Notes under the pieces: model-generated
Databases searched by the model: none
Told to the model about the DNA's origin: nothing
What the model saw: the letters and a program-made list of their open reading frames with translations, nothing else
DNA from: Enterococcus haemoperoxidus ATCC BAA-382
Lineage (GTDB): Bacteria; Bacillota; Bacilli; Lactobacillales; Enterococcaceae
Reading direction: 5' to 3'
Assembly (NCBI RefSeq): GCF_000407165.1
Contig: NZ_KE136480.1
Location: 1,116,001-1,180,000 of the forward strand
DNA: 64,000 nucleotides
Shown here: in pieces, positions 1-64,000 of the stretch
How positions within the stretch are numbered: the stretch's first letter is position 1
How the letters are laid out: every line of letters begins with the position of its first letter
Translations under genes and position numbers: made by a program

Positions 1-452
1 TTTAAGTAATGTTATCTTTGTAAATAACATTACTACCTATAAAGAATAGCATAATTAAAACTCCAATTCAAACGCACAAGGAGTGGTATAAATGTAGTGT
101 GAATGGTTGATAAAGGTATGTTTTTAAGCTGAAAATAGGAATGGATTTATAGAGAGATCTTGATTGAGTAACATTTAGTAAGTCTAAAAAATGATGATTA
201 TGAAGACTAGAGTAAATACTCTTTAAAGGTAAATATATGGTAGTTAATAAAACAATTTATGTAGAACGGTCACTAGAATTCATTTATAAGAAATTGAAAG
301 TATCTATGAAATCAGCTAAGATAAATATAGAAGTGAAAACAAACCATATGATGTGATAGAAATAAGACTTGTGTACTAACATTTACACAATCCTTTCATC
401 ATGTGGATGTTTTAGGGAATGGAATAACTTTTCAGAATAGGAGAAATTGAGT
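1..452. other. Non-coding stretch before first gene
   Basis: No convincing gene is seen in the first 452 bases. There is a perfect 11-bp inverted repeat at 5-15 and 24-34 without a following T tract, so it may be a hairpin from a gene outside the window. A short TTGTGT/ACACAA inverted repeat lies near 370-390 and could be an operator for the downstream gene. Otherwise the stretch is AT-rich with only very short open frames. Confidence 0.4.
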
Positions 453-977
453 ATGAAAATAATAGGGTTTTTGTTGTTGCTTCTTATTCTAAAAGGAATA
501 GAATATTTTGCACGAGTACATGCATATAAAAAGCGGATCAAAGAATATCAGAAAAAAAACGAGTTAACAACCGATGAAATAGTCTTATTTAAAGAAACGA
601 TGTCTATTGCAAAAGATCAAATTATACTTTTGGAATTAACAATCAACAAATCAAAAGCTTTAATGAAAATAGAAACAAAAGAAAAAGGACTAGGTTCTTC
701 AAAATTGTTATTCTCTGAATTGATGGAACAACCAAAGAGGATGACTGAGCTTGAACAATTTTTGTATATAAAGCTACCAGGTATTGTCGAGGCCTCAGAA
801 AAATTTATTCAAATACAAGAAGCGCAACTTTCAACAGCAGATATTGAAAGGTCAAAGAAAATGATTATGGAAACCATTACGTCGTATTCATCTAGTATTA
901 CAGATGAATATGAAGAAATAATTCAAGACGCCTCAGAAGATATCTATCTAACTAAGAAATTGATCGAGGGAAAATAA
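453..977 (+). CDS. XpaC-like (5-bromo-4-chloroindolyl phosphate hydrolysis family) protein
   Basis: A 174-residue protein with a hydrophobic N-terminal segment (about residues 3-18), then a highly charged, helical region. The C-terminal half (YIKLPGI, then a long amphipathic helix ending near KKLIEG) resembles the XpaC family, which is usually found beside TelA-like proteins; no telA gene follows here. A TTG at 447 is in frame, but the AGGAG at 439-443 is 9 nt from the ATG at 453, so I chose 453. The stop overlaps the next start by one base (TAATG), so the two genes are probably co-transcribed. The family assignment is by eye and the molecular role is unknown. Confidence 0.5.
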   Translation: MKIIGFLLLLLILKGIEYFARVHAYKKRIKEYQKKNELTTDEIVLFKETMSIAKDQIILLELTINKSKALMKIETKEKGLGSSKLLFSELMEQPKRMTELEQFLYIKLPGIVEASEKFIQIQEAQLSTADIERSKKMIMETITSYSSSITDEYEEIIQDASEDIYLTKKLIEGK

Positions 978-1861
978 TGAGAAAAAAACAAAAGAATTTT
1001 TATGACTCGTATGATGCTCTGTTTTCAAAACCAGCTCTTTTTACAAAGCAAGAGAAGACATATGAAAAAAACATGCCAAAGCTTAAGCTGAAAAGTATAG
1101 TAATGATTATGAAAGACTCAGCTAAAACATCGTCAAAAAGCAAGAAAAAAGAAAAAAAAACTGCTAAAAAAAAATTATCAATGATTCTAGCGATTGTATT
1201 TTTAGCAATTATTTTTTTTGTTATCAAGACGGCGAATAATTCTTCTGGTTCATTTAGTTCATACTCAGATGAATATATTGATGTTTATCCTTTAAAAGAA
1301 GGAACTGTCAATAAAACAAGTGATAAAAATTTTAGTACACCACTTGCGCTTAGTATCAATGATCATAGTATTGTAACTAATAATGGTTATGTATTAGAAG
1401 TGTTGAATGATGCAGATATAGAAATCCAAAAAGAAGAATTGTCAGTGTTACCGACAAATGATAAATATGCGAATTATTTTTATATCGCCTATATTCCTTT
1501 TTATTCTAATCGACGTTATGAACGTTCAGCAAGTATGTTTATATCAGGAAATATCACGAATAGTTTAAATGAAAGTTTCATAAAAGATAAGAACTCTTTT
1601 TCTAAAGCATACTTTGAAAAGGACATTGGTGAAGTAAAGAATGGTTACGTTGTTACGTACAAAGAAGGGGAATACTCTAAAGTAAGTCTTTCACGTTTCT
1701 TCATATTTCCTGACGAAACTGGATTGTGGCTGAAGGCTGATTCTAATGAGGAAAATACCGAGAAGCTTACCGTAGAAAACACACTGGAAGAGGTTAAAGA
1801 GGTGTTAGGTAATGATTTTACCTTTTTAGATGAAAATTTTACGTTCAAAAAAAGTGAATAG
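977..1861 (+). CDS. Membrane-anchored protein of unknown function
   Basis: A 294-residue protein I do not recognise. The first 65 residues are very Lys-rich and probably cytoplasmic. One transmembrane helix follows (about residues 69-85, MILAIVFLAIIFFVIK) and then an extracytoplasmic domain of about 200 residues with many Asp, Glu, Ser and Asn. It overlaps the preceding XpaC-like gene by one base, so the pair likely works together at the membrane. No catalytic motif is seen. The basic N-terminus could contact membrane lipids or nucleic acid, but that is speculation. Confidence 0.6.
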   Translation: MRKKQKNFYDSYDALFSKPALFTKQEKTYEKNMPKLKLKSIVMIMKDSAKTSSKSKKKEKKTAKKKLSMILAIVFLAIIFFVIKTANNSSGSFSSYSDEYIDVYPLKEGTVNKTSDKNFSTPLALSINDHSIVTNNGYVLEVLNDADIEIQKEELSVLPTNDKYANYFYIAYIPFYSNRRYERSASMFISGNITNSLNESFIKDKNSFSKAYFEKDIGEVKNGYVVTYKEGEYSKVSLSRFFIFPDETGLWLKADSNEENTEKLTVENTLEEVKEVLGNDFTFLDENFTFKKSE

Positions 1862-1866
1862 AATAA

Positions 1867-1899
1867 ACAACTAGAGCAGAAGGAATCAGTTCTAGTTGT
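1867..1899. terminator. Hairpin between convergent genes
   Basis: Inverted repeat ACAACTAGA / TCTAGTTGT between the ends of the membrane protein gene and the convergent araC-type gene. There is no clear T tract, so it is only a possible terminator. Confidence 0.35.
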
Positions 1900-1943
1900 C
1901 ACACATCAGTATAATTATGACAGCGCCTAAAATATGGCTGTTA

Positions 1944-2735
1944 TTAATAGTAATGTGATTTTCTATTTTTATACTCACTAGGCGAAATGCCCATCTCTTT
2001 TTTAAACACTTTACTAAAATAATTTCCTGTAGAAAACCCAACCTTTTTTGCAACAACTTCCACTGCGTTATCCTCCCATAATACCGATAACGAATGAAGA
2101 ATGCGCACTTTTTTTAAATAGTGTATTGGTGGCGAATTATAAGCTACTTCGAATTGCCGAATCAATTTGTATTTTGAGAGTTCGTATTTTTCAGATAAAA
2201 ACTCTAGGCTAATATCTTCGAAATAGTGTTCATCAATATATTTTTTTACAGCCTCGATGATGTCTGTTTTTTGTTGGGTTTCTTTTTGCACCTCTTCTTT
2301 AATATCTAAAAAAAGTGCAAAGGCTTCTTTAGCATTTTGTGTAACCGTTAATTCCTGTGTTTGTACATCAAGAATAAATCTTCGCAACAGTTCAATGAAT
2401 GTCTCCGATAATTCAACAATGGCAATCGATGTATCTAACCATTGCATCATACTTCCTGAAAACTCTACAAACAGAAAGTGCCAATCCTCACCAAAATAGC
2501 GATAATTTCCAGGCATTTTAGCAAAAAAAGCTTTATTTTGTGTTAAGCTAACGGTTCTATCTCCTATTTGAATAAATCCTTGACCTCTTAATGTTACTTG
2601 CAAAACAATTAGTTGTTCTTTTCGAATACGTGCGTCCCAATCATAATGAAGACTTCCTTGGCCGACACCAATGCCCCGGATGAGTGGTAAATGTCGGTCA
2701 TCGATGTAATGGAATTGACGTACAAAATCCTGCAA
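1944..2735 (-). CDS. AraC-family transcriptional regulator of the alpha-galactosidase gene
   Basis: A 263-residue regulator with an N-terminal cupin-like sugar-sensing region (about residues 15-140) and a C-terminal AraC DNA-binding domain with two helix-turn-helix units. The second unit contains the typical FSTGNYFSKVFKKEMGISPSEYK stretch near the end. Translation starts at a TTG at 2735, supported by a GGAGGG ribosome site about 7 nt upstream. It is transcribed away from the GH36 alpha-galactosidase, with overlapping promoters in the 88-bp gap. This is the standard layout for an AraC activator responding to alpha-galactosides such as melibiose or raffinose. The ligand is inferred from context. 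Confidence 0.85.
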   Translation of the reverse strand: MQDFVRQFHYIDDRHLPLIRGIGVGQGSLHYDWDARIRKEQLIVLQVTLRGQGFIQIGDRTVSLTQNKAFFAKMPGNYRYFGEDWHFLFVEFSGSMMQWLDTSIAIVELSETFIELLRRFILDVQTQELTVTQNAKEAFALFLDIKEEVQKETQQKTDIIEAVKKYIDEHYFEDISLEFLSEKYELSKYKLIRQFEVAYNSPPIHYLKKVRILHSLSVLWEDNAVEVVAKKVGFSTGNYFSKVFKKEMGISPSEYKNRKSHYY

Positions 2736-2764
2736 TTTATTACCCTCCGTGAAATAATTTCTTC

Positions 2765-2793
2765 TTGTTACTTCTGATTATACTCGATATTAT
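2765..2793 (+). promoter_or_regulatory. Promoter of the alpha-galactosidase gene
   Basis: TTGTTA and TATTAT with a 17-bp spacer, placing the transcript start near 2800, just before the ribosome site. It overlaps the promoter of the divergent regulator. Confidence 0.5.
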
Positions 2794-2805
2794 GGATATA
2801 ATAAA
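2777..2805 (-). promoter_or_regulatory. Promoter of the araC-type regulator
   Basis: On the minus strand, TTTATT and TATAAT are separated by 17 bp. The site overlaps the divergent alpha-galactosidase promoter, so the two genes could be co-regulated or compete. Confidence 0.4.
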
Positions 2806-2823
2806 AGAAGAGGAATGATAAAT

Positions 2824-4998
2824 ATGTCGATCTATTTTGATACATCACAAAATATTTTTCACCTGAGCAATAGTGAAATTAGTTATATCATTGGTATCGA
2901 AAAAGAACAATATCTTACCCATAGGTATTTTGGTCCTCACTTAGCAGAGTATCATCAAGTCAATCTGCTGCAAATGATCGATCGCGGTTTTGCTACGAAT
3001 CCAATCAGTGAAGAACGTACTTTTTCGTTAAATACGCTGCCACTTGAAACGAGTACGCAAGGTAGCTTAGATTATCGGGTGAGTAATTATCAGTTTCGAA
3101 ATATAGAAGGGCATCGCATTACTAATTTTGTGTATGATCGCTTTGAAATTTTAGAAGGTAAACGATCTTTAGAGGGTCTCCCTTCACTAAGGGGAGAACA
3201 AGCCCAAACCTTAGCGATTTATCTTGTAGACCATACCCAGTCGCTTGAAATGGTATTGTATTATACGATATACGAAGATCTTCCTGTTATTACAAGGAGT
3301 GTAGTGTATAAAAATAATGGGACACAAGCAGTCTATATAGAAAATGCTGGTTCGATGCTGCTAGATTTTCCTCGTTGTGACTTTGACTTATTGACACTTA
3401 ATGGGGCGCATACAAATGAAGCTACTATCCATCGTCAACCACTCCACCCTGGCGTACAAAAAATCTCATCAGCTAGAGGAACGAGCAGTCCGCAGCATCA
3501 TCCGTTCTTAGGGCTTGCTGATCGGTATACGAATGAAGATCAAGGGGATGTTTATGGCTTTCATTTTATTTATAGTGGGAATTTTGTTGCTCAAGCGGAA
3601 GTAGAGCAGTATGGAAGCACACGGGTTCAAATCGGAATCAATCCAGAAACCTTTGAATGGAAGTTGTCACCAGGAGCAACGTTTCAAACACCAGAAGTTG
3701 TATTGAATTTTAGTGGGCAAGGATTTAATCAACTTTCCCAAACATTTCATAAATTATACCAAACTTATTTGATTCCTAAGCAATGGCAACAGGTGGAACG
3801 TCCCATATTACTTAATTCTTGGGAAGGGAATTATTTTGATTTTACTGAACAGGACTTGATTCGACAAGCTCAATTAGCAAGTACATTAGGGATTGAATTG
3901 TTTGTTTTAGATGATGGGTGGTTTGGACAACGTGCAGATGATACAACTTCTTTAGGCGATTGGCATGTAAACAACGTAAAACTGCCAAATGGGATCGAGC
4001 ATCTTGCGGATGTTATTCACCAACAAAAGATGAAATTTGGTTTATGGTTTGAGCCAGAAATGATTTCTGTAAAAAGTCGGTTGTTTGAGAGACATCCAGA
4101 ATGGAGTTTACAGGTTCCAAATTACCCTCAAACACAGGGGCGACAACAGCTGGTCTTAAATTTGAGTTTGCCAGAAGTTCAAGATCACCTCATTCAAATG
4201 CTGACAGCGTATCTGTCAGCAAATAAAATCGATTATATAAAATGGGATATGAATCGACATTTAACGGAAGTGGGCAGTTTTCTTTTACCCAATGATCAGC
4301 AAAAAGAAGTTAGCCATCGTTATGTCTTAGGACTGTATCGTATTCTATCTGAAGTAACAGAACGATTTCCCCAAGTCCTTTTTGAAAATTGCTCTAGTGG
4401 TGGCGGACGATTTGATCCAGGAATGGTTGCTTATATGCCTCAAACTTGGGCAAGCGATAACACAGACTCATTATGTCGCTCGAAAATCCAATATGGCTAT
4501 AGCTATCTGTATCCACCAATTATGATGGGGGCTCATGTTTCGGATAGTCCTAATCATCAAGTAGGTCGAAACACTCCATTAGAAAGTCGTTTTTTAATTG
4601 CAATGAGTGGAAACTTTGGCTATGAATTAGCAATAGAAAAACAGTCGCTACAGGACCTCGAAATGATAAAAGAACAAATTATATTTTATAAAAAGCATCG
4701 TAAACTGTTACAGTTTGGTCAATTCTATCGTTTAAAAGAACTTGATGTGTCTTATTCTACTGCTTGGCTATTCAAAAACGAAACAGAAGCGCTACTTGTC
4801 TATTCCAATGGACTCGCTCAACCAGCACAAACGATTCAGTATTTAAAAACAAAATATCTTGAGGAATCGGCTCTTTATAAGGATATGCGTACAGGGGAAA
4901 TATACAGCGGTAGTGAATTAAATCATGCCGGTATTCTTGTTCCAAGGATCAAAGGGGATTTCAATTGTTTCTATATTCATTGGACTGTTATTAGGTAA
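2824..4998 (+). CDS. aga: Alpha-galactosidase, GH36
   Basis: A 724-residue cytoplasmic enzyme releasing alpha-1,6-linked galactose from melibiose, raffinose and related sugars. The length and layout (N-terminal beta-sandwich, TIM barrel, C-terminal beta domain) match bacterial GH36. The catalytic signatures are visible: KWDMNR with the nucleophile Asp at about residue 475, SSGGGRFD after it, and WASDNTD with the acid/base Asp at about residue 545. An in-frame ATG at 2815 lies only 2 nt from the AGAGG ribosome site; the ATG at 2824 has better spacing and was chosen. The divergent AraC gene probably activates it. No dedicated transporter is adjacent, so uptake must be encoded elsewhere or shared. 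Confidence 0.93.
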   Translation: MSIYFDTSQNIFHLSNSEISYIIGIEKEQYLTHRYFGPHLAEYHQVNLLQMIDRGFATNPISEERTFSLNTLPLETSTQGSLDYRVSNYQFRNIEGHRITNFVYDRFEILEGKRSLEGLPSLRGEQAQTLAIYLVDHTQSLEMVLYYTIYEDLPVITRSVVYKNNGTQAVYIENAGSMLLDFPRCDFDLLTLNGAHTNEATIHRQPLHPGVQKISSARGTSSPQHHPFLGLADRYTNEDQGDVYGFHFIYSGNFVAQAEVEQYGSTRVQIGINPETFEWKLSPGATFQTPEVVLNFSGQGFNQLSQTFHKLYQTYLIPKQWQQVERPILLNSWEGNYFDFTEQDLIRQAQLASTLGIELFVLDDGWFGQRADDTTSLGDWHVNNVKLPNGIEHLADVIHQQKMKFGLWFEPEMISVKSRLFERHPEWSLQVPNYPQTQGRQQLVLNLSLPEVQDHLIQMLTAYLSANKIDYIKWDMNRHLTEVGSFLLPNDQQKEVSHRYVLGLYRILSEVTERFPQVLFENCSSGGGRFDPGMVAYMPQTWASDNTDSLCRSKIQYGYSYLYPPIMMGAHVSDSPNHQVGRNTPLESRFLIAMSGNFGYELAIEKQSLQDLEMIKEQIIFYKKHRKLLQFGQFYRLKELDVSYSTAWLFKNETEALLVYSNGLAQPAQTIQYLKTKYLEESALYKDMRTGEIYSGSELNHAGILVPRIKGDFNCFYIHWTVIR

Positions 4999-5008
4999 AT
5001 GATACATT

Positions 5009-5049
5009 AAAAAGATCCCCTAAGGAGAACCGCCGTAGGGGATCTTTTT
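5009..5049. terminator. Bidirectional terminator
   Basis: A 14-bp GC-containing stem (AAAAGATCCCCTA / TAGGGGATCTTTT) flanked by A and T runs. It lies between the convergent alpha-galactosidase and alpha-1,6-glucosidase genes and can serve both. Confidence 0.9.
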
Positions 5050-5050
5050 G

Positions 5051-6664
5051 TTAAGTTAATAAAACAGCATAGGCTTCGTAAGGGAGAAGGGTTTGACTAA
5101 TTTCTTTTTCATAATTATGAATCAGGATTTCTTTGATTTGTTGTGTTGCATCCAATAAGAACCGAGCCGGCTTATTGGAAAAATTGACAACAACTACTAT
5201 TTCTTCTCCGTCATGCTTACGGATATAGGCTAAAACTGCTGCATCCTCTGTTTGAATACTCTCAAATGTTCCTTCTGTAATCACTGATAATTCTTTTCGG
5301 AGTTGAATCAATTTTTTGTACGTATAAAATAAGGAGTCTGGATCATCTAAAGCGGCGGCTACATTGATTTCACTTGAATCTCCTGCAGGCAACCAAGGAA
5401 TACCAGTTGTAAAGCCCCCTTGTTTAGAATCATCCCACTGCATTGGATGACGTGCGTTATCACGTCCTTTGGCATTGATAGAGGTAATGATTTCTTCTTC
5501 TGTATAGCCCAAAGAGATGCGTTCATCATACATTCTACGACTTTCAATATCATCGACCTCATCAATGGATTTAATTGGATAATTGATCATCCCAATTTCT
5601 TCACCTTGGTAAATATAAGGTGTTCCTTGAAGAAAATAAAGATAGATTGCCAACATTTTCCCACTAAGTACCCTAAACTCTTGATCATCGCCCCAACGAG
5701 AAATGATTCGTGGTAAATCGTGATTATTCCAAAACAGGGAGTTCCAGCCTTTTCCAGTTAATTCAGTTTGCCATTTAGAAAAAACATGATGCAATTCTTT
5801 TGGATCAAGTGTTTTTAGATCCCATTTTCGTTTGCCTGGTTGTTTGTCCAAATTAATATGCTCAAATTGGAAAACCATCGATAATTCATCTCTGTCCTCA
5901 TCTGAATAAAGCTGAGCAATTTCGGGTGTCGCGCCCCATGTCTCACCAACTGTGACCAAGTCGTATTCTCCAAAGGTATTTTGGTTCATTTCCTGTAATA
6001 GCTCATGAAGCTTTGGCCCATTTTTAGTAATTAATTGGTCGGGTTCTTTTCCGATTAAATCAATAACATCTAGACGGAATCCGCCTACTCCTTTTTCGAT
6101 CCAGTAATTCATCATACGATAAATTTCGTAGCGCATCATTTTATTTTCCCAATTTAAGTCAGGCTGCTCTTTGGCGTGTAAATGAAGATAATACTCTCCA
6201 AGTTCTGGAACCAATGTCCAAGCAGAACCGCCGAAATTTGACTGCAGGGTGTTCGGCGGTCGTCCGTCAATGTCCTTTCTCCAAACGTAAAAATCATGAA
6301 ACTCACTCTTTGGATCGTGAAGCGCGGATTGAAACCACGGATGTTCAGAGGAAGTATGATTAACGACTAAGTCCATGATGATCTTGATATTCCTCTTTTT
6401 CGCTTCTTCAATTAGTGTGTCCATATCCTTCATTGTTCCATAATCTGGATCGATCGCTTGATAATCACTGATATCATAGCCATTATCTTCATTAGGCGAT
6501 TGATACACAGGACTTAACCAAATTGCTTCTATCCCTAGAAAAGCAAGATAATCTAACCGTTGAATAATTCCAGGAAGATCCCCGATGCCATCTGCGTTCG
6601 TATCTTGAAAGCTACGTGGATAGATTTGATAGATCGTTGCCTTTTTCCACCAATTAGTTTTCAT
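5051..6664 (-). CDS. GH13 oligo-1,6-glucosidase / glucan 1,6-alpha-glucosidase
   Basis: A 537-residue GH13 enzyme of the DexB/oligo-1,6-glucosidase type. Visible motifs are [16 protein letters not shown] with nucleophile Asp at about residue 199, VGETW with acid/base Glu at about 241, and NNHDLPR with the transition-state Asp at about 316. Val directly after the nucleophile is the residue known to favour alpha-1,6 over alpha-1,4 bonds in this family. The ATG at 6664 lies inside the end of the sucrose PTS gene, an 11-nt overlap suggesting translational coupling; an in-frame GTG at 6673 is less likely. Its place in the sucrose operon suggests that isomaltose- or isomaltulose-like sugars are also processed. 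Trehalose-6-phosphate hydrolase is a less likely alternative. Confidence 0.88.
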
Positions 6665-8615
6665 AGCGCACACTCAAAGCTAGTAGATCTTGGCTTCCAT
6701 CAACACTTAATGTATCAATTACTTCAACAGCTTCATAGTCGTTCGTATTCGTAACAATCATCATCACTGTTGGGTCAAAGCCGGCTTGTTTGACAGCGTC
6801 TAAATCAACTGTTCCTAAGATATCCCCTTTTTTCACTAAGTCTCCATATTTTTTAGTCGTTTCAAAGAATTCTCCATTTAGTTTTACCGTATCGATCCCA
6901 ATATGGATCAGTACTTCTGCACCATGAGTTGTTTTTAACCCATACGCATGTTTTGAATCGTATACGACCGTTAATTCCCCATCGGCTGGGGCGTAAATAA
7001 TCCCTTTTTCTGGCATTACTGCAATGCCTTTTCCCATCATTTCTTGTGCAAAGACAGGGTCTTTGACTTCTTTTAAAGAAATAGGTGTGCCTTTGACTGG
7101 TGCAGCTAAGATTTCATCTTGAACCGCGATCACTTCCGCTTCAGGATCTTCATTGATTGCAACCGCAACTTCACCTGCACTAGTGTCATCATCTGCAAAT
7201 ACAGCCATATGACGTTTACCATAAGCATATGTCGTAATGAATCCGACTAAAATGCTGATGACGATCCCAATCATGAAATAAGGAATTGATTTTGGTGCGA
7301 TTGAAATGAATCCGATCACACTTGCAGGGCCCATTGCAACGGATAAAACATGAAATGCACCGATAAATACACAAGCAACTGCTGAAGCGATCATTCCACA
7401 GATAAATGGAAATTTAAGTTTTAAATTGACCCCGAAAATTGCAGGTTCCGTAATTCCTAGCATCGCTGAAATACTTGCTGAGGTCGCTAAACTTTTTTGT
7501 TTTTTATTTTTAGTTAGTAACATAATAGCAAGTGTCGCTGCACCTTGACCAACGTTTGCCATGGAAGCGACTGGGAAAATGAATGAACCGCCAGTGCGCG
7601 CAACATCCGCTAACAAGGTGGTCTCGATTGCTGGAAAACTTTGATGTAGTCCTGTAATAACAATTGGTGAATAAAACAGTCCGAATACACCTAAACCAAT
7701 TGCTCCTGTTGTATTATACAACCAAACAAGTCCATCAGTTAAACCATCTGAAACGATTCTCATCACAGGTCCCACAACGATAAAGGTTAAAAATCCAGTA
7801 ATAATAATGGCTAGCATTGGGGTGAAAGTAAAATCAAATGCATTTGGAATGCGTTTGTGGAAGAATTTTTCTAAGGTTGCTAAAAGCCAAGCAACCACTA
7901 ATACTGGCAATACAGAACCTTGATAACCTGCTTGGGCAACGTTCATCCCAAAAATATGCCAATAATTCATACTGCCTTCCGCAATTGCATTCGCCACACC
8001 ATAACCATTAACTAAATCAGGCATAACCATCGCCATTCCAATGACAGCACCTAGATAAGGATTACCACCAAAGCGTTTGGTTGCAGAAAATCCAACTAAG
8101 ATAGGTAAAAAGGCAAAAGGAGCAGAGGCCAACAAATTAATGATGCTAGCAACATCCGTTACAGCTGGAAACATTTCTACAACGGATTGCGGGCCAAATA
8201 AATGTTGTGCAGTTAACACATTATTCAAGGCCATCAATAAACCACCCGCAACTAAAGCAGGAACAATCGGAACAAAAATATCAGATAATACTTTAATAAA
8301 GGCCATAATTGGATTGTTCTTCTTACCGTTTGCCGCGACTTCTTTTAAATCAGCTGTTGTTGCTTCTTTGACATTCGTTATTTTTATCAGTTCATCATAG
8401 ACATTGTTGACGTCACCAGCCCCAATAATGATTTGAAACTGATCATTAGCTTCAAAGGTTCCTTTAACAGCATCATTATTGTCTAAAGCTTTTTGATCCA
8501 CCTTACTTGAATCTTTTAAAACTAACCTTAGTCGTGTCGCACAATGCGCTGCAGCTTGAATGTTGTCTTCGCCGAGTGCTTGCTTGATTTCCTCTGCTAC
8601 TTTTTTGTAATCCAT
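6654..8615 (-). CDS. scrA: Sucrose-specific PTS transporter EIIBCA
   Basis: A 653-residue permease that imports sucrose and phosphorylates it to sucrose-6-phosphate. Domain order is EIIB (residues 1-85, phosphorylated Cys about 25 in HCATRLRL), a membrane EIIC with about ten helices (110-460), and a C-terminal EIIA glucose-type domain (phosphorylated His about 571 in LIHIGIDTV). The ATG at 8615 follows an AGGAGG site. The gene is divergent from sucrose-6-phosphate hydrolase across a 253-bp region with two matching operators. Specificity for sucrose rests on overall resemblance to ScrA and on the neighbouring scrB/scrR/scrK genes; trehalose is the closest alternative. Confidence 0.92.
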
Positions 8616-8639
8616 TTTCGTTCCTCCTAAATGTCATTT

Positions 8640-8696
8640 AAGCGATTTCAATAGAAGTGGTTATCTTGTGTATGAAAGATAGAAATGAAATCGCTT
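8640..8696. promoter_or_regulatory. Inverted repeat with two cre-like sites in the scrA leader
   Basis: An 11-bp perfect inverted repeat (AAGCGATTTCA at 8640-8650, TGAAATCGCTT at 8686-8696). Each arm is one mismatch from the CcpA cre consensus. Both lie downstream of the scrA -10 box, where CcpA binding would block transcription. As RNA the arms could also form a stem near the ribosome site. Confidence 0.5.
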
Positions 8697-8708
8697 TTTC
8701 ACATCCAA

Positions 8709-8736
8709 AGTATACCAGTTTTTATAAAATTGTCAA
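8709..8736 (-). promoter_or_regulatory. scrA promoter
   Basis: On the minus strand, TTGACA and TATACT with a 16-bp spacer and a TG one base before the -10 box (extended -10). The -35 box lies inside the operator at 8730-8747. Confidence 0.75.
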
Positions 8737-8747
8737 ACGTATAACAA
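8730..8747. promoter_or_regulatory. ScrR operator 1 (scrA side)
   Basis: TTGTCAAACGTATAACAA, an imperfect palindrome centred on a CG step as expected for a LacI-family repressor. It covers the scrA -35 box and shares GTCAAACG / CGTTTGAC with operator 2. Confidence 0.7.
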
Positions 8748-8797
8748 TTATTATATTCTTTTGTTTAAGTATATTTTTGATATTTTGAAATGCAATT

Positions 8798-8814
8798 GAT
8801 TAACGTTTGACATT
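8798..8814. promoter_or_regulatory. ScrR operator 2 (scrB side)
   Basis: GATTAACGTTTGACATT, the same motif as operator 1 in the opposite orientation, covering the scrB -35 box. It is about 67 bp from operator 1, close enough for a looped repressor complex. Confidence 0.7.
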
Positions 8815-8835
8815 GATTATCTTTAAAGTTAAACT
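8807..8835 (+). promoter_or_regulatory. scrB promoter
   Basis: TTGACA and TAAACT with a 17-bp spacer. The -35 box is embedded in operator 2. Confidence 0.65.
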
Positions 8836-8868
8836 ATATGCAAGAATACGCTTACGAGGAGAGTACAT

Positions 8869-10350
8869 ATGTCTGTAAAAAAAATTTGGACAAAAGAAGA
8901 ACGTTATCGTCCGTATCAAGAATGGGATAAAACGCATCTTGCCTTACTGCAAGAGAAAGCCGCTAATTCCAAATGGCGTTTAGGATATCATATCCAACCG
9001 AATACTGGCCTACTAAATGATCCAAATGGTTTTTCATATTTTAATAATCAATGGCATGTTTTTTATCAATCCTACCCAATGGGAGCCGTTCATGGGTTAA
9101 AATCTTGGTATCATCTGACATCTGATAATTTAGTGGATTGGAAAGAAGAAGGAACGAAAGTATTTCCAGATAGTTTGTATGATAGTCATGGTGTTTATTC
9201 AGGGACTGCTTTGCCTGTTTCGGACCAGTTGTTTCTTGCTTATACGGGAAATGTTCGTGATGCAGAGTGGGTTCGCCATTCCTATCAGTTAGGTGCCTGG
9301 ATGGATGCATCTGGAACAGTTCAAAAAATCGAGACGCCACTGATTACTGAACCACCGACAGGGTACACATCAGAATTTAGAGATCCCCAAGTATTCCGTT
9401 ACAATGATGGGTACTTACTGGTCATAGGTGCTCAAGATGAGACAGAAAAAGGAAAGATTCTTACTTATCAGAGTTCTGATTTACTTACTTGGCAGTATAA
9501 GGGCGAATTAGAGTTTACCGATAAAGAAATGGGCTTTATGATTGAATGCCCCAATTTACTAGTAACAGAAGATGCAGCATTACTTATTTTTTGTCCTCAA
9601 GGTTTAGAAGCGGCTATTTGTTTTTATGAAAATATTTATCCTAATACTTATGTTATCGGGGATTCTTACGACAGTGAAGCGAATCGTTTGATTCAGCCTA
9701 CTGCATTAAAAAATCTGGATGAAGGGTTTGATGTATACGCTACTCAAGCCTTTAAAGCACCAGATAATCGTTTATTATCTATTAGTTGGGTGGGATTACC
9801 AGAAATTGAGTATCCAACCGATCAAGAAGAATGGGCCCATTGTCTAAGTAGTGTAAAAGAGCTACTTATAAAAGACAAAAAATTGTATCAACGCCCTGTC
9901 GCAGAAATGAAGCAATTACGTGCAGGTGGAGCACTTGAGTTTAACAAAGATTCCAATTCTTTTTTTGAAACAGATACAAATCAGTATGAATTAATGCTAT
10001 CGTTTGACCCGCTTTCCTGTGGAACGCTTACTTTGTTTACGAATAAAGAACAAAATAAAGGATTAACCATTAATTTTGACTCGCAACATGGTAAAATAAC
10101 GATAGACCGTAGTCAAGCTGGTGCTGTTTTTGGAGAAGAATATGGATTTGTCCGATCGTTTTCTGTTGAACAAAAACCCTTGGAACTACAAATCTTTGTA
10201 GATTCATCGATTGTTGAAGTCTTCATCAACGAGGGTGAAAAAGTAGCAACAATGCGAGTATTTCCAGAAACACATCAGACAGGAGTCCATCTAGAGTGTG
10301 ATGGAGGCTATCAAGGGAAATTATGGCAACTGCGGAAAACTAACCAATAA
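8869..10350 (+). CDS. scrB: Sucrose-6-phosphate hydrolase, GH32
   Basis: A 493-residue cytoplasmic enzyme that splits sucrose-6-phosphate from the PTS into glucose-6-phosphate and fructose. The GH32 signatures are present: NDPNG at residues 50-54 (nucleophile Asp 51), FRDP around 168-171, and ECP around 226-228 (acid/base Glu). The C-terminal beta-sandwich (about 370-490) ends with the usual SIVEVFIN motif. There is no signal peptide. It starts at ATG 8869 behind GAGGAG and is the first gene of a scrB-scrR-scrK operon with gaps of 8 to 21 bp. Confidence 0.94.
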   Translation: MSVKKIWTKEERYRPYQEWDKTHLALLQEKAANSKWRLGYHIQPNTGLLNDPNGFSYFNNQWHVFYQSYPMGAVHGLKSWYHLTSDNLVDWKEEGTKVFPDSLYDSHGVYSGTALPVSDQLFLAYTGNVRDAEWVRHSYQLGAWMDASGTVQKIETPLITEPPTGYTSEFRDPQVFRYNDGYLLVIGAQDETEKGKILTYQSSDLLTWQYKGELEFTDKEMGFMIECPNLLVTEDAALLIFCPQGLEAAICFYENIYPNTYVIGDSYDSEANRLIQPTALKNLDEGFDVYATQAFKAPDNRLLSISWVGLPEIEYPTDQEEWAHCLSSVKELLIKDKKLYQRPVAEMKQLRAGGALEFNKDSNSFFETDTNQYELMLSFDPLSCGTLTLFTNKEQNKGLTINFDSQHGKITIDRSQAGAVFGEEYGFVRSFSVEQKPLELQIFVDSSIVEVFINEGEKVATMRVFPETHQTGVHLECDGGYQGKLWQLRKTNQ

Positions 10351-10363
10351 AGGATGAATGAAC

Positions 10364-11347
10364 ATGGTTGTCAAACTAACGGATGTAGCAAAAAAAGCCG
10401 GTGTTTCTCCTACAACTGTTTCTCGTGTGATTAATAATTATGGTTCCCTAAGCCAAAAAACGATTGATAAAGTAAATTTAGCAATGAAAGAGCTGAATTA
10501 TCAACCAAATTCTTTAGCTCGTTCCTTGCAAGGAAAAAATACACAATTAATTGGATTGATTTTTCCAACTGTTGCAAATCCTTTTTTTGGTGAGCTCGTT
10601 GAAAGAATCGAAGGGAAACTATTTGATTTAGGCTACCGCGTTATTTTGTGTGATAGTGCCAATAATAAAGAAAAAGAACGTCATTATATTAATATGCTCG
10701 CGGCCAATAAAGTGGATGGAATCATTGCAGGAGCTCATAACTTGGGAATCACTGAATATGAAGATATCGAGTTGCCGATTGTTTCTTTTGACCGCTATTT
10801 AGCTGACAATATTCCAATCATTGGGAGTGATAATTTTCAAGGGGGATATCTAGCTACAGAAACATTATTTGTCAGAGGTGCACGAAAAATTGCGATTCTT
10901 ACAGGATCACAAGAATCCAATTCGCCTACCAATTTTCGTTTGAATGGGTATTTAAGTTTCTTAGAGAAACACGAATTAGAACCTAAAATTTTTCAGATTC
11001 AAACAACGGCTAGATCAACAACGTTGAAAAATTTAGAAATCAAACATATTTTAGAAACAGAAGAAATCGACAGTTTGTTTTGTACGGATGATTTAACGGC
11101 TATCTTAGCATATAATCAATGTCAGCAGTTGAAGATAAACGTTCCTGAACAAATCAAGATCATTGGGTATGATGGGACCAAATTCATTCAAAATTATTTT
11201 CCACAACTATCAACGATTGCCCAACCAATGGCTGACTATGCAGATATTTTAGTAGATTTGTTGTTACAACGAATCCAAAATCCAGAAAAAAAACTTGAAA
11301 AAAATTACCTACTACCGGTAAAACTAATTCAAGGTCAAACAACCTAA
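10364..11347 (+). CDS. scrR: LacI-family sucrose operon repressor
   Basis: A 327-residue LacI/GalR repressor. The N-terminal helix-turn-helix reads LTDVAKKAGVSPTTVSRVIN (about residues 5-24), with a hinge near residue 55, followed by a periplasmic-binding-like ligand domain. The AAGGA site at 10349-10353 fits the ATG at 10364 better than the in-frame ATG at 10358. Its place in the sucrose operon and two CG-centred palindromes on the divergent promoters identify it as the likely ScrR. The inducer is probably sucrose-6-phosphate or fructose, which is inference. Confidence 0.9.
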   Translation: MVVKLTDVAKKAGVSPTTVSRVINNYGSLSQKTIDKVNLAMKELNYQPNSLARSLQGKNTQLIGLIFPTVANPFFGELVERIEGKLFDLGYRVILCDSANNKEKERHYINMLAANKVDGIIAGAHNLGITEYEDIELPIVSFDRYLADNIPIIGSDNFQGGYLATETLFVRGARKIAILTGSQESNSPTNFRLNGYLSFLEKHELEPKIFQIQTTARSTTLKNLEIKHILETEEIDSLFCTDDLTAILAYNQCQQLKINVPEQIKIIGYDGTKFIQNYFPQLSTIAQPMADYADILVDLLLQRIQNPEKKLEKNYLLPVKLIQGQTT

Positions 11348-11368
11348 CCCTTAAAAGGAGTGAACAAT

Positions 11369-12241
11369 ATGTTATACGGTGCAATCGAAGCTGGAGGCAC
11401 GAAATTTGTTTGTGCAGTAGGAAATGAAAACTTAGAAATAATTGAGCGTGTATCGTTTCCTACAGAAACACCTGAAAAAACCATGCGCTCTGTGATTGAT
11501 TTTTTCAAAAAATTTGAAACACTTTCAACTATTGGAGTCGGATCATTTGGCCCAATCGATGTTAAACGGGAGTCCGAAACCTATGGCTATATTACATCTA
11601 CACCGAAACTTGCCTGGGAAAATTTTGATTTTGTTGGGTACTTAAAAGACCAGTTGGCGAATATTTCTGTTGCTTGGACAACGGATGTAAACGCTGCTTG
11701 CTATGGTGAATCTATTGCGGGCTGCGGTAAAGGATTATCAAACGTAGTCTATTATACTATCGGAACAGGAGTTGGTGGTGGTGCTTTAATAGATGGCCAA
11801 TTCGTTGAAGGCTTTAGCCATCCAGAAATGGGCCATGCGATGGTTCGACGTCATCCTGAGGATACATTTATCGGTAATTGTCCGTACCATACAGACTGTT
11901 TGGAAGGGTTAGCTGCGGGTCCAGCCATCGAAAAACGAACTGGAATCAAAGGGCAAGATCTATCGACAGAAGACCCATCATGGGATATTGAAGCATACTA
12001 CATTGCACAATGCGCATACAATACCACTTTGCTCTTTTCGCCGCAGGTCATTATTTTTGGCGGCGGGGTTATGAAGCAAGAACAATTAAGAAAAAAAGTC
12101 CAAGAACAATTCGCTAAGCTCATTAATGATTATGTGAAATATCCAGATTTATCCACTTATATCGTTACTCCCCAATTGGGGGACAATGCTGGCGTGATTG
12201 GTTGCCTCGCTTTAGCAAAGGATTTATATTTGCAAGCTTAA
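11369..12241 (+). CDS. scrK: Fructokinase, ROK family
   Basis: A 290-residue kinase converting fructose released by ScrB to fructose-6-phosphate. It shows the N-terminal ATP-binding motif GAIEAGGTKF, the TGVGGG phosphate loop near residue 135, and a Cys/His zinc-binding motif (GNCPYHTDCLEG) near residues 170-181 that is typical of fructokinases in the ROK family. A GTG at 11360 is in frame but lies within the AAGGAG ribosome site, so ATG 11369 was chosen. It is the last gene of the sucrose operon and completes the pathway to glycolysis. Confidence 0.9.
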   Translation: MLYGAIEAGGTKFVCAVGNENLEIIERVSFPTETPEKTMRSVIDFFKKFETLSTIGVGSFGPIDVKRESETYGYITSTPKLAWENFDFVGYLKDQLANISVAWTTDVNAACYGESIAGCGKGLSNVVYYTIGTGVGGGALIDGQFVEGFSHPEMGHAMVRRHPEDTFIGNCPYHTDCLEGLAAGPAIEKRTGIKGQDLSTEDPSWDIEAYYIAQCAYNTTLLFSPQVIIFGGGVMKQEQLRKKVQEQFAKLINDYVKYPDLSTYIVTPQLGDNAGVIGCLALAKDLYLQA

Positions 12242-12469
12242 TCAAAGGTGTCAAAGAAGAAGCCATTATAGATTATCTTTCGAAGACTGATAATTTAATC
12301 GATGTTTGCTCTTTTTTTTCATATTATTGACTTGACAGTCTATCCAACTATTATTCACTTCCAATACGCAGAGTAGTATCATAACTAGGAATATTTTTAG
12401 AAATCTCACCATAAATAATAAATGAAAAGTTATACACTTACAATCAGATCAAGATTACAACAATAGACA

Positions 12470-12498
12470 TTGTAAGTAAAAACACAATCTTGTATAAT
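12470..12498 (+). promoter_or_regulatory. Promoter of the 12574 membrane protein gene
   Basis: TTGTAA and TATAAT with a 17-bp spacer, giving a predicted start near 12505. Confidence 0.65.
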
Positions 12499-12511
12499 AA
12501 AATAAATCAGA

Positions 12512-12548
12512 AAAGTTACTTCTACTTCTAGGTAGAAGTACTTTTTTT
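12512..12548 (+). terminator. Terminator-like hairpin in the leader of the next gene
   Basis: Perfect 8-bp stem ACTTCTAC / GTAGAAGT with a 6-base loop and A-T extensions, followed by seven T. It lies between a good promoter and the ribosome site of the 12574 gene, so it could attenuate that gene or terminate a roughly 45-nt RNA. Confidence 0.6.
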
Positions 12549-12573
12549 ATCTAAATTTAAAGGAGGAAAAAGT

Positions 12574-14343
12574 ATGTTTTTAAATTTTATCGGGTTAACG
12601 TTATTTTTTGGTATAGGAATATTGGTTGCAAACGGTATTAGTTTTATGGTCACAAAAGGGAAAAATGTTAAAAGGATGATTGTATTACTAGTCATTGAAT
12701 TACTCTTACTGGGCAGTTTCTTATTTATTGCCTTACCAAGTAAGACACTATCAACTATTCTATGGATCAACCTAATAGGAGCTGTAGTTGCAAGTAGTTT
12801 ATTATTGGCAAGTCGCTCTCTCAGTCAAGCCTCTAATAAAATCTTGCACAAAGGGCATAAAACGACCGTGGTAAATGGAGTGAATGATTGGTCTGGGCGT
12901 GTACTAGGTATCAGCGTTGCTGCAATGGTTTTATTATTCATTGTTAGTTCTGTAACGAAGGTAACAGCGATTGATGATGTCTACCAAACGATTCCGTTAA
13001 AGACTGAAGAAAAAGCAGAAGTTTTAACCTCTACCAAAGAAACACCTATTGCTATCGCACCAAAAACAGCGAAACGAAAGATGTTGCAAAAGTTCTCGGT
13101 GATTCCTAATTCGAATATGTTTACACTAGATGGGATTACGGCACAAGTGGTGAATGGGGAGTATGTCTATGTTGCGACAGTGGAATTTAATGGCTTTTTC
13201 AAATGGTCAAAATTAGGAGCAGTTCCAGGCTACTTCATTATTAGTGCAACGGATATCAATGCTCAGCCGACATTTGTCGAAAAGCCGATCATTTACACAC
13301 CTTCAGCTTATTTTGGGAAAGATGCTGCACGTAAAATTTATGCTGCTTATCCTGATTACGCAGCTACTGGAAAAATCAATTTAGAAATTGACGAAGAGGG
13401 GAATCCATTTTATATTCAGACCTTATATAAAGAATATGGTGTTTCTGGTCGAATGAACTATAACGAATTTAAAACAGCTGTTTTAAATGCCACAACGGGT
13501 GAAGTGAAAGTCTATGATAGCAAAGATGCACCAAAATTTGTCGATGCACCAATCACTAGTTCTGCTGCCAACAGTATCAATGAATACTTTGGCCGTTACA
13601 GTCAAGGCTGGTGGAATCAAACGATGTTTGGTGCTAAAAAAGATGTTAAAATCCCAACGGAAAACGGTATCTATGCATCAGGACAAATCACGCCGATGAT
13701 GAATAAAGAAGGCAGTCAATTGTTGTATTTTACGGACTTTACAAGTGGGGATGAGGATCAAGATTCCGCTTTAGGCTATTCATTGATCAATGCAAGAACA
13801 GGTCAAGTAACTTATTATCGTGATACAAAAGTTGGGATCATGGATAGTGATGGCGCTATTTCGATTGCAGCGAAAATTTACCCAGAGAAAAAATGGAAAG
13901 CAAGTATGCCAGTTTTATATAATATCGATGGTGTTCCAACGTGGATTGTTTCTTTAATGGATAGTAAAGGGATTTTCAAAAAATATGTGTATGTGAATGC
14001 AGTTGATAATGATATTGTTGTAGATGCTGATGCAGCCCAAAATGCATTGGATGCTTACCGAATTGAATTAGCAACAAAATGTAGTAATAATACAAGTAGT
14101 GAAGCAGCTAATTTAAAAGAAATCAAAGGAAGTGTTTCTCGTGTAACGATTGTTGCAAGTGAAGCGCAAACCGTTGTCTCTTTCTTGTTGGAAAATGATA
14201 AAACCATCTATAGTGTGACAACGAATAATAGTCCAATGGCTCTTTTCTTGAAAGAGGGAGACATAGTTAAATTCAAAGCGGCCGTTACAGCAGATGCAAA
14301 AGCTGCTAGTATTGAAAACCTTGTGATAGAGGGACTAGAATAG
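12574..14343 (+). CDS. Large membrane protein with extracytoplasmic domain, function unknown
   Basis: A 589-residue protein. Four hydrophobic helices fall within the first 135 residues (about 4-24, 33-52, 60-80 and 108-127), followed by a soluble region of about 450 residues that is probably outside the cell. The soluble part has repeated beta-rich segments (LDGITAQVVNGEYVYVATVEF; GEVKVYDSKDAP; GQVTYYRDTKVG) that loosely recall PepSY-type folds, but I cannot confirm this. The start is clear: ATG 12574 behind AAAGGAGG. It is a single-gene unit, with its own promoter and hairpin leader before it and an enterococcal-type hairpin element after it. Confidence 0.7.
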   Translation: MFLNFIGLTLFFGIGILVANGISFMVTKGKNVKRMIVLLVIELLLLGSFLFIALPSKTLSTILWINLIGAVVASSLLLASRSLSQASNKILHKGHKTTVVNGVNDWSGRVLGISVAAMVLLFIVSSVTKVTAIDDVYQTIPLKTEEKAEVLTSTKETPIAIAPKTAKRKMLQKFSVIPNSNMFTLDGITAQVVNGEYVYVATVEFNGFFKWSKLGAVPGYFIISATDINAQPTFVEKPIIYTPSAYFGKDAARKIYAAYPDYAATGKINLEIDEEGNPFYIQTLYKEYGVSGRMNYNEFKTAVLNATTGEVKVYDSKDAPKFVDAPITSSAANSINEYFGRYSQGWWNQTMFGAKKDVKIPTENGIYASGQITPMMNKEGSQLLYFTDFTSGDEDQDSALGYSLINARTGQVTYYRDTKVGIMDSDGAISIAAKIYPEKKWKASMPVLYNIDGVPTWIVSLMDSKGIFKKYVYVNAVDNDIVVDADAAQNALDAYRIELATKCSNNTSSEAANLKEIKGSVSRVTIVASEAQTVVSFLLENDKTIYSVTTNNSPMALFLKEGDIVKFKAAVTADAKAASIENLVIEGLE

Positions 14344-14384
14344 CATTATAGAGAAGTTTGTCAGTAACAGAATATAATAAGGAT

Positions 14385-14457
14385 AGAGCGTGGGACAAAA
14401 CTAAAAAACAGTTTTGTTTCGCGCTCTAAATCCGAATAAACTCTTTTGTCTCGGCCT
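14385..14457 (+). repeat. Intergenic hairpin element, copy A (likely terminator)
   Basis: The stem AGAGCGTGGGACAAAAC / GTTTTGTTTCGCGCTCT closes completely if G-U pairs are allowed on the plus-strand RNA. It is followed by TAAATCCGAATAAAC and a TTTTGTCTCGGCCTC tail. Copies B (25270) and C (44507) share the same order. Each copy lies just after a plus-strand gene, consistent with a transcription terminator. Confidence 0.75.
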
Positions 14458-14572
14458 CATTTTGATAGATAAATGAAACCAATTTACTATTTAGTATTAA
14501 CTAAATACAGTTGAGTAACAATTTGGATTGATGTAACGAGAGTTAGAAAGGAAAAAAATCCATAACAAGATA

Positions 14573-14605
14573 TGATACAATACTTCACAAATGAAGGCGT
14601 TATCT
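14573..14605 (+). promoter_or_regulatory. Extended -10 promoter and cre-like site before the ROK kinase
   Basis: TGATACAAT (14573-14581) is an extended -10 box. ATGAAGGCGTTATCT at 14591-14605 is one mismatch from the cre consensus, placing CcpA just downstream of the transcript start. Confidence 0.45.
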
Positions 14606-14642
14606 TTAATTCTTCAAATAAACAATAAAGGAAGTTAAATTT

Positions 14643-15572
14643 ATGTATGTAGGATTTGATATAGGTGGGACGACCATTAAATATGGCGTTCTGGATGAAT
14701 GTGGCACTATTTTAGAAAAAGGAAGTATGGAGACAAAATATGAACCAGATGTATTTTATGCAAATCTCCTAAAAATCATCGAAGAAGCGCAAAGAAATTA
14801 TCAAATAAATGGAATTGGTATAAGTGCTCCAGGAATCGTGCAAAAAGATGGGTTTATGCTAACGGCAGGAGCTATCAAACCATTATATGGCGAAAATTTT
14901 AAACGAAAGCTTGAAGAAGCAACGGGGCTGCCTGTTACTGTAGAAAATGATGCGAATGCAGTTGCTATAGCAGAAAAATGGATTGGCAATGCAACTGATC
15001 TGGAGAATTATTTATGTTTAGTTTTAGGTACAGGAGTTGGCGGTGGGATCGTCATTAATGGGAAAGTATATCGTGGTTCTCATGGTATGGCTGGGGAATT
15101 TGGTTGGATGATGATCGACAAATTGCCGGAAACGGGTAATCTTGAGGCAGTTTCGATTAATCGACGTGCATCTGTCGTCGATGGTCTTGTTCGTTTGTAT
15201 AATGAAGCGCGGCAAAGTGAGGACGAAACAGTTATGCCTGTTCAAGATGCAAGGGAGATATTTACCTTAGCTGAAAGTGGTGATGAACGTGCAATAGAAA
15301 TGACGAAACAATTTTATGTGGATCTTTCAGTCGGTCTGGTAAATTTAATTAGTTGTTTTGATCCAGAAGTGATTTTGATTGGCGGCGGTGTGAGTGCAAA
15401 TGAACAGTTTCATAGAGAACTTCAAAAAACATTGACGGAAGTGCAGAAGAATCATGCAGCCATCAATTATTTAAGAGGAAAGACTATTGCGCCTGTTAGA
15501 CCAACAAAATTAAAAAATGATGCAGGACTTATCGGGGCAGTTTATCAAGTACATCAAGTTGTCAGCAAGTAA
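14643..15572 (+). CDS. ROK-family sugar kinase, probably beta-glucoside kinase
   Basis: A 309-residue ROK kinase with GFDIGGTTIKYG at the N-terminus, ENDANAVAIAEKW near residue 103, and the LGTGVGGGIV loop near residue 128. It lacks the CxCGxxGC zinc motif of glucokinases and fructokinases, as known beta-glucoside kinases do. It leads a cluster with an RpiR regulator, an orphan EIIC permease and a GH1 6-phospho-beta-glucosidase. The likely role is to phosphorylate an unphosphorylated beta-glucoside such as cellobiose or gentiobiose at the 6' position. N-acetylmannosamine or allose kinase cannot be excluded from sequence alone. Confidence 0.75.
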   Translation: MYVGFDIGGTTIKYGVLDECGTILEKGSMETKYEPDVFYANLLKIIEEAQRNYQINGIGISAPGIVQKDGFMLTAGAIKPLYGENFKRKLEEATGLPVTVENDANAVAIAEKWIGNATDLENYLCLVLGTGVGGGIVINGKVYRGSHGMAGEFGWMMIDKLPETGNLEAVSINRRASVVDGLVRLYNEARQSEDETVMPVQDAREIFTLAESGDERAIEMTKQFYVDLSVGLVNLISCFDPEVILIGGGVSANEQFHRELQKTLTEVQKNHAAINYLRGKTIAPVRPTKLKNDAGLIGAVYQVHQVVSK

Positions 15573-15620
15573 ATTTTTTATGGTATAATTTTCTTAGCGA
15601 ATTAAAGGAGATTAACATAA

Positions 15621-16376
15621 ATGGCGATATTTGATTATCTGAAATTAAACGATCTATCCTCCGTGGAACAAGAAATTTATCGATTTGTTGTGAATAACTT
15701 AGAGAAAATCCCTTATATGCGTGTTCGAGATATTGCGGACGGTGCTCACGTATCATCGACATCTGTTTTTCGCTTTGTTCAGAAAATAGGGTTTCATTCT
15801 TTTCCAGAGTTTCGTTTTTATATTAAATCTCATTTAGATAATGTTCGCCAAGCAGAGAATAAAAAACATATTGGCATTGAAGAGCGAGTGAACTCACTTA
15901 ATATGGAAATTTTTCATCCTGATGTAGAATATCAAATAAAAAAGATGGCACAAGAGTTACGAGATAGTGACCTGATATTGTTTATGGGGATGGGCGCTTC
16001 TGGTGCAATCGCACAGTATATAGCTAGAAAATTAGCGAGCTTGGGTTATTTATCCATCAGTTTGGATGATCTGACCTATCCTATTCGTAGTTTTTTACGC
16101 AAAGATCAAAAAAATGTCATCGTATTTTTAAGTGTCTCTGGTGAAACAAAAGAATTGATAGAAGTAATTGCGGGTTTACAAGATAAGAACAGTGTCAAAA
16201 AGTATTGTATTACGCTAAACAAGAAAAGTACGCTAGCTCAACTTTGTGACTACTCTATTGAGTATGAAATCAAAGAAGAACGCAAAGATATTTTTCTGGA
16301 TTTGACTAGTCAGTTACCAGCGATTGCAATCTTGGAAACACTGATCAGCTATCTTAAAGACTTTCGTAATGATTAA
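15621..16376 (+). CDS. RpiR-family transcriptional regulator
   Basis: A 251-residue regulator with an N-terminal RpiR helix-turn-helix (VRDIADGAHVSSTSVFRFVQKIGF, about residues 36-60) and a C-terminal SIS sugar-phosphate-binding domain (about 105-240, with LFMGMGASGAIAQYIARKL and VFLSVSGETKEL). It lies 48 bp after the ROK kinase and ahead of the EIIC and GH1 genes. It probably senses a phosphorylated beta-glucoside and controls this cluster. The start ATG 15621 follows AAAGGAG. Confidence 0.88.
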   Translation: MAIFDYLKLNDLSSVEQEIYRFVVNNLEKIPYMRVRDIADGAHVSSTSVFRFVQKIGFHSFPEFRFYIKSHLDNVRQAENKKHIGIEERVNSLNMEIFHPDVEYQIKKMAQELRDSDLILFMGMGASGAIAQYIARKLASLGYLSISLDDLTYPIRSFLRKDQKNVIVFLSVSGETKELIEVIAGLQDKNSVKKYCITLNKKSTLAQLCDYSIEYEIKEERKDIFLDLTSQLPAIAILETLISYLKDFRND

Positions 16377-16393
16377 ATAAAATATAGTACAGC

Positions 16394-16435
16394 AAATTAA
16401 CTAGAGGGGAAAACGTACTTTAGTTAATTTTTTTT
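16394..16435 (+). terminator. Terminator after the rpiR-type gene
   Basis: Ten-bp perfect stem AAATTAACTA / TAGTTAATTT followed by a run of T. It separates the kinase-regulator pair from the EIIC-GH1 pair. Confidence 0.8.
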
Positions 16436-16538
16436 GTCTAAAATATGGAACGACTTGTTCCGTACAAGGAATTTGTTCTATTTCCCAAGAATTTATTTTT
16501 AAAAAGGAGGCGCTTACTTTTTTCCGGATTAATTTATG

Positions 16539-16544
16539 TATAAT
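16539..16544 (+). promoter_or_regulatory. -10 box before the EIIC gene
   Basis: TATAAT with no good -35 box at 17 bp, which suggests dependence on an activator, possibly the RpiR-type regulator upstream. A GGAAC/GTTCC inverted repeat lies about 90 bp upstream. Confidence 0.4.
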
Positions 16545-16572
16545 ACGTTTATAAATGAAAGGAGTTTTATCT

Positions 16573-17883
16573 ATGCAAAAATTTAATGACATCATTGATC
16601 GTTCATTAGTACCGATTGCGACAAAGTTAAATAATCAACGTCACATCGCAGCGGTTCGAGATGCGTTTATGTTGATTTTTCCATTAACGATTTCTGCGTC
16701 ACTGGTTATTCTAGTTAACAACATTTTATTTTCAAATGACAGTTTTGTCGTGCAATTATTACGTTTGTCCAGTGTTTTTCCAAATTTAGAAGACGCTCAA
16801 CAGGTTTTGTCCTCTGTGGCAAATGGAACAATCAATATCATGAGTATTTTTATCACTTATCTTGTTGCGCAAATCTTAGCAAAACATTTTGAAGCTGATT
16901 CAACTTTGGTCGGGTTAACAAGTATTGCCAGTTTTATGATCTTATATCCTAAACCTTTTAATGCAGATGATTTGAATGTGATCAGTACACAATACTTAGG
17001 GGCACAAGGCTTGTTTGTTGCGATGATCGTTGGTTGTTTAGTAGGGGAGTTTTTACCAAAGCTATTCAAAGTAAAACGACTACAAATTAAAATGCCAGAT
17101 ATGGTGCCACCAGCAGTTTCTCGTTCCTTTTCAAGTATGATTCCAATTGTTATTGTAGTGGGTATTTCAGCGATTATAAACTTTTTAGTGTTGATGATTG
17201 CACCTGAAGGGGTGAACGAACTTATCTATAAAGGCATTCAAAGTCCTTTACGTGATCTTGGAGGAAACGTTGTCGGCGTTATGTTATTAGCTTTTATTCA
17301 AACATTGCTATTTTCTATCGGTATTCATGGTCCAAATACGTTAAATGCTGTTCGTTCTGCTATTTTTACGGAGCAAGATTTAGCCAATCTGGATTTTATC
17401 AATAAAGGTGGTTCGCTTTGGGATGTTCCTTACAAAGAAACGTGGGGGATTCTAAATGATATGTTTGCGAATATGGGTGGTACAGGGATGACAATGGGCT
17501 TGATCATTGCGATTTTTATTGCATCACGACGACCTGAACAAAGAGAAATCGCAAAGATGTCATTAGTTCCAGGAATTTTTCAAATTAATGAGCCCATTAT
17601 ATTTGGGTTGCCAATTGTTTTAAATCCACTATTGATCGTTCCGTTTATATTGGTCCCAATGGTTAATATCATGATTGGGTATTTTGTTACGGTGGTTTGG
17701 CCGATTATGCCGTCACCTGCAATTGGTGTTCCATGGACCACACCTGGAATCATTAACTTATTCTTAGGGACAGGTGGAAATATTGTTGCAGTTTTAGTAG
17801 GAATCATCTGTTTGGCAGTTTCAGTTTGTATCTATTTACCATTCGTTATTGCCTCTAATCGTGCACAGAAGATAGATTTATAA
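16573..17883 (+). CDS. PTS EIIC component, lactose/cellobiose family
   Basis: A 436-residue membrane permease with about ten helices. It carries the family features IGIHGPNTLNAVRSAIF near residue 250 and FQINEPIIFGLPIVLNP near 335, the latter containing the conserved NEPI sugar-binding motif. ATG 16573 was chosen because an in-frame ATG at 16555 contains the AAAGGAG ribosome site itself. No EIIA or EIIB gene is adjacent, so it must borrow these from another PTS or transport sugar unphosphorylated for the nearby ROK kinase. The downstream GH1 enzyme starts 32 bp away. Confidence 0.88.
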   Translation: MQKFNDIIDRSLVPIATKLNNQRHIAAVRDAFMLIFPLTISASLVILVNNILFSNDSFVVQLLRLSSVFPNLEDAQQVLSSVANGTINIMSIFITYLVAQILAKHFEADSTLVGLTSIASFMILYPKPFNADDLNVISTQYLGAQGLFVAMIVGCLVGEFLPKLFKVKRLQIKMPDMVPPAVSRSFSSMIPIVIVVGISAIINFLVLMIAPEGVNELIYKGIQSPLRDLGGNVVGVMLLAFIQTLLFSIGIHGPNTLNAVRSAIFTEQDLANLDFINKGGSLWDVPYKETWGILNDMFANMGGTGMTMGLIIAIFIASRRPEQREIAKMSLVPGIFQINEPIIFGLPIVLNPLLIVPFILVPMVNIMIGYFVTVVWPIMPSPAIGVPWTTPGIINLFLGTGGNIVAVLVGIICLAVSVCIYLPFVIASNRAQKIDL

Positions 17884-17902
17884 ACGAATTATTTTTGATT
17901 GA

Positions 17903-19354
<1,452 letters not shown>

Positions 19355-19372
19355 GCCTCAATAAATTAAGTG

Positions 19373-19418
19373 CCCCCTTTTTGTCTATCCTTTAATGGAT
19401 TGACAAAAAGGGGTGTTT
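19373..19418 (+). terminator. Terminator after the GH1 gene
   Basis: Perfect 12-bp stem CCCCTTTTTGTC / GACAAAAAGGGG with a TGTTTC tail. Confidence 0.8.
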
Positions 19419-19542
19419 CAACGTGAAGTCATTCAACGATAGCCTCGAAAATTTGATGTTCCATAATCACTGTAGTAAAGTGATAGTAGAGATAAGGGCA
19501 GTAAAAACTGTTTTCATTACAACTAATAAAGGAGAGGTCTCA

Positions 19543-20052
19543 ATGAAAATCACACAATTATCTATCGATACGTTAAAGAGAGCACAAGAGCGTTTTGAAG
19601 AAACACTGGATCAGATGAGCGTAGAGGAAGCTAATGCGATGCCAAAGCCCTTGATCAAATCGGTTACTTGGTTGATTTGGCACACTGCAAGAGAGCTTGA
19701 TTATCAATTGTCTGAGCTGAACAAGACCAAACCGTTGTGGCTAGAATCAGGTTGGAGTGAGAAATTTGCGTTGGATTTACCTGATGATACAGAGGATTGG
19801 CGTCATACGCCAGAAGAAGCAGCAAAAGTGGTCGTATCGGATAAAAAAATCCTTTTAGATTATTTAACTGCAAGTGTTGATTTTACAAATGCCTATTTAG
19901 AAAACTTGGATGAAGCAAGTCTTAGTGATGTTGTGGATACAAACTGGACACCAGTTGTAACCCGTCAAGCTCGAATCGTTTCAGCTATTGATGATGCAGT
20001 GATGCATTCTGGACAAGCTGTTTATACAAGAAGATTGGTGATTGGCGAGTAG
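19543..20052 (+). CDS. DinB-like family protein
   Basis: A 169-residue all-helical protein resembling the DinB/YfiT-like superfamily. His residues at expected metal positions occur in LIWHTARELDYQ near residue 43 and DDAVMHSGQAVYTRR near 151. These proteins are metal-binding and some act as bacillithiol- or mycothiol-dependent transferases; the role here is unknown. The frame is open from 19423, but the AAAGGAGAGG site places the start at ATG 19543. It is flanked by terminators on both sides, so it is a single-gene unit. Confidence 0.75.
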   Translation: MKITQLSIDTLKRAQERFEETLDQMSVEEANAMPKPLIKSVTWLIWHTARELDYQLSELNKTKPLWLESGWSEKFALDLPDDTEDWRHTPEEAAKVVVSDKKILLDYLTASVDFTNAYLENLDEASLSDVVDTNWTPVVTRQARIVSAIDDAVMHSGQAVYTRRLVIGE

Positions 20053-20080
20053 TACTTATTTTCAACTGAAATAAAAAATG

Positions 20081-20110
20081 AAGAACTTGGGACTTACGTC
20101 CCAAGTTCTT
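20081..20110. terminator. Terminator between convergent genes
   Basis: Perfect 13-bp stem AAGAACTTGGGAC / GTCCCAAGTTCTT with a TTACG-like loop. It can serve the DinB-like gene and the convergent ABC exporter operon. Confidence 0.85.
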
Positions 20111-20153
20111 TCTGTTATTCAATAGATTTCAAAAATGCGCAAAAAATTTATGA

Positions 20154-20924
20154 TTAGCTTCTTAATCCACGTCCTCGATCAATCAAATACCAACAAACGG
20201 CATAAAGAACAGAAATGAATAAAATCAAAATGATCATAGAAAAGATGATCGGAACATCAATGGTTCCAAGAAAGCCATACCTAAACCCTGATATCATATA
20301 CACGATTGGATTTATTTTTGAAATAGATTGCCAGATTGGAGGCAACATTGATATCGCATAGAACACTCCGCCAAGATACGTTAGCGGCTGTAAAACAAAA
20401 GTTGGCACAATCGATACATCGTCGAACGACTGAGCAAAAATCCCATTTAATAACCCTGCTAATGAAAATAAAATAGCTGTCATAAGAAGGGTAATAATGA
20501 CAATAGACCAAGAATAAACGTGAAGTGGTACAAAGAATAAAGAGATCATTGTAACGAGTGTCCCTACTAGGACACTTCGACCAAGTCCACCGAAGACAAA
20601 TCCCCAAATAATAATATGCGTTGGGACAGGTGCAACAAGTAACTCTTCAATATTTTTCTGGAACTTTTGCGAGAAAAATGAAGAAGAGACATTGGCATAA
20701 GAGCTTGTAATGACTGACATCATAATAAGTCCAGGAACGATAAACTCCATATAAGAGAATCCTTCCATTTGACCGATTCGTCCACCGATCAGATTTCCGA
20801 AAATAACAAAATAAAGGGATGTAGTGATTACTGGTGGTACCAAAGTTTGTACCCAAATCCGTAGATAACGATTGGTTTCTTTTACTGCAAGGCTCCTTAA
20901 AGCCGTGAAATATAACTTAAACAT
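20154..20924 (-). CDS. ABC-2 type transporter permease
   Basis: A 256-residue integral membrane protein with six predicted helices and the ABC-2 pattern IVPGLIMMSVITSSYAN, then QKNIEELLVAPVP. ATG 20924 is 8 nt from an AAGGAG site, whereas earlier ATG codons are too close. It is the last gene of an arsR-ATPase-permease operon. It pairs with the upstream ATPase to form an exporter whose substrate is unknown; family members export drugs, polysaccharides or bacteriocins. Confidence 0.88.
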   Translation of the reverse strand: MFKLYFTALRSLAVKETNRYLRIWVQTLVPPVITTSLYFVIFGNLIGGRIGQMEGFSYMEFIVPGLIMMSVITSSYANVSSSFFSQKFQKNIEELLVAPVPTHIIIWGFVFGGLGRSVLVGTLVTMISLFFVPLHVYSWSIVIITLLMTAILFSLAGLLNGIFAQSFDDVSIVPTFVLQPLTYLGGVFYAISMLPPIWQSISKINPIVYMISGFRYGFLGTIDVPIIFSMIILILFISVLYAVCWYLIDRGRGLRS

Positions 20925-21003
20925 TTTCATTCTCCTTATTCGTATCAAAGTATTGATTTCTTAAATCAATCTGATGCTCATGACGTATATTATTCCACTA
21001 GCG

Positions 21004-21948
21004 TTACACTTGGGAAGTAGTACTGGCATCTACTAGGGGTTTTTCTTCTGTAATTTTTAGAAATAGTTCTTCTAGTCGATTGGATTTATTACGCATAGAA
21101 AGAACTTGGATTCCTTGATTTGTGAGCTGTTCAAATAGGCCATTCAAGCCTTGATTTCGTTCAATCTCTACTTCAAGTGTTTGCTCGTCTTCAAAAATAC
21201 ACTTGTAACCTGTGATTTCAGGTTTGTTTTCAAAAGGAGCTAAGTCGAAAATAAACGTTTCAAACTGCAACTTGGCTAGCAAGGTTTTCATGCTGGTGTT
21301 TTCAATTAACTGACCAGATTGTATGATACCAATATTGCGGCAAAGCATCTCTGCTTCTTCTAAGTAATGCGTCGTTAAAATGATCGTTGTGCCATTTTCA
21401 TTCAGTTCTCTTAGAAAATCCCACATTTCCCGTCTCAGTTCAATATCGACTCCAGCTGTAGGCTCATCTAAGATAAGTAAACGAGGCTCATGCATCAAAG
21501 CTCTGGCAATCATCAAACGGCGTTTCATCCCTCCAGAAAGCATGCGAGCACGTACATTTCGCTTTTCCCATAGATTAGATTGTCTTAGATATTTCTCGCT
21601 GCGCTTTAATGCTTCTTTTCTTGAAACACCATAGTAACCAGCTTGATTCACCACGATTTGTTCAACTGTTTCAAATGGATTAAAGTTAAACTCTTGTGGT
21701 ACTAAACCGATCTGTTGTTTGGCAAGAACTAAATCATTATCCAAGTCATAACCAAATACTTTTACTTTCCCTGATGTTTTATTAACAAGAGAAGTAATGA
21801 TACCGATCGTTGTGGATTTACCAGCACCATTCGGGCCTAAAAGTGCGTAAAAATCACCTTCTTCTACAACTAAATTGATGCCCTTAAGAGCTTCGACTCC
21901 ACTTCCATATACTTTTTTCAAATCGTTTATTTCGAGTGCATACGTCAT
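21004..21948 (-). CDS. ABC transporter ATP-binding protein
   Basis: A 314-residue ATPase. Walker A GPNGAGKST is at residues 38-46, the Q-loop VPQEFN near 84, the signature LSGGMKRRL near 137, and Walker B LLILDEPTAGVD near 158 with the switch His about 30 residues later. The C-terminal 90 residues form the accessory domain typical of DrrA/CcmA-type exporters. Its ATG directly follows the stop of the arsR-type gene with no gap, so the two are translationally coupled. It energises the ABC-2 permease encoded next. Confidence 0.92.
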   Translation of the reverse strand: MTYALEINDLKKVYGSGVEALKGINLVVEEGDFYALLGPNGAGKSTTIGIITSLVNKTSGKVKVFGYDLDNDLVLAKQQIGLVPQEFNFNPFETVEQIVVNQAGYYGVSRKEALKRSEKYLRQSNLWEKRNVRARMLSGGMKRRLMIARALMHEPRLLILDEPTAGVDIELRREMWDFLRELNENGTTIILTTHYLEEAEMLCRNIGIIQSGQLIENTSMKTLLAKLQFETFIFDLAPFENKPEITGYKCIFEDEQTLEVEIERNQGLNGLFEQLTNQGIQVLSMRNKSNRLEELFLKITEEKPLVDASTTSQV

Positions 21949-22275
21949 TTAATTACTATCTCCTTTTGTCTCTTTAGTATATTGGCAAAGACAATCTTCT
22001 TCGCTATCAGAAAGTAAATGCATCATAGAGCTCATAAATTCTTTTACGAACTCTTCTCTTAATGTATAATGATGCCACTGGCTTTGTTTACTGACAGAAA
22101 CAATACCAGCGCTTTCTAAAACTTTCATATGATGAGAAAGAGTGGGCTGTGTAAAATCAAAGTGTTTCAATACATCGCAGGCGCACATACTACTATACGA
22201 AAGCAAATCGATTATTTTCATTCGCTTAGGATCAGCCATTGCTTTAAGTACTAAAGAAAGTTTTTCGTAATCCAT
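21949..22275 (-). CDS. ArsR/SmtB-family repressor of the ABC exporter operon
   Basis: A 108-residue winged-helix repressor. The recognition helix is FTQPTLSHHMKVLESAGIV. MCACDVL (Cys 31 and 33) sits where arsenic- or cadmium-sensing ArsR proteins carry ExCVCDL, and a second Cys pair, CLC (95 and 97), is near the C-terminus. This suggests thiol-based sensing of a soft metal(loid), although the regulated exporter is not a typical metal pump. The frame is open to 22341, but AGGAGG spacing selects ATG 22275. A palindrome at the predicted transcript start suggests autorepression. Confidence 0.88.
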   Translation of the reverse strand: MDYEKLSLVLKAMADPKRMKIIDLLSYSSMCACDVLKHFDFTQPTLSHHMKVLESAGIVSVSKQSQWHHYTLREEFVKEFMSSMMHLLSDSEEDCLCQYTKETKGDSN

Positions 22276-22292
22276 GTTCATTCCTCCTGAAT

Positions 22293-22308
22293 ATAGATGA
22301 CTGTCTAT
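22293..22308. promoter_or_regulatory. Candidate ArsR operator
   Basis: Imperfect palindrome ATAGATGACTGTCTAT overlapping the predicted +1 of the arsR-ABC operon, a position suited to repression. Confidence 0.5.
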
Positions 22309-22312
22309 GTTT

Positions 22313-22341
22313 AATATAGGGGAACATGAATGGAATGTCAA
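22313..22341 (-). promoter_or_regulatory. Promoter of the arsR-ABC exporter operon
   Basis: On the minus strand, TTGACA and TATATT with an exact 17-bp spacer. Confidence 0.75.
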
Positions 22342-22457
22342 GTAGCACTATTCCTGAAAATTAGTATAAAAAATAGAACAAACGCTAAGTTATCTCTGAA
22401 ATAAAGTGATAATAATGGACAATTAAATAGACCACACTTCATCACGTGAAGCAATAC

Positions 22458-22466
22458 TGTTATAAT
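22458..22466 (+). promoter_or_regulatory. Extended -10 promoter of truA
   Basis: TGTTATAAT, a perfect extended -10 box, about 60 bp before the truA start. The -35 region is weak. Confidence 0.55.
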
Positions 22467-22524
22467 AGAAGCGAATACTAGTAAAATCAATGAAAAATGC
22501 ATTTTAAGAGGAGTAAACTAAAAA

Positions 22525-23268
22525 ATGAGAAACATTAAATTGACAATCGAGTACGATGGTACAAGATATCTTGGCTGGCAAAGACTCGGTGATTCAGATA
22601 AAACGATTCAAGGAAAAATCGAGAACATCTTGACACAGATAACACGTTCAAAAATTGAAATCATAGGTTCTGGTCGAACGGATGCTGGAACGCATGCCAG
22701 AGGACAAATTGCGAATTTTAAAACAGATAGTAAAATGGCACTATCAGAGATGATTGAAAGTTTAAATCGTTATCTTCCGCAAGATATTGTTATAAAAGAA
22801 ATAGAAGAAGTTCCAGAAAGATTCCATGCTCGATATAATGCCAAAGGGAAAAAATATAGTTATTATCTCTGGAATAATGCGATTCCTTCTGCTTTTGAGC
22901 GTCATTACAGTTTCCATTATTCTGAAGAGCTTGATTTTGAGTTGATGGATGAAGCTTGTCGGAAATTAATCGGAACTCATGATTTTATTGGGTTTTCATC
23001 TCTTAAAAAGACTAAAAAATCAACAACCCGAACAATCAATGAATTATCGATTCAAAAAGAAGGGGATCTTATTCATTTTACCTTTATTGGAGATGGCTTT
23101 TTGCATAAAATGGTTAGAATTTTGATGGGCACCCTCTTAGAAATTGGATCAGGAACACTGAAATTAGAAACGATCGATGAAGTATTTAAAAGTAAAATCA
23201 GAAGTGAGGCAGGCATGACTGTTCCGGCACAAGGATTGTTTTTAGATGAAGTTTATTATCGTGATTGA
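22525..23268 (+). CDS. truA: tRNA pseudouridine synthase A
   Basis: A 247-residue enzyme converting uridines 38-40 in the tRNA anticodon stem-loop to pseudouridine. The catalytic Asp lies in SGRTDAGTHARGQ near residue 53, and the conserved YSYYLWN and HDFIGFSS motifs are present. Length and N-terminus match the family. It stands alone with an extended -10 promoter and a very strong terminator. Many enterococci keep another truA in a ribosomal/energy-coupling cluster, so this may be a second copy; I cannot tell from the window. Confidence 0.93.
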   Translation: MRNIKLTIEYDGTRYLGWQRLGDSDKTIQGKIENILTQITRSKIEIIGSGRTDAGTHARGQIANFKTDSKMALSEMIESLNRYLPQDIVIKEIEEVPERFHARYNAKGKKYSYYLWNNAIPSAFERHYSFHYSEELDFELMDEACRKLIGTHDFIGFSSLKKTKKSTTRTINELSIQKEGDLIHFTFIGDGFLHKMVRILMGTLLEIGSGTLKLETIDEVFKSKIRSEAGMTVPAQGLFLDEVYYRD

Positions 23269-23304
23269 AGGTAAAAAATTAGACTTAATTGCAGTTTGAC
23301 TATT

Positions 23305-23349
23305 AAATAACCTGAAGTGTAACGCTGGGAGTTACACTTCAGGTTATTT
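23305..23349. terminator. Strong bidirectional terminator
   Basis: A 19-bp perfect stem (AAATAACCTGAAGTGTAAC and its complement) with a 7-base loop, between convergent truA and the esterase gene. Confidence 0.9.
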
Positions 23350-23435
23350 AATTTATCAAGCAGTTGCATCATCAAATTCAACAAAAAAACTGAAACATCT
23401 AAAAGAGTCGTAGTTTCTATAAAAGGTTTTTATAT

Positions 23436-24314
23436 TCATTTTAAAGAAAACTCTTTGAAAAAAGCAAGTTCATCATTATTACACTGTCTTGCAATATCAC
23501 TTTTCTGATTCAAATGAAAGACATGTCCTAGCTCGGAATGATCTTGATTTGCGTAAAGACGGTAAGTTGTTTCAACGCCTTTAGACTGCAATAACGCTAC
23601 CAATGGCTGGGCAAGATCTTTTAACATATCGTGTGTAGCGGTTGTAACAAAAGTTGGTGGGAAACTGTCTGTGATATAACGCTCTACTGGAAACTGGCTT
23701 TCCAATGTGGGGGTGATCGTATCACCAAAGTAAAATGGAAAGTCTTGATTAATAGCACCATTTTCTCCAATGAAATAGGCGCCACAGTTCAAAGCGACTG
23801 CCTTAAACTGGATGGCAGCAACTTTAAACGGAAAGTTTTGTGCATAAACTGAGTTACTTGTTAGCGTAGTATATTGTTCTACCAATTGAGCGCCAGCGCT
23901 ATCGCCAACTAAAAAGAGGTGATCTAAATCAATGTAGTAGCTTTGTCCATGTTCAATCAACCAATTCATCAAAGCATTCGTATCTTCCAATGGAGCAGGA
24001 TATTGATGATCAGGTGCCAAACGATAATTGAAATTCACTACGGTAAAGCCTTGTGTTGCCAAATACATAGTATAAAAGCGATAAAGTTCTTTATCGCCAT
24101 AGAAGAACCCACCACCATGAATATTGATGATCGTGGGTAAACAGGTAGTGGTCCCTATAGGATAATAAATATCAAACGTATTTTCAATACCGTATGGACC
24201 GTAAGATAAGTCTTTGATTATTTCTAGAGTATCTGGTTCAGTCAAACCAGCATCTCGTTTTTCATCATGTTCTCTTATTTGATCGCGCATTGTTGGAATG
24301 TCAAAAGTTGCCAT
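23436..24314 (-). CDS. Alpha/beta hydrolase (HSL-like esterase)
   Basis: A 292-residue cytoplasmic esterase/lipase of the hormone-sensitive-lipase type. It has the oxyanion motif HGGG (followed by FFYG) near residue 68, the nucleophile elbow GDSAG near 144, and likely Asp and His triad members in THDMLKD near 236 and DHSELGH near 268. The substrate is probably a short acyl ester. ATG 24314 follows an AGGGGG site. A near-perfect cre site lies between its -35 and -10 regions, so CcpA repression is likely. Confidence 0.88.
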   Translation of the reverse strand: MATFDIPTMRDQIREHDEKRDAGLTEPDTLEIIKDLSYGPYGIENTFDIYYPIGTTTCLPTIINIHGGGFFYGDKELYRFYTMYLATQGFTVVNFNYRLAPDHQYPAPLEDTNALMNWLIEHGQSYYIDLDHLFLVGDSAGAQLVEQYTTLTSNSVYAQNFPFKVAAIQFKAVALNCGAYFIGENGAINQDFPFYFGDTITPTLESQFPVERYITDSFPPTFVTTATHDMLKDLAQPLVALLQSKGVETTYRLYANQDHSELGHVFHLNQKSDIARQCNNDELAFFKEFSLK

Positions 24315-24362
24315 AGTTGTTGCCCCCTAATGAAATATGTTTCATATTTTGATGCTATTTGT

Positions 24363-24391
24363 ATTATAATTGAAAGCGATTACCTTTGGAA
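24363..24391 (-). promoter_or_regulatory. Esterase promoter with embedded cre-like site
   Basis: On the minus strand, TTCCAA and TATAAT with a 17-bp spacer. TTGAAAGCGATTACC at 24370-24384 matches the cre consensus except the last base and fills the spacer. Confidence 0.55.
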
Positions 24392-24524
24392 GTAAAAGTA
24401 GTTTTTTCATTCTTTTTAATAGGTAAAGAGATTAGTATGGAAATTAAAAAGAGTATAGCTTAAAAAAGCAACAACCTATTAACCTATATTTTATGTAGTT
24501 GGAATATTTTTTTTAAGGTTTTGT

Positions 24525-24533
24525 TGTTATAAT
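24525..24533 (+). promoter_or_regulatory. Extended -10 promoter of the XRE-EIIB gene
   Basis: TGTTATAAT about 107 bp before the GTG start. The rest of the 24315-24639 gap shows no open frame or strong hairpin. Confidence 0.5.
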
Positions 24534-24639
24534 AAGTCTATGGAGCATCACATTTGTGAATTCAACTAATAGTTGAGGCGGGGTATCACTTATTCAACGG
24601 ATAGCTGTTTGCCCAACGTTAATCTAGGAGGTTATGCTG

Positions 24640-25251
24640 GTGGTAGAGATTGGAAACAAAATAAAAGAATTAAGAGAATCAAAAAAAATGACTCAAAAAG
24701 AGTTAGCCGAGTTTCTGAATGTTACGCCTCAAGCCGTTTCGAAATGGGAACGGAATAAAAGCTACCCAGATTTGGATACGTTGGTAAAGCTCAGCAAGTA
24801 TTTCAACATTTCAACCGATACTATTTTAGGAAATACTAAACAATCATTTTTTAGCTCTCTTTTTTCAAAAAAGGAAGGTAGAAAAAGTATGGAAAATGAT
24901 AACAAAGTTAAGAATGAGAAGACGTCAAAAAAAATGGGAAATCCTCAAAAGATCCTACTATTTGGAATTACAGGGATGATGACAGATTATGAAATGTATA
25001 CAGGTTTATTGGTGACGAAAATGAATAATCTAGCGAGAGATAACAATATAAACGTAACGGTCCAAGCGTATAGTGTGTCTAAAATCGCTGAAAAAGGCAG
25101 AGATGCTGATTGTATTTTATTATGTCCAGAACTTCACTATGCCGAAGAGGAAATCAAACATAAATTCCCAGAGATCCCTGTCAAAATTATTGCTAAAAAA
25201 GATTATGCTATGTTAGATGGTATGAAGATTTTGAAAAATGTATGGGTGTAA
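24640..25251 (+). CDS. XRE regulator fused to a Cys-less PTS EIIB-like domain
   Basis: A 203-residue two-domain protein. Residues 2-63 form an XRE helix-turn-helix (MTQKELAEFLNVTPQAVSKWE). After a Lys-rich linker, residues 103-198 resemble the lactose/cellobiose-type EIIB fold: KILLFGITGM aligns with the usual KILLVCxxGM, and SVSKIAEKGRDADCILLCPELHY and DYAMLDGMKIL match its later strands. The phosphorylatable Cys is replaced by Gly at about 109, so the domain probably senses rather than transfers phosphate. GTG 24640 has ideal spacing (8 nt) from AGGAGG; ATG 24634 is too close. Single gene followed by hairpin element B. Confidence 0.75.
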   Translation: MVEIGNKIKELRESKKMTQKELAEFLNVTPQAVSKWERNKSYPDLDTLVKLSKYFNISTDTILGNTKQSFFSSLFSKKEGRKSMENDNKVKNEKTSKKMGNPQKILLFGITGMMTDYEMYTGLLVTKMNNLARDNNINVTVQAYSVSKIAEKGRDADCILLCPELHYAEEEIKHKFPEIPVKIIAKKDYAMLDGMKILKNVWV

Positions 25252-25269
25252 CCGCTACTTAAATAATAC

Positions 25270-25375
25270 GAGCGTGGGACAAAACTAAAAAACAGTTTTG
25301 TTTCGCGCTCTAAATCCGAATAAACGGCGAGAAAAAAGCAGCTCCTTCGGAAATAAGCGTTTTTGTCTCGGCCTC
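25270..25375 (+). repeat. Intergenic hairpin element, copy B (likely terminator)
   Basis: Same stem as copy A (GAGCGTGGGACAAAAC paired through G-U to GTTTTGTTTCGCGCTC), followed by a second module, CGGCGAGAAAAAAG ... TTTTTGTCTCGGCCTC, that can form its own stem. It directly follows the XRE-EIIB gene. Confidence 0.75.
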
Positions 25376-25476
25376 TGTTTTTATATTTTAAAGAATAAAG
25401 ATTATTAAATCATCTTGTAATTGCGTATAATTAGAGTGTCAGAATTGCCAAAGAAATTGGGTCTAGGGGGAGCAAT

Positions 25477-26127
25477 ATGAATTTTTTGAAAAAATATGGA
25501 TTTTATTTTCTATTATTAGGTGTAATAAGTGATTTCTTAACACCGTATAGCTTGGGTTTGTTTTATCCAAAAATGAGTCAAATGACCATGGTGATCAGTA
25601 TATTTGGAGATGTCGATAGTCCAGTACGACGTGCATTTTTGATTTGGTCTGTAGTATCAGGTCTATTATTTGTATTGGCAATACCGGCAGTGTATCAAGC
25701 TTTTAGAACTACGTCAAAGACATTAGCCAGCTTATTAACTCTATCAATTGGGGTGTATGGGATTGGAGATTGTCTGTTTACTGGATTGTTTAGCATTAAC
25801 ACGGAACAAGCAAATTGGAATTTTTCTACATGGGTTCATAATATTGGCTCTGGCTTAGGGTACGCTGGTTTTCTACTTTTCCCCCTTTTTTTGTATTTAC
25901 TTTATCAAAAACAAGGTAAAACAATCTTTAGCAAACGTTACTTGATTTTGTTTCTGATCAGTATTTTTTTTGCAAGTATATATGGTTTAGCTCGAATTCC
26001 TGGAATCAATCAGTTTCCCGTTTTGAATCAAATCGGTTTTTGTCAGCGGCTAAGTTTTATCTTTAATTACTTACCGATAATGATTTTTGCCATAAATCAA
26101 ATCAAAAGTAAGAAAGTTAACTATTAA
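25477..26127 (+). CDS. DUF998-like integral membrane protein
   Basis: A 216-residue protein with six predicted helices. The pattern of the family is visible: a helix containing FGDVDSP and then WSVVSGLLFVLAIPAVYQAF, GDCLFTGLFSI, and WVHNIGSGLGYAGF. DUF998 proteins have no established function. ATG 25477 follows GGGGGAGC. It is a single-gene unit bounded by hairpin element B and a terminator. Confidence 0.65.
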   Translation: MNFLKKYGFYFLLLGVISDFLTPYSLGLFYPKMSQMTMVISIFGDVDSPVRRAFLIWSVVSGLLFVLAIPAVYQAFRTTSKTLASLLTLSIGVYGIGDCLFTGLFSINTEQANWNFSTWVHNIGSGLGYAGFLLFPLFLYLLYQKQGKTIFSKRYLILFLISIFFASIYGLARIPGINQFPVLNQIGFCQRLSFIFNYLPIMIFAINQIKSKKVNY

Positions 26128-26226
26128 TAAAGGTAAGAAAATGATTGAAACGGTACCAGCAAAAGTAGAGTTATATTATTAAATAGTAACGTTTGGCGCT
26201 GAGTATATAAGAGATTATAAATAAAG

Positions 26227-26270
26227 AAGGAATCGTGTGGTGGAATTTTTAGCTCATGATTCCTTTTTTG
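26227..26270 (+). terminator. Terminator after the DUF998-like gene
   Basis: Stem AAGGAATCGTG / CATGATTCCTT (one G-U pair) followed by TTTTTT. Confidence 0.8.
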
Positions 26271-26355
26271 ATTACGTAATAGGGACAGCGAGAAGATTAA
26301 TGTCTTTTTAATGATAGATAAAACGACAAAATGTATGATATTTTGTATTTTTAAA

Positions 26356-26565
26356 TGATAGAATAATACTTGGAAGTGATTTAAGGGTACCAGACTTCAT
26401 GAGCTACTTCGATCGCATCAACTCCTAAGAGCTAAAGCTCCAAGGAGTGAAGGTCTTAGGAAAAAATAGATAGAATGAGGCAAAAACATCTCAGCCCTAT
26501 TTTTTCTCTTTTCCTATCAAAGCTGATCAAGCTCTTTTAGCTTTTTAAATTTAGGAGGAATAAAA
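26356..26565 (+). promoter_or_regulatory. Long structured leader of the first PAP2 gene
   Basis: An extended -10 box TGATAGAAT (26356-26364) starts a leader of about 195 nt. It holds hairpin 1 (26421-26448, ACTCCT / AGGAGT with inner GAGCT / AGCTC). Then GAAAAAATAG (26460-26469) pairs with CTATTTTTTC (26497-26506) around a small GAG/CTC loop. A 3' AGCT-rich hairpin ends in TTTTTAAATTTAGGAGG. The layout parallels the leader of the purine permease at 40158. No known riboswitch signature was recognised. Confidence 0.5.
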
Positions 26566-27471
26566 ATGTTAAAGAAAATGTCAGATAGCAGAAGAATTGC
26601 AATAGTTATCGCAATTTTTGTCGTTTTACTTGGGATTGGTACGTTTGGGGACTTAGCAATCTCAAATGCAGTGATGAGTCAAAATTCATACATTGCCACC
26701 TTTTTACAAAATTATGCCTGTTTTCCCGTAGGGGTCGTAATCATGATGAGCGGAGAAATTATTATTCATTTTGCGGTTCGATCAAGCCAACCTATGATAG
26801 CAAAAGTGTTGATTGCCGTGTCTGGAGTAGGTCTATCCTTTTATGGGATATGGTACTATTTAAAATTTGCTATTCAGTATACCTTATCATCTATCCAAAA
26901 TGTCGAGCATGGTCGTCCAATCGGGCAAGCAAATAATGATGGTGGTGTTAATCCCACGTTACCAACAATTATCAATATCATGATTTGTTTCGTTGTTTTT
27001 GCTGTAGCAACGTTGATCATTCAAAAATGGTTACGCCATAAAACGGCAGAAGAGTTCGATCGTTTAATGCGTGTGGCTATTTTAGGAATTGCAGTAGCCT
27101 TTGTTTATCTAATGTGTGTAGAGGAAATTAAAATTTTATGGGGGCGTGTTCGTCCATACGAGCTAAATGCTATCCAAGATAATTTTACGCCATGGTACAA
27201 AATGAATGGACCAACTGGACATAAGTCATTCCCGTCAGGACATTCTTGTGAAAGCATGTTTGCTATATTCTTTCCTTTATACGCGAGTTCTAAAAATACT
27301 AAGCTACGTAAAAAATTATTGGTTTTTGGTGTGACTTGGGGCGCTATTACAGCAATCAGTCGAGTGTTATTAGGCTGTCATTTCTTTAGTGATGCGACGA
27401 TGGGGGCCTTCATCATTGTATTCCTTGTTTTTGTTGGGACAAGATGTGCCCAGCTAAAATTGGTAGACTAA
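26566..27471 (+). CDS. PAP2-family membrane phosphatase, first copy
   Basis: A 301-residue membrane protein with about six helices carrying the three phosphatase motifs: KxxxxxxRP as KILWGRVRPYE near 192, PSGH in HKSFPSGHS near 224, and SRxxxGxHxxxD as SRVLLGCHFFSDAT near 265. Family members dephosphorylate undecaprenyl diphosphate, phosphatidylglycerol phosphate or similar lipids. A close paralogue lies beyond the giant adhesin gene at 39099. The start ATG 26566 follows AGGAGG. Confidence 0.88.
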   Translation: MLKKMSDSRRIAIVIAIFVVLLGIGTFGDLAISNAVMSQNSYIATFLQNYACFPVGVVIMMSGEIIIHFAVRSSQPMIAKVLIAVSGVGLSFYGIWYYLKFAIQYTLSSIQNVEHGRPIGQANNDGGVNPTLPTIINIMICFVVFAVATLIIQKWLRHKTAEEFDRLMRVAILGIAVAFVYLMCVEEIKILWGRVRPYELNAIQDNFTPWYKMNGPTGHKSFPSGHSCESMFAIFFPLYASSKNTKLRKKLLVFGVTWGAITAISRVLLGCHFFSDATMGAFIIVFLVFVGTRCAQLKLVD

Positions 27472-27854
27472 GAAATAATCGATCAATCTATTAAAATCTA
27501 AGTATAAATCTGGAAAAACGAACAATTTATTGTTGGTTTTTCCAGGTTTTTTTAGTCTGTTTGGATAGTATGGATGTAAAGAACCCTTTTAGTTGAAGCG
27601 GAGTAATCAAAAAAATGCAAAACAACATATTTATTTTGTTATAGAGCCATAAAACATTACATATATGAAAATAATCATGAAACACATAAAATGAAAACTA
27701 CCTGCATAAAGAAATAAAATAATAGAATCAGAAAGGATTTTTAAAGAAAGTGGCACAGTCATTCAATTGATCAAAATATGAATTAATATTCCATGCGTGT
27801 GCCAGACTATTTAAAAAAAGCATATTAGAGTAAAACATAGGGGGAATCTACTAA
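27472..27854. other. Intergenic region before the giant adhesin
   Basis: A 383-bp AT-rich gap. It holds the terminator at 27510-27552 and, closer to the adhesin start, an inverted repeat TGGCACA (27751-27757) / TGTGCCA (27798-27804) about 50 bp before the ATG. That repeat could be a leader hairpin or operator. No open frame of note. Confidence 0.5.
27510..27552 (+). terminator. Terminator after the first PAP2 gene
   Basis: Stem CTGGAAAAAC / GTTTTTCCAG followed by a T run. Confidence 0.85.
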
Positions 27855-30800
27855 ATGAAAAAGAAAACAAATGTACTATTAACCATAATTATGATAGGAA
27901 GTATTTTATTTGATAGCTTTGGAGCCTTTATTTTACAGCCAGTGTATGCACAAGAAACTGGTAGAGATTTAACTAGTTTGCCTGCATCGGAGTCTCTTTC
28001 TCGGGATGTAAATGGGAATAAGACGATCTTTAATGATGTATTACTAACTTTAAATGGGGAGGAAGTTACATCAGGTAATCCCTTGAAAAAGGGCGATACA
28101 TTCCAAATTGAATATGCATTCTCACTTCCCGATGAACTTGGAAAAGAAATGCAAGATGGGGATTATTTTAAATTTACGTTACCAACAGATTTTGCTGCTT
28201 TAGGTGAGCAAAATGGTGAGTTGAAAGACCCAGCAACGGGTTTGCTATACGGAAATTATGCCTGTGATGCAGCAGGAAATGTAACGATGACATTTAATTC
28301 TGAAGTTCAAAAGCATGACAATGTTGAAGGGCGTTTAAGGTTCTCTATCACTTTAGATGAACGAAAAATTACGGTTCCTGGAAAGAAGAAAATACTCATC
28401 CCATGGTCAAAAGATGCAGAAGGAAAAGAGATCTTTATTAGTACAAAAATTACTTCTTTTATCCAAAAAGAGTATTTAAATACAAGATATGATTCAGATG
28501 GGGCGCCAATAGTTGACTGGAAAATTCTAATCAACCCAAACAAGAACCTGATTGAAAACCCAACTTTAACAGAAGAAACAACGAATAGTGAGTGGAAAAA
28601 AGTAGCTTCAGCTTATACTATTACAAAAATGATGAAAGCCAATGTAGATTTGGATGGAAATGTTACCGAAAATGAAGACGTAACAGGATTGCTCGCTTTT
28701 GATCCATCAGGTGTTGCGCATTTTCCATCTAACATTGAAGAATCATTCGTTTTATATCTAAGTACGCCAATCAATTATGCAGGTCAAGGAACGATTACGA
28801 ACAAAGTCAAGTTGAGTAGCAGCAATCGACAAGATGAAGAAGCAAGTGCAAGCACATCACTGCAAGAACATGTGGATATCAGTAAAAAAGCCGGCGATTT
28901 TGACGAAAAAACACAAGAAATCAGTTGGACTGTAACATTTAACCCGAGTGGTCGTCACATTCCTAAAGAGGAGGCAAAATTTACTGATATCGTTGGTTTT
29001 CATCAAAATTTTATAAAAGACAGTTTGACCGTTTCTCCAACAGTTCCATACACAGTCACTGAAATCGAAGAAGGTTTTGAGTTTCAGTTTGAACAAGATA
29101 TTGATCAACCTATCGAAATCACATACAAAACAAAGGTGACCTATCGTCCAAGTGAAGGTACGTCGATCAGTAACACGGTTTATCACGGAAAACATCATAT
29201 CTCAGTACCAAAGGAAATTCCGGGAACAGGAGAAGAACCAGCTGAGCCAGAATCAACGGTTTCAAAGGATTATTTTTGGGATCAACAAAGTAATGAATTA
29301 GATTGGACGATTATTGTGAATCAAAACAATCGCTCAATCAGCAAGTGGTTTATCATCGACAAATTAACTTCAGGTTCTATGTTAGAGCAGTCGATCATTG
29401 TTACAGATATAACAACCAATAAACGATTGATTGAAAATCAGGACTATTCTTTGAAAATGATTCAAGAAAATGGTGAAATAAAAGGGTTTGAATTGTACTA
29501 TTTGTCTAATGAGGAAACGAATCATACCTTTCAAATAAATTGTAAATCTCATTTTGATGATAATGTTCCTCATAGAAATGGTTGTGTGTATAGATATACA
29601 CAAGGGGGGCAAGAGAAAGAAGGCCGTGCAGGTAAAGAATTTTATAGACAAAAAAATTCTATTCCCGTTACTAAATTTGGTACTTATCTTCCTAAAACAC
29701 ATGAAGTAGAGTGGCGAATCATGATCAATGAATCAAAATACAAGATAAATAAGAATAGTATGATTGAAGACCCCATTCCTGACGATCAGGAATACGTGGA
29801 TGGTTCTGTAGAAGTTTTAGAGCAACGATATGAAAATACAGATTATAAACCAACGGAAAAAGCAACAGCGACTTTTGATCAAGGATCAAATAAAATACAA
29901 GCAAATTTTGATGAAGGGGCAGATTACCGTTTTTTGATCGTCTTTCGTACCACTTTAAAAAATAAGGAAGATATCTTAAAGAAAAAAGTGAAAAATATTG
30001 CATACTATGAAGATGATTACACACCTAGAAAAGCAGTTGAGGCAAGTGTTGGTTATAGCGTAGGTCAAGATATGGTCGTTAGAAAAGAAGGCGAAATCAG
30101 CAAAGAATTTCCAAATAGAATCAAGTGGAAAGTGATTATCAATGAGCATAAATTTGATTTGAAAAATGTAGAAATTGAAGACTACAATTGGATCAACAAT
30201 CGTGCCTTATTTGATACTATGAAATTAGTTTATACTTCTGGTGACAATAAAGGAAAGACTCTGGAACGAGGAATAGATTATACGTTTGAACATACAGAAC
30301 GTAGCTTTCATATTAAATTAATGAATGACTTAAAAGATTCTCTTGAATTAACTTATGATTCGGAAATCACGTATTCTAAGAAGGATATCCCAGGGCAGGA
30401 GATTCCCGTTATGAACAGTGTTAGGGTATCGGGAAGTGATCTTATCATAACGGACGATCCTCAGATAAAATCTGTTCCTGTGATCGTTCCTAAAAGTTCA
30501 GGTGAAATTATTGGAACGACAGAAGAATTACAAGTATTCAAAGTAATCAAGGGAACGCAAACTCCTTTAGAAGGTGCCGTTTTTGTATTATACCGAGGAG
30601 AAAAGAAAGATAGCGAAAAAATCGTAGAAAGAGTTACGACTGACGGACAATATGGCCAGGCCAGTTTCAGGTCATTAACCAAAGGGAAATATCTATTAGT
30701 AGAAGAAAAGGCACCTAAAGGGTATGCAGTAAGTCCAGAATTTGCTAAAGGAATAATTATTACTGTTACAGCTGATAAAGATAATGAAGTAATCCAGCGA

Positions 30801-33800
30801 ACTGTTGAAAATGAAAAACGAACAAGAGAAACAACAGAAATCAGTGGTAAAAAAGTTTGGAAAGATTACCAAAACAAATTTAACACTCGTCCAGCATCCA
30901 TAACAGTTCGCTTATATCAAAATGAACAAGAATACCAAGTTCAAGAAGTCAAAGCAACAGAAACAGGAGATTGGACATACAGTTTCACCAACTTGCCAAA
31001 ATATGATACAAAAGGCAATGAGTATAACTATACGCTAAAAGAAGACCCAGTAAAAAATTATGAAACAAAAGTTGAAGGTACAACGATTACAAATAGCTAT
31101 GAAAACAAAGAAACAACAGAAATCAGTGGTAAAAAAGTTTGGAAAGATTACGAAAACAAATTTAACACTCGTCCAGCATCCATAACAGTTCGCTTATATC
31201 AAAATGAACAAGAATACCAAGTTCAAGAAGTCAAAGCAACAGAAACAGGAGATTGGGCATACAGTTTCACCAACTTACCAAAATATGACACAGAAGGCAA
31301 TGAATACAACTATACGTTAAAAGAAGACCCAGTCAAAGGGTACGAAACGAAAATCGATGGAACAACAATCACAAATAGTTATACAAATAAAGAAACAACA
31401 GAAATCAGTGGAAAGAAAATCTGGGAAGATTACCAAAACAAATTTAACACTCGTCCAACGTCTATTACAGTACGCTTATTCCAAAACGATAAAGAATATA
31501 CTGTAAAAGAAGTCAAAGCAACAGAAACAGGAGATTGGGCATACAGTTTCACCAACTTGCCAAAATATGATACAAAAGGCAATGAGTACAACTATACGTT
31601 AAAAGAAGACCCAGTCAAAGGGTACGAAACGAAGATCGATGGAACAACAATCACAAATAGTTATGAAAACAAGGAAACAACAGAAATCAGTGGTAAAAAA
31701 GTTTGGAAAGATTATGAAAACAAATTCCAAACGCGTCCAGTATTCATAACAGTTCGCTTATATCAAAATGAACAAGAATACCAAGTTCAAGAAGTCAAAG
31801 CAACAGAAACAGGAGATTGGGCATACAGTTTCACCAACTTGCCAAAATATGACACAGAAGGCAATGAGTACAACTATACGTTAAAAGAAGACCCAGTCAA
31901 AGGGTACGAAACGAAAATCGATGGAACAACAATCACAAATAGCTATGAAAATAAAGAAACAACAGAAATCAGTGGAAAGAAAATCTGGGAAGATTACCAA
32001 AACAAATTTAACACTCGTCCAACGTCTATTACAGTACGTTTATTCCAAAACGATAAAGAATATACTGTAAAAGAAGTCAATGCAACGGAAACAGGAGATT
32101 GGACATACAGTTTCACCAACTTGCCAAAATATGACACAAAAGGCAATGAATACAACTATACGCTAAAAGAAGACCCAGTCAAAGGGTACGAAACGAAAAT
32201 CGATGGAACAACAATCACAAATAGTTATGAAAACAAAGAAACAACAGAAATCCGTGGAAAGAAAATCTGGGAAGATTATGAAAACAAATTTAACACTCGT
32301 CCAGCATCCATAACAGTTCGCTTATATCAAAATGAAAAAGAATACCAAGTTCAAGAAGTCAAAGCAACAGAAACAGGAGATTGGGCATACAGTTTCACCA
32401 ACTTGCCAAAATATGATACAAAAGGCAATGAGTATAACTATACGTTAAAAGAAGACCCAGTAAAAAATTATGAAACAAAAGTTGAAGGAACAACGATCAC
32501 AAATAGTTATACAAATAAAGAAACAACAGAAATCAGTGGTAAAAAAGTTTGGAAAGATTACGAAAACAAATTTAACACTCGTCCAGCATCCATAACAGTT
32601 CGCTTATATCAAAATGAGCAAGAATACCAAGTTCAAGAAGTCAAAGCAACAGAAACAGGAGATTGGGCATACAGTTTCACCAACTTGCCAAAATATGACA
32701 TAGAAGGCAATGAGTACAACTATACGTTAAAAGAAGACCCAGTCAAAGGGTACGAAACGAAAATCGATGGAACAACGATCACAAATAGCTATGAAAACAA
32801 AGAAACAACAGAAATCAGTGGAAAGAAAATCTGGGAAGATTACCAAAACAAATTTAACACTCGTCCAACGTCTATTACAGTACGCTTATTCCAAAACGAT
32901 AAAGAATATACTGTAAAAGAAGTCAAAGCAACAGAAACAGGAGATTGGACATACAGTTTCACCAACTTGCCAAAATATGATACAGAAGGCAATGAGTATA
33001 ACTATACGTTAAAAGAAGACCCAGTCAAAGGGTACGAAACGAAAATCGATGGAACAACAATCACAAATAGTTATACAAATAAAGAAACAACAGAAATCAG
33101 TGGTAAAAAAGTTTGGAAAGATTACGAAAATAAATTCCAAACGCGTCCAATGTCTATTACAGTACGTTTATTCCAAAACGATAAAGAATATACTGTAAAA
33201 GAAGTCAAAGCAACAGAAACAGGAGATTGGACATACAGTTTCACCAACTTACCAAAATATGACACAGAAGGCAATGAGTATAACTATACGTTAAAAGAAG
33301 ACCCAGTCAAAGGGTACGAAACGAAAATCGATGGAACAACAATCACAAATAGTTATACAAATAAAGAAACAACAGAAATCAGTGGTAAAAAAGTTTGGAA
33401 AGATTATGAAAACAAATTTAACACTCGTCCAGCATCCATAACAGTTCGCTTATATCAAAATGAACAAGAATACCAAGTTCAAGAAGTCAAAGCAACAGAA
33501 ACAGGAGATTGGGCATACAGTTTCACCAACTTGCCAAAATATGACACAGAAGGCAATGAGTACAACTATACATTAAAAGAAGACCCAGTCAAAGGGTACG
33601 AAACGAAGATCGATGGTACAACAATCACAAATAGTTATACAAATAAAGAAACAACGGAAATCAGGGGTAAAAAAGTTTGGAAAGATTACGAAAATAAATT
33701 CCAAACGCGTCCAATGTCTATTACAGTACGTTTATTCCAAAACGATAAAGAATATACTGTAAAAGAAGTCAAAGCAACAGAAACAGGAGATTGGGCATAC

Positions 33801-36800
33801 AGTTTCACCAACTTGCCAAAATATGACACAGAAGGCAATGAGTACAACTATACGTTAAAAGAAGACCCAGTAAAAGATTATGAAACAAAAGTTGAAGGAA
33901 CAACGATCACAAATAGTTATACAAATAAAGAAACAACGGAAATCAGTGGTAAAAAAGTTTGGAAAGATTACCAAAACAAATTTAACACTCGTCCAGCATC
34001 CATAACAGTTCGCTTATATCAAAACGAACAAGAATACCAAGTTCAAGAAGTCAAAGCAACGGAAACAGGAGATTGGACATACAGTTTTACCAACTTGCCA
34101 AAATATGACACAAAAGGCAATGAATATAACTATACGTTAAAAGAAGACCCAGTAAACGGGTACGAAACGAAAATCGATGGAACAACAATCACAAATAGCT
34201 ATGAAAACAAAGAAACAACAGAAATCCGTGGAAAGAAAATCTGGGAAGATTACCAAAACAAATTTAACACTCGTCCAACGTCTATTACAGTACGTTTATT
34301 CCAAAACGATAAAGAATATACTGTAAAAGAAGTCAAAGCAACAGAAACAGGAGATTGGGCATACAGTTTCACCAACTTGCCAAAATATGACACAGAAGGC
34401 AATGAGTACAACTATACGTTAAAAGAAGACCCAGTAAAAGATTATGAAACAAAAGTTGAAGGAACAACGATCACAAATAGTTATACAAATAAAGAAACAA
34501 CGGAAATCAGTGGTAAAAAAGTTTGGAAAGATTACCAAAACAAATTTAACACTCGTCCAGCATCCATAACAGTTCGCTTATATCAAAACGAACAAGAATA
34601 CCAAGTTCAAGAAGTCAAAGCAACGGAAACAGGAGATTGGACATACAGTTTTACCAACTTGCCAAAATATGACACAAAAGGCAATGAATATAACTATACG
34701 TTAAAAGAAGACCCAGTAAACGGGTACGAAACGAAAATCGATGGAACAACAATCACAAATAGCTATGAAAACAAAGAAACAACAGAAATCCGTGGAAAGA
34801 AAATCTGGGAAGATTACCAAAACAAATTTAACACTCGTCCAACGTCTATTACAGTACGTTTATTCCAAAACGATAAAGAATATACTGTAAAAGAAGTCAA
34901 AGCAACAGAAACAGGAGATTGGGCATACAGTTTCACCAACTTGCCAAAATATGACACAGAAGGCAATGAGTACAACTATACGTTAAAAGAAGACCCAGTA
35001 AAAGATTATGAAACAAAAGTTGAAGGAACAACGATCACAAATAGTTATACAAATAAAGAAACAACGGAAATCAGTGGTAAAAAAGTTTGGAAAGATTACC
35101 AAAACAAATTTAACACTCGTCCAGCATCCATAACAGTTCGCTTATATCAAAACGAACAAGAATACCAAGTTCAAGAAGTCAAAGCAACGGAAACAGGAGA
35201 TTGGACATACAGTTTTACCAACTTGCCAAAATATGACACAAAAGGCAATGAATATAACTATACGTTAAAAGAAGACCCAGTAAACGGGTACGAAACGAAA
35301 ATCGATGGAACAACAATCACAAATAGCTATGAAAACAAAGAAACAACAGAAATCCGTGGAAAGAAAATCTGGGAAGATTACCAAAACAAATTTAACACTC
35401 GTCCAACGTCTATTACAGTACGTTTATTCCAAAACGATAAAGAATATACTGTAAAAGAAGTCAAAGCAACAGAAACAGGAGATTGGGCATACAGTTTCAC
35501 CAACTTGCCAAAATATGACACAGAAGGCAATGAGTACAACTATACGTTAAAAGAAGACCCAGTAAAAGATTATGAAACAAAAGTTGAAGGAACAACGATC
35601 ACAAATAGTTATACAAATAAAGAAACAACGGAAATCAGTGGTAAAAAAGTTTGGAAAGATTACCAAAACAAATTTAACACTCGTCCAGCATCCATAACAG
35701 TTCGCTTATATCAAAACGAACAAGAATACCAAGTTCAAGAAGTCAAAGCAACGGAAACAGGAGATTGGACATACAGTTTTACCAACTTGCCAAAATATGA
35801 CACAAAAGGCAATGAATATAACTATACGTTAAAAGAAGACCCAGTAAACGGGTACGAAACGAAAATCGATGGAACAACAATCACAAATAGCTATGAAAAC
35901 AAAGAAACAACAGAAATCCGTGGAAAGAAAATCTGGGAAGATTACCAAAACAAATTTAACACTCGTCCAACGTCTATTACAGTACGTTTATTCCAAAACG
36001 ATAAAGAATATACTGTAAAAGAAGTCAAAGCAACAGAAACAGGAGATTGGGCATACAGTTTCACCAACTTGCCAAAATATGACACAGAAGGCAATGAGTA
36101 CAACTATACGTTAAAAGAAGACCCAGTAAAAGATTATGAAACAAAAGTTGAAGGAACAACGATCACAAATAGTTATACAAATAAAGAAACAACGGAAATC
36201 AGTGGTAAAAAAGTTTGGAAAGATTACCAAAACAAATTTAACACTCGTCCAGCATCCATAACAGTTCGCTTATATCAAAACGAACAAGAATACCAAGTTC
36301 AAGAAGTCAAAGCAACGGAAACAGGAGATTGGACATACAGTTTTACCAACTTGCCAAAATATGACACAAAAGGCAATGAATATAACTATACGTTAAAAGA
36401 AGACCCAGTAAACGGGTACGAAACGAAAATCGATGGAACAACAATCACAAATAGCTATGAAAACAAAGAAACAACAGAAATCCGTGGAAAGAAAATCTGG
36501 GAAGATTACCAAAACAAATTTAACACTCGTCCAACGTCTATTACAGTACGTTTATTCCAAAACGATAAAGAATATACTGTAAAAGAAGTCAAAGCAACAG
36601 AAACAGGAGATTGGGCATACAGTTTCACCAACTTGCCAAAATATGACACAGAAGGCAATGAGTACAACTATACGTTAAAAGAAGACCCAGTAAAAGATTA
36701 TGAAACAAAAGTTGAAGGAACAACGATCACAAATAGTTATACAAATAAAGAAACAACGGAAATCAGTGGTAAAAAAGTTTGGAAAGATTACCAAAACAAA

Positions 36801-38891
36801 TTTAACACTCGTCCAGCATCCATAACAGTTCGCTTATATCAAAACGAACAAGAATACCAAGTTCAAGAAGTCAAAGCAACGGAAACAGGAGATTGGACAT
36901 ACAGTTTTACCAACTTGCCAAAATATGACACAAAAGGCAATGAATATAACTATACGTTAAAAGAAGACCCAGTAAACGGGTACGAAACGAAAATCGATGG
37001 AACAACAATCACAAATAGCTATGAAAACAAAGAAACAACAGAAATCCGTGGAAAGAAAATCTGGGAAGATTACCAAAACAAATTTAACACTCGTCCAACG
37101 TCTATTACAGTACGTTTATTCCAAAACGATAAAGAATATACTGTAAAAGAAGTCAAAGCAACAGAAACAGGAGATTGGACATACAGTTTCACCAACTTGC
37201 CAAAATATGATACAGAAGGCAATGAGTATAACTATACGTTAAAAGAAGACCCAGTCAAAGGGTACGAAACGAAAATCGATGGAACAACGATCACAAATAG
37301 TTATACAAATAAAGAAACAACAGAAATCAGTGGAAAGAAAATCTGGGAAGACTACAAAAATAAATTCCGAACACGTACAAATTCAATCACGATTCGTTTA
37401 TATCAAAATGATCAAGAAATGAAACAACAAACGGTCAAAGCAAATCTGAAGACAGGTGATTGGAATTATACGTTCACTGATTTACCAAAATACGATGCAA
37501 AAGGCAATGAATATCAATATAGATTAAAAGAAGAGCCAGTTAAAGGGTACAAAACAAGAATCGAAGGTACGACAATCATCAATACCTATGTAAATGAAGA
37601 AACAACCGAAATTACAGGCAAGAAAATCTGGGAAGATTATCAAAACAAATTTAACACTCGTCCAACGTCTATTACAGTACGTTTATTCCAAAATGATAAA
37701 GAATATACTGTGAAAGAAGTAAAAGCAAACGAAGATGGTGACTGGAATTACGCATTCACAAATTTACCAAAATACGATGGTAATGGAGATGAATACAAGT
37801 ACACACTAAAAGAAGACTCAGTCAAAGAGTACAAGACAAGAATTGAAGGTACGACCATCATTAACAAGTATATAAATAAAGAAACAACCGAAATTACTGG
37901 TAAGAAAGTTTGGGAAGATTATCAAAACAAATTCCAAACGCGTCCAATGTCCATTACAGTTCGTTTATACCAAAATGACCAAGAATATGCATCAAAAGAA
38001 GTAAAAGCGAATCAGCTTGGTGACTGGAATTATAGCTTCACAAACTTGCCTAAATACGATACAAAAGGCAGCGAGTATAACTATACGTTAAAAGAAGACC
38101 CAGTCAAAGGCTATGAAACAAAAATCGACGGAACGACGATCACAAATAGCTATGAAAACAAAGAAACAACTGAAATCAGCGGAAAGAAAATTTGGAAAGA
38201 TTTCCAAAACAAATTTATGACCCGCCCAGATTCAATTACTGTTCGTTTGTATCAAAATGCTAAGGAATACAAAGTCCAAGAAGTAAAAGCAACGAAAGCA
38301 GACGATTGGAACTATCGTTTTAGCGATTTGCCTAAATATGACATCAAGGGAAATGAATACAACTACACGGTGAAAGAAGACCCAGTAAAAAATTATGAAA
38401 CAAAAGTTGAAGGTACTACGATCACTAACACCTATACAAATAAAGAAATCACCAAAATCAGTGGGGAAAAAATCTGGAAAGATGATCAAAATAAATTCCA
38501 GACTCGTCCAAACGCAATTACCGTTCGCCTATATCAAAATGACAAAGAATACAAAGTCCAAGAAGTAACAGCCAATGAAACTGGCGACTGGAACTATACC
38601 TTTGTAAATCTACCAATATATGATAATGAAGGCAACGAATACAATTATACCGTGAAAGAAGACCCTGTAGAAGGATATGAAACAAAAATCGAAGGCACAA
38701 CAATTATTAATACACATGTTCCAGAAGAACCGACAAATTCAACGGATATAGAACAAGATCATGATAAAATAGAGCATATAAAACACTATCCTAAAACTGG
38801 TAGTATCCAACAACCGATACTTAAAATAGTAGGGCTAGTATTGATCGCTTTAATAGGGATCGTCTGGTATAGAAAAAGCAGAGAAGTTTAA
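27855..38891 (+). CDS. Giant YPKTG-anchored Cna_B-repeat surface adhesin
   Basis: A 3678-residue wall-anchored adhesin. Order: signal peptide (1-33, ending VYAQE), an MSCRAMM-like head of several collagen-binding-type beta-sandwiches (about 38-880, recurring WxxxxNxxxxxI patterns), one SpaA/prealbumin-like domain (about 885-975), 28 Cna_B repeats of 94-95 residues (993-3625), then sorting signal YPKTG (3645-3649), a hydrophobic helix and a charged tail (YRKSREV). Each repeat keeps the GKK[VI]W Lys, LKED Glu and ITNSY Asn expected to form an intramolecular isopeptide bond, giving a stiff stalk. The anchor is YPKTG rather than LPxTG, shared with the adhesin at 49752. Start ATG 27855 follows a GGGGGA site. 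The ligand is unknown. Confidence 0.93.
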   Translation: MKKKTNVLLTIIMIGSILFDSFGAFILQPVYAQETGRDLTSLPASESLSRDVNGNKTIFNDVLLTLNGEEVTSGNPLKKGDTFQIEYAFSLPDELGKEMQDGDYFKFTLPTDFAALGEQNGELKDPATGLLYGNYACDAAGNVTMTFNSEVQKHDNVEGRLRFSITLDERKITVPGKKKILIPWSKDAEGKEIFISTKITSFIQKEYLNTRYDSDGAPIVDWKILINPNKNLIENPTLTEETTNSEWKKVASAYTITKMMKANVDLDGNVTENEDVTGLLAFDPSGVAHFPSNIEESFVLYLSTPINYAGQGTITNKVKLSSSNRQDEEASASTSLQEHVDISKKAGDFDEKTQEISWTVTFNPSGRHIPKEEAKFTDIVGFHQNFIKDSLTVSPTVPYTVTEIEEGFEFQFEQDIDQPIEITYKTKVTYRPSEGTSISNTVYHGKHHISVPKEIPGTGEEPAEPESTVSKDYFWDQQSNELDWTIIVNQNNRSISKWFIIDKLTSGSMLEQSIIVTDITTNKRLIENQDYSLKMIQENGEIKGFELYYLSNEETNHTFQINCKSHFDDNVPHRNGCVYRYTQGGQEKEGRAGKEFYRQKNSIPVTKFGTYLPKTHEVEWRIMINESKYKINKNSMIEDPIPDDQEYVDGSVEVLEQRYENTDYKPTEKATATFDQGSNKIQANFDEGADYRFLIVFRTTLKNKEDILKKKVKNIAYYEDDYTPRKAVEASVGYSVGQDMVVRKEGEISKEFPNRIKWKVIINEHKFDLKNVEIEDYNWINNRALFDTMKLVYTSGDNKGKTLERGIDYTFEHTERSFHIKLMNDLKDSLELTYDSEITYSKKDIPGQEIPVMNSVRVSGSDLIITDDPQIKSVPVIVPKSSGEIIGTTEELQVFKVIKGTQTPLEGAVFVLYRGEKKDSEKIVERVTTDGQYGQASFRSLTKGKYLLVEEKAPKGYAVSPEFAKGIIITVTADKDNEVIQRTVENEKRTRETTEISGKKVWKDYQNKFNTRPASITVRLYQNEQEYQVQEVKATETGDWTYSFTNLPKYDTKGNEYNYTLKEDPVKNYETKVEGTTITNSYENKETTEISGKKVWKDYENKFNTRPASITVRLYQNEQEYQVQEVKATETGDWAYSFTNLPKYDTEGNEYNYTLKEDPVKGYETKIDGTTITNSYTNKETTEISGKKIWEDYQNKFNTRPTSITVRLFQNDKEYTVKEVKATETGDWAYSFTNLPKYDTKGNEYNYTLKEDPVKGYETKIDGTTITNSYENKETTEISGKKVWKDYENKFQTRPVFITVRLYQNEQEYQVQEVKATETGDWAYSFTNLPKYDTEGNEYNYTLKEDPVKGYETKIDGTTITNSYENKETTEISGKKIWEDYQNKFNTRPTSITVRLFQNDKEYTVKEVNATETGDWTYSFTNLPKYDTKGNEYNYTLKEDPVKGYETKIDGTTITNSYENKETTEIRGKKIWEDYENKFNTRPASITVRLYQNEKEYQVQEVKATETGDWAYSFTNLPKYDTKGNEYNYTLKEDPVKNYETKVEGTTITNSYTNKETTEISGKKVWKDYENKFNTRPASITVRLYQNEQEYQVQEVKATETGDWAYSFTNLPKYDIEGNEYNYTLKEDPVKGYETKIDGTTITNSYENKETTEISGKKIWEDYQNKFNTRPTSITVRLFQNDKEYTVKEVKATETGDWTYSFTNLPKYDTEGNEYNYTLKEDPVKGYETKIDGTTITNSYTNKETTEISGKKVWKDYENKFQTRPMSITVRLFQNDKEYTVKEVKATETGDWTYSFTNLPKYDTEGNEYNYTLKEDPVKGYETKIDGTTITNSYTNKETTEISGKKVWKDYENKFNTRPASITVRLYQNEQEYQVQEVKATETGDWAYSFTNLPKYDTEGNEYNYTLKEDPVKGYETKIDGTTITNSYTNKETTEIRGKKVWKDYENKFQTRPMSITVRLFQNDKEYTVKEVKATETGDWAYSFTNLPKYDTEGNEYNYTLKEDPVKDYETKVEGTTITNSYTNKETTEISGKKVWKDYQNKFNTRPASITVRLYQNEQEYQVQEVKATETGDWTYSFTNLPKYDTKGNEYNYTLKEDPVNGYETKIDGTTITNSYENKETTEIRGKKIWEDYQNKFNTRPTSITVRLFQNDKEYTVKEVKATETGDWAYSFTNLPKYDTEGNEYNYTLKEDPVKDYETKVEGTTITNSYTNKETTEISGKKVWKDYQNKFNTRPASITVRLYQNEQEYQVQEVKATETGDWTYSFTNLPKYDTKGNEYNYTLKEDPVNGYETKIDGTTITNSYENKETTEIRGKKIWEDYQNKFNTRPTSITVRLFQNDKEYTVKEVKATETGDWAYSFTNLPKYDTEGNEYNYTLKEDPVKDYETKVEGTTITNSYTNKETTEISGKKVWKDYQNKFNTRPASITVRLYQNEQEYQVQEVKATETGDWTYSFTNLPKYDTKGNEYNYTLKEDPVNGYETKIDGTTITNSYENKETTEIRGKKIWEDYQNKFNTRPTSITVRLFQNDKEYTVKEVKATETGDWAYSFTNLPKYDTEGNEYNYTLKEDPVKDYETKVEGTTITNSYTNKETTEISGKKVWKDYQNKFNTRPASITVRLYQNEQEYQVQEVKATETGDWTYSFTNLPKYDTKGNEYNYTLKEDPVNGYETKIDGTTITNSYENKETTEIRGKKIWEDYQNKFNTRPTSITVRLFQNDKEYTVKEVKATETGDWAYSFTNLPKYDTEGNEYNYTLKEDPVKDYETKVEGTTITNSYTNKETTEISGKKVWKDYQNKFNTRPASITVRLYQNEQEYQVQEVKATETGDWTYSFTNLPKYDTKGNEYNYTLKEDPVNGYETKIDGTTITNSYENKETTEIRGKKIWEDYQNKFNTRPTSITVRLFQNDKEYTVKEVKATETGDWAYSFTNLPKYDTEGNEYNYTLKEDPVKDYETKVEGTTITNSYTNKETTEISGKKVWKDYQNKFNTRPASITVRLYQNEQEYQVQEVKATETGDWTYSFTNLPKYDTKGNEYNYTLKEDPVNGYETKIDGTTITNSYENKETTEIRGKKIWEDYQNKFNTRPTSITVRLFQNDKEYTVKEVKATETGDWTYSFTNLPKYDTEGNEYNYTLKEDPVKGYETKIDGTTITNSYTNKETTEISGKKIWEDYKNKFRTRTNSITIRLYQNDQEMKQQTVKANLKTGDWNYTFTDLPKYDAKGNEYQYRLKEEPVKGYKTRIEGTTIINTYVNEETTEITGKKIWEDYQNKFNTRPTSITVRLFQNDKEYTVKEVKANEDGDWNYAFTNLPKYDGNGDEYKYTLKEDSVKEYKTRIEGTTIINKYINKETTEITGKKVWEDYQNKFQTRPMSITVRLYQNDQEYASKEVKANQLGDWNYSFTNLPKYDTKGSEYNYTLKEDPVKGYETKIDGTTITNSYENKETTEISGKKIWKDFQNKFMTRPDSITVRLYQNAKEYKVQEVKATKADDWNYRFSDLPKYDIKGNEYNYTVKEDPVKNYETKVEGTTITNTYTNKEITKISGEKIWKDDQNKFQTRPNAITVRLYQNDKEYKVQEVTANETGDWNYTFVNLPIYDNEGNEYNYTVKEDPVEGYETKIEGTTIINTHVPEEPTNSTDIEQDHDKIEHIKHYPKTGSIQQPILKIVGLVLIALIGIVWYRKSREV
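30831..38729 (+). repeat. 28 tandem 282-bp Cna_B coding repeats
   Basis: Period 282 bp throughout, except repeat 24 (from 37317), which is 285 bp. Two sequence flavours recur: A with RLYQNEQEYQVQ and B with RLFQNDKEYTVK. Repeats 1-11 mix them irregularly, 12-23 strictly alternate, and 24-28 are divergent. Repeats begin at 30831 + 282n up to the 24th. Confidence 0.95.
33933..37316 (+). repeat. Six tandem 564-bp two-domain units
   Basis: Units begin at 33933, 34497, 35061, 35625, 36189 and 36753, each one flavour-A plus one flavour-B Cna_B repeat. They look identical by eye except that the last half of unit six carries variants seen in older repeats. The marker CCAGTAAACGGG occurs six times at 564-bp spacing. 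This indicates recent amplification or homogenisation. Confidence 0.93.
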
Positions 38892-38909
38892 CCTTAAGTA
38901 GTAAAATAG

Positions 38910-38951
38910 AAAGAGCGAGCCAAGAATCATTTGATTATTGGCTCGCTCTTT
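38910..38951 (+). terminator. Terminator after the giant adhesin gene
   Basis: Perfect 14-bp stem AAAGAGCGAGCCAA / TTGGCTCGCTCTTT. Confidence 0.9.
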
Positions 38952-39098
38952 GTCTTTAGACTAACAAAAAGACAGCGATGAAGCCAAACAATAACAATGG
39001 ATTTAAAGATTTACCCAATCTTAACGAAATCTATACGAGGATCATACACCAACTCAACAATTCTTTTCTACAATTTAATATAGAGAGGAGGTTCATTA

Positions 39099-40022
39099 AT
39101 GAACTTTATAAAAGAAAAAAGCGAATTGGCTATAGTTGCATGTTTAGGAATATTATTGTTGATCGGTGGTATCTGGGATAAACAAATCAGTCAAGGAATA
39201 ATGAATCAAGGATCGTTATTTGGCACATTCTTTCAAAATTATGGGTTGATTTTTCCAGGAATTATTCTATTTATGTCTACTCAAATTTTTATTTATTATG
39301 CGAAAAAAAGTAATTTACCAAACTTCGGTAAGGGGAGTATCTATTTTATTGCTATTATTGCTGGGCTATATCAAATTTGGCAAATGATCAAAATCATGCT
39401 TTTTTATACTGTAACGTCACTGAATAATCGTCAAAATAATCAACCAATAGGTGCTGCCAATAACGATGGTGGTGGAGCAATGAGTTTTCCAAATTGGTTC
39501 TTTCCAGCTCTCGTTATTCTTTCATTATTTACGTTTGCAGTGGGATGCATGTTGTGTAATCGTTGGCTCAAAGGAAAAAATCAGCAGGAACTAAATGGCT
39601 TAGTTTTGATTGGTTTGGGCGCAATCGTGACGGTTTATGCTGCGAATACCATAGTAGACGTGATGAAAACTCTTTGGGGTAGATTCCGACCTTACGAATT
39701 GCAAAGTAATTGGGCAGAGTACACAAGTTGGTGGAGTATCAATGGAGCGAATGGTCATAAGTCATTCCCTTCAGGACATTCAGAACAGGCTTGGTTAGCG
39801 TTATACTTACCACTTTTTGTTGATCCTTTGAAAAAGAAGAAACGTCAAATAATGGTGATCTTGGCAAGTGTATTCGGTTGTTTCGTTGCTTTTTCTAGAG
39901 TGCGGATCGGCGCACATTTTTTGAGTGATGTAGCAGTTGGTTCTGTGATTGCTATTTTTGTGATTTATGTAGTTTCTCGTCTTTTAAATCAACGGTTAGA
40001 CGGGGAATCTTTATCAGAATAA
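39099..40022 (+). CDS. PAP2-family membrane phosphatase, second copy
   Basis: A 307-residue paralogue of the protein at 26566, with the same helix layout and motifs: KTLWGRFRPYE near 190, HKSFPSGHS near 221, and SRVRIGAHFLSDVA near 266. Both also share an unusual internal NNDGG segment near residue 122. The gene follows the adhesin terminator and has its own GAGGAGG site before ATG 39099. The two copies bracket the adhesin gene. The substrate is a lipid phosphate, not identified here. Confidence 0.88.
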   Translation: MNFIKEKSELAIVACLGILLLIGGIWDKQISQGIMNQGSLFGTFFQNYGLIFPGIILFMSTQIFIYYAKKSNLPNFGKGSIYFIAIIAGLYQIWQMIKIMLFYTVTSLNNRQNNQPIGAANNDGGGAMSFPNWFFPALVILSLFTFAVGCMLCNRWLKGKNQQELNGLVLIGLGAIVTVYAANTIVDVMKTLWGRFRPYELQSNWAEYTSWWSINGANGHKSFPSGHSEQAWLALYLPLFVDPLKKKKRQIMVILASVFGCFVAFSRVRIGAHFLSDVAVGSVIAIFVIYVVSRLLNQRLDGESLSE

Positions 40023-40040
40023 TATCGTTGTTAATAGTGA

Positions 40041-40081
40041 AATGGCAGGTTTTCTTAATGAAGAAAGCTTGTCATTTTTTT
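40041..40081 (+). terminator. Terminator after the second PAP2 gene
   Basis: Stem AATGGCAGGTTTTCTT / AAGAAAGCTTGTCATT with small mismatches, then seven T. Confidence 0.8.
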
Positions 40082-40122
40082 ATTTAGGTTAAATATTGTA
40101 GAGGGGTTACAGTTAGTACCCT

Positions 40123-40151
40123 TTGTATTTACTTATTCTATTCTTTATTAT
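40123..40151 (+). promoter_or_regulatory. Promoter of the purine permease gene
   Basis: TTGTAT and TATTAT with a 17-bp spacer, giving a predicted start near 40158. Confidence 0.65.
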
Positions 40152-40157
40152 ATGATT

Positions 40158-40348
40158 GAACACGTTGTTTAAGTAATACATTGCCATTTTACGAACAACG
40201 TGTTCATATTTTAGCTAGCTACACAGGCTAGTCTCTCGGAAAAAAGATAAAATCTGCTTGTGACAAAAAGCGTCACAAACCTATTTTCCTATTTTTCTGT
40301 CGAGGCTAAACGAGCCTGCTACGCTTTTAAATTTTAGGAGGATATCAG
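40158..40348 (+). promoter_or_regulatory. Structured 190-nt leader of the purine permease gene
   Basis: The transcript would begin with a perfect 12-bp inverted repeat (GAACACGTTGTT 40158-40169, AACAACGTGTTC 40194-40205). Next come a CTAGC/GCTAG hairpin, GGAAAA (40238) able to pair with TTTTCC (40284) around a TTGTGAC/GTCACAA hairpin, an AGGCT/AGCCT hairpin, and TTTTAAATTTTAGGAGG. The later elements parallel the PAP2 leader at 26356. The classical purine riboswitch core is not visible. Confidence 0.5.
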
Positions 40349-41662
40349 GTGAAAGGAAAAATTATTTCCTATTTTGAGATCGACAAATTAAATACGACTA
40401 TGAAGCGTGAATTTCTAGCTGGGTTTACGACATTTATTTCTATGGCGTATATTCTATTTGTTAATCCAACTGTTTTAGGAGCTTCAGGAATGGACGAAGG
40501 TGCAGTTTTTACTGCAACAGCTTTAGCGAGTGCTTTAGGGTGTATATTGATGGGGATTTTTGCTAAATATCCGATCGCAACAGCACCAGCGCTAGGGATC
40601 AATGCCTTTTTTGCTTATTCTGTTTGTGTGGGAATGGGTGTTCCTTGGGAAACAGCGTTAGCAGGAGTTTTTGTTGCATCCCTGATTTTCATTTTGATCA
40701 CTGTATTCAAATTACGTGAATTGATCATCGATGCAATACCAGCAGATTTAAAATACGCTATCTCTGGCGGAATCGGTCTGTTCATTGCTTTTCTAGGTCT
40801 AAGTGAAGGTGGGATCATTGTTTCTAATGAGTCAACACTAGTTGCTTTAGGGCCGTTGAATGTTGGATCGACTTGGCTGACTATTTTTGGTCTAGTGATT
40901 ACAGCTATCATGATGGTGCGTCGTGTTCCTGGAGGAATTTTTATCGGGATGACCGCAACAACTATTTTGGGATTGGTAACGGGTTTGATTGAAGTGCCGG
41001 CTAAAATCATTTCAGCAGCTCCAAGTCTGAAACCAACATTTTTAGTTGCGTTAAAACATGTTGGAGACATTAATTCTTTACAGTTATGGGTTGTTGTCTT
41101 AACGTTCTTATTAGTGACATTTTTTGATACGGCTGGAACGCTTGTCGGTTTAGCAAATCAAGCAGGTTTTATGAAAGACAATAAAATGCCACGAGTTGGA
41201 AAAGCACTAGCTGCTGATTCAACAGCGATGCTAGCAGGTTCTCTTTTAGGAACTTCTCCGGTTGGTGCGTATGTAGAATCTTCTGCAGGAATTGCAGTTG
41301 GCGGACGTTCTGGATTGACAGCTGTGACGACTGGCCTTTTCTTCATTGTTGGACTATTTTTCTCTCCACTGCTTTCAGTCGTAACGTCTCAAGTAACAGC
41401 GCCAGCTTTAATTGTTGTGGGTGTTTTAATGGCTCAATCACTTAGCCAAATCAAATGGAAAGAAATGGAAATCGCAATTCCTTCCTTCTTGATTCTTTTA
41501 GGAATGCCTTTGACTTACAGCATTTCTGATGGAATTGCACTTGGGTTTATCTTCTATCCAATCACAATGATCGCTGCAAAACGTGGCAAAGAAGTGTCAC
41601 CGATCATGTATGCGTTATTCTTTGTTTTTGTAGGATTTATGTGGATTTTAAACGCTAATTAA
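40349..41662 (+). CDS. Purine (adenine/guanine/hypoxanthine) permease, AzgA family
   Basis: A 437-residue membrane transporter with about 13 helices, closest to the AzgA/PbuG/PbuO purine permeases. Family features include REFLAGFTTFISMAYILFVNP near the N-terminus, APALGINAFFAYSVC near 77, FFDTAGTLVGLANQAG near 257 and GTSPVGAYVESSAGIAVGGRSGLTAV near 306. Start is GTG 40349, 7 nt after AGGAGG. It imports purine bases by proton symport. The long leader suggests RNA-level control, although no known riboswitch is seen. Confidence 0.9.
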   Translation: MKGKIISYFEIDKLNTTMKREFLAGFTTFISMAYILFVNPTVLGASGMDEGAVFTATALASALGCILMGIFAKYPIATAPALGINAFFAYSVCVGMGVPWETALAGVFVASLIFILITVFKLRELIIDAIPADLKYAISGGIGLFIAFLGLSEGGIIVSNESTLVALGPLNVGSTWLTIFGLVITAIMMVRRVPGGIFIGMTATTILGLVTGLIEVPAKIISAAPSLKPTFLVALKHVGDINSLQLWVVVLTFLLVTFFDTAGTLVGLANQAGFMKDNKMPRVGKALAADSTAMLAGSLLGTSPVGAYVESSAGIAVGGRSGLTAVTTGLFFIVGLFFSPLLSVVTSQVTAPALIVVGVLMAQSLSQIKWKEMEIAIPSFLILLGMPLTYSISDGIALGFIFYPITMIAAKRGKEVSPIMYALFFVFVGFMWILNAN

Positions 41663-41689
41663 GTAGAAAATAGTAACCAAACAAAGACG

Positions 41690-41783
41690 ACGAGACAAAA
41701 GTTTAGCTCCGAGAAATAAGATGGTCTTCAACTCATAGAAGTTGAGGTGATCGGAACGGAGTGTATTCTACTTTTTTCTCGCC
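41690..41783 (-). repeat. Inverted, diverged copy of the hairpin element's second module
   Basis: Read on the minus strand this gives CGGCGAGAAAAAAG ... CTTTTGTCTCG, matching the second module of copy B, with a different interior containing its own CAACT/AGTTG hairpin. It lies after the plus-strand permease gene in the opposite orientation to copies A-C. Confidence 0.55.
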
Positions 41784-41892
41784 GTGTATACAGTCTCTTG
41801 TGTAACAGTGAGTTTCTTAAAATTTTGACTTTTCTACTAAAAACAAGCAAAATATAACTAGTTGAAGAGAATAATCTGCGAGGGATGATCAA

Positions 41893-42261
41893 ATGGAAAC
41901 ACCTCTTATATCACAATGGCTGGATTACACAAAGAAGCAGTCCATGGTTGAAAAAAAAATAGAAGAAATGTTAAAGAAAAATAGTCACCTCACAACAAGT
42001 GAGTATTATGCCTTATATCAACTTAAACAAAATGGACGTCACATGAGGCTGAATGATCTAGGAAATTATCTTTGTTTAAGCCAAAGTGCGCTGTCTCGTT
42101 TGATCAATAGGTTGGAAGACAGAACGCCTCCAGTTATTGAGAGAAGAAATTGTGCGGATGATAAACGTGGAGTTTATATTGATTTGACTAATGAAGGGGT
42201 GACACTCGTGTCATCTGTTGAGCCGGAAGTAGATGCTATTTTGAAAAAGTATTTTATATAG
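41893..42261 (+). CDS. MarR-family transcriptional regulator
   Basis: A 122-residue winged-helix protein, slightly shorter than typical MarR proteins (about 140). The DNA-binding part reads MRLNDLGNYLCLSQSALSRLINRLED, followed by a wing with RRNCADDKRGVYIDLT. It precedes an old-yellow-enzyme gene whose promoter holds a perfect palindrome, the probable target. The single Cys 86 region near the wing could allow redox sensing of electrophiles, as in some OYE-linked MarR repressors, but this is inference. Confidence 0.85.
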   Translation: METPLISQWLDYTKKQSMVEKKIEEMLKKNSHLTTSEYYALYQLKQNGRHMRLNDLGNYLCLSQSALSRLINRLEDRTPPVIERRNCADDKRGVYIDLTNEGVTLVSSVEPEVDAILKKYFI

Positions 42262-42290
42262 AAGACTAAAGAGTTGCTTTTTAGTCTTCT
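42260..42290 (+). terminator. Terminator overlapping the end of the marR-type gene
   Basis: Perfect 11-bp stem AGAAGACTAAA / TTTAGTCTTCT followed by ATTCTTTATT. It overlaps the stop codon, so the downstream enzyme gene needs its own promoter. Confidence 0.7.
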
Positions 42291-42301
42291 ATTCTTTATT
42301 A

Positions 42302-42325
42302 TATAATTAGTTGCATGCGCATGCA
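42302..42325 (+). promoter_or_regulatory. -10 box and palindromic operator of the OYE gene
   Basis: TATAAT (42302-42307) followed by the perfect 14-bp palindrome TGCATGCGCATGCA (42312-42325) at the transcript start. This is a likely MarR-type repressor site. Confidence 0.6.
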
Positions 42326-42349
42326 TGTATAGGTTGAGGAGGAAAATTG

Positions 42350-43453
42350 ATGAATATTGTAGATACAGGTTTAACATTTAAAAGAGGACTACACTTAAAA
42401 AATAGATTGGTTGTTGCACCAATGACAACAAAAATGTCTTTTTTTGATGGTGTTGTAACGAATGACGAAATTGAGTATTACGCATTACGTTCAGGCGAAG
42501 TGGGTGCATTTATCACGGCTGCAGCCAATGTTCATGAAGGTGGTAAAGGTTGGGATGGAGAATTGGGTGTTTATGATGATCGTTTTATTCCAGGGCTTGC
42601 TAAATTAGCTGCTGCTATTAAAAAGAATCATACAAAAGCAATCCTGCAGATTTTTCACGGTGGTCGTATGACAGATTCTAAGGTCTTACAGGGTGTTCAA
42701 CCTGTTGCACCAAGTGCTGTTGCGGCTGAACGCCCTGATGCGCAAATACCAAGAGAATTAACTGAAGATGAGATAATCGAAATCTTAGAAAGCTTCAAAC
42801 AAGCAACGAAACGAGCAATCCAAGCAGGTTTCGATGGTGTAGAGATTCATGGAGCTAATACCTATTTGATCCAACAATTCTTCTCTCCTCATTCTAATCG
42901 ACGTACGGATGATTGGGGTGGATCATTAGAAAAAAGATTTAAATTTATCAATGATTTAGTTGATGGTGTCACAGAAGTTGTAGATCAATCTGGTGTAAAA
43001 GACTTTGTAGTAGGGTATCGTTTTTCACCAGAAGAATATGAAAATCCAGGGATTCGCTTGAGTGATACGTTGTTCTTAGTGGAGCAATTGTCTAATAAGC
43101 CTTTGGATTATTTACATTTGTCAATGAGTAATTATAGAAATCATTCAGTTAGTGATGAGTTCAAGGAAAAACCAATTATAGAGTATATAAAAGAAGCAAT
43201 GAATAACCGTCTTCCGTTGATCGGTGTAGGAGATATCAGAAATGGTGCAGATGTCAAAGAAGTATTGGCAACGGCTGACTTAGCAGCTGTTGGTCGAGCA
43301 ATTTTGATTGATCCTCATTGGGCACAAAAAGTGCTAGATAGACAAGATCAATTGATTCGAACAGAACTTTCTCACTATGATCGAGATGAGCTGCGAATAA
43401 GTAATGGGGTTTGGGGATTTTTAGAATTAATGATGCCTGAGCGCCTGAAATAA
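42350..43453 (+). CDS. Old yellow enzyme family NADH:flavin oxidoreductase
   Basis: A 367-residue FMN-dependent ene-reductase-like protein (TIM barrel). FMN-site and catalytic features include VVAPMTTKMS near 25, the HGGR motif near 104, GFDGVEIHGANTYLIQQFFSPHSNRRTDDWGGS near 162-194 (the usual HGAxxYLxxQFxSP block), and LPLIGVGDIRNG near 292. It lacks the C-terminal FAD/NAD domains of 2,4-dienoyl-CoA reductases, so it is the short form. ATG 42350 was chosen over TTG 42347 by spacing from GAGGAGG. Likely role is reduction of electrophilic enones or quinones under control of the MarR-type repressor. Confidence 0.88.
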   Translation: MNIVDTGLTFKRGLHLKNRLVVAPMTTKMSFFDGVVTNDEIEYYALRSGEVGAFITAAANVHEGGKGWDGELGVYDDRFIPGLAKLAAAIKKNHTKAILQIFHGGRMTDSKVLQGVQPVAPSAVAAERPDAQIPRELTEDEIIEILESFKQATKRAIQAGFDGVEIHGANTYLIQQFFSPHSNRRTDDWGGSLEKRFKFINDLVDGVTEVVDQSGVKDFVVGYRFSPEEYENPGIRLSDTLFLVEQLSNKPLDYLHLSMSNYRNHSVSDEFKEKPIIEYIKEAMNNRLPLIGVGDIRNGADVKEVLATADLAAVGRAILIDPHWAQKVLDRQDQLIRTELSHYDRDELRISNGVWGFLELMMPERLK

Positions 43454-43470
43454 AAATAGGCTTGATAGAG

Positions 43471-43509
43471 GGCTGTATGAGGGAGAATTCCTTATACGGT
43501 TCTTTTTTT
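43471..43509 (+). terminator. Terminator after the OYE gene
   Basis: Stem CTGTATGAGG / CCTTATACGG with G-U pairs, then seven T. Confidence 0.8.
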
Positions 43510-43609
43510 GTTTAAATTAGATATTGTTTATTATCGAAATGTTTAGTACAATTTTACTATAAATAAAAATATTTTTTTGGTCTTAAAAATTATTAGGAGG
43601 TTAAGCAAG

Positions 43610-43885
43610 ATGAGTAAAAAATATCTAAATTATGTAGGTGAAATTATTACAGACGTGGAGTACCACGGCTTAGGAGAACCGGAAAAATTTTTAGAAGTAC
43701 ACATGGAGGTAGAGCTTCCGTTTCGACTGTATTGTAGGATGGGGGAACAAGATTGGGAAGAGGTAACAGAACAAGAACGTTTAGTCTTAGTTGATCAGTT
43801 ACAAGATAAGAAATCAAAATATTCTAAGAGTGACTATCAATTTTATACATTGGACTTTTATCTAGCTAGCTTAGGTGGATTATAA
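43610..43885 (+). CDS. Small acidic protein of unknown function
   Basis: A 91-residue soluble protein I do not recognise. It begins MSKKYLNYVGEII and has a mixed alpha/beta pattern with many Glu and Tyr residues. The AGGAGG site at 43595-43600 selects ATG 43610 over the upstream in-frame start at 43577. It is bounded by terminators, so it is monocistronic. Confidence 0.7.
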   Translation: MSKKYLNYVGEIITDVEYHGLGEPEKFLEVHMEVELPFRLYCRMGEQDWEEVTEQERLVLVDQLQDKKSKYSKSDYQFYTLDFYLASLGGL

Positions 43886-43934
43886 CTTACAAACATAAAT
43901 GAAAGCGTTTTAAAATATACTGATCAATAAGATA

Positions 43935-43977
43935 AATAGAAAACCATTTACTAAATATCAAGTGGTTTTCTATTTTT
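43935..43977 (+). terminator. Terminator after the small acidic protein gene
   Basis: Stem AATAGAAAACCA / TGGTTTTCTATT followed by T-rich sequence. Confidence 0.8.
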
Positions 43978-44048
43978 ATTTACTTTAGATCACATAAGTA
44001 GGTACAATAGAGTTAGAAGAGAAGATCAAAAAGTGGAGGTGCCTCATA

Positions 44049-44525
44049 ATGACAATCAAAATAGAAAAAGTAGCAATAACCCACCCAGATTTATTGAATT
44101 TAGTGCAGGAATTAAATGATTTTTTCAATGAAGAATGGGGAACTGAGATAGCTCAAGGGTATCAAAATCATCACAATCTAGCTGAAATGGCCTGTGCAGT
44201 TGTGGCTTATGATGATCAAGTTGCAGTTGGATGCGGTTGCTGGAAACTATTAGATGAACAAACACCAGAGATTAAACGAATGTATGTAAAACAAACGAGC
44301 CGTGGTAATGGAGCTGCTGGAGAAATTATCCAAGCGTTGGAAGCAGATATGCTGGAAAAAGGGTATCAGCAGGTCGTTTTAGAAACAGGTAAAGACATGT
44401 TAGGTGCTATTCGATTTTATGAACGACACGGGTATCATATTATTCCAAATTATGGTGAGTTTATCGGGGATAAGCTATGTATTTGCATGAAAAAAATAAT
44501 AAAAGAGAGCGTAAAACAAAACTAA
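44049..44525 (+). CDS. GNAT-family N-acetyltransferase
   Basis: A 158-residue acetyltransferase. The acetyl-CoA-binding motif is seen as KRMYVKQTSRGNGAAGEIIQALE near residues 80-102, followed by QVVLETGKDMLGAIRFYERHGYHII, the usual last beta strand and helix. The substrate is unknown; related proteins act on small amines or amino acids. The start ATG 44049 follows GTGGAGGTG. Its end runs into hairpin element C. Confidence 0.87.
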   Translation: MTIKIEKVAITHPDLLNLVQELNDFFNEEWGTEIAQGYQNHHNLAEMACAVVAYDDQVAVGCGCWKLLDEQTPEIKRMYVKQTSRGNGAAGEIIQALEADMLEKGYQQVVLETGKDMLGAIRFYERHGYHIIPNYGEFIGDKLCICMKKIIKESVKQN

Positions 44526-44570
44526 AAATCAGTTTTGTTTTACGCTCTAAATCCGAATAAACGGCGAGAA
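44507..44570 (+). repeat. Intergenic hairpin element, copy C (likely terminator)
   Basis: The stem AGAGCGTAAAACAAAACT pairs perfectly by Watson-Crick rules with AGTTTTGTTTTACGCTCT. At positions where copies A and B use G-U pairs, this copy uses A-U. It overlaps the stop of the GNAT gene and has a truncated second module (CGGCGAGAAAAA). Confidence 0.75.
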
Positions 44571-44634
44571 AAACCCATCTATTTTTAAATACGCTAATTA
44601 TTTGGCTGTTAAATGATGATAGACAGTAGTAGAT

Positions 44635-45660
44635 TTATATAGGTAATAGACTGATAAAAACGAATGCTAAACAGACTAAAATCATAGAGGCTGTAAACCA
44701 CTTATATTGGGATAATAAAGCAATATATTCGCGAATAAGCGCAGTTGGAAGGAAATATAGAGCAGTTGGAGCGCCAACTCCTTCTGCTTTTAAATGAGCT
44801 TTTCTAGCATACAAGGCCCCTCGCAATACATGGTAATTATTTGTTGAAAAGAGAATCGTTGGTACCTTCTCTTTATTTTCCCAGTCTTTAAAAATAATCT
44901 TTTTAGAAAAAGCCATATTTTCAAAAGTTGTTGTCGATTGATCTTCCACTAGAATGTGATCTTCTGGTATTTCTTGTGATAGCAAATACTTTTTCATAGC
45001 AAAGGCTTCTGAAACGGGTTCATCTGCTCCTTGTCCACCACTAACAACAATTTTGGCATTTGGATTTTTATGATAATACTCGATTGCTTTATCCAATCTA
45101 CTTTTAAGCAGTGGGGGAACTTCTTCACTTCTGATACCAGAACCTAATACAATGATGTAATCGACCTTTTTTTTGATTGGAATCATTTGATACATCCACG
45201 AATAAAATAAATAGCAAGTGAACAGAAAAGAAAAGAGCAAATCACTTAATAATAGAAAAAGTAATATTGAAAAAAGCCAGAGCGGAATCTTACTAGAGCC
45301 CATAGACAATAAATAGAAAAAAGCTGGTACGGTAATAAGTAGATTGATCCCTAATAGCGCGGAAAGTTTTGCGGTAACGCTGCGACCTTCTTTGGTTTGC
45401 ATCGTATGTGTGTTAAAAATAAAAAAGGCGCATACGATTAAAAATATCAAGGGAAATAACGTGTAGAAAATAATAGTGACAAGTTCTGAACTATTTGTAG
45501 AAATTTCACTTATTTTTATCAATCCTACTACGAATAAAGTCAAAATAAGAAACAAGCCGCCAAAGGCAAAGAGCATGCCTCCAAAAAAGCTGCGACGTTC
45601 CTTTAGTAAAATAAGGCCCCCGATAATAATAAAAATACAAGATATAATAACCAATGGCAT
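44635..45660 (-). CDS. YdcF/ElyC-family (DUF218) membrane protein
   Basis: A 341-residue protein with five or six N-terminal helices (1-160), then a DUF218 domain (about 168-310), then a C-terminal helix. DUF218 features are DYIIVLGSGIR near 168, LLKSRLDKAIEYYH, AKIVVSGGQGADEPVSEAFAMKKYLL, and EDQSTTTFENMAFSK. Members such as ElyC and SanA affect envelope polysaccharide or lipid-carrier metabolism. Start ATG 45660 follows AAGGAGAG. It follows the membrane-anchored gene at 45770 on the same strand, with a terminator between. Confidence 0.88.
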   Translation of the reverse strand: MPLVIISCIFIIIGGLILLKERRSFFGGMLFAFGGLFLILTLFVVGLIKISEISTNSSELVTIIFYTLFPLIFLIVCAFFIFNTHTMQTKEGRSVTAKLSALLGINLLITVPAFFYLLSMGSSKIPLWLFSILLFLLLSDLLFSFLFTCYLFYSWMYQMIPIKKKVDYIIVLGSGIRSEEVPPLLKSRLDKAIEYYHKNPNAKIVVSGGQGADEPVSEAFAMKKYLLSQEIPEDHILVEDQSTTTFENMAFSKKIIFKDWENKEKVPTILFSTNNYHVLRGALYARKAHLKAEGVGAPTALYFLPTALIREYIALLSQYKWFTASMILVCLAFVFISLLPI

Positions 45661-45685
45661 TAAACGTTACTCTCCTTCTTCAACT

Positions 45686-45727
45686 AAATAAGATGGAAAA
45701 AAGTCATTCATTTTTTCCATCTTATTT
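45686..45727. terminator. Terminator between the two minus-strand genes
   Basis: Perfect stem AAATAAGATGGAAAAAA and its complement with a short loop. It ends the transcript of the gene at 45770-46360. Confidence 0.85.
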
Positions 45728-45769
45728 AGAAATTTTGCGAGAGTAGCATCAATTTAAAAAGCTTGTGTT

Positions 45770-46360
45770 CTATCTCTCGTCGTATAGTTGATTCATTTCA
45801 ACATTATTATAATTGATTAGAGCCTTAGATGCATCAGATTTGACTTTTAAGACACCGAGACTAATTGGTGAACCAGTAAACTCGTTGTATTGATTATCTG
45901 GGAGAATGAACACGCTATTGACATAGGCGGATGATTCACCTAATGTCACATACTCATGTACTTTAGAAGAAAATGCTTTGTTTGCTTCATCTTTAATTAA
46001 AGGTGCTTCTTCTTGTGAAAATAAAGTTGCTTCATCTTTAGAAATTTGTTTTATTGGGCTAAACGTATAATTATTTTTTGAACCAGATACTTTTTGAAAG
46101 CCATTAAATGCAGTTATTTTTTGTGCATCACTTGTACTTAAAACAAGAGTTTTCGAATTTTCGACCCATTTACCATTAACCACGATCGATTTTTCGATAT
46201 CCTTTTTTTGTGAATTGATTGAATCCGTTACTTTTTTTTCATCTTTATCTAAAATAATTATTCCGTATACCGGCTTGTGCTTGAAATTATTATAGAGAAA
46301 AAGTCCTCCTATAGATAGGACAATTAGACTTAAGATAGAAATTAAAATTTTTTTTAACAT
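45770..46360 (-). CDS. Membrane-anchored extracytoplasmic protein of unknown function
   Basis: A 196-residue protein with an N-terminal signal anchor (about residues 4-25, ILISILSLIVLSIGGLFLY) and no lipobox. The remaining domain is Lys- and Ser-rich with a beta pattern and no recognisable motif. ATG 46360 follows AAAGGAGAG. The neighbouring YdcF-like gene suggests an envelope role, but this is weak context evidence. Confidence 0.65.
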   Translation of the reverse strand: MLKKILISILSLIVLSIGGLFLYNNFKHKPVYGIIILDKDEKKVTDSINSQKKDIEKSIVVNGKWVENSKTLVLSTSDAQKITAFNGFQKVSGSKNNYTFSPIKQISKDEATLFSQEEAPLIKDEANKAFSSKVHEYVTLGESSAYVNSVFILPDNQYNEFTGSPISLGVLKVKSDASKALINYNNVEMNQLYDER

Positions 46361-46570
46361 GAAAACTCTCCTTTTATCATTATTTAACGATAGTATATAA
46401 AAAAAACAAAATTTTCATCATCGATTAAGGTGTATATGAACGAACAATAATGAAAGATAATATGGATTTTTTTGTAATTAAATCGCATAAATAATGTCTA
46501 AAGCTTGCTTTTAAGCACAATAAATCTATAATATTTATGAGATGCTAAGTTAAGCGTAGGGGGATTAAGT

Positions 46571-47767
46571 GTGGAAAAAAACAAATTTAGTATAACATTA
46601 CCAGAAAAAATAGTAGAAGAATTTCATTTAGAAAATGAAGATGACGTAATAGTAAGTATCAAGGATCAAAAAATAGTGATCGAACCAAAGAAGAAAGCAG
46701 CTGGGAACCAGACACTTTCATTAAGATGGTTTTTGATTCCGACAACGGTGATCAGTCTTTTGTTTTTGGGATACCTATTTTATACTGATAAAACCCAAAT
46801 TGCGTTGGTTGGAGCGTATTCAATTGCGAATTTTGTTCTTTCATTCGGTGTATTGAGTGGTGTATTCAGCTTTTTACTCTTTTTTATCAAAGGAAAAAGA
46901 AATCAAGTTACAACGCAATCCAAGGATATTTATTGGCGAAATTTCCCTACGATTTTGCTTTCGTTTATTGTTATTTTAGTCTTTGCGCTACTCGTTTTTT
47001 TCAAAGTGATCGGTTTGGTGTTTATCGGGGCAACTTTTGATCGTTATACAGCAACACTGTTATTTTTTGTTTTTGTAGGACTAGTCAATTATTTTATGAT
47101 TTACTCGGCATTGTCTATCACACCAGCTAAACTGACTAATTTATTGATTTTTGTGATTATTGGCGGTGTTTTACTTGCGATGATCACGAATAAGGATTAT
47201 CAATGGTGGCAATTTAACTTTAGTTTTTTAGGGACAATTGAAGCCAAAAGTAGTTGGCAATTTAATCTGACGTTGATGTTTTCATCTTTGTTGATGGTGG
47301 CTTTGATCGATGGATTATTTGTAGAATTGCAAAAAGCGATTCCGCATAGCAAGAGATTGACTATTTTGCGGGTACTCTTAACTTTAACGGCACTTGATCT
47401 AGGTGCTGTAGGTCTATTTCCATATACGGAAACAGGACCTTTTCAGGGAGTTCATAACCAAGTTGCGGGGTACTTAGTATATTTGATCGTCGTTCTGATT
47501 GTGGGAATCAAGTGGCTATTGCCTAATGTAACCAAAGAGTTTTTGTCGATTTCTTATATGATTGCGGCAACATTAGTTGTCGTTGTTGTGTTATTTCAAT
47601 GGACAAGCTATCTATCGCTGACGGCATTTGAATTATTATCCTTTATGTTGGCGTTTAGCTGGATTGTCTTGTTACTTCAAAATCTTCAGAAGATGGCACA
47701 AAATATTAATAATACATTTCAAGTAAAAGTTAAACTGGATCCTGAAAAGCAAGTGGATCAGGATTAA
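46571..47767 (+). CDS. AbrB-like domain fused to a DUF998 membrane protein
   Basis: A 398-residue fusion. Residues 1-42 look like a SpoVT/AbrB/MazE swapped-hairpin domain (FSITLPEKIVEEFHLENEDDVIVSIKDQKIVIEP). After a short linker come about ten helices. The C-terminal half contains the DUF998 hallmark DLGAVGLFPYTETGPFQGVHNQVAGYL near residue 275. The start is GTG 46571 after a GGGGG site. A DNA-binding-type domain tethered to a membrane protein suggests a one-component membrane regulator, or a dimerisation module that no longer binds DNA. Function unknown. Confidence 0.75.
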   Translation: MEKNKFSITLPEKIVEEFHLENEDDVIVSIKDQKIVIEPKKKAAGNQTLSLRWFLIPTTVISLLFLGYLFYTDKTQIALVGAYSIANFVLSFGVLSGVFSFLLFFIKGKRNQVTTQSKDIYWRNFPTILLSFIVILVFALLVFFKVIGLVFIGATFDRYTATLLFFVFVGLVNYFMIYSALSITPAKLTNLLIFVIIGGVLLAMITNKDYQWWQFNFSFLGTIEAKSSWQFNLTLMFSSLLMVALIDGLFVELQKAIPHSKRLTILRVLLTLTALDLGAVGLFPYTETGPFQGVHNQVAGYLVYLIVVLIVGIKWLLPNVTKEFLSISYMIAATLVVVVVLFQWTSYLSLTAFELLSFMLAFSWIVLLLQNLQKMAQNINNTFQVKVKLDPEKQVDQD

Positions 47768-47799
47768 TATGTTTGGCTTGATAAATAGAAATAAAATCG

Positions 47800-47841
47800 G
47801 GTTAGCGCTAAGCATGAAAGTTTAGCGTTAACCTTATTTTT
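47800..47841. terminator. Terminator between convergent genes
   Basis: Stem GGTTAGCGCTAA / TTAGCGTTAACC with one G-U pair and a T-rich tail on the plus strand. It overlaps the 3' end of the sce7725-like gene. Confidence 0.8.
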
Positions 47842-48712
47842 TATTGACTTGATTCGTTTTATCAAGATACCGTGACATAAGTTCCATATGATGCATCACA
47901 GCCGCTTTTCTCATAACGCCCATTCCTGGGAATTTATTTTTTGCAACAGCCTCAAGCAGTAACTCGATTCCCAACGTCATTTCTTTTCCGCATAATTTAT
48001 CTGTCCAATCGTTTATCGCATTCATAAGCTCGAAAAATTTATCTTTTTGAGTAGGGGAATCCTCACCTGAAATAAAATGATGGATCCGCAATTGATTACT
48101 GTCAAAATAAACAAGATGCAAGCTCAAGTGTTTTGAAGGATAGCTATGTTCATAGTAAACACGGCTATCAATAGAGAAATCACTAAATCCGATAAAACCA
48201 CTTTTTTGAAAGGTCAAATGAGTATCTGAAAAAAATTCATCCTGACATTCTTGATAAAAACTGGATTTAGGAAGTCGGGTAAAAACATCTTGTGAAAGAA
48301 TTTTCTCCCCTTTAACTTTTTGCAGCAGACGGAATTCTTTGGGGATGAGGACTTTTGTTTGATTTGCTTGCCAGTCGCTTTCTAGTGCAGGTGTTGAATT
48401 TCCAATCACAAATAATTCCGGTTCTTCGCTCAATGTTTCGATAGGCTGTTCAACGATCACTGCTTTTTTTAAGGATAATGCGTTTAGATAAAGGAGTCCG
48501 TCTTCAGTCAAAAAATCACCAGCTTGAGGGTTTTGAATAAGATAAAAAGGCTGATTTTCTTTTTGAAACAAGTGAATGAATTTTTTTAGTGCATTGGAAT
48601 TTTTGACGGGTTCGATGATCGGGAGAATCTGAGAAGACAAGCGTTTTTGTTCTACTAATGTTGTCAAAGCGAACAAATCAAACTGCTTGCCGCGAAAATA
48701 AGGATAATACAT
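47834..48712 (-). CDS. sce7725-family-like protein, partner of the upstream nuclease
   Basis: A 292-residue soluble protein. The N-terminus YYPYFRGKQFDLFALTTL and the following LPIIEPVK match my recollection of the sce7725 family, an uncharacterised group encoded next to nuclease-like sce7726 proteins. The fold appears to be an alpha/beta barrel (repeated strand-helix units: PFYLIQNP, LFVIGNS, TKVLIP, FIGFSDFS). Its ATG overlaps the stop of the nuclease gene by one base, so the two are translationally coupled. A possible SOS box lies before the pair. No catalytic residues can be assigned. Confidence 0.7.
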   Translation of the reverse strand: MYYPYFRGKQFDLFALTTLVEQKRLSSQILPIIEPVKNSNALKKFIHLFQKENQPFYLIQNPQAGDFLTEDGLLYLNALSLKKAVIVEQPIETLSEEPELFVIGNSTPALESDWQANQTKVLIPKEFRLLQKVKGEKILSQDVFTRLPKSSFYQECQDEFFSDTHLTFQKSGFIGFSDFSIDSRVYYEHSYPSKHLSLHLVYFDSNQLRIHHFISGEDSPTQKDKFFELMNAINDWTDKLCGKEMTLGIELLLEAVAKNKFPGMGVMRKAAVMHHMELMSRYLDKTNQVNKK

Positions 48713-49383
48713 TATTCTTCCTCCAAAAGGCGCTGTTCCAATTCAAAATAAGCCTCACGTGTTGCGTCCAATTCGTTCTTTAAGGCTTCAACAGCTTGAT
48801 TACAAATATCTTCAGCAAAGCGATCATAAAAATTGACTCCGCCGCCAAATAGATCATAATCCGGTTGTCTTTTCTTCAACTCTTTATAGAGCTGATCCGT
48901 TGAAAAGACACGTAAGCCACGTGCAGTTTGTTTGGCTTTACCGACTTCTCGAGCCTGTGCTGTGATCAAACGGAAAAGCAATTCTTGTTCATTGACTAAA
49001 AGCTCTTGTTTTTGCGGCTTTTTTTCTATTGTAAAGTAACCCGGCAGCATTTGGTTTTCTGTAGAAAGATACTGATGATAAACCATAGCGCCGATATGAC
49101 TGGGGATTTCTTCTTTTATTTTTTCAAAAAGAGCAACTGGTAACACAAAATAATTATAATTTCCGATAAAGGAAAGCTTTGCCTTGGAACGAAAATCAGC
49201 TTTACTTGCCTTCAGCTCATAACAACGCCACTCAAATTGATTCTCAACAGTCAAGCGACAGCTTAAGGTATCAACAATACCTTGATCCTCTGGCATTGTT
49301 ACTTCTTCGACCACAACATCTCCGTTTTCTCGACAGTAATAATATAAAACTTCTTCCATTTGGGTCGTTAATGACGTTTTCAT
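48712..49383 (-). CDS. PD-(D/E)XK nuclease-like protein of the sce7725 cassette
   Basis: A 223-residue protein. The core resembles a PD-(D/E)XK nuclease: an early Glu (VVVEEVTMPEDQGIVDTLSCRL, Asp near 38), the strand RCYELKASKADFRSKAK near 53-69 containing ExK, and YNYFVLP near 76. The ELKxSKADFRSxxK pattern is like MmcB-type predicted DNA-repair endonucleases. A C-terminal helical tail (about 180-223) is very acidic. ATG 49383 follows AAGGAG. It is the first gene of a two-gene operon under a LexA-like box, suggesting a DNA damage or defence role. Confidence 0.7.
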   Translation of the reverse strand: MKTSLTTQMEEVLYYYCRENGDVVVEEVTMPEDQGIVDTLSCRLTVENQFEWRCYELKASKADFRSKAKLSFIGNYNYFVLPVALFEKIKEEIPSHIGAMVYHQYLSTENQMLPGYFTIEKKPQKQELLVNEQELLFRLITAQAREVGKAKQTARGLRVFSTDQLYKELKKRQPDYDLFGGGVNFYDRFAEDICNQAVEALKNELDATREAYFELEQRLLEEE

Positions 49384-49751
49384 GTTTAACTCCTTTTTTC
49401 TTTTATACTACTATAAAACGTACGTTCGTAAAAATAAAGTGTTTTTTCATTTTTTATTATAATTTAAAAAAAGGTAATTAATTTGTTGATGGAGAATAGT
49501 AGTTTAAGAAGTGCTGGTAATATCCATTAAAAGATATATTTTTTAAATATTTACAAGAATTTATTTTCATAAATAGTCCTATTTTTTTTGTAAGAAAAAT
49601 CAGATTTAAGTTAGATATAATAGCGGTTTTACTAGAGATAACAGCAGATATGTTTTTATTTTTTGTTAAAATATAAAAAAATAATCATAATAAAGTTTAA
49701 AAAAGTATAATATATTATTATATGAAAAAATTAAGATGAAGGAGTTCGTTC
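49384..49751. other. AT-rich intergenic region between nuclease and adhesin genes
   Basis: A 368-bp divergent gap. The nuclease side holds the SOS-like box. On the adhesin side TATAAT at 49706-49711 is a possible -10 box without a good -35, and a GAAGGAG site precedes the adhesin ATG. No open frame or strong hairpin is seen. Confidence 0.5.
49415..49428 (-). promoter_or_regulatory. LexA/DinR-like SOS box before the nuclease operon
   Basis: On the minus strand CGAACGTACGTTTT matches 13 of 14 positions of the Firmicute DinR/LexA consensus CGAACRNRYGTTYG. It lies about 35 bp before the nuclease start and between or overlapping the candidate -35 and -10 elements (TTTACG, TATAGT/TATAAA), a position suited to repression. 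Confidence 0.6.
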
Positions 49752-52700
49752 ATGAAAAGAAGAAAATTACATATCTTGATGCTTGCGGTACTACTCACAC
49801 AGAGTTTTGGTTCAACCGTAAGTGCTTTTGCAACAACGACCACGAATATAGATGGAAATTCCCAAAGTGAACTGTCAGGTGACACACCAGTAGAAGCAAC
49901 TTCTGTAACTGACTTATCAAGTGATGGAATGAAACAATCGTCGGAAAGCCAAAATACAAAAACAAGTGAAGGGGATGGCTCGGGAACAAGCAATCCTTTA
50001 ACAGGAGATTCTGTTGGTGGGATAGAGCAGGCAACTACAGAAAGCTTACCAACGCCTGAAACAAAAACTGCAGAGACAAATATGGTGATTGAAGATGAGA
50101 TTTTAGCAAACATGACGCTTACAGATATGGCGGGGACTGAATACAATCAGACAACTGTCACCAGACTGCTGAATTCAACACCTGTAACAGCAAAGCTTAA
50201 TTTTGTGATAGAAGATAAAGACTATGCACCAGGCTCAGTGTATAAAATGTCATTACCTGAGCATTTAGGGTATTCAGACGTTAGTGGTGAAGTAGCCAAT
50301 GTTGGTGCTAATTGGTCAGTTGATGCGCAAAGCAAAACATTGACGATCACATTTAATCAACGAATTACGGAAACGCAGTTTAATTTAGATTTGAAGAGTT
50401 ACGTGTTTACAAATGCTGAACCATTAGTAACCATTAAAACGCCAGGTCAAAAAACAAATCAATATAATTTTGATTTGTATGAAGAAGTAGCACCTATCAA
50501 TTATGAAGAAACGACTAACCAGTACGGAATCAAAGGAACTATTTATTATAACTTGGATAGATCATTAGCTGGTAGTCAGACATTAGAATTAATAATGTCT
50601 GAAACACCCGGAGCAAAATTTTATAATACTTCTAAAGAACCAATCAATGTTTTCTCCTATGATGTGGATATCACAGGAAATGTGATCCCAGATTCAAAAC
50701 AACTCTTAGAAAAGGATAAAGATTATACAGTCAATGAAGACGACACCTATCGCGGAGCAGTCACGATTACAAGTATGGATCAACAAAAAGCATACGCTTT
50801 ATCCATTGATCGTGCGTTAGCGTTAGAGAGCGTTTCAAAGTATTCCTATAGTTTTTACAATCAATATCCAACGACTAAATTAGGATCTGTTAGTTTAAAT
50901 CGTTCATCTGCACAATATGGCGGAATTGAATTTACAGCAAAAACAAGTAAAGATCAAAAATCTGTAAAAGAAGCCAATTTAGGCATGCTACAAGGTGCTA
51001 ATTTCCAAGAGAAAGGAAATTATTATGTCTATATTTACGAACTCCCTACGCAAACTAAAGTAGGAGAACAAATCATTTTAGAAAGTAAAAATGGACAAAA
51101 AATCACTGATTACAAGCTTTCTGCTTATGATAAAGAGTACAAAGCGGTTCCGATGAATGATTTTTTTGATATAAAACAAGAAGAGAATAAATTAATTTTA
51201 ACGGCAACTAAAGACAGTGTGCTAAAAATAAAAGCGGATAAGTTGATCATTCCTTTTGACCAAAAAGACATTGATATTGCTGTTAGTACACCTGTTGTCA
51301 ATGGCGGCAAAGAAATAATGCTGGTTTCTGATCAATACCTTCAGCCAATCTCCATCATCAATCCCAACAATGTAGAAACAGCTTGGGGAAACTATGATAG
51401 AAACGGCGCCTACTCTGGTGATACAACAATTGCAATCGAAGGAAGCGATAAAAATCCTGTAAAGAACGCAACAATCAAAATTGAACACCCAAACTATTTA
51501 CAGTTAAGAGCACCTAAAGGGGAGTACGACTATTACAAACTAGACAAAGATTACACGATAACGGCAGTTGAAGGCGGCTCTCTTATTAAGTTTACAACGC
51601 CTGTCACTCGTTCTTTCAATCTAGATTTAGGTTTTAATTATATCCCAGATAGTCTTGAAAAAAGTAAGAGTATCCCTGTTGATACCCTTGCTGTGACACT
51701 AAGTGCAGATGACTATGAAGCAGTGGAAACAACCGTTAGAACAGGTAGAAAACAGTACTCAGAGCGAACGCTCCAAGCTAGCAAAAATCAATTTTTAGTA
51801 AACGCAAGAAATGATTCATTTGACGCGTTGAGTGTCACAACGAAAATTCCAGCTGGAGTAGATGTCATTTTTGATATTTATGATGTTTCAAATGACCAAG
51901 TGGAATCAATTTATCCCCAGTATTGGGATCGTGGGTACTACTTTGATAAACCTTTAGCACCGACTAGCGCAGCTTATCCGAAAATTACATTCGACGAAAC
52001 TGCAAATAGTTATAAATTTGATTTTGGTAAAACCTCAAAACGTTATCTTATTGAATACAAGTACGCCAATGGCTGGATCGATACAAAGACGATCAACGTG
52101 ACTGGAAGTGCTGCTGAGCCATTATATGGTGATCAGATCATGTCAACATCAGTATCAGTAAACAACGAAGGAGCAGAAATCTTATCTGCCACTCAAACTA
52201 GCCATGAATCTTTGAAAAACGTAACAAAAAATGAAGTCAAAACCAAAAATATCAATAGCAGAACACGCAGTGTTAAAAATCCGACCTTTGATATTAAAAC
52301 GAAAGGAAATACAAATGCTGGAATCGATTTAAATTCAATTGTGATCGATGGTGTTCCAAAAGATTCGTATACAATCAAGCAAACGGCTACAGGCGCTCAA
52401 ATTATTTTTAAAGAGTATACGTTAACTGAAAATATCACAATTACTTACAATACGATTTCTAAAAATGCAGGACAAATCTCTACCGAAACCATTATTAGTG
52501 CAGAGAATTTAGAACAAATGACAGAAGCTCGCAGAACAGCTACAACAACAGCTCTTGTTTTAAGGTTCTCTGATGGAGATGCTGAAGGAGTCGTTTATTT
52601 GGCTCAAGCGCAATTTCACGCGTATAATGAAAACGACCCAACAATAACTATTCCAAATGTCTCTTTTGAACTAGTGGATAATGTCACCGATAATCGTACG

Positions 52701-54215
52701 GGATTTACCACAGATGAGAAAGGTGAATATCACTTTGACGCGATCATGTCAGGAGAATATACATTAAGAGCAACGAGTATCCCAGCAGGGTATACGATTG
52801 AAAAAGAATATATCAACGGAAAAGTGCTTAAATTGACGAAGGGGATAAATCAGATCGGCGTTCCTCTTGCAGAAAAAAGGGTTGACCAAACAAGTATCAG
52901 CGTAAAAGATTCAACCATTTATGTAGGAGCAAGTTGGAAGCCACAAGATAACTTTATCGAAGCCACCGATATAGATGGAAATCCAGTTATGTTCGATCAA
53001 ATAACTGTAAATGGAGCAGTAGATACCACAAAAGTCGGTGATTATGAGATTATATATCATAATAAAAACAAAGAAGCGAAAGCAACCGTTTCTGTCATTG
53101 CAAATCAGGAGACGTTAAAAGTCAAAGATTCAACGATCTATGTAGGTGATTCATGGAAAGCCGCAGATAACTTTGAGTCAGCGACCGATCAAAATGGGAA
53201 AACTATCCTGTTTGATGAGATAAAAACTTCTGGAACCGTTGATACAACAAAAGAAGGAATCTATGAAGTAATTTATCACTTTGAAGGACAAACAGAGACT
53301 GCTAAAATCACTGTTTTAACAAACGAAACGACCGTTCGCGGAAAAGATTCAACCATTTCAGTCGGTACAAACTGGACGCCAGCAGATAATTTTGTGGAGG
53401 CAAAGGACAAAACAGGAAAACCTGTTGCTTTTGATCAAATAACTGTAACAGGAACTGTCGACACAAGTAAGGTAGGAAAGTATACAGTCACATACGAAAA
53501 CCAAGGTCAAAAAGATCAGGTCATCGTTCAAGTTGTCTCTACACAAAAAACACTTGCTGTCAGAGATTCTGTTATCTATGTGGGTGATACATGGGAAGCT
53601 GTCGATAATTTTGTATCAGCGACAGATGCTGCAGGCAATGATGTTTCAATCCAAGACATTACAGTAACAGGATCTGTAGATACAACTCAAGCAGGAGTCT
53701 ATGAAGTTGTTTATGGAAACGACACCTTAAAAGAAACGGCCAAAATCACTGTAAAAGCCGATCAATCAACTTTGATCGTAAAAGATTCCACTATTTATGT
53801 CGGTGATGATTGGAAAAGTGCAGATAATTTCGTGTCAGCAACTGATCGAGATGGCCAAGCAATTTCTTTTGAAAAAGTAGAAGTAACCGGAAGCGTTGAA
53901 ACAAAGGAAAAAGGGAAACAACAAGTATCCTACAAGGTTCAAACAGCGCAACAATCTGAACCAAGTAAAGCTAAAAAAACGGCAAAAACGGATAAACAAC
54001 TGACTGCTACCGCAACAATCACAGTCTTAGAAAAAAATGTACCAAAGCCAAATCAAACAAATAAGAATCAACCCCATATTTCAAAACCAGACAAACAAGG
54101 GAACTATCCTAAAACTGGTGAAAAAATCAATTATTCTTTCAGTTTGATTGGGCTGCTCGTTGTAATGGTCACAATAGTTAGCGTGATCCGAATAAGAAAA
54201 CGAAGAACCGATTAA
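49752..54215 (+). CDS. YPKTG-anchored surface adhesin with Ig-like repeats
   Basis: A 1487-residue wall-anchored protein. Order: signal peptide (1-27, ending VSAFA), a Ser/Thr-rich stretch (30-110), a long beta-rich region with several adhesin-like domains (about 115-960), one prealbumin-like domain (about 965-1040, VSFELVDNVTDNRTGFTTDEKGEY), and five bacterial Ig-like group 3 repeats of about 73-75 residues (1045-1410, recurring KDSTIYVGxxWxxxDNF). A Lys/Gln/Asn-rich linker leads to sorting signal YPKTG (1452-1456), a membrane helix and RKRR tail. ATG 49752 follows GAAGGAG. The downstream Mga-type regulator may control it. The ligand is unknown. Confidence 0.9.
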   Translation: MKRRKLHILMLAVLLTQSFGSTVSAFATTTTNIDGNSQSELSGDTPVEATSVTDLSSDGMKQSSESQNTKTSEGDGSGTSNPLTGDSVGGIEQATTESLPTPETKTAETNMVIEDEILANMTLTDMAGTEYNQTTVTRLLNSTPVTAKLNFVIEDKDYAPGSVYKMSLPEHLGYSDVSGEVANVGANWSVDAQSKTLTITFNQRITETQFNLDLKSYVFTNAEPLVTIKTPGQKTNQYNFDLYEEVAPINYEETTNQYGIKGTIYYNLDRSLAGSQTLELIMSETPGAKFYNTSKEPINVFSYDVDITGNVIPDSKQLLEKDKDYTVNEDDTYRGAVTITSMDQQKAYALSIDRALALESVSKYSYSFYNQYPTTKLGSVSLNRSSAQYGGIEFTAKTSKDQKSVKEANLGMLQGANFQEKGNYYVYIYELPTQTKVGEQIILESKNGQKITDYKLSAYDKEYKAVPMNDFFDIKQEENKLILTATKDSVLKIKADKLIIPFDQKDIDIAVSTPVVNGGKEIMLVSDQYLQPISIINPNNVETAWGNYDRNGAYSGDTTIAIEGSDKNPVKNATIKIEHPNYLQLRAPKGEYDYYKLDKDYTITAVEGGSLIKFTTPVTRSFNLDLGFNYIPDSLEKSKSIPVDTLAVTLSADDYEAVETTVRTGRKQYSERTLQASKNQFLVNARNDSFDALSVTTKIPAGVDVIFDIYDVSNDQVESIYPQYWDRGYYFDKPLAPTSAAYPKITFDETANSYKFDFGKTSKRYLIEYKYANGWIDTKTINVTGSAAEPLYGDQIMSTSVSVNNEGAEILSATQTSHESLKNVTKNEVKTKNINSRTRSVKNPTFDIKTKGNTNAGIDLNSIVIDGVPKDSYTIKQTATGAQIIFKEYTLTENITITYNTISKNAGQISTETIISAENLEQMTEARRTATTTALVLRFSDGDAEGVVYLAQAQFHAYNENDPTITIPNVSFELVDNVTDNRTGFTTDEKGEYHFDAIMSGEYTLRATSIPAGYTIEKEYINGKVLKLTKGINQIGVPLAEKRVDQTSISVKDSTIYVGASWKPQDNFIEATDIDGNPVMFDQITVNGAVDTTKVGDYEIIYHNKNKEAKATVSVIANQETLKVKDSTIYVGDSWKAADNFESATDQNGKTILFDEIKTSGTVDTTKEGIYEVIYHFEGQTETAKITVLTNETTVRGKDSTISVGTNWTPADNFVEAKDKTGKPVAFDQITVTGTVDTSKVGKYTVTYENQGQKDQVIVQVVSTQKTLAVRDSVIYVGDTWEAVDNFVSATDAAGNDVSIQDITVTGSVDTTQAGVYEVVYGNDTLKETAKITVKADQSTLIVKDSTIYVGDDWKSADNFVSATDRDGQAISFEKVEVTGSVETKEKGKQQVSYKVQTAQQSEPSKAKKTAKTDKQLTATATITVLEKNVPKPNQTNKNQPHISKPDKQGNYPKTGEKINYSFSLIGLLVVMVTIVSVIRIRKRRTD
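52889..53985 (+). repeat. Five Ig-like (Big_3) coding repeats
   Basis: Five protein repeats of about 73-75 residues sharing VKDSTIYVG, DNF.(S/E)A.D and VDTT..G.YEV.Y. They are divergent at DNA level, unlike the Cna_B units of the giant adhesin, and so look old. Confidence 0.8.
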
Positions 54216-54240
54216 CTGAACGCTACAGAGGATTGGGCTA

Positions 54241-54272
54241 GAACAAAAGCCGAGTGACAACGGCTTTTGTTC
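54241..54272 (+). terminator. Hairpin after the Ig-repeat adhesin
   Basis: Perfect 12-bp stem GAACAAAAGCCG / CGGCTTTTGTTC. The tail AGGCCTTTATTC is only weakly T-rich, so read-through into the next two genes is possible. Confidence 0.65.
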
Positions 54273-54318
54273 AGGCCTTTATTCGATTAGATCAAACTCT
54301 AGGAGGCTTAAAAAAACA

Positions 54319-54924
54319 GTGAAAAATAAACCTTTGTTAGTTGGCACGGCATTATTATTTTCATCGGCACTTTTGGTTCATTTTGACACGTTTTATGGAG
54401 AAGAAGCCACAACTCCTGGGAAATATAAAATGACATACGAGGTAGATGGAAAAGTAGAAACCGCAATAGTTGATGTAAAAGAAAACCAGACGGAACTACT
54501 CCTAAAAGATATTGTTATCAGGCAAAACGAAAAGTGGACCCCGCTAGACAATGTAGTGTCTTTAATAGCCAAAGATGGGGAACCGTTGAATATAAACCAA
54601 GTGACAATTAAACACAATGTTAATACACAAAAATCAGGTGTTTATTTTGTGAAATTCTCTTATGAAACTTATGCATCTATTGCTATGGTATCAGTGAATC
54701 AGTTTAGCAAACCTAATTCAAAACAAAGAGTAATGAATGACTATTCCCCGATAGATTCTCAAATAAAAGTTATGCTGAATGATGAACTGCTACACACTGA
54801 ACTTGCTAAACCAAAGCAAAACCTAAACAATTCCGGAGGAGCGGATCTGCCAGGTTCCACGAATTTTGGAAATATGTTGAGTTTCCTATCAGGTACCTTA
54901 CTGTATGGAACAAGGAGAGTATAA
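54319..54924 (+). CDS. Small secreted Ig-like protein, possible partial duplicate of the adhesin
   Basis: A 201-residue protein with an N-terminal signal-like segment (about 5-22) and one and a half Big_3-like repeats. TTPGKYKMTYEVDGK matches the second half of a repeat, and LLLKDIVIRQNEKWTPLDNV begins a full one. The C-terminus has DLPGSTN, a short hydrophobic stretch and a final RRV, resembling a degenerate sorting signal. The start is GTG 54319, 12 nt after AGGAGG. Its stop abuts the ATG of the Mga-type regulator, so the two are translationally coupled. Confidence 0.65.
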   Translation: MKNKPLLVGTALLFSSALLVHFDTFYGEEATTPGKYKMTYEVDGKVETAIVDVKENQTELLLKDIVIRQNEKWTPLDNVVSLIAKDGEPLNINQVTIKHNVNTQKSGVYFVKFSYETYASIAMVSVNQFSKPNSKQRVMNDYSPIDSQIKVMLNDELLHTELAKPKQNLNNSGGADLPGSTNFGNMLSFLSGTLLYGTRRV

Positions 54925-56376
54925 ATGGATTTCTTGTTATTAGATGAGCGAACGAATTTAAAATTATCAATTATCCAGAAATTAGAACAACATTATTCGT
55001 TTTCGGAGCGTAAGGATATTTTATGTGAGCAATTGAATACTTCACAATATCTTTTAGAGCGGAGTGTTTTAGAAATAAATGAAGACTTGAAAAGATTTGG
55101 ATTGATTGAGGATATGGAGTTGATCGAGCATGGCAATGAAATCATCCTATTCCAAGGTCAGCAAACATCATCAAGCATTGTTGAGGAAAAATATTTAAAA
55201 TATTCACTGGAATTTACCTTACTACAAACCATATTTTTAAATCAATTCACTTCAATCAAAAAATATGGAGAAAAACACGGTATGAGCCGCACGGTTGTCT
55301 ATAAAATCGTAGATAGAATCCGGAATGAGTTGGCCCAATATGATATAAAATTATCTAAAACGTTTCAGTTAGTTGGCGATGAAATGAAGATTCGCCAGTA
55401 TTTTAATATGTTGTATTATCGAATTTACAAGGATTCAGATGAGCCGTACAATCAGTCATATGTCTTATCGGTCAATGAACTTTTTTCCGCTATTAAACCA
55501 CATTGTGAAGAAATAAACACGTATTATCTGTTTAAACATTACTTGTTTGTTATGTTAGAAAGGGTAAAGCGGAAACGTCAATATTTTTTACCTAGTCATT
55601 TTCATTCCGCTGATTTTGATCAAGAAAACACGATTTATCAAGCAATTGCTCAATGGAGCAGACAGACATTAAATGGCACAACTCGAGAAATAGAATCCGA
55701 AGTGCGAGGTATTATCAGCCAGCTTTCAGTTTATCGAATCGAATTTTGTGATGTTGAAAATAAAAATATTGAAAAATATACACAACAGTTGACCCAATTA
55801 TTTCTTGAACACCCAGAATTAACGCTAACAGGCCATGAATTTTGGAATAATGTGAATAGGACGATTTACCAGCATAAATTTATTACGCCTTTAATAGACC
55901 TTACGCTACGAGTGATGGATTTAGATTTTTTCCATGAGCGTTACCCGATCCTATTTGAAATCTGCCATACATTTATTTATCAATTGGGCAAAGAGGAATT
56001 TAAGTTCAGTAAGAAATCACTTTTTTTTAATTTATTGCTAGAACTTTCCCAGCAATACGATCAGGAAAGCGAAAAAAATACGATTAATATCCATGTGAAT
56101 TTCACTCAAGGTGAAAAATACAACCAATTTATTAAAGCACAAATCAAGATTTTCGATTCTTTTAGCCTAAATTTTCAGCCAGTTATACGTCCAGACACAG
56201 ATTTGATCGTCTCTGACTATCTTCCCACAACAACTTTTTCAGCACGGCATCTGATCTGGTTAGCTCCCCCTAGAGCAAGCGATTGGCGAAATTTCGGTAA
56301 TGAAATCGTACAAATCAATAAGAATCTACAATTGGTAAAGAATAGAAAAGAAGGAGAACAATACAAAAATGTTTAG
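54925..56376 (+). CDS. Mga/AtxA-type transcriptional regulator
   Basis: A 483-residue regulator with two N-terminal helix-turn-helix units (about 20-70, LCEQLNTSQYLLERSVLEIN, and about 105-140, YGEKHGMSRTVVYKIVDRIRNEL), a central PRD-like helical region (about 165-390), and a C-terminal EIIB-like segment (about 395-480). This is the Mga/AtxA virulence-regulator layout. Its ATG directly follows the stop of the small Ig-like protein gene. It likely activates the adjacent surface protein genes in response to PTS phosphorylation or another cue; the target is inferred from position. Confidence 0.83.
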   Translation: MDFLLLDERTNLKLSIIQKLEQHYSFSERKDILCEQLNTSQYLLERSVLEINEDLKRFGLIEDMELIEHGNEIILFQGQQTSSSIVEEKYLKYSLEFTLLQTIFLNQFTSIKKYGEKHGMSRTVVYKIVDRIRNELAQYDIKLSKTFQLVGDEMKIRQYFNMLYYRIYKDSDEPYNQSYVLSVNELFSAIKPHCEEINTYYLFKHYLFVMLERVKRKRQYFLPSHFHSADFDQENTIYQAIAQWSRQTLNGTTREIESEVRGIISQLSVYRIEFCDVENKNIEKYTQQLTQLFLEHPELTLTGHEFWNNVNRTIYQHKFITPLIDLTLRVMDLDFFHERYPILFEICHTFIYQLGKEEFKFSKKSLFFNLLLELSQQYDQESEKNTINIHVNFTQGEKYNQFIKAQIKIFDSFSLNFQPVIRPDTDLIVSDYLPTTTFSARHLIWLAPPRASDWRNFGNEIVQINKNLQLVKNRKEGEQYKNV

Positions 56377-56521
56377 CTTTGAGAAAATAAGAGGGCATGT
56401 TCAAATTTGATATAGAAGTATTCTTAATTGGTGCTTTTCAAATTTTTTTCTTGTTTTTTTGAGCTAAAAGATTTAATATCGGTCTTTTTTTAGCATTAGA
56501 AGCAAGGGAGAATATAAAAAT

Positions 56522-57109
56522 CTACTGAATCACAAAAGAAGTAACTTCAATAATCGGTGCATCTTTTTGATTGCTTTTAAACTGTATGATATCTGAAAAA
56601 TAGATTTTATCACCGTTTTTTGTTGTGAGTATTCCATGAGCGGAACCTTCTTTTCCATGTGTTAAGATAGACTGGATTTCCAGTGTACTAAGATTTTTTT
56701 GCTTTTGGAGGATTGTATCAATAAACACTTCTCTATCTTCTACAGGAAGTTTGCCTGGAATAATCCAGCGAAACGCGTCAGAAAGTATGGTTTCTAACAG
56801 CTGTTGATTTCCTGATGCTGCAGCAATCAAATAATCTCGGATCATTCTTCTTTTTGGCGCATTGTCACAATTTAATGAGCAAATAACGGCAAATTCTGTG
56901 TTCGGGATCTCGTCGTTATCAAAACGATTTTGAAAAGTTAAATTGTGGTCAGCTAAGGTTTGTTCTAAGATCTTGATCGCTTTAGGCCCGACACCGTGCA
57001 TTTTTGAAAGGGTCGCTTTATCCAACGTGCTAACTTGTTCAATCGTTGTAAAGCCAATCGTTTTAAGTGCGTTTTCGGCAGGTTTGCCAATGTTTGGTAA
57101 TTTAGTCAT
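56522..57109 (-). CDS. Helix-hairpin-helix plus NTF2-like domain protein
   Basis: A 195-residue protein with two parts. Residues 1-55 contain two helix-hairpin-helix motifs (LPNIGKPAENALKTIGF and MHGVGPKAIKILEQTL), often non-specific DNA binders or dimerisation modules. Residues 75-195 look like an NTF2/SnoaL-type cone fold (RMIRDYLIAAASGNQQLLETILSDAFRWIIPGK). GGAGG spacing selects ATG 57109, not the upstream in-frame start at 57163. Function unknown; related fusions occur in Lactobacillales as far as I recall. Confidence 0.7.
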   Translation of the reverse strand: MTKLPNIGKPAENALKTIGFTTIEQVSTLDKATLSKMHGVGPKAIKILEQTLADHNLTFQNRFDNDEIPNTEFAVICSLNCDNAPKRRMIRDYLIAAASGNQQLLETILSDAFRWIIPGKLPVEDREVFIDTILQKQKNLSTLEIQSILTHGKEGSAHGILTTKNGDKIYFSDIIQFKSNQKDAPIIEVTSFVIQ

Positions 57110-57309
57110 CCAAGTTGCCTCCATCCTTGATTTAGTCCTATTTCCTATTATAAAGCTATACACTTAGGTTTGGAAATGATCATGTTTGAGGTAAAACGAC
57201 TACAGTGCAAAAATCATTGACTACTGTTGTTGTATTAACACGATATAAACGAAACCTGTAGTTGTTCATAAATAGCTACGACGATAAATCGACCTTATTT
57301 TATTTGGAT

Positions 57310-57338
57310 TTGACTATTTTTCTGCAAAATGGTAGAGT
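57310..57338 (+). promoter_or_regulatory. Promoter of the ABC-F leader and gene
   Basis: TTGACT and TAGAGT with a 17-bp spacer, placing the transcript start near 57345, just before the leader peptide's ribosome site. Confidence 0.65.
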
Positions 57339-57361
57339 AACCCCTGAGGAAGGTGTTTCAA

Positions 57362-57433
57362 ATGTACGTATTATATATTTCAACTCTTAGCTCCCTACAA
57401 CTTATTTTTGATGAAGTGTTGTATGGAGCTTAA
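57362..57433 (+). CDS. Leader peptide upstream of the ABC-F gene
   Basis: A 23-residue open frame (MYVLYISTLSS ... VLYGA) with a strong GAGGAAGG ribosome site about 8 nt before the ATG. Its 3' half is contained in a hairpin that ribosome stalling would disrupt. Such leader peptides upstream of ABC-F genes act in ribosome-mediated attenuation. Codon conservation in related genomes would confirm it. Confidence 0.65.
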   Translation: MYVLYISTLSSLQLIFDEVLYGA

Positions 57434-57546
57434 TCGGAAAGCTTATGAGCTTTTCTTATTCATCAGTAAATTTCGTATACTAAAAAAATAGCACATGTTT
57501 GCTATGTATTTAGTCTGCTTATTTACTGAAGGATATATAGATTAAA

Positions 57547-57579
57547 AGGCCCTAGACATTTTGTCTATGGGTCTTTTTT
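57547..57579 (+). terminator. Regulatory terminator before the ABC-F gene
   Basis: GGCCCTAGACA pairs with TGTCTATGGGTC (one bulge), followed by six T, about 50 nt before the ABC-F start codon. Confidence 0.8.
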
Positions 57580-57629
57580 GTATGTTCTTTAGTAAAAATC
57601 TAAGAAACCACATGAAAGAGGAAACGAAA

Positions 57630-59171
57630 ATGGAATTATTACAAGTCAAAGATTTAACCTATGCAGTACCAGATAAACAGCTTTATGAAAATAGCTCATT
57701 TACCTTAAGAAGTAATGAACATATGGGGATTGTTGGGAAAAATGGTGCAGGGAAAAGTACCTTGTTGAAGATGCTTTTAGGAGACGTATTACCTGATGAA
57801 GGCGTGATTACTTGGAATCCTGCAGCGACTTTAGGTTATTTAGATCAGTACATCGATATGGACCAATCACTTACGATTAACGAATTTTTAACGTTGGCGT
57901 ATCAAGAATTATTTAACACAGAAAAAGAGATGCTGAAACTATATGAAAAATATGGTGAGTCAGGTGACGATCAATTATTGACGAGAGCGGCAACCTATCA
58001 GGAGCAATTAGAAATCAAAGGATTTTATCAAGTAGAAAATGATATCAATAAAGCGATCACAGGGCTAGGAATCAACGATGCGGATCAGACATTGAGTTCT
58101 TTAAGCCGTGGCGATCAAATAAAAGTGATTCTAGCGAAATTATTGTTGGAAAAACCTTCTGTTCTGATCTTAGATGAACCAACGAACTATTTAGATCAAG
58201 AACATATCGAATGGTTGACAGATTATTTAAATGCTTTTGAAAATGCCTTTATTATCGTATCCCATGACACAAACTTTTTGAGCAATATTGCAACCTGTAT
58301 CTGTGATATTGATTTTGGTTCCATCAAAAAATACCATAGTAATTACACAGATTTCTTAAAACAAAAAGCGCATTTATCAGAGGCTTACCAAAGTCAATTT
58401 GACGCCCAACAAAGAAAAATTAAAGAAACCGAAGCCTTTATTCAAAAAAATATCGCTGGTATTAAAACGAAAATGGCTCAAGGAAGAAGAAAGCATTTGG
58501 AAAAGATGGATCGACTGAAAGAACCAGAAAAGAAAATCAAATCGAATTTCTCCTTTAAATTAATGCCCCAAAGTTCACCCAATGTTATGACAATTGATGA
58601 ACTAACGGTAGGCTACAAAGAGTCTTTGATTACCGTACGTGATTTACAAATAAAAAAAGGTGAAAAAATAGTGATCACTGGTGCTGATGGTATCGGGAAA
58701 TCCACATTAGTGAAGACCCTTCTGTCAGCTATACCAGCGATTTCTGGAAAAGCTCAATTTTCGCCTCAAGTCGTTATTGGCTATCATTCGCAAGAAATCG
58801 AATGGGAAAATACTGAATGGACACCAATCGAAGCGTTAGCCAATAAATACACGAAGCTTACCTATGAAGATGTTCGTCGTGAATTGGCAAAATGTGGTTT
58901 GAAACGTGAAATTGCTTCAAAAAATCTTTATATGTTGAGTGGTGGCGAACAATCGAAAGTGAAATTGTGTGATTTAACGATGCAGCCAAGCAATTTTCTG
59001 ATCTTAGATGAGCCAACCAATCATTTAGATGTCGACTCAAGAAAAGCGCTGCAAGATGCTTTAAAAGCGTTTAGAGGAAGTGTTTTATTAATATCAAACG
59101 ATGAGGAATTTTACTTACCAGTTGCCGATCACGTTTACACCGTTGCAGATAAACATTTTATTAGACAGTGA
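57630..59171 (+). CDS. ABC-F family ATPase, possible ribosome-protection antibiotic resistance protein
   Basis: A 513-residue soluble protein with two ABC domains and no membrane part. Domain 1 has Walker A GKNGAGKST near 37, signature LSRGD near 157, and Walker B LILDEPTNYLD near 181. A Lys-rich interdomain linker spans about 240-310. Domain 2 has the variant Walker A GADGIGKST near 352, signature LSGGE near 434, and LILDEPTNHLD. An in-frame ATG at 57561 lies within the attenuator terminator; AGAGG at 57617-57621 supports ATG 57630. ABC-F proteins displace antibiotics from ribosomes or tune translation. The attenuator favours a resistance role; the drug class is unknown. Confidence 0.85.
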   Translation: MELLQVKDLTYAVPDKQLYENSSFTLRSNEHMGIVGKNGAGKSTLLKMLLGDVLPDEGVITWNPAATLGYLDQYIDMDQSLTINEFLTLAYQELFNTEKEMLKLYEKYGESGDDQLLTRAATYQEQLEIKGFYQVENDINKAITGLGINDADQTLSSLSRGDQIKVILAKLLLEKPSVLILDEPTNYLDQEHIEWLTDYLNAFENAFIIVSHDTNFLSNIATCICDIDFGSIKKYHSNYTDFLKQKAHLSEAYQSQFDAQQRKIKETEAFIQKNIAGIKTKMAQGRRKHLEKMDRLKEPEKKIKSNFSFKLMPQSSPNVMTIDELTVGYKESLITVRDLQIKKGEKIVITGADGIGKSTLVKTLLSAIPAISGKAQFSPQVVIGYHSQEIEWENTEWTPIEALANKYTKLTYEDVRRELAKCGLKREIASKNLYMLSGGEQSKVKLCDLTMQPSNFLILDEPTNHLDVDSRKALQDALKAFRGSVLLISNDEEFYLPVADHVYTVADKHFIRQ

Positions 59172-59182
59172 GGCGATTGGTG

Positions 59183-59560
59183 ATGGGATTGACAAGTATT
59201 AATAACGCCCGTATGTATCAGCTTCTGTCAGTAGGACAAGCACAAGAAGTTTTAGAAAGTCAGTTGGCTGAACGGATTTTGATTGTTGGCAGTGGTGTTT
59301 TAGAATGCATGATCGCGATTGAGTTAGCTGAGCAAGGGAAAGAAATCACGCTTGTTGAAAAAACAGATGAGTTACTTTTAGATTGTCTAGACACTCCGAA
59401 AAGAGTAGAGCTTTTGAAAAAATTAGAGTATTTGGTTGTGACCATTTTTTTAGAGACTTCTGTGAGCAAGGTTTTGGAAAATCAAGTATGTCTCTGTAGC
59501 CAAGAAGGTTTTGAGACCTTTCTCGACATTGATAATATGATTGTTCCTAAAAAACTATGA
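59183..59560 (+). pseudogene. Remnant of an FAD/NAD-dependent oxidoreductase
   Basis: A 125-residue open frame containing one Rossmann unit, ILIVGSGVLECMIAIELAEQGKEITLVEK, followed by ELLLDCLDTPKRVELLKKL and DNMIVPKKL. The pattern matches the NAD-binding domain in the C-terminal half of 2,4-dienoyl-CoA-reductase-type enzymes (GGGxxGxExAxxLAExGxxVTxVE). The rest of the enzyme, which would exceed 600 residues, is absent, so it is probably a decayed fragment. GAGG before ATG 59183 would still allow translation, and the ABC-F stop is only 11 nt upstream. A functional single-domain protein is less likely. Confidence 0.55.
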
Positions 59561-59616
59561 ATATTTTTAAAATCGTTTATAGTTAAAGAAACAAAGTAAA
59601 TAAAAGGAGAACAATT

Positions 59617-60444
59617 ATGTTTATACCGATAGAAGAAGTCCCGTTTCAACAAGTTGTAGAAACCTGGAATCAAGGTTTTAGTGATTATCTATTACCAATT
59701 CATGTCGATCAAGAGGCCTTAGAGCGAAGAATTCAATCATTTAACCTTTCAAAAAAACTCTCAGCTGTATTTTCTGTTGATGGAGAATTTGCTGGTATCA
59801 TTTTATTAGGGATCCAAACGTTTCAAGAAACAAAAGTGATGTGGGTTGGCGGTATGGCTGTAGTTCCTAACTATCGCAGAAGTAAAGTTGCATCTAAATT
59901 GATCGATTACGCAGAAAGTTTAGCAATAGAAAATCAATGTGATCATCTGATTCTTGAAGTGATTGCAACGAACGAGCGTGCCAAGCAATTATACGAAGCA
60001 AAAGGGTTTCAACGTGTAAACGAGCTGGCAGTAGGCGAAATTATGTTTCCGACCGTAAGTAGCGAAAAAAACGAATTTCATTTTAAATCAGTTTCTTCTA
60101 AAGAAGTTGCAGGAATCGAGAAGCAATGGACACCTTGGCAAAATCGCTCTGTTTTTTCAGATAGAAACTATGAATTCTATCAAGAAAAATCGAAAATTGG
60201 TTCAATTAGTTTCAATTTAGCTGAAGAATCTGATGAAAAAGTGTTAATCATCAAACAATTACATTTGCTAAAGATTGAAGATCGATCATTAATATTGGAT
60301 ATGCTGCTCACATTAAAAGAACAAGAACATTGTGACACCGTCAAATTAGCTAATTTTGATATGGAAATGCCTGTTTATGCTGAGCTTGAAAAAATAGGTG
60401 TTGCATTACAGCTCACACAATTTCAGTTAGCAAAAAAATGCTAA
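59617..60444 (+). CDS. GNAT-family N-acetyltransferase, extended form
   Basis: A 275-residue protein. Residues 1-145 form a GNAT domain (MAVVPNYRRSKVASKLIDYAESL near 85-108 as the acetyl-CoA site, NERAKQLYEAKGFQRV near 123). Residues 150-275 may be a second, degenerate GNAT-like half without a clear acetyl-CoA loop. ATG 59617 follows AAAGGAG. It lies downstream of the ABC-F gene without an obvious terminator between, so it may be part of the same induced transcript. Substrate unknown. Confidence 0.82.
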   Translation: MFIPIEEVPFQQVVETWNQGFSDYLLPIHVDQEALERRIQSFNLSKKLSAVFSVDGEFAGIILLGIQTFQETKVMWVGGMAVVPNYRRSKVASKLIDYAESLAIENQCDHLILEVIATNERAKQLYEAKGFQRVNELAVGEIMFPTVSSEKNEFHFKSVSSKEVAGIEKQWTPWQNRSVFSDRNYEFYQEKSKIGSISFNLAEESDEKVLIIKQLHLLKIEDRSLILDMLLTLKEQEHCDTVKLANFDMEMPVYAELEKIGVALQLTQFQLAKKC

Positions 60445-60481
60445 AGAAGGAACAAACTATCTATTTTGAATGAAAAAAAGG

Positions 60482-60525
60482 GCTGTTGCATTCGTTTATC
60501 CAAATGATTGTAGCAGCGTTTTTTT
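60482..60525 (+). terminator. Terminator after the GNAT gene
   Basis: Stem GCTGTTGCA / TGTAGCAGC with G-U pairs, followed by seven T. Confidence 0.85.
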
Positions 60526-60572
60526 GCTTGCTCTTTTTATAGAAACGTTACTAAATAGCATTAAATCAATAA

Positions 60573-60623
60573 GCAACGTACCGTTGCAGTAGTCTTTATT
60601 GTATAATTAAATAATGCAACGTA
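60573..60623 (+). promoter_or_regulatory. Promoter and repeated motif before the second XRE gene
   Basis: GCAACGTA occurs at 60573-60580 and 60616-60623, on either side of a TATAAT at 60602-60607. The first copy is part of a GCAACG/CGTTGC palindrome. These are candidate autoregulatory operators. Confidence 0.45.
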
Positions 60624-60668
60624 TTTATGCGTTAAAAAGGATAGACGTTAGAAAAGGAGTGGCTTATA

Positions 60669-61484
60669 GTGACTGTAGAAATTGGCAAACAAATTAAAAA
60701 GTTCCGTCAAGAACAACAAATCTCGCAACAGGATTTAGCAGACTATTTGAACATTTCACGTCAAACGATTTCTAAATGGGAGCTGGGAAAAAGTCTTCCG
60801 GATTTGGAAAACGTTGTGAGGCTTTCTGAGTACTTCAAGATTAGTGTGGATGTTTTATTAGGACGTAAAAAGCCTGGTTTCTTTAGAGGACTGTTCGATG
60901 GAAAAGAAAGAAGGCAAAGTCACATGGATCAAAAGAAAGAAGAAATAAATAGTACGGTTTTCTATAGCGCCTATGCACCAGACATCAAACTGCTATTTTC
61001 AGAGGGAAAACGAGTGAATACATTTATAAAAATTGAAGATGATGTTTTTCCTCAAGCCACGTTTTCAAAATTGATGGGGTATGCAAATTGCTTATGCTGT
61101 TTTAAGGGGGAGACGGTCTCAATCGATCAGATAGGAAAGTTCAAATTTGCTGTAAATATCCCAGTAGAACATCCAATAGCTACATTTTCGCTACATGATA
61201 TAGTGGAAATAAATCTGCAATTTGGTAAATATTTTCGGAATGTTGGCGGGAATTACGTGACGTTGATCGATATTATAACGAAAGAGCAAAGCTATTACTT
61301 GTGGGGAGAATCTTTAAAAGTTGCACATGCGTTTTGGCACCACGATATATTTTCTTCAGTGCAGATCAATATAGATAAAGCATTCCAAAAAGCGTTAAAT
61401 CTAGAAAATGAAGATGAGGCTGTTGAAGCAATTCGTGATCAGGCGGAAAATATTCCATTGTTTTATGGAAAAGTGAACGGATAA
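60669..61484 (+). CDS. XRE-family regulator with unknown C-terminal domain
   Basis: A 271-residue protein. Residues 3-62 form an XRE helix-turn-helix (ISQQDLADYLNISRQTISKWE). The linker is similar to that of the regulator at 24640 (KKPGFFRGLFDGKE versus KQSFFSSLFSKKE), but the C-terminal domain (about 95-271) is different and I do not recognise it; it includes a YANCLCCFKGE Cys cluster. The start is GTG 60669, 9 nt after AAGGAG. Flanking terminators make it monocistronic. Confidence 0.82.
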   Translation: MTVEIGKQIKKFRQEQQISQQDLADYLNISRQTISKWELGKSLPDLENVVRLSEYFKISVDVLLGRKKPGFFRGLFDGKERRQSHMDQKKEEINSTVFYSAYAPDIKLLFSEGKRVNTFIKIEDDVFPQATFSKLMGYANCLCCFKGETVSIDQIGKFKFAVNIPVEHPIATFSLHDIVEINLQFGKYFRNVGGNYVTLIDIITKEQSYYLWGESLKVAHAFWHHDIFSSVQINIDKAFQKALNLENEDEAVEAIRDQAENIPLFYGKVNG

Positions 61485-61510
61485 AAAGATTTCTATAGTG
61501 CTTATTGTGC

Positions 61511-61554
61511 GATTAGGAGAAGACTCGAAGAGTTATCTCCTAATCGTTTTTTTT
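61511..61554 (+). terminator. Terminator after the second XRE gene
   Basis: Perfect 10-bp stem GATTAGGAGA / TCTCCTAATC followed by a long T run. Confidence 0.9.
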
Positions 61555-61570
61555 TGTTTAAAAATACTTC

Positions 61571-61600
61571 TTGACGCGTTATACTATGTATTGTATAGTA
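61571..61600 (+). promoter_or_regulatory. Promoter and operator of the padR operon
   Basis: TTGACG (61571-61576) and TATAGT (61594-61599) with a 17-bp spacer. The inverted repeat TACTAT / ATAGTA (61582-61587, 61595-61600) spans the spacer and -10 box, a typical PadR-type autorepression site. Confidence 0.7.
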
Positions 61601-61621
61601 ATGTGTAACAGGAGGTATATT

Positions 61622-61939
61622 ATGGATTCACAATTAAAAAAAGGCTTGCTGGAATATTGTATTTTAGCCATTTTAAAGAAATCTGATTCCTACGGTTATC
61701 AAATCATCAAAGATTTATCAGATGTGATAACAATGTCAGAATCAACATTATATCCAATCTTAAAACGGTTAGAAACAAAGGAAGAATTAGAAACATATTC
61801 AATGGAACATAATAGTCGCTTAAGAAAATATTATCGAATCACAGATACCGGTAGAGATAAGATCAAAGAGTTTATCCAAGAATGGGACGAAGTAATGAAA
61901 GTATATCACTTTATTGAAATGGGGGAGAAAGATGAATAA
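61622..61939 (+). CDS. PadR-family transcriptional regulator
   Basis: A 105-residue winged-helix repressor of the short PadR type. It starts LKKGLLEYCILAILKKSDSYGYQIIKDL and contains SESTLYPILKRLE (recognition helix), then YYRITDTGRDK (wing). ATG 61622 follows ACAGGAGG; the frame is open from 61571, but that part overlaps the promoter. Its 3' end overlaps the DUF1700-like gene by 8 nt. It probably represses its own operon through the palindrome in the promoter. Such operons often respond to envelope stress or antimicrobials. Confidence 0.9.
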   Translation: MDSQLKKGLLEYCILAILKKSDSYGYQIIKDLSDVITMSESTLYPILKRLETKEELETYSMEHNSRLRKYYRITDTGRDKIKEFIQEWDEVMKVYHFIEMGEKDE

Positions 61940-62519
61940 ACAATCGTTTTTGTACCAATTAAAAGAAGGGTTGATTCGTTTGGACGAAGCGGAAAAAGAA
62001 CAATTTATCCGCTATTATGATGAACTGATCGAAGATTATATAGAAGATGGTGCAAGTGAAGCACAAGCTGTAAAAAAACTAGGGAAGCCATCGGTCATAG
62101 CTAGTAAAATTTTGGAAGAGGCATTTGAAGAAGGAAATATTACGCCGAAAAAAACGCTCAGCCCGTTACTTGTGCTGTTGCTCGTTCTTGGCTTTCCTTT
62201 ATGGGGTAGTCTTTTAATCGCTGTAATTGCGCTTGTTGCATCTGCTTATGTGGTTATATGGTGTCTTCCTTTTTCGACTGGAGTGTTTGCAGTGGCTGGG
62301 TTGATTGCGTCCGTTTTTAGTATGTTTGCTAGTTTTTTTGCACTACAAGATGGTATTTATATTGCAGTCACGCAGTTAGGTGTTGGCGTTTTAGTATTGG
62401 GATTAGCCATACTGAGCGGGCTGTTAACGATTTTGATGGCAAACTATTTCATCAAAATTTCAAGAAGCTTTTCAAATAAAGTTTTCCGTCTGATTCGGGT
62501 TAAGGAGTTGTTATTATGA
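61932..62519 (+). CDS. DUF1700 (HAAS-domain) membrane protein
   Basis: A 195-residue protein. Residues 1-75 are the HAAS-type helical domain (FLYQLKEGLIRLDEAEKEQFIRYYDELIEDYIEDG, then EAVKKLG-like QAVKKLGKPSVIASKILEE). Four helices follow (about 82-192). The HAAS domain is thought to interact with the PadR regulator encoded before it, giving membrane-linked control. ATG 61932 overlaps the padR end; the upstream in-frame ATG at 61914 is less well placed. Confidence 0.87.
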   Translation: MNKQSFLYQLKEGLIRLDEAEKEQFIRYYDELIEDYIEDGASEAQAVKKLGKPSVIASKILEEAFEEGNITPKKTLSPLLVLLLVLGFPLWGSLLIAVIALVASAYVVIWCLPFSTGVFAVAGLIASVFSMFASFFALQDGIYIAVTQLGVGVLVLGLAILSGLLTILMANYFIKISRSFSNKVFRLIRVKELLL

Positions 62520-62671
62520 TGAATAAAAAAAACATATTTCGGCTGGGGATTGGATTGACTGTAATCGGTTTGATCATTACATTAGTGGGCTTCACAATGG
62601 CAGGATGGCAAATGGATAAGTACCACGAAGAAGCACCAATATCTTGGTATCGAACAGTTCGGTTCAATTAA
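62516..62671 (+). CDS. Small membrane protein, third gene of the padR operon
   Basis: A 51-residue open frame starting MMNKKNIFRLGIGL, with one transmembrane helix (about 9-31) and a short polar tail ending SWYRTVRFN. It overlaps the DUF1700 stop by 4 nt and has AAGGAG 8 nt upstream. In similar padR-DUF1700 operons the third gene usually encodes a DUF4097 protein with such an N-terminal helix. This one stops right after the helix, so it may be a truncated descendant or an independent micro-protein. Confidence 0.65.
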   Translation: MMNKKNIFRLGIGLTVIGLIITLVGFTMAGWQMDKYHEEAPISWYRTVRFN

Positions 62672-62675
62672 AAGG

Positions 62676-62720
62676 ATAGAAGCATTTTCTAGGGGAATTC
62701 CTGGCGATGTTTCTATTTTT
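62676..62720 (+). terminator. Terminator after the padR operon
   Basis: Stem ATAGAAGCAT / ATGTTTCTAT (one G-U pair) followed by T residues. Confidence 0.75.
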
Positions 62721-62831
62721 ATATAAGTAAGAGTTATTTCTAAAATAACGATACAAAAATCAGCCTCAGTACCGATAAATTTTAAAATAGGCTTTGTTAT
62801 AATAAAAACTAAGAAAAGGTGTTAGGAAGTC

Positions 62832-63935
62832 ATGATTGGTATGGGGGTGAAAAGTATCGACAGATTCGCGAAAGAAAAGCAGCTGAGTACTAAAGGGATC
62901 GATTTAGTTAAATATGCGGCAGCAATTTTAGTTATTTGTTTTCATTGTGAAAGTGTTTTTCAAGATCCGGCAATCGGTCACTTATTTAAAAATGTTTTGT
63001 GCCGGGTTGCGGTTCCTTATTTTTTGATTTCAACTAGTTACTTTGTTAAAAGAGGACAGAATCAATCATCTGATTACATAAAACAGTATATTAAGTCATT
63101 GGTGAAATCTTATTTGTTTTGGAGTCTGATTTATTTGCCGGTTGGGTTTACGTGGATTCAGCAAAATTATTCTCTTAGCCCTATGCTATATCCAGTCGCT
63201 TTGGTAGCCGGATTATTTTATACAGGAACTTATTATCATCTTTGGTACATTCCAGCTGCAATTTTCGGAATCATTTGTGTCCAGTGGCTGCTCAAAAAAA
63301 CTGGCTATGTGGTTTTGTTTAGTTTAGCTCTACTTATGTATGCGTTTGGTTCGTTGGAAACCTATTATGCTTATATTGGAAATGAACAGTTGAAAGTCTT
63401 TTTTGATCAGTATATGGGAGTATTTGTCACAACTCGTAACGGCTTGTTTTTTGCATTGATCTTTGTGGTGATTGGCTTCTTCTTATGGGATTATCATGAA
63501 AAGATTGTGAACTACCAAAGATACTTAGGCGGGCTTTTAGTCCTGATGGGAATCTTTTTAGTAGGCGAAGGAATTATTGTTTACTCAAACGTTGGAATCG
63601 ATAAGAATTTTATGTGGATGCTCGTTCCTTTCACTGGTTGCCTTTTTAGCTGGAGTTTATTTGTGAAGGTGGAGAAGAAAATCAATGTAAAACGGTTGCG
63701 AGAGTTAGGTAAATATTATTTTTTTGTCCATCCATTATGTATTTTGTGGGCAGCTAATTTAGTGCATAGTTATGAATTTTTTGCCAATAGTTGGCTGCAG
63801 CTGATCGTGACGTTACTGGCTACGCATCTATTAAGCTCACTAATAATCACGGTGACTGAGCAATTACCTTGCTACTATTTTGATTTACAACTTATGCTAA
63901 AAGTAAATAGTCGCTATATCCAAAATCTTATTTAA
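62832..63935 (+). CDS. Acyltransferase-3 family membrane protein
   Basis: A 367-residue integral membrane protein with about ten helices. It shows the acyltransferase-3 pattern: GIDLVKYAAAILVICFHCES near residue 22, with a His in the first helix, then CRVAVPYFLISTSYFV, and YHLWYIPAAIFGI near 138. Members O-acetylate peptidoglycan, teichoic acid or polysaccharides, and the same module forms the membrane part of VanT-type racemases; no racemase domain is present here. ATG 62832 has an AGGAAG site; ATG 62841 is an alternative. Confidence 0.85.
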   Translation: MIGMGVKSIDRFAKEKQLSTKGIDLVKYAAAILVICFHCESVFQDPAIGHLFKNVLCRVAVPYFLISTSYFVKRGQNQSSDYIKQYIKSLVKSYLFWSLIYLPVGFTWIQQNYSLSPMLYPVALVAGLFYTGTYYHLWYIPAAIFGIICVQWLLKKTGYVVLFSLALLMYAFGSLETYYAYIGNEQLKVFFDQYMGVFVTTRNGLFFALIFVVIGFFLWDYHEKIVNYQRYLGGLLVLMGIFLVGEGIIVYSNVGIDKNFMWMLVPFTGCLFSWSLFVKVEKKINVKRLRELGKYYFFVHPLCILWAANLVHSYEFFANSWLQLIVTLLATHLLSSLIITVTEQLPCYYFDLQLMLKVNSRYIQNLI

Positions 63936-63959
63936 TACTCGATGATGAAATGAAAAAGT

Positions 63960-63997
63960 GAGGCTGGGAGTAGATTTTTTTACCTTCTCCCAGCTTC
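63960..63997 (+). terminator. Terminator after the acyltransferase gene
   Basis: Stem GAGGCTGGGAG / CTCCCAGCTTC around a T-rich loop, at the window edge. Confidence 0.75.
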
Positions 63998-64000
63998 ATT

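Follow-up and report, generated by a model that had tools for sequence, protein, structure and literature searches.

A conserved LexA-type operator precedes a gene pair for a putative MmcB-like nuclease and an sce7725 protein in Enterococcaceae

MmcB of Caulobacter is under SOS control, according to a published study (PMC9578287), and RES proteins, whose genes accompany sce7725 genes outside Enterococcaceae, consume or modify NAD, according to another (PMC12457610). The sce7725 and sce7726 families themselves carry annotations in distantly related bacteria, with no function attached: the literature passages that name them offer one list of genes and one correlation from proteomics, and in those passages no function is given. 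In our search of the open-licence literature we came across no account of the enterococcal pair that is the subject of this report. We know of no function for sce7725.

The pair lies on the minus strand of a 64,000-nucleotide stretch (the window) of the two-contig, 3.58 Mb genome of Enterococcus haemoperoxidus ATCC BAA-382, where the two genes and the upstream box span positions 47,834-49,428. The features are as follows:

49433-49438, minus strand: TTTATT, weak -35 candidate with 17-bp spacing to the -10 element (by eye)
49415-49428, minus strand: LexA-type box CGAACGTACGTTTT, at -45 to -32 relative to the gene 1 start codon
49410-49415, minus strand: TATAGT, -10-like, overlapping the last box base (by eye; conservation from the promoter alignment)
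49390-49395, minus strand: AAGGAG, probable gene 1 ribosome-binding site (by eye)
48712-49383, minus strand: gene 1 (ORF1), 223 aa, putative MmcB-like PD-(D/E)XK protein
48710-48714, minus strand: TAATG, gene 1 stop and gene 2 start with a 1-base overlap
47834-48712, minus strand: gene 2 (ORF2), 292 aa, sce7725 family (NF033831), barrel-like model

A sequence-only reading of this stretch had described the two open reading frames, their TAATG overlap, the ELKASKADFRS motif of gene 1 and a promoter box with 13 of 14 consensus positions; all of these were found at the positions listed, and the box falls between the -35 and -10 candidates. Downstream of gene 2 lies a convergent gene for a membrane protein. 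The divergent neighbour (49752-54215, plus strand) appears by eye to be surface-protein-like: its 1487-aa product contains repeats of DSTIYVG-type units and has a sorting-type motif at the C terminus.

The same reading had proposed a PD-(D/E)XK-like product for gene 1, and had named a lack of conserved ExK/D residues as the observation that would speak against it. Instead, D38, E56 and K58 are invariant in an alignment of 20 rows and again in one of 19, as is E27; gene 1 therefore has the conserved D and ExK of PD-(D/E)XK proteins, to which it adds a long C-terminal helical extension. Neither Pfam nor the sce7726 model NF033832 gave a match to gene 1 at E up to 1. The MmcB-like model PF06319 has no match anywhere in the genome of the window and finds one of 20 family members (the solo relative L056, E 0.19), fewer than the ten that are weakly matched by NF033832, so the link to MmcB rests on intermediates and on fold. 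Among 10 solo homologues scanned with PF06319, two pass its cut-off of 22 bits (L104, 26.5; L147, 22.5) and four more match below it; L104 matches gene 1 at 1.4e-35 (profile) and L147 at 2e-21. It is through such intermediates, and not through a PF06319 gathering score of its own, that the window protein is linked to the MmcB-like family. The best fold match of the gene 1 model is SPO1766 (3dnx), which we take to belong to PF06319 and to be an MmcB-like structure; its aligned segment has the same D...ExK...ADF pattern. These comparisons of sequence and predicted fold support gene 1 being an MmcB-like PD-(D/E)XK protein and a putative nuclease. The homologues that score with the Pfam MmcB model are of phage or prophage type, and their function could be other than repair.

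Gene 2, earlier described as sce7725-like, matches NF033831 at 3.6e-86 (289.7 bits; cut-off 60) and so belongs to the sce7725 family. Its predicted structure is barrel-like, and it has conserved polar residues. One clear viral fold match was seen for the model, an uncharacterised protein of Gordonia phage Powerball (1.9e-7). That gene 1 has an obligate partner with a barrel fold, as the sequence-only reading suggested, agrees with this predicted structure and with linkage of the two genes in 31 of 31 full-length orthologues, window included; shorter solo relatives of gene 1 were treated as a separate group and enter neither this count nor the pair counts that follow. Among 37 Enterococcaceae genomes (that of the window included), 26 carry gene 1 followed immediately by sce7725 in the same orientation, and within the genus of the window the pair is present in 18 of 22; it is dispensable, since 11 of the 37 do without it. 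No gene 1 was found in 23 genomes from other families of the same order, and its named relatives come from Enterococcus and Tetragenococcus. Two genomes (G006 and G023) hold shorter solo relatives alone, and three pair genomes hold one besides the pair. Neighbours vary among loci: at 13 named-collection loci, one of which (L065) ends early at a contig end, the surface-protein neighbour of the window recurs in six and the membrane-protein neighbour in seven, and the pair with its box thus behaves as a unit in differing surroundings. A conjugative plasmid of E. faecium (L099) carries the pair mainly among metabolic and transport genes. An unverified wastewater record labelled Listeria phage (L100; OR848224.1) has a pair and box like those of this plasmid; the two stretches are not identical, and L100 may be enterococcal DNA.

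The genes of the pair adjoin or overlap in a fixed order, and the divergence of their proteins is matched (r 0.965 over 20 loci, a value inflated by shared phylogeny). Together with the unbroken linkage, these properties would suit a toxin-antitoxin-like pair, in which free gene 1 nuclease harms the cell, sce7725 restrains it and the outcome is SOS-linked growth arrest. We consider this quite improbable: usual type II modules differ in size and gene order from a nuclease-first pair of 223 and 292 aa, no known toxin-antitoxin family was matched in searches of Pfam, NCBIfam and PADLOC, and relatives of gene 1 dispense with sce7725 in eight solo loci and at least 52 of 54 phage records. To this solo group belong genes of Bacillota phages and prophages that are annotated as endonuclease, MmcB-like DNA repair protein or hypothetical; the window protein matches phrog_2776 at 2.5e-23, and relatives occur in 54 phage records. 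The eight solo loci are drawn from Enterococcaceae (four) and other Bacilli (four). No LexA-type box was found in the four Enterococcaceae upstream regions that were scored, and sce7725 is present in three phage records, at most two of them among the 54.

The box scores 13/14 against the strict consensus CGAACRNRYGTTYG; the relaxed consensus used for scanning ends in K and was chosen after the window box had been seen, hence the 14/14 that this box then scores. Counts within a single genome would allow that the box is a chance match or the site of another regulator, with the operon outside SOS control: the class is not enriched in the window (17 matches at up to two mismatches, 27 expected) or in its genome (80 at up to one mismatch, as against 101 matches to the reversed pattern used as a control), where many of the other boxes examined fall inside coding frames. 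Nevertheless, we give this explanation very little credence in view of the orthologous promoters, whose boxes the sequence-only reading had put forward as a check. In 150 bases of promoter, a box of at least 13/14 to the relaxed consensus is found for 22 of 26 pairs against 5 of 1804 control segments (150 bp each, from 11 enterococcal and tetragenococcal loci), and with the strict consensus the figures are 21/26 and 2/1804; the box is thus beyond chance across genomes, though not within one. It is kept at varying distance from the start codon (-26 to -101) and in two promoter layouts. The E. faecium plasmid and L051-L053 retain it at -26 to -31, adjoining the start codon, rather than at about -45. 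When 17 of the 26 promoters were aligned (nine, L041 and L049 among them, being left out), the most conserved block was the box plus the -10 element (0.97 vs 0.67). The recA gene, taken as a positive control, is accompanied within 300 bases by a box scoring 13/14 or more in 29 of 30 Enterococcaceae genomes, a set of 30 that includes the 26 pair genomes. In the genome of the window, boxes with up to one mismatch also precede recA, lexA, uvrB, a umuC-type polymerase gene, tag and rarA (names by eye).

The promoters of L041 and L049 have no box (2/26) and that of L054 a doubtful one (12/14), which argues that LexA control is not obligatory; L053 has a 12/14 box at the position used by its relatives. 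Outside the set of 26, boxes score 13/14 at L069, L099 and L100, 12/14 at L071 and 11/14 at L070. Comparison of promoters thus supports a conserved LexA-type operator before the pair and its placement as a putative member of the LexA/SOS regulon; the damage switch that had been read from a single box is borne out to this extent, by the conserved box and by the recA boxes.

Several other boxes in the same genome mark SOS candidates, their genes being named by eye: one between rarA-like and 3-methyladenine-glycosylase-like genes (L013; G000:C1:583948), one before a tag-like glycosylase gene (L088; G000:C2:1029839) and one before a radical-SAM-like gene (L003; G000:C1:1581397). Two adjacent boxes (L002 1474-1514; G000:C1:1351419-1351459) lie in the gap between apt-like and hemolysin-III-like genes, also named by eye, and no frame of at least 80 aa starts within 250 bases downstream of them.

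Our wider survey (299 genomes sampled from the class and 398 from the phylum) found sce7725 in another arrangement: in 10 of 10 intact loci outside Enterococcaceae the order is sce7726, sce7725, RES, with the RES gene split over two frames at L111. The same order is seen on plasmids of Moraxella, Shinella and Rhizobium (three of 10 non-enterococcal plasmid records found), and this three-gene cassette (L092-L094, L106-L115) occurs in Bacillota and Pseudomonadota. Here the label sce7726 was taken from the family model at two loci, from the record annotation where the locus is on a plasmid, and from motif and position at the others; RES was assigned by Pfam at three loci, by annotation on the plasmids, and by motif and likeness at the rest. 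In no cassette of the 13 does a LexA-type box reach 13/14. In the window, the gene directly upstream of sce7725 gives no match to the sce7726 model and no RES gene lies downstream, and RES (PF08808) is absent from all 30 Enterococcaceae genomes searched, two of 14 control genomes giving a match. The two sce7726 proteins scanned match the PADLOC model PDLC02989 ‘cll’ (1.2e-21 and 4.4e-12), a model without description; a literature search on ‘cll’ found nothing. The cassette has the look of a toxin or defence module in its own right. One genome (G110) holds both a RES cassette (L093) and, on another contig, the solo phage-type MmcB-like gene L104.

In a tree of gene 1, a single branch (98/96) separates 20 pair-type proteins from 11 solo forms, and in a tree of sce7725 another (96/94) separates 20 enterococcal proteins from 11 of cassette type (eight of the ten Bacillota loci, plus the three plasmids); the trees are unrooted and do not give the direction of partner exchange, and a long-branch warning applies to L054 and several solo forms. 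We hypothesize, tentatively and at somewhat less than even odds, that sce7725 is an interchangeable enzymatic partner of PD-(D/E)XK proteins: in Enterococcaceae the mobile cassette, elsewhere equipped with a NAD-consuming RES toxin-family gene, would have lost RES, taken up a phage-type MmcB-like nuclease in place of its own and passed to LexA control, so that what was presumably a defence or toxin module became an SOS arm on the chromosome. The other ancestry, in which gene 1 is not MmcB-like but a diverged sce7726 and RES loss alone took place with no partner exchange, is compatible with any reading of function, since it concerns descent. It has in its favour the shared operon slot and the NF033832 matches of eight pair members (0.024 to 0.1, 12.5 to 14.6 bits) and two solo members, the best being L056 (1.7e-4, 21.5 bits) and several being colinear; hhalign of the gene-1 and sce7726 alignments gives E 4e-4 but a probability of 34%. 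We nonetheless think it unlikely: none of these scores comes near the 70-bit family cut-off and for the window protein there is no match, whereas solo phage proteins are nearer to gene 1 (E about 1e-18 to 2e-21 among the matches listed), two of the ten solo homologues scanned exceed the cut-off of the Pfam MmcB model and SPO1766 is the best fold match. Remote kinship between the two families may be all that these matches reflect. L056 (G023), a solo prophage-type protein with weak matches to both the sce7726 and the MmcB-like model, is a possible bridge between them.

As to function, our leading reading, with a probability of about one half, is that the pair is a LexA-repressed, two-gene DNA-damage operon of Enterococcaceae with a repair role. 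To judge from the conservation and position of the box, LexA bound between the -35 candidate and the -10 element would keep the operon off; DNA damage would lead RecA to trigger cleavage of LexA, and the operon would be released. Coupled translation would have both proteins made together. Gene 1 might then cut DNA at damaged or stalled structures, by analogy with the role proposed for MmcB in the resistance of Caulobacter to mitomycin C and cisplatin, and sce7725 would act as its dedicated partner, one that binds, activates or restrains the nuclease or processes its product. Repair is ranked first because of MmcB, the distribution across 18 of 22 genomes of the genus and the unremarkable flanks. 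Second comes an SOS-triggered phage defence, on account of the RES cassette relatives and the ‘cll’ match of sce7726: damage by phage or prophage would lower LexA, and the nuclease pair, its sce7725 drawn from a defence-type cassette, would attack foreign or damaged DNA or kill the cell. The company of NAD-directed RES proteins, on plasmids too, is consistent with this, as are the presence of the pair on the E. faecium plasmid and a weak PADLOC match of gene 1 of a relative (L052; PDC-M13C, 0.015). We regard it as possible but rather doubtful. PADLOC 2.0.0 matched neither of the two window proteins at E up to 1, no defence genes were recognised by eye in the flanks of seven other loci, RES is missing from the Enterococcaceae searched, the pair is widespread in the genus, and phages themselves carry relatives of gene 1; the phage-defence or abortive-infection module that the sequence-only reading had also entertained found no direct support in these searches.

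The pair behind its apparent DNA-damage switch may be an undescribed part of the enterococcal DNA-damage response, to which it adds a candidate repair or defence operon. An sce7725 gene under an apparent SOS switch, together with a repair-type nuclease, makes DNA damage a concrete condition under which to probe this family, and the contrast with the RES cassette lets the contribution of sce7725 be asked in each setting.

Compared with Caulobacter MmcB (PF06319), gene 1 has the PD-(D/E)XK motif and, by prediction, SOS control in common; it differs in being missed by the Pfam model, in its C-terminal helical extension and in its translationally coupled sce7725 partner. The solo MmcB-like genes of phages and prophages (phrog_2776) belong to the same protein family, but no sce7725 was seen beside the eight solo loci and no box in the four upstream regions scored, and they form a separate branch in the tree. 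With the sce7726-sce7725-RES cassette, the enterococcal pair shares a PD-(D/E)XK-like gene directly before sce7725 on the same strand, and differs from it in the family of that first gene, in lacking RES and in its LexA-type box.
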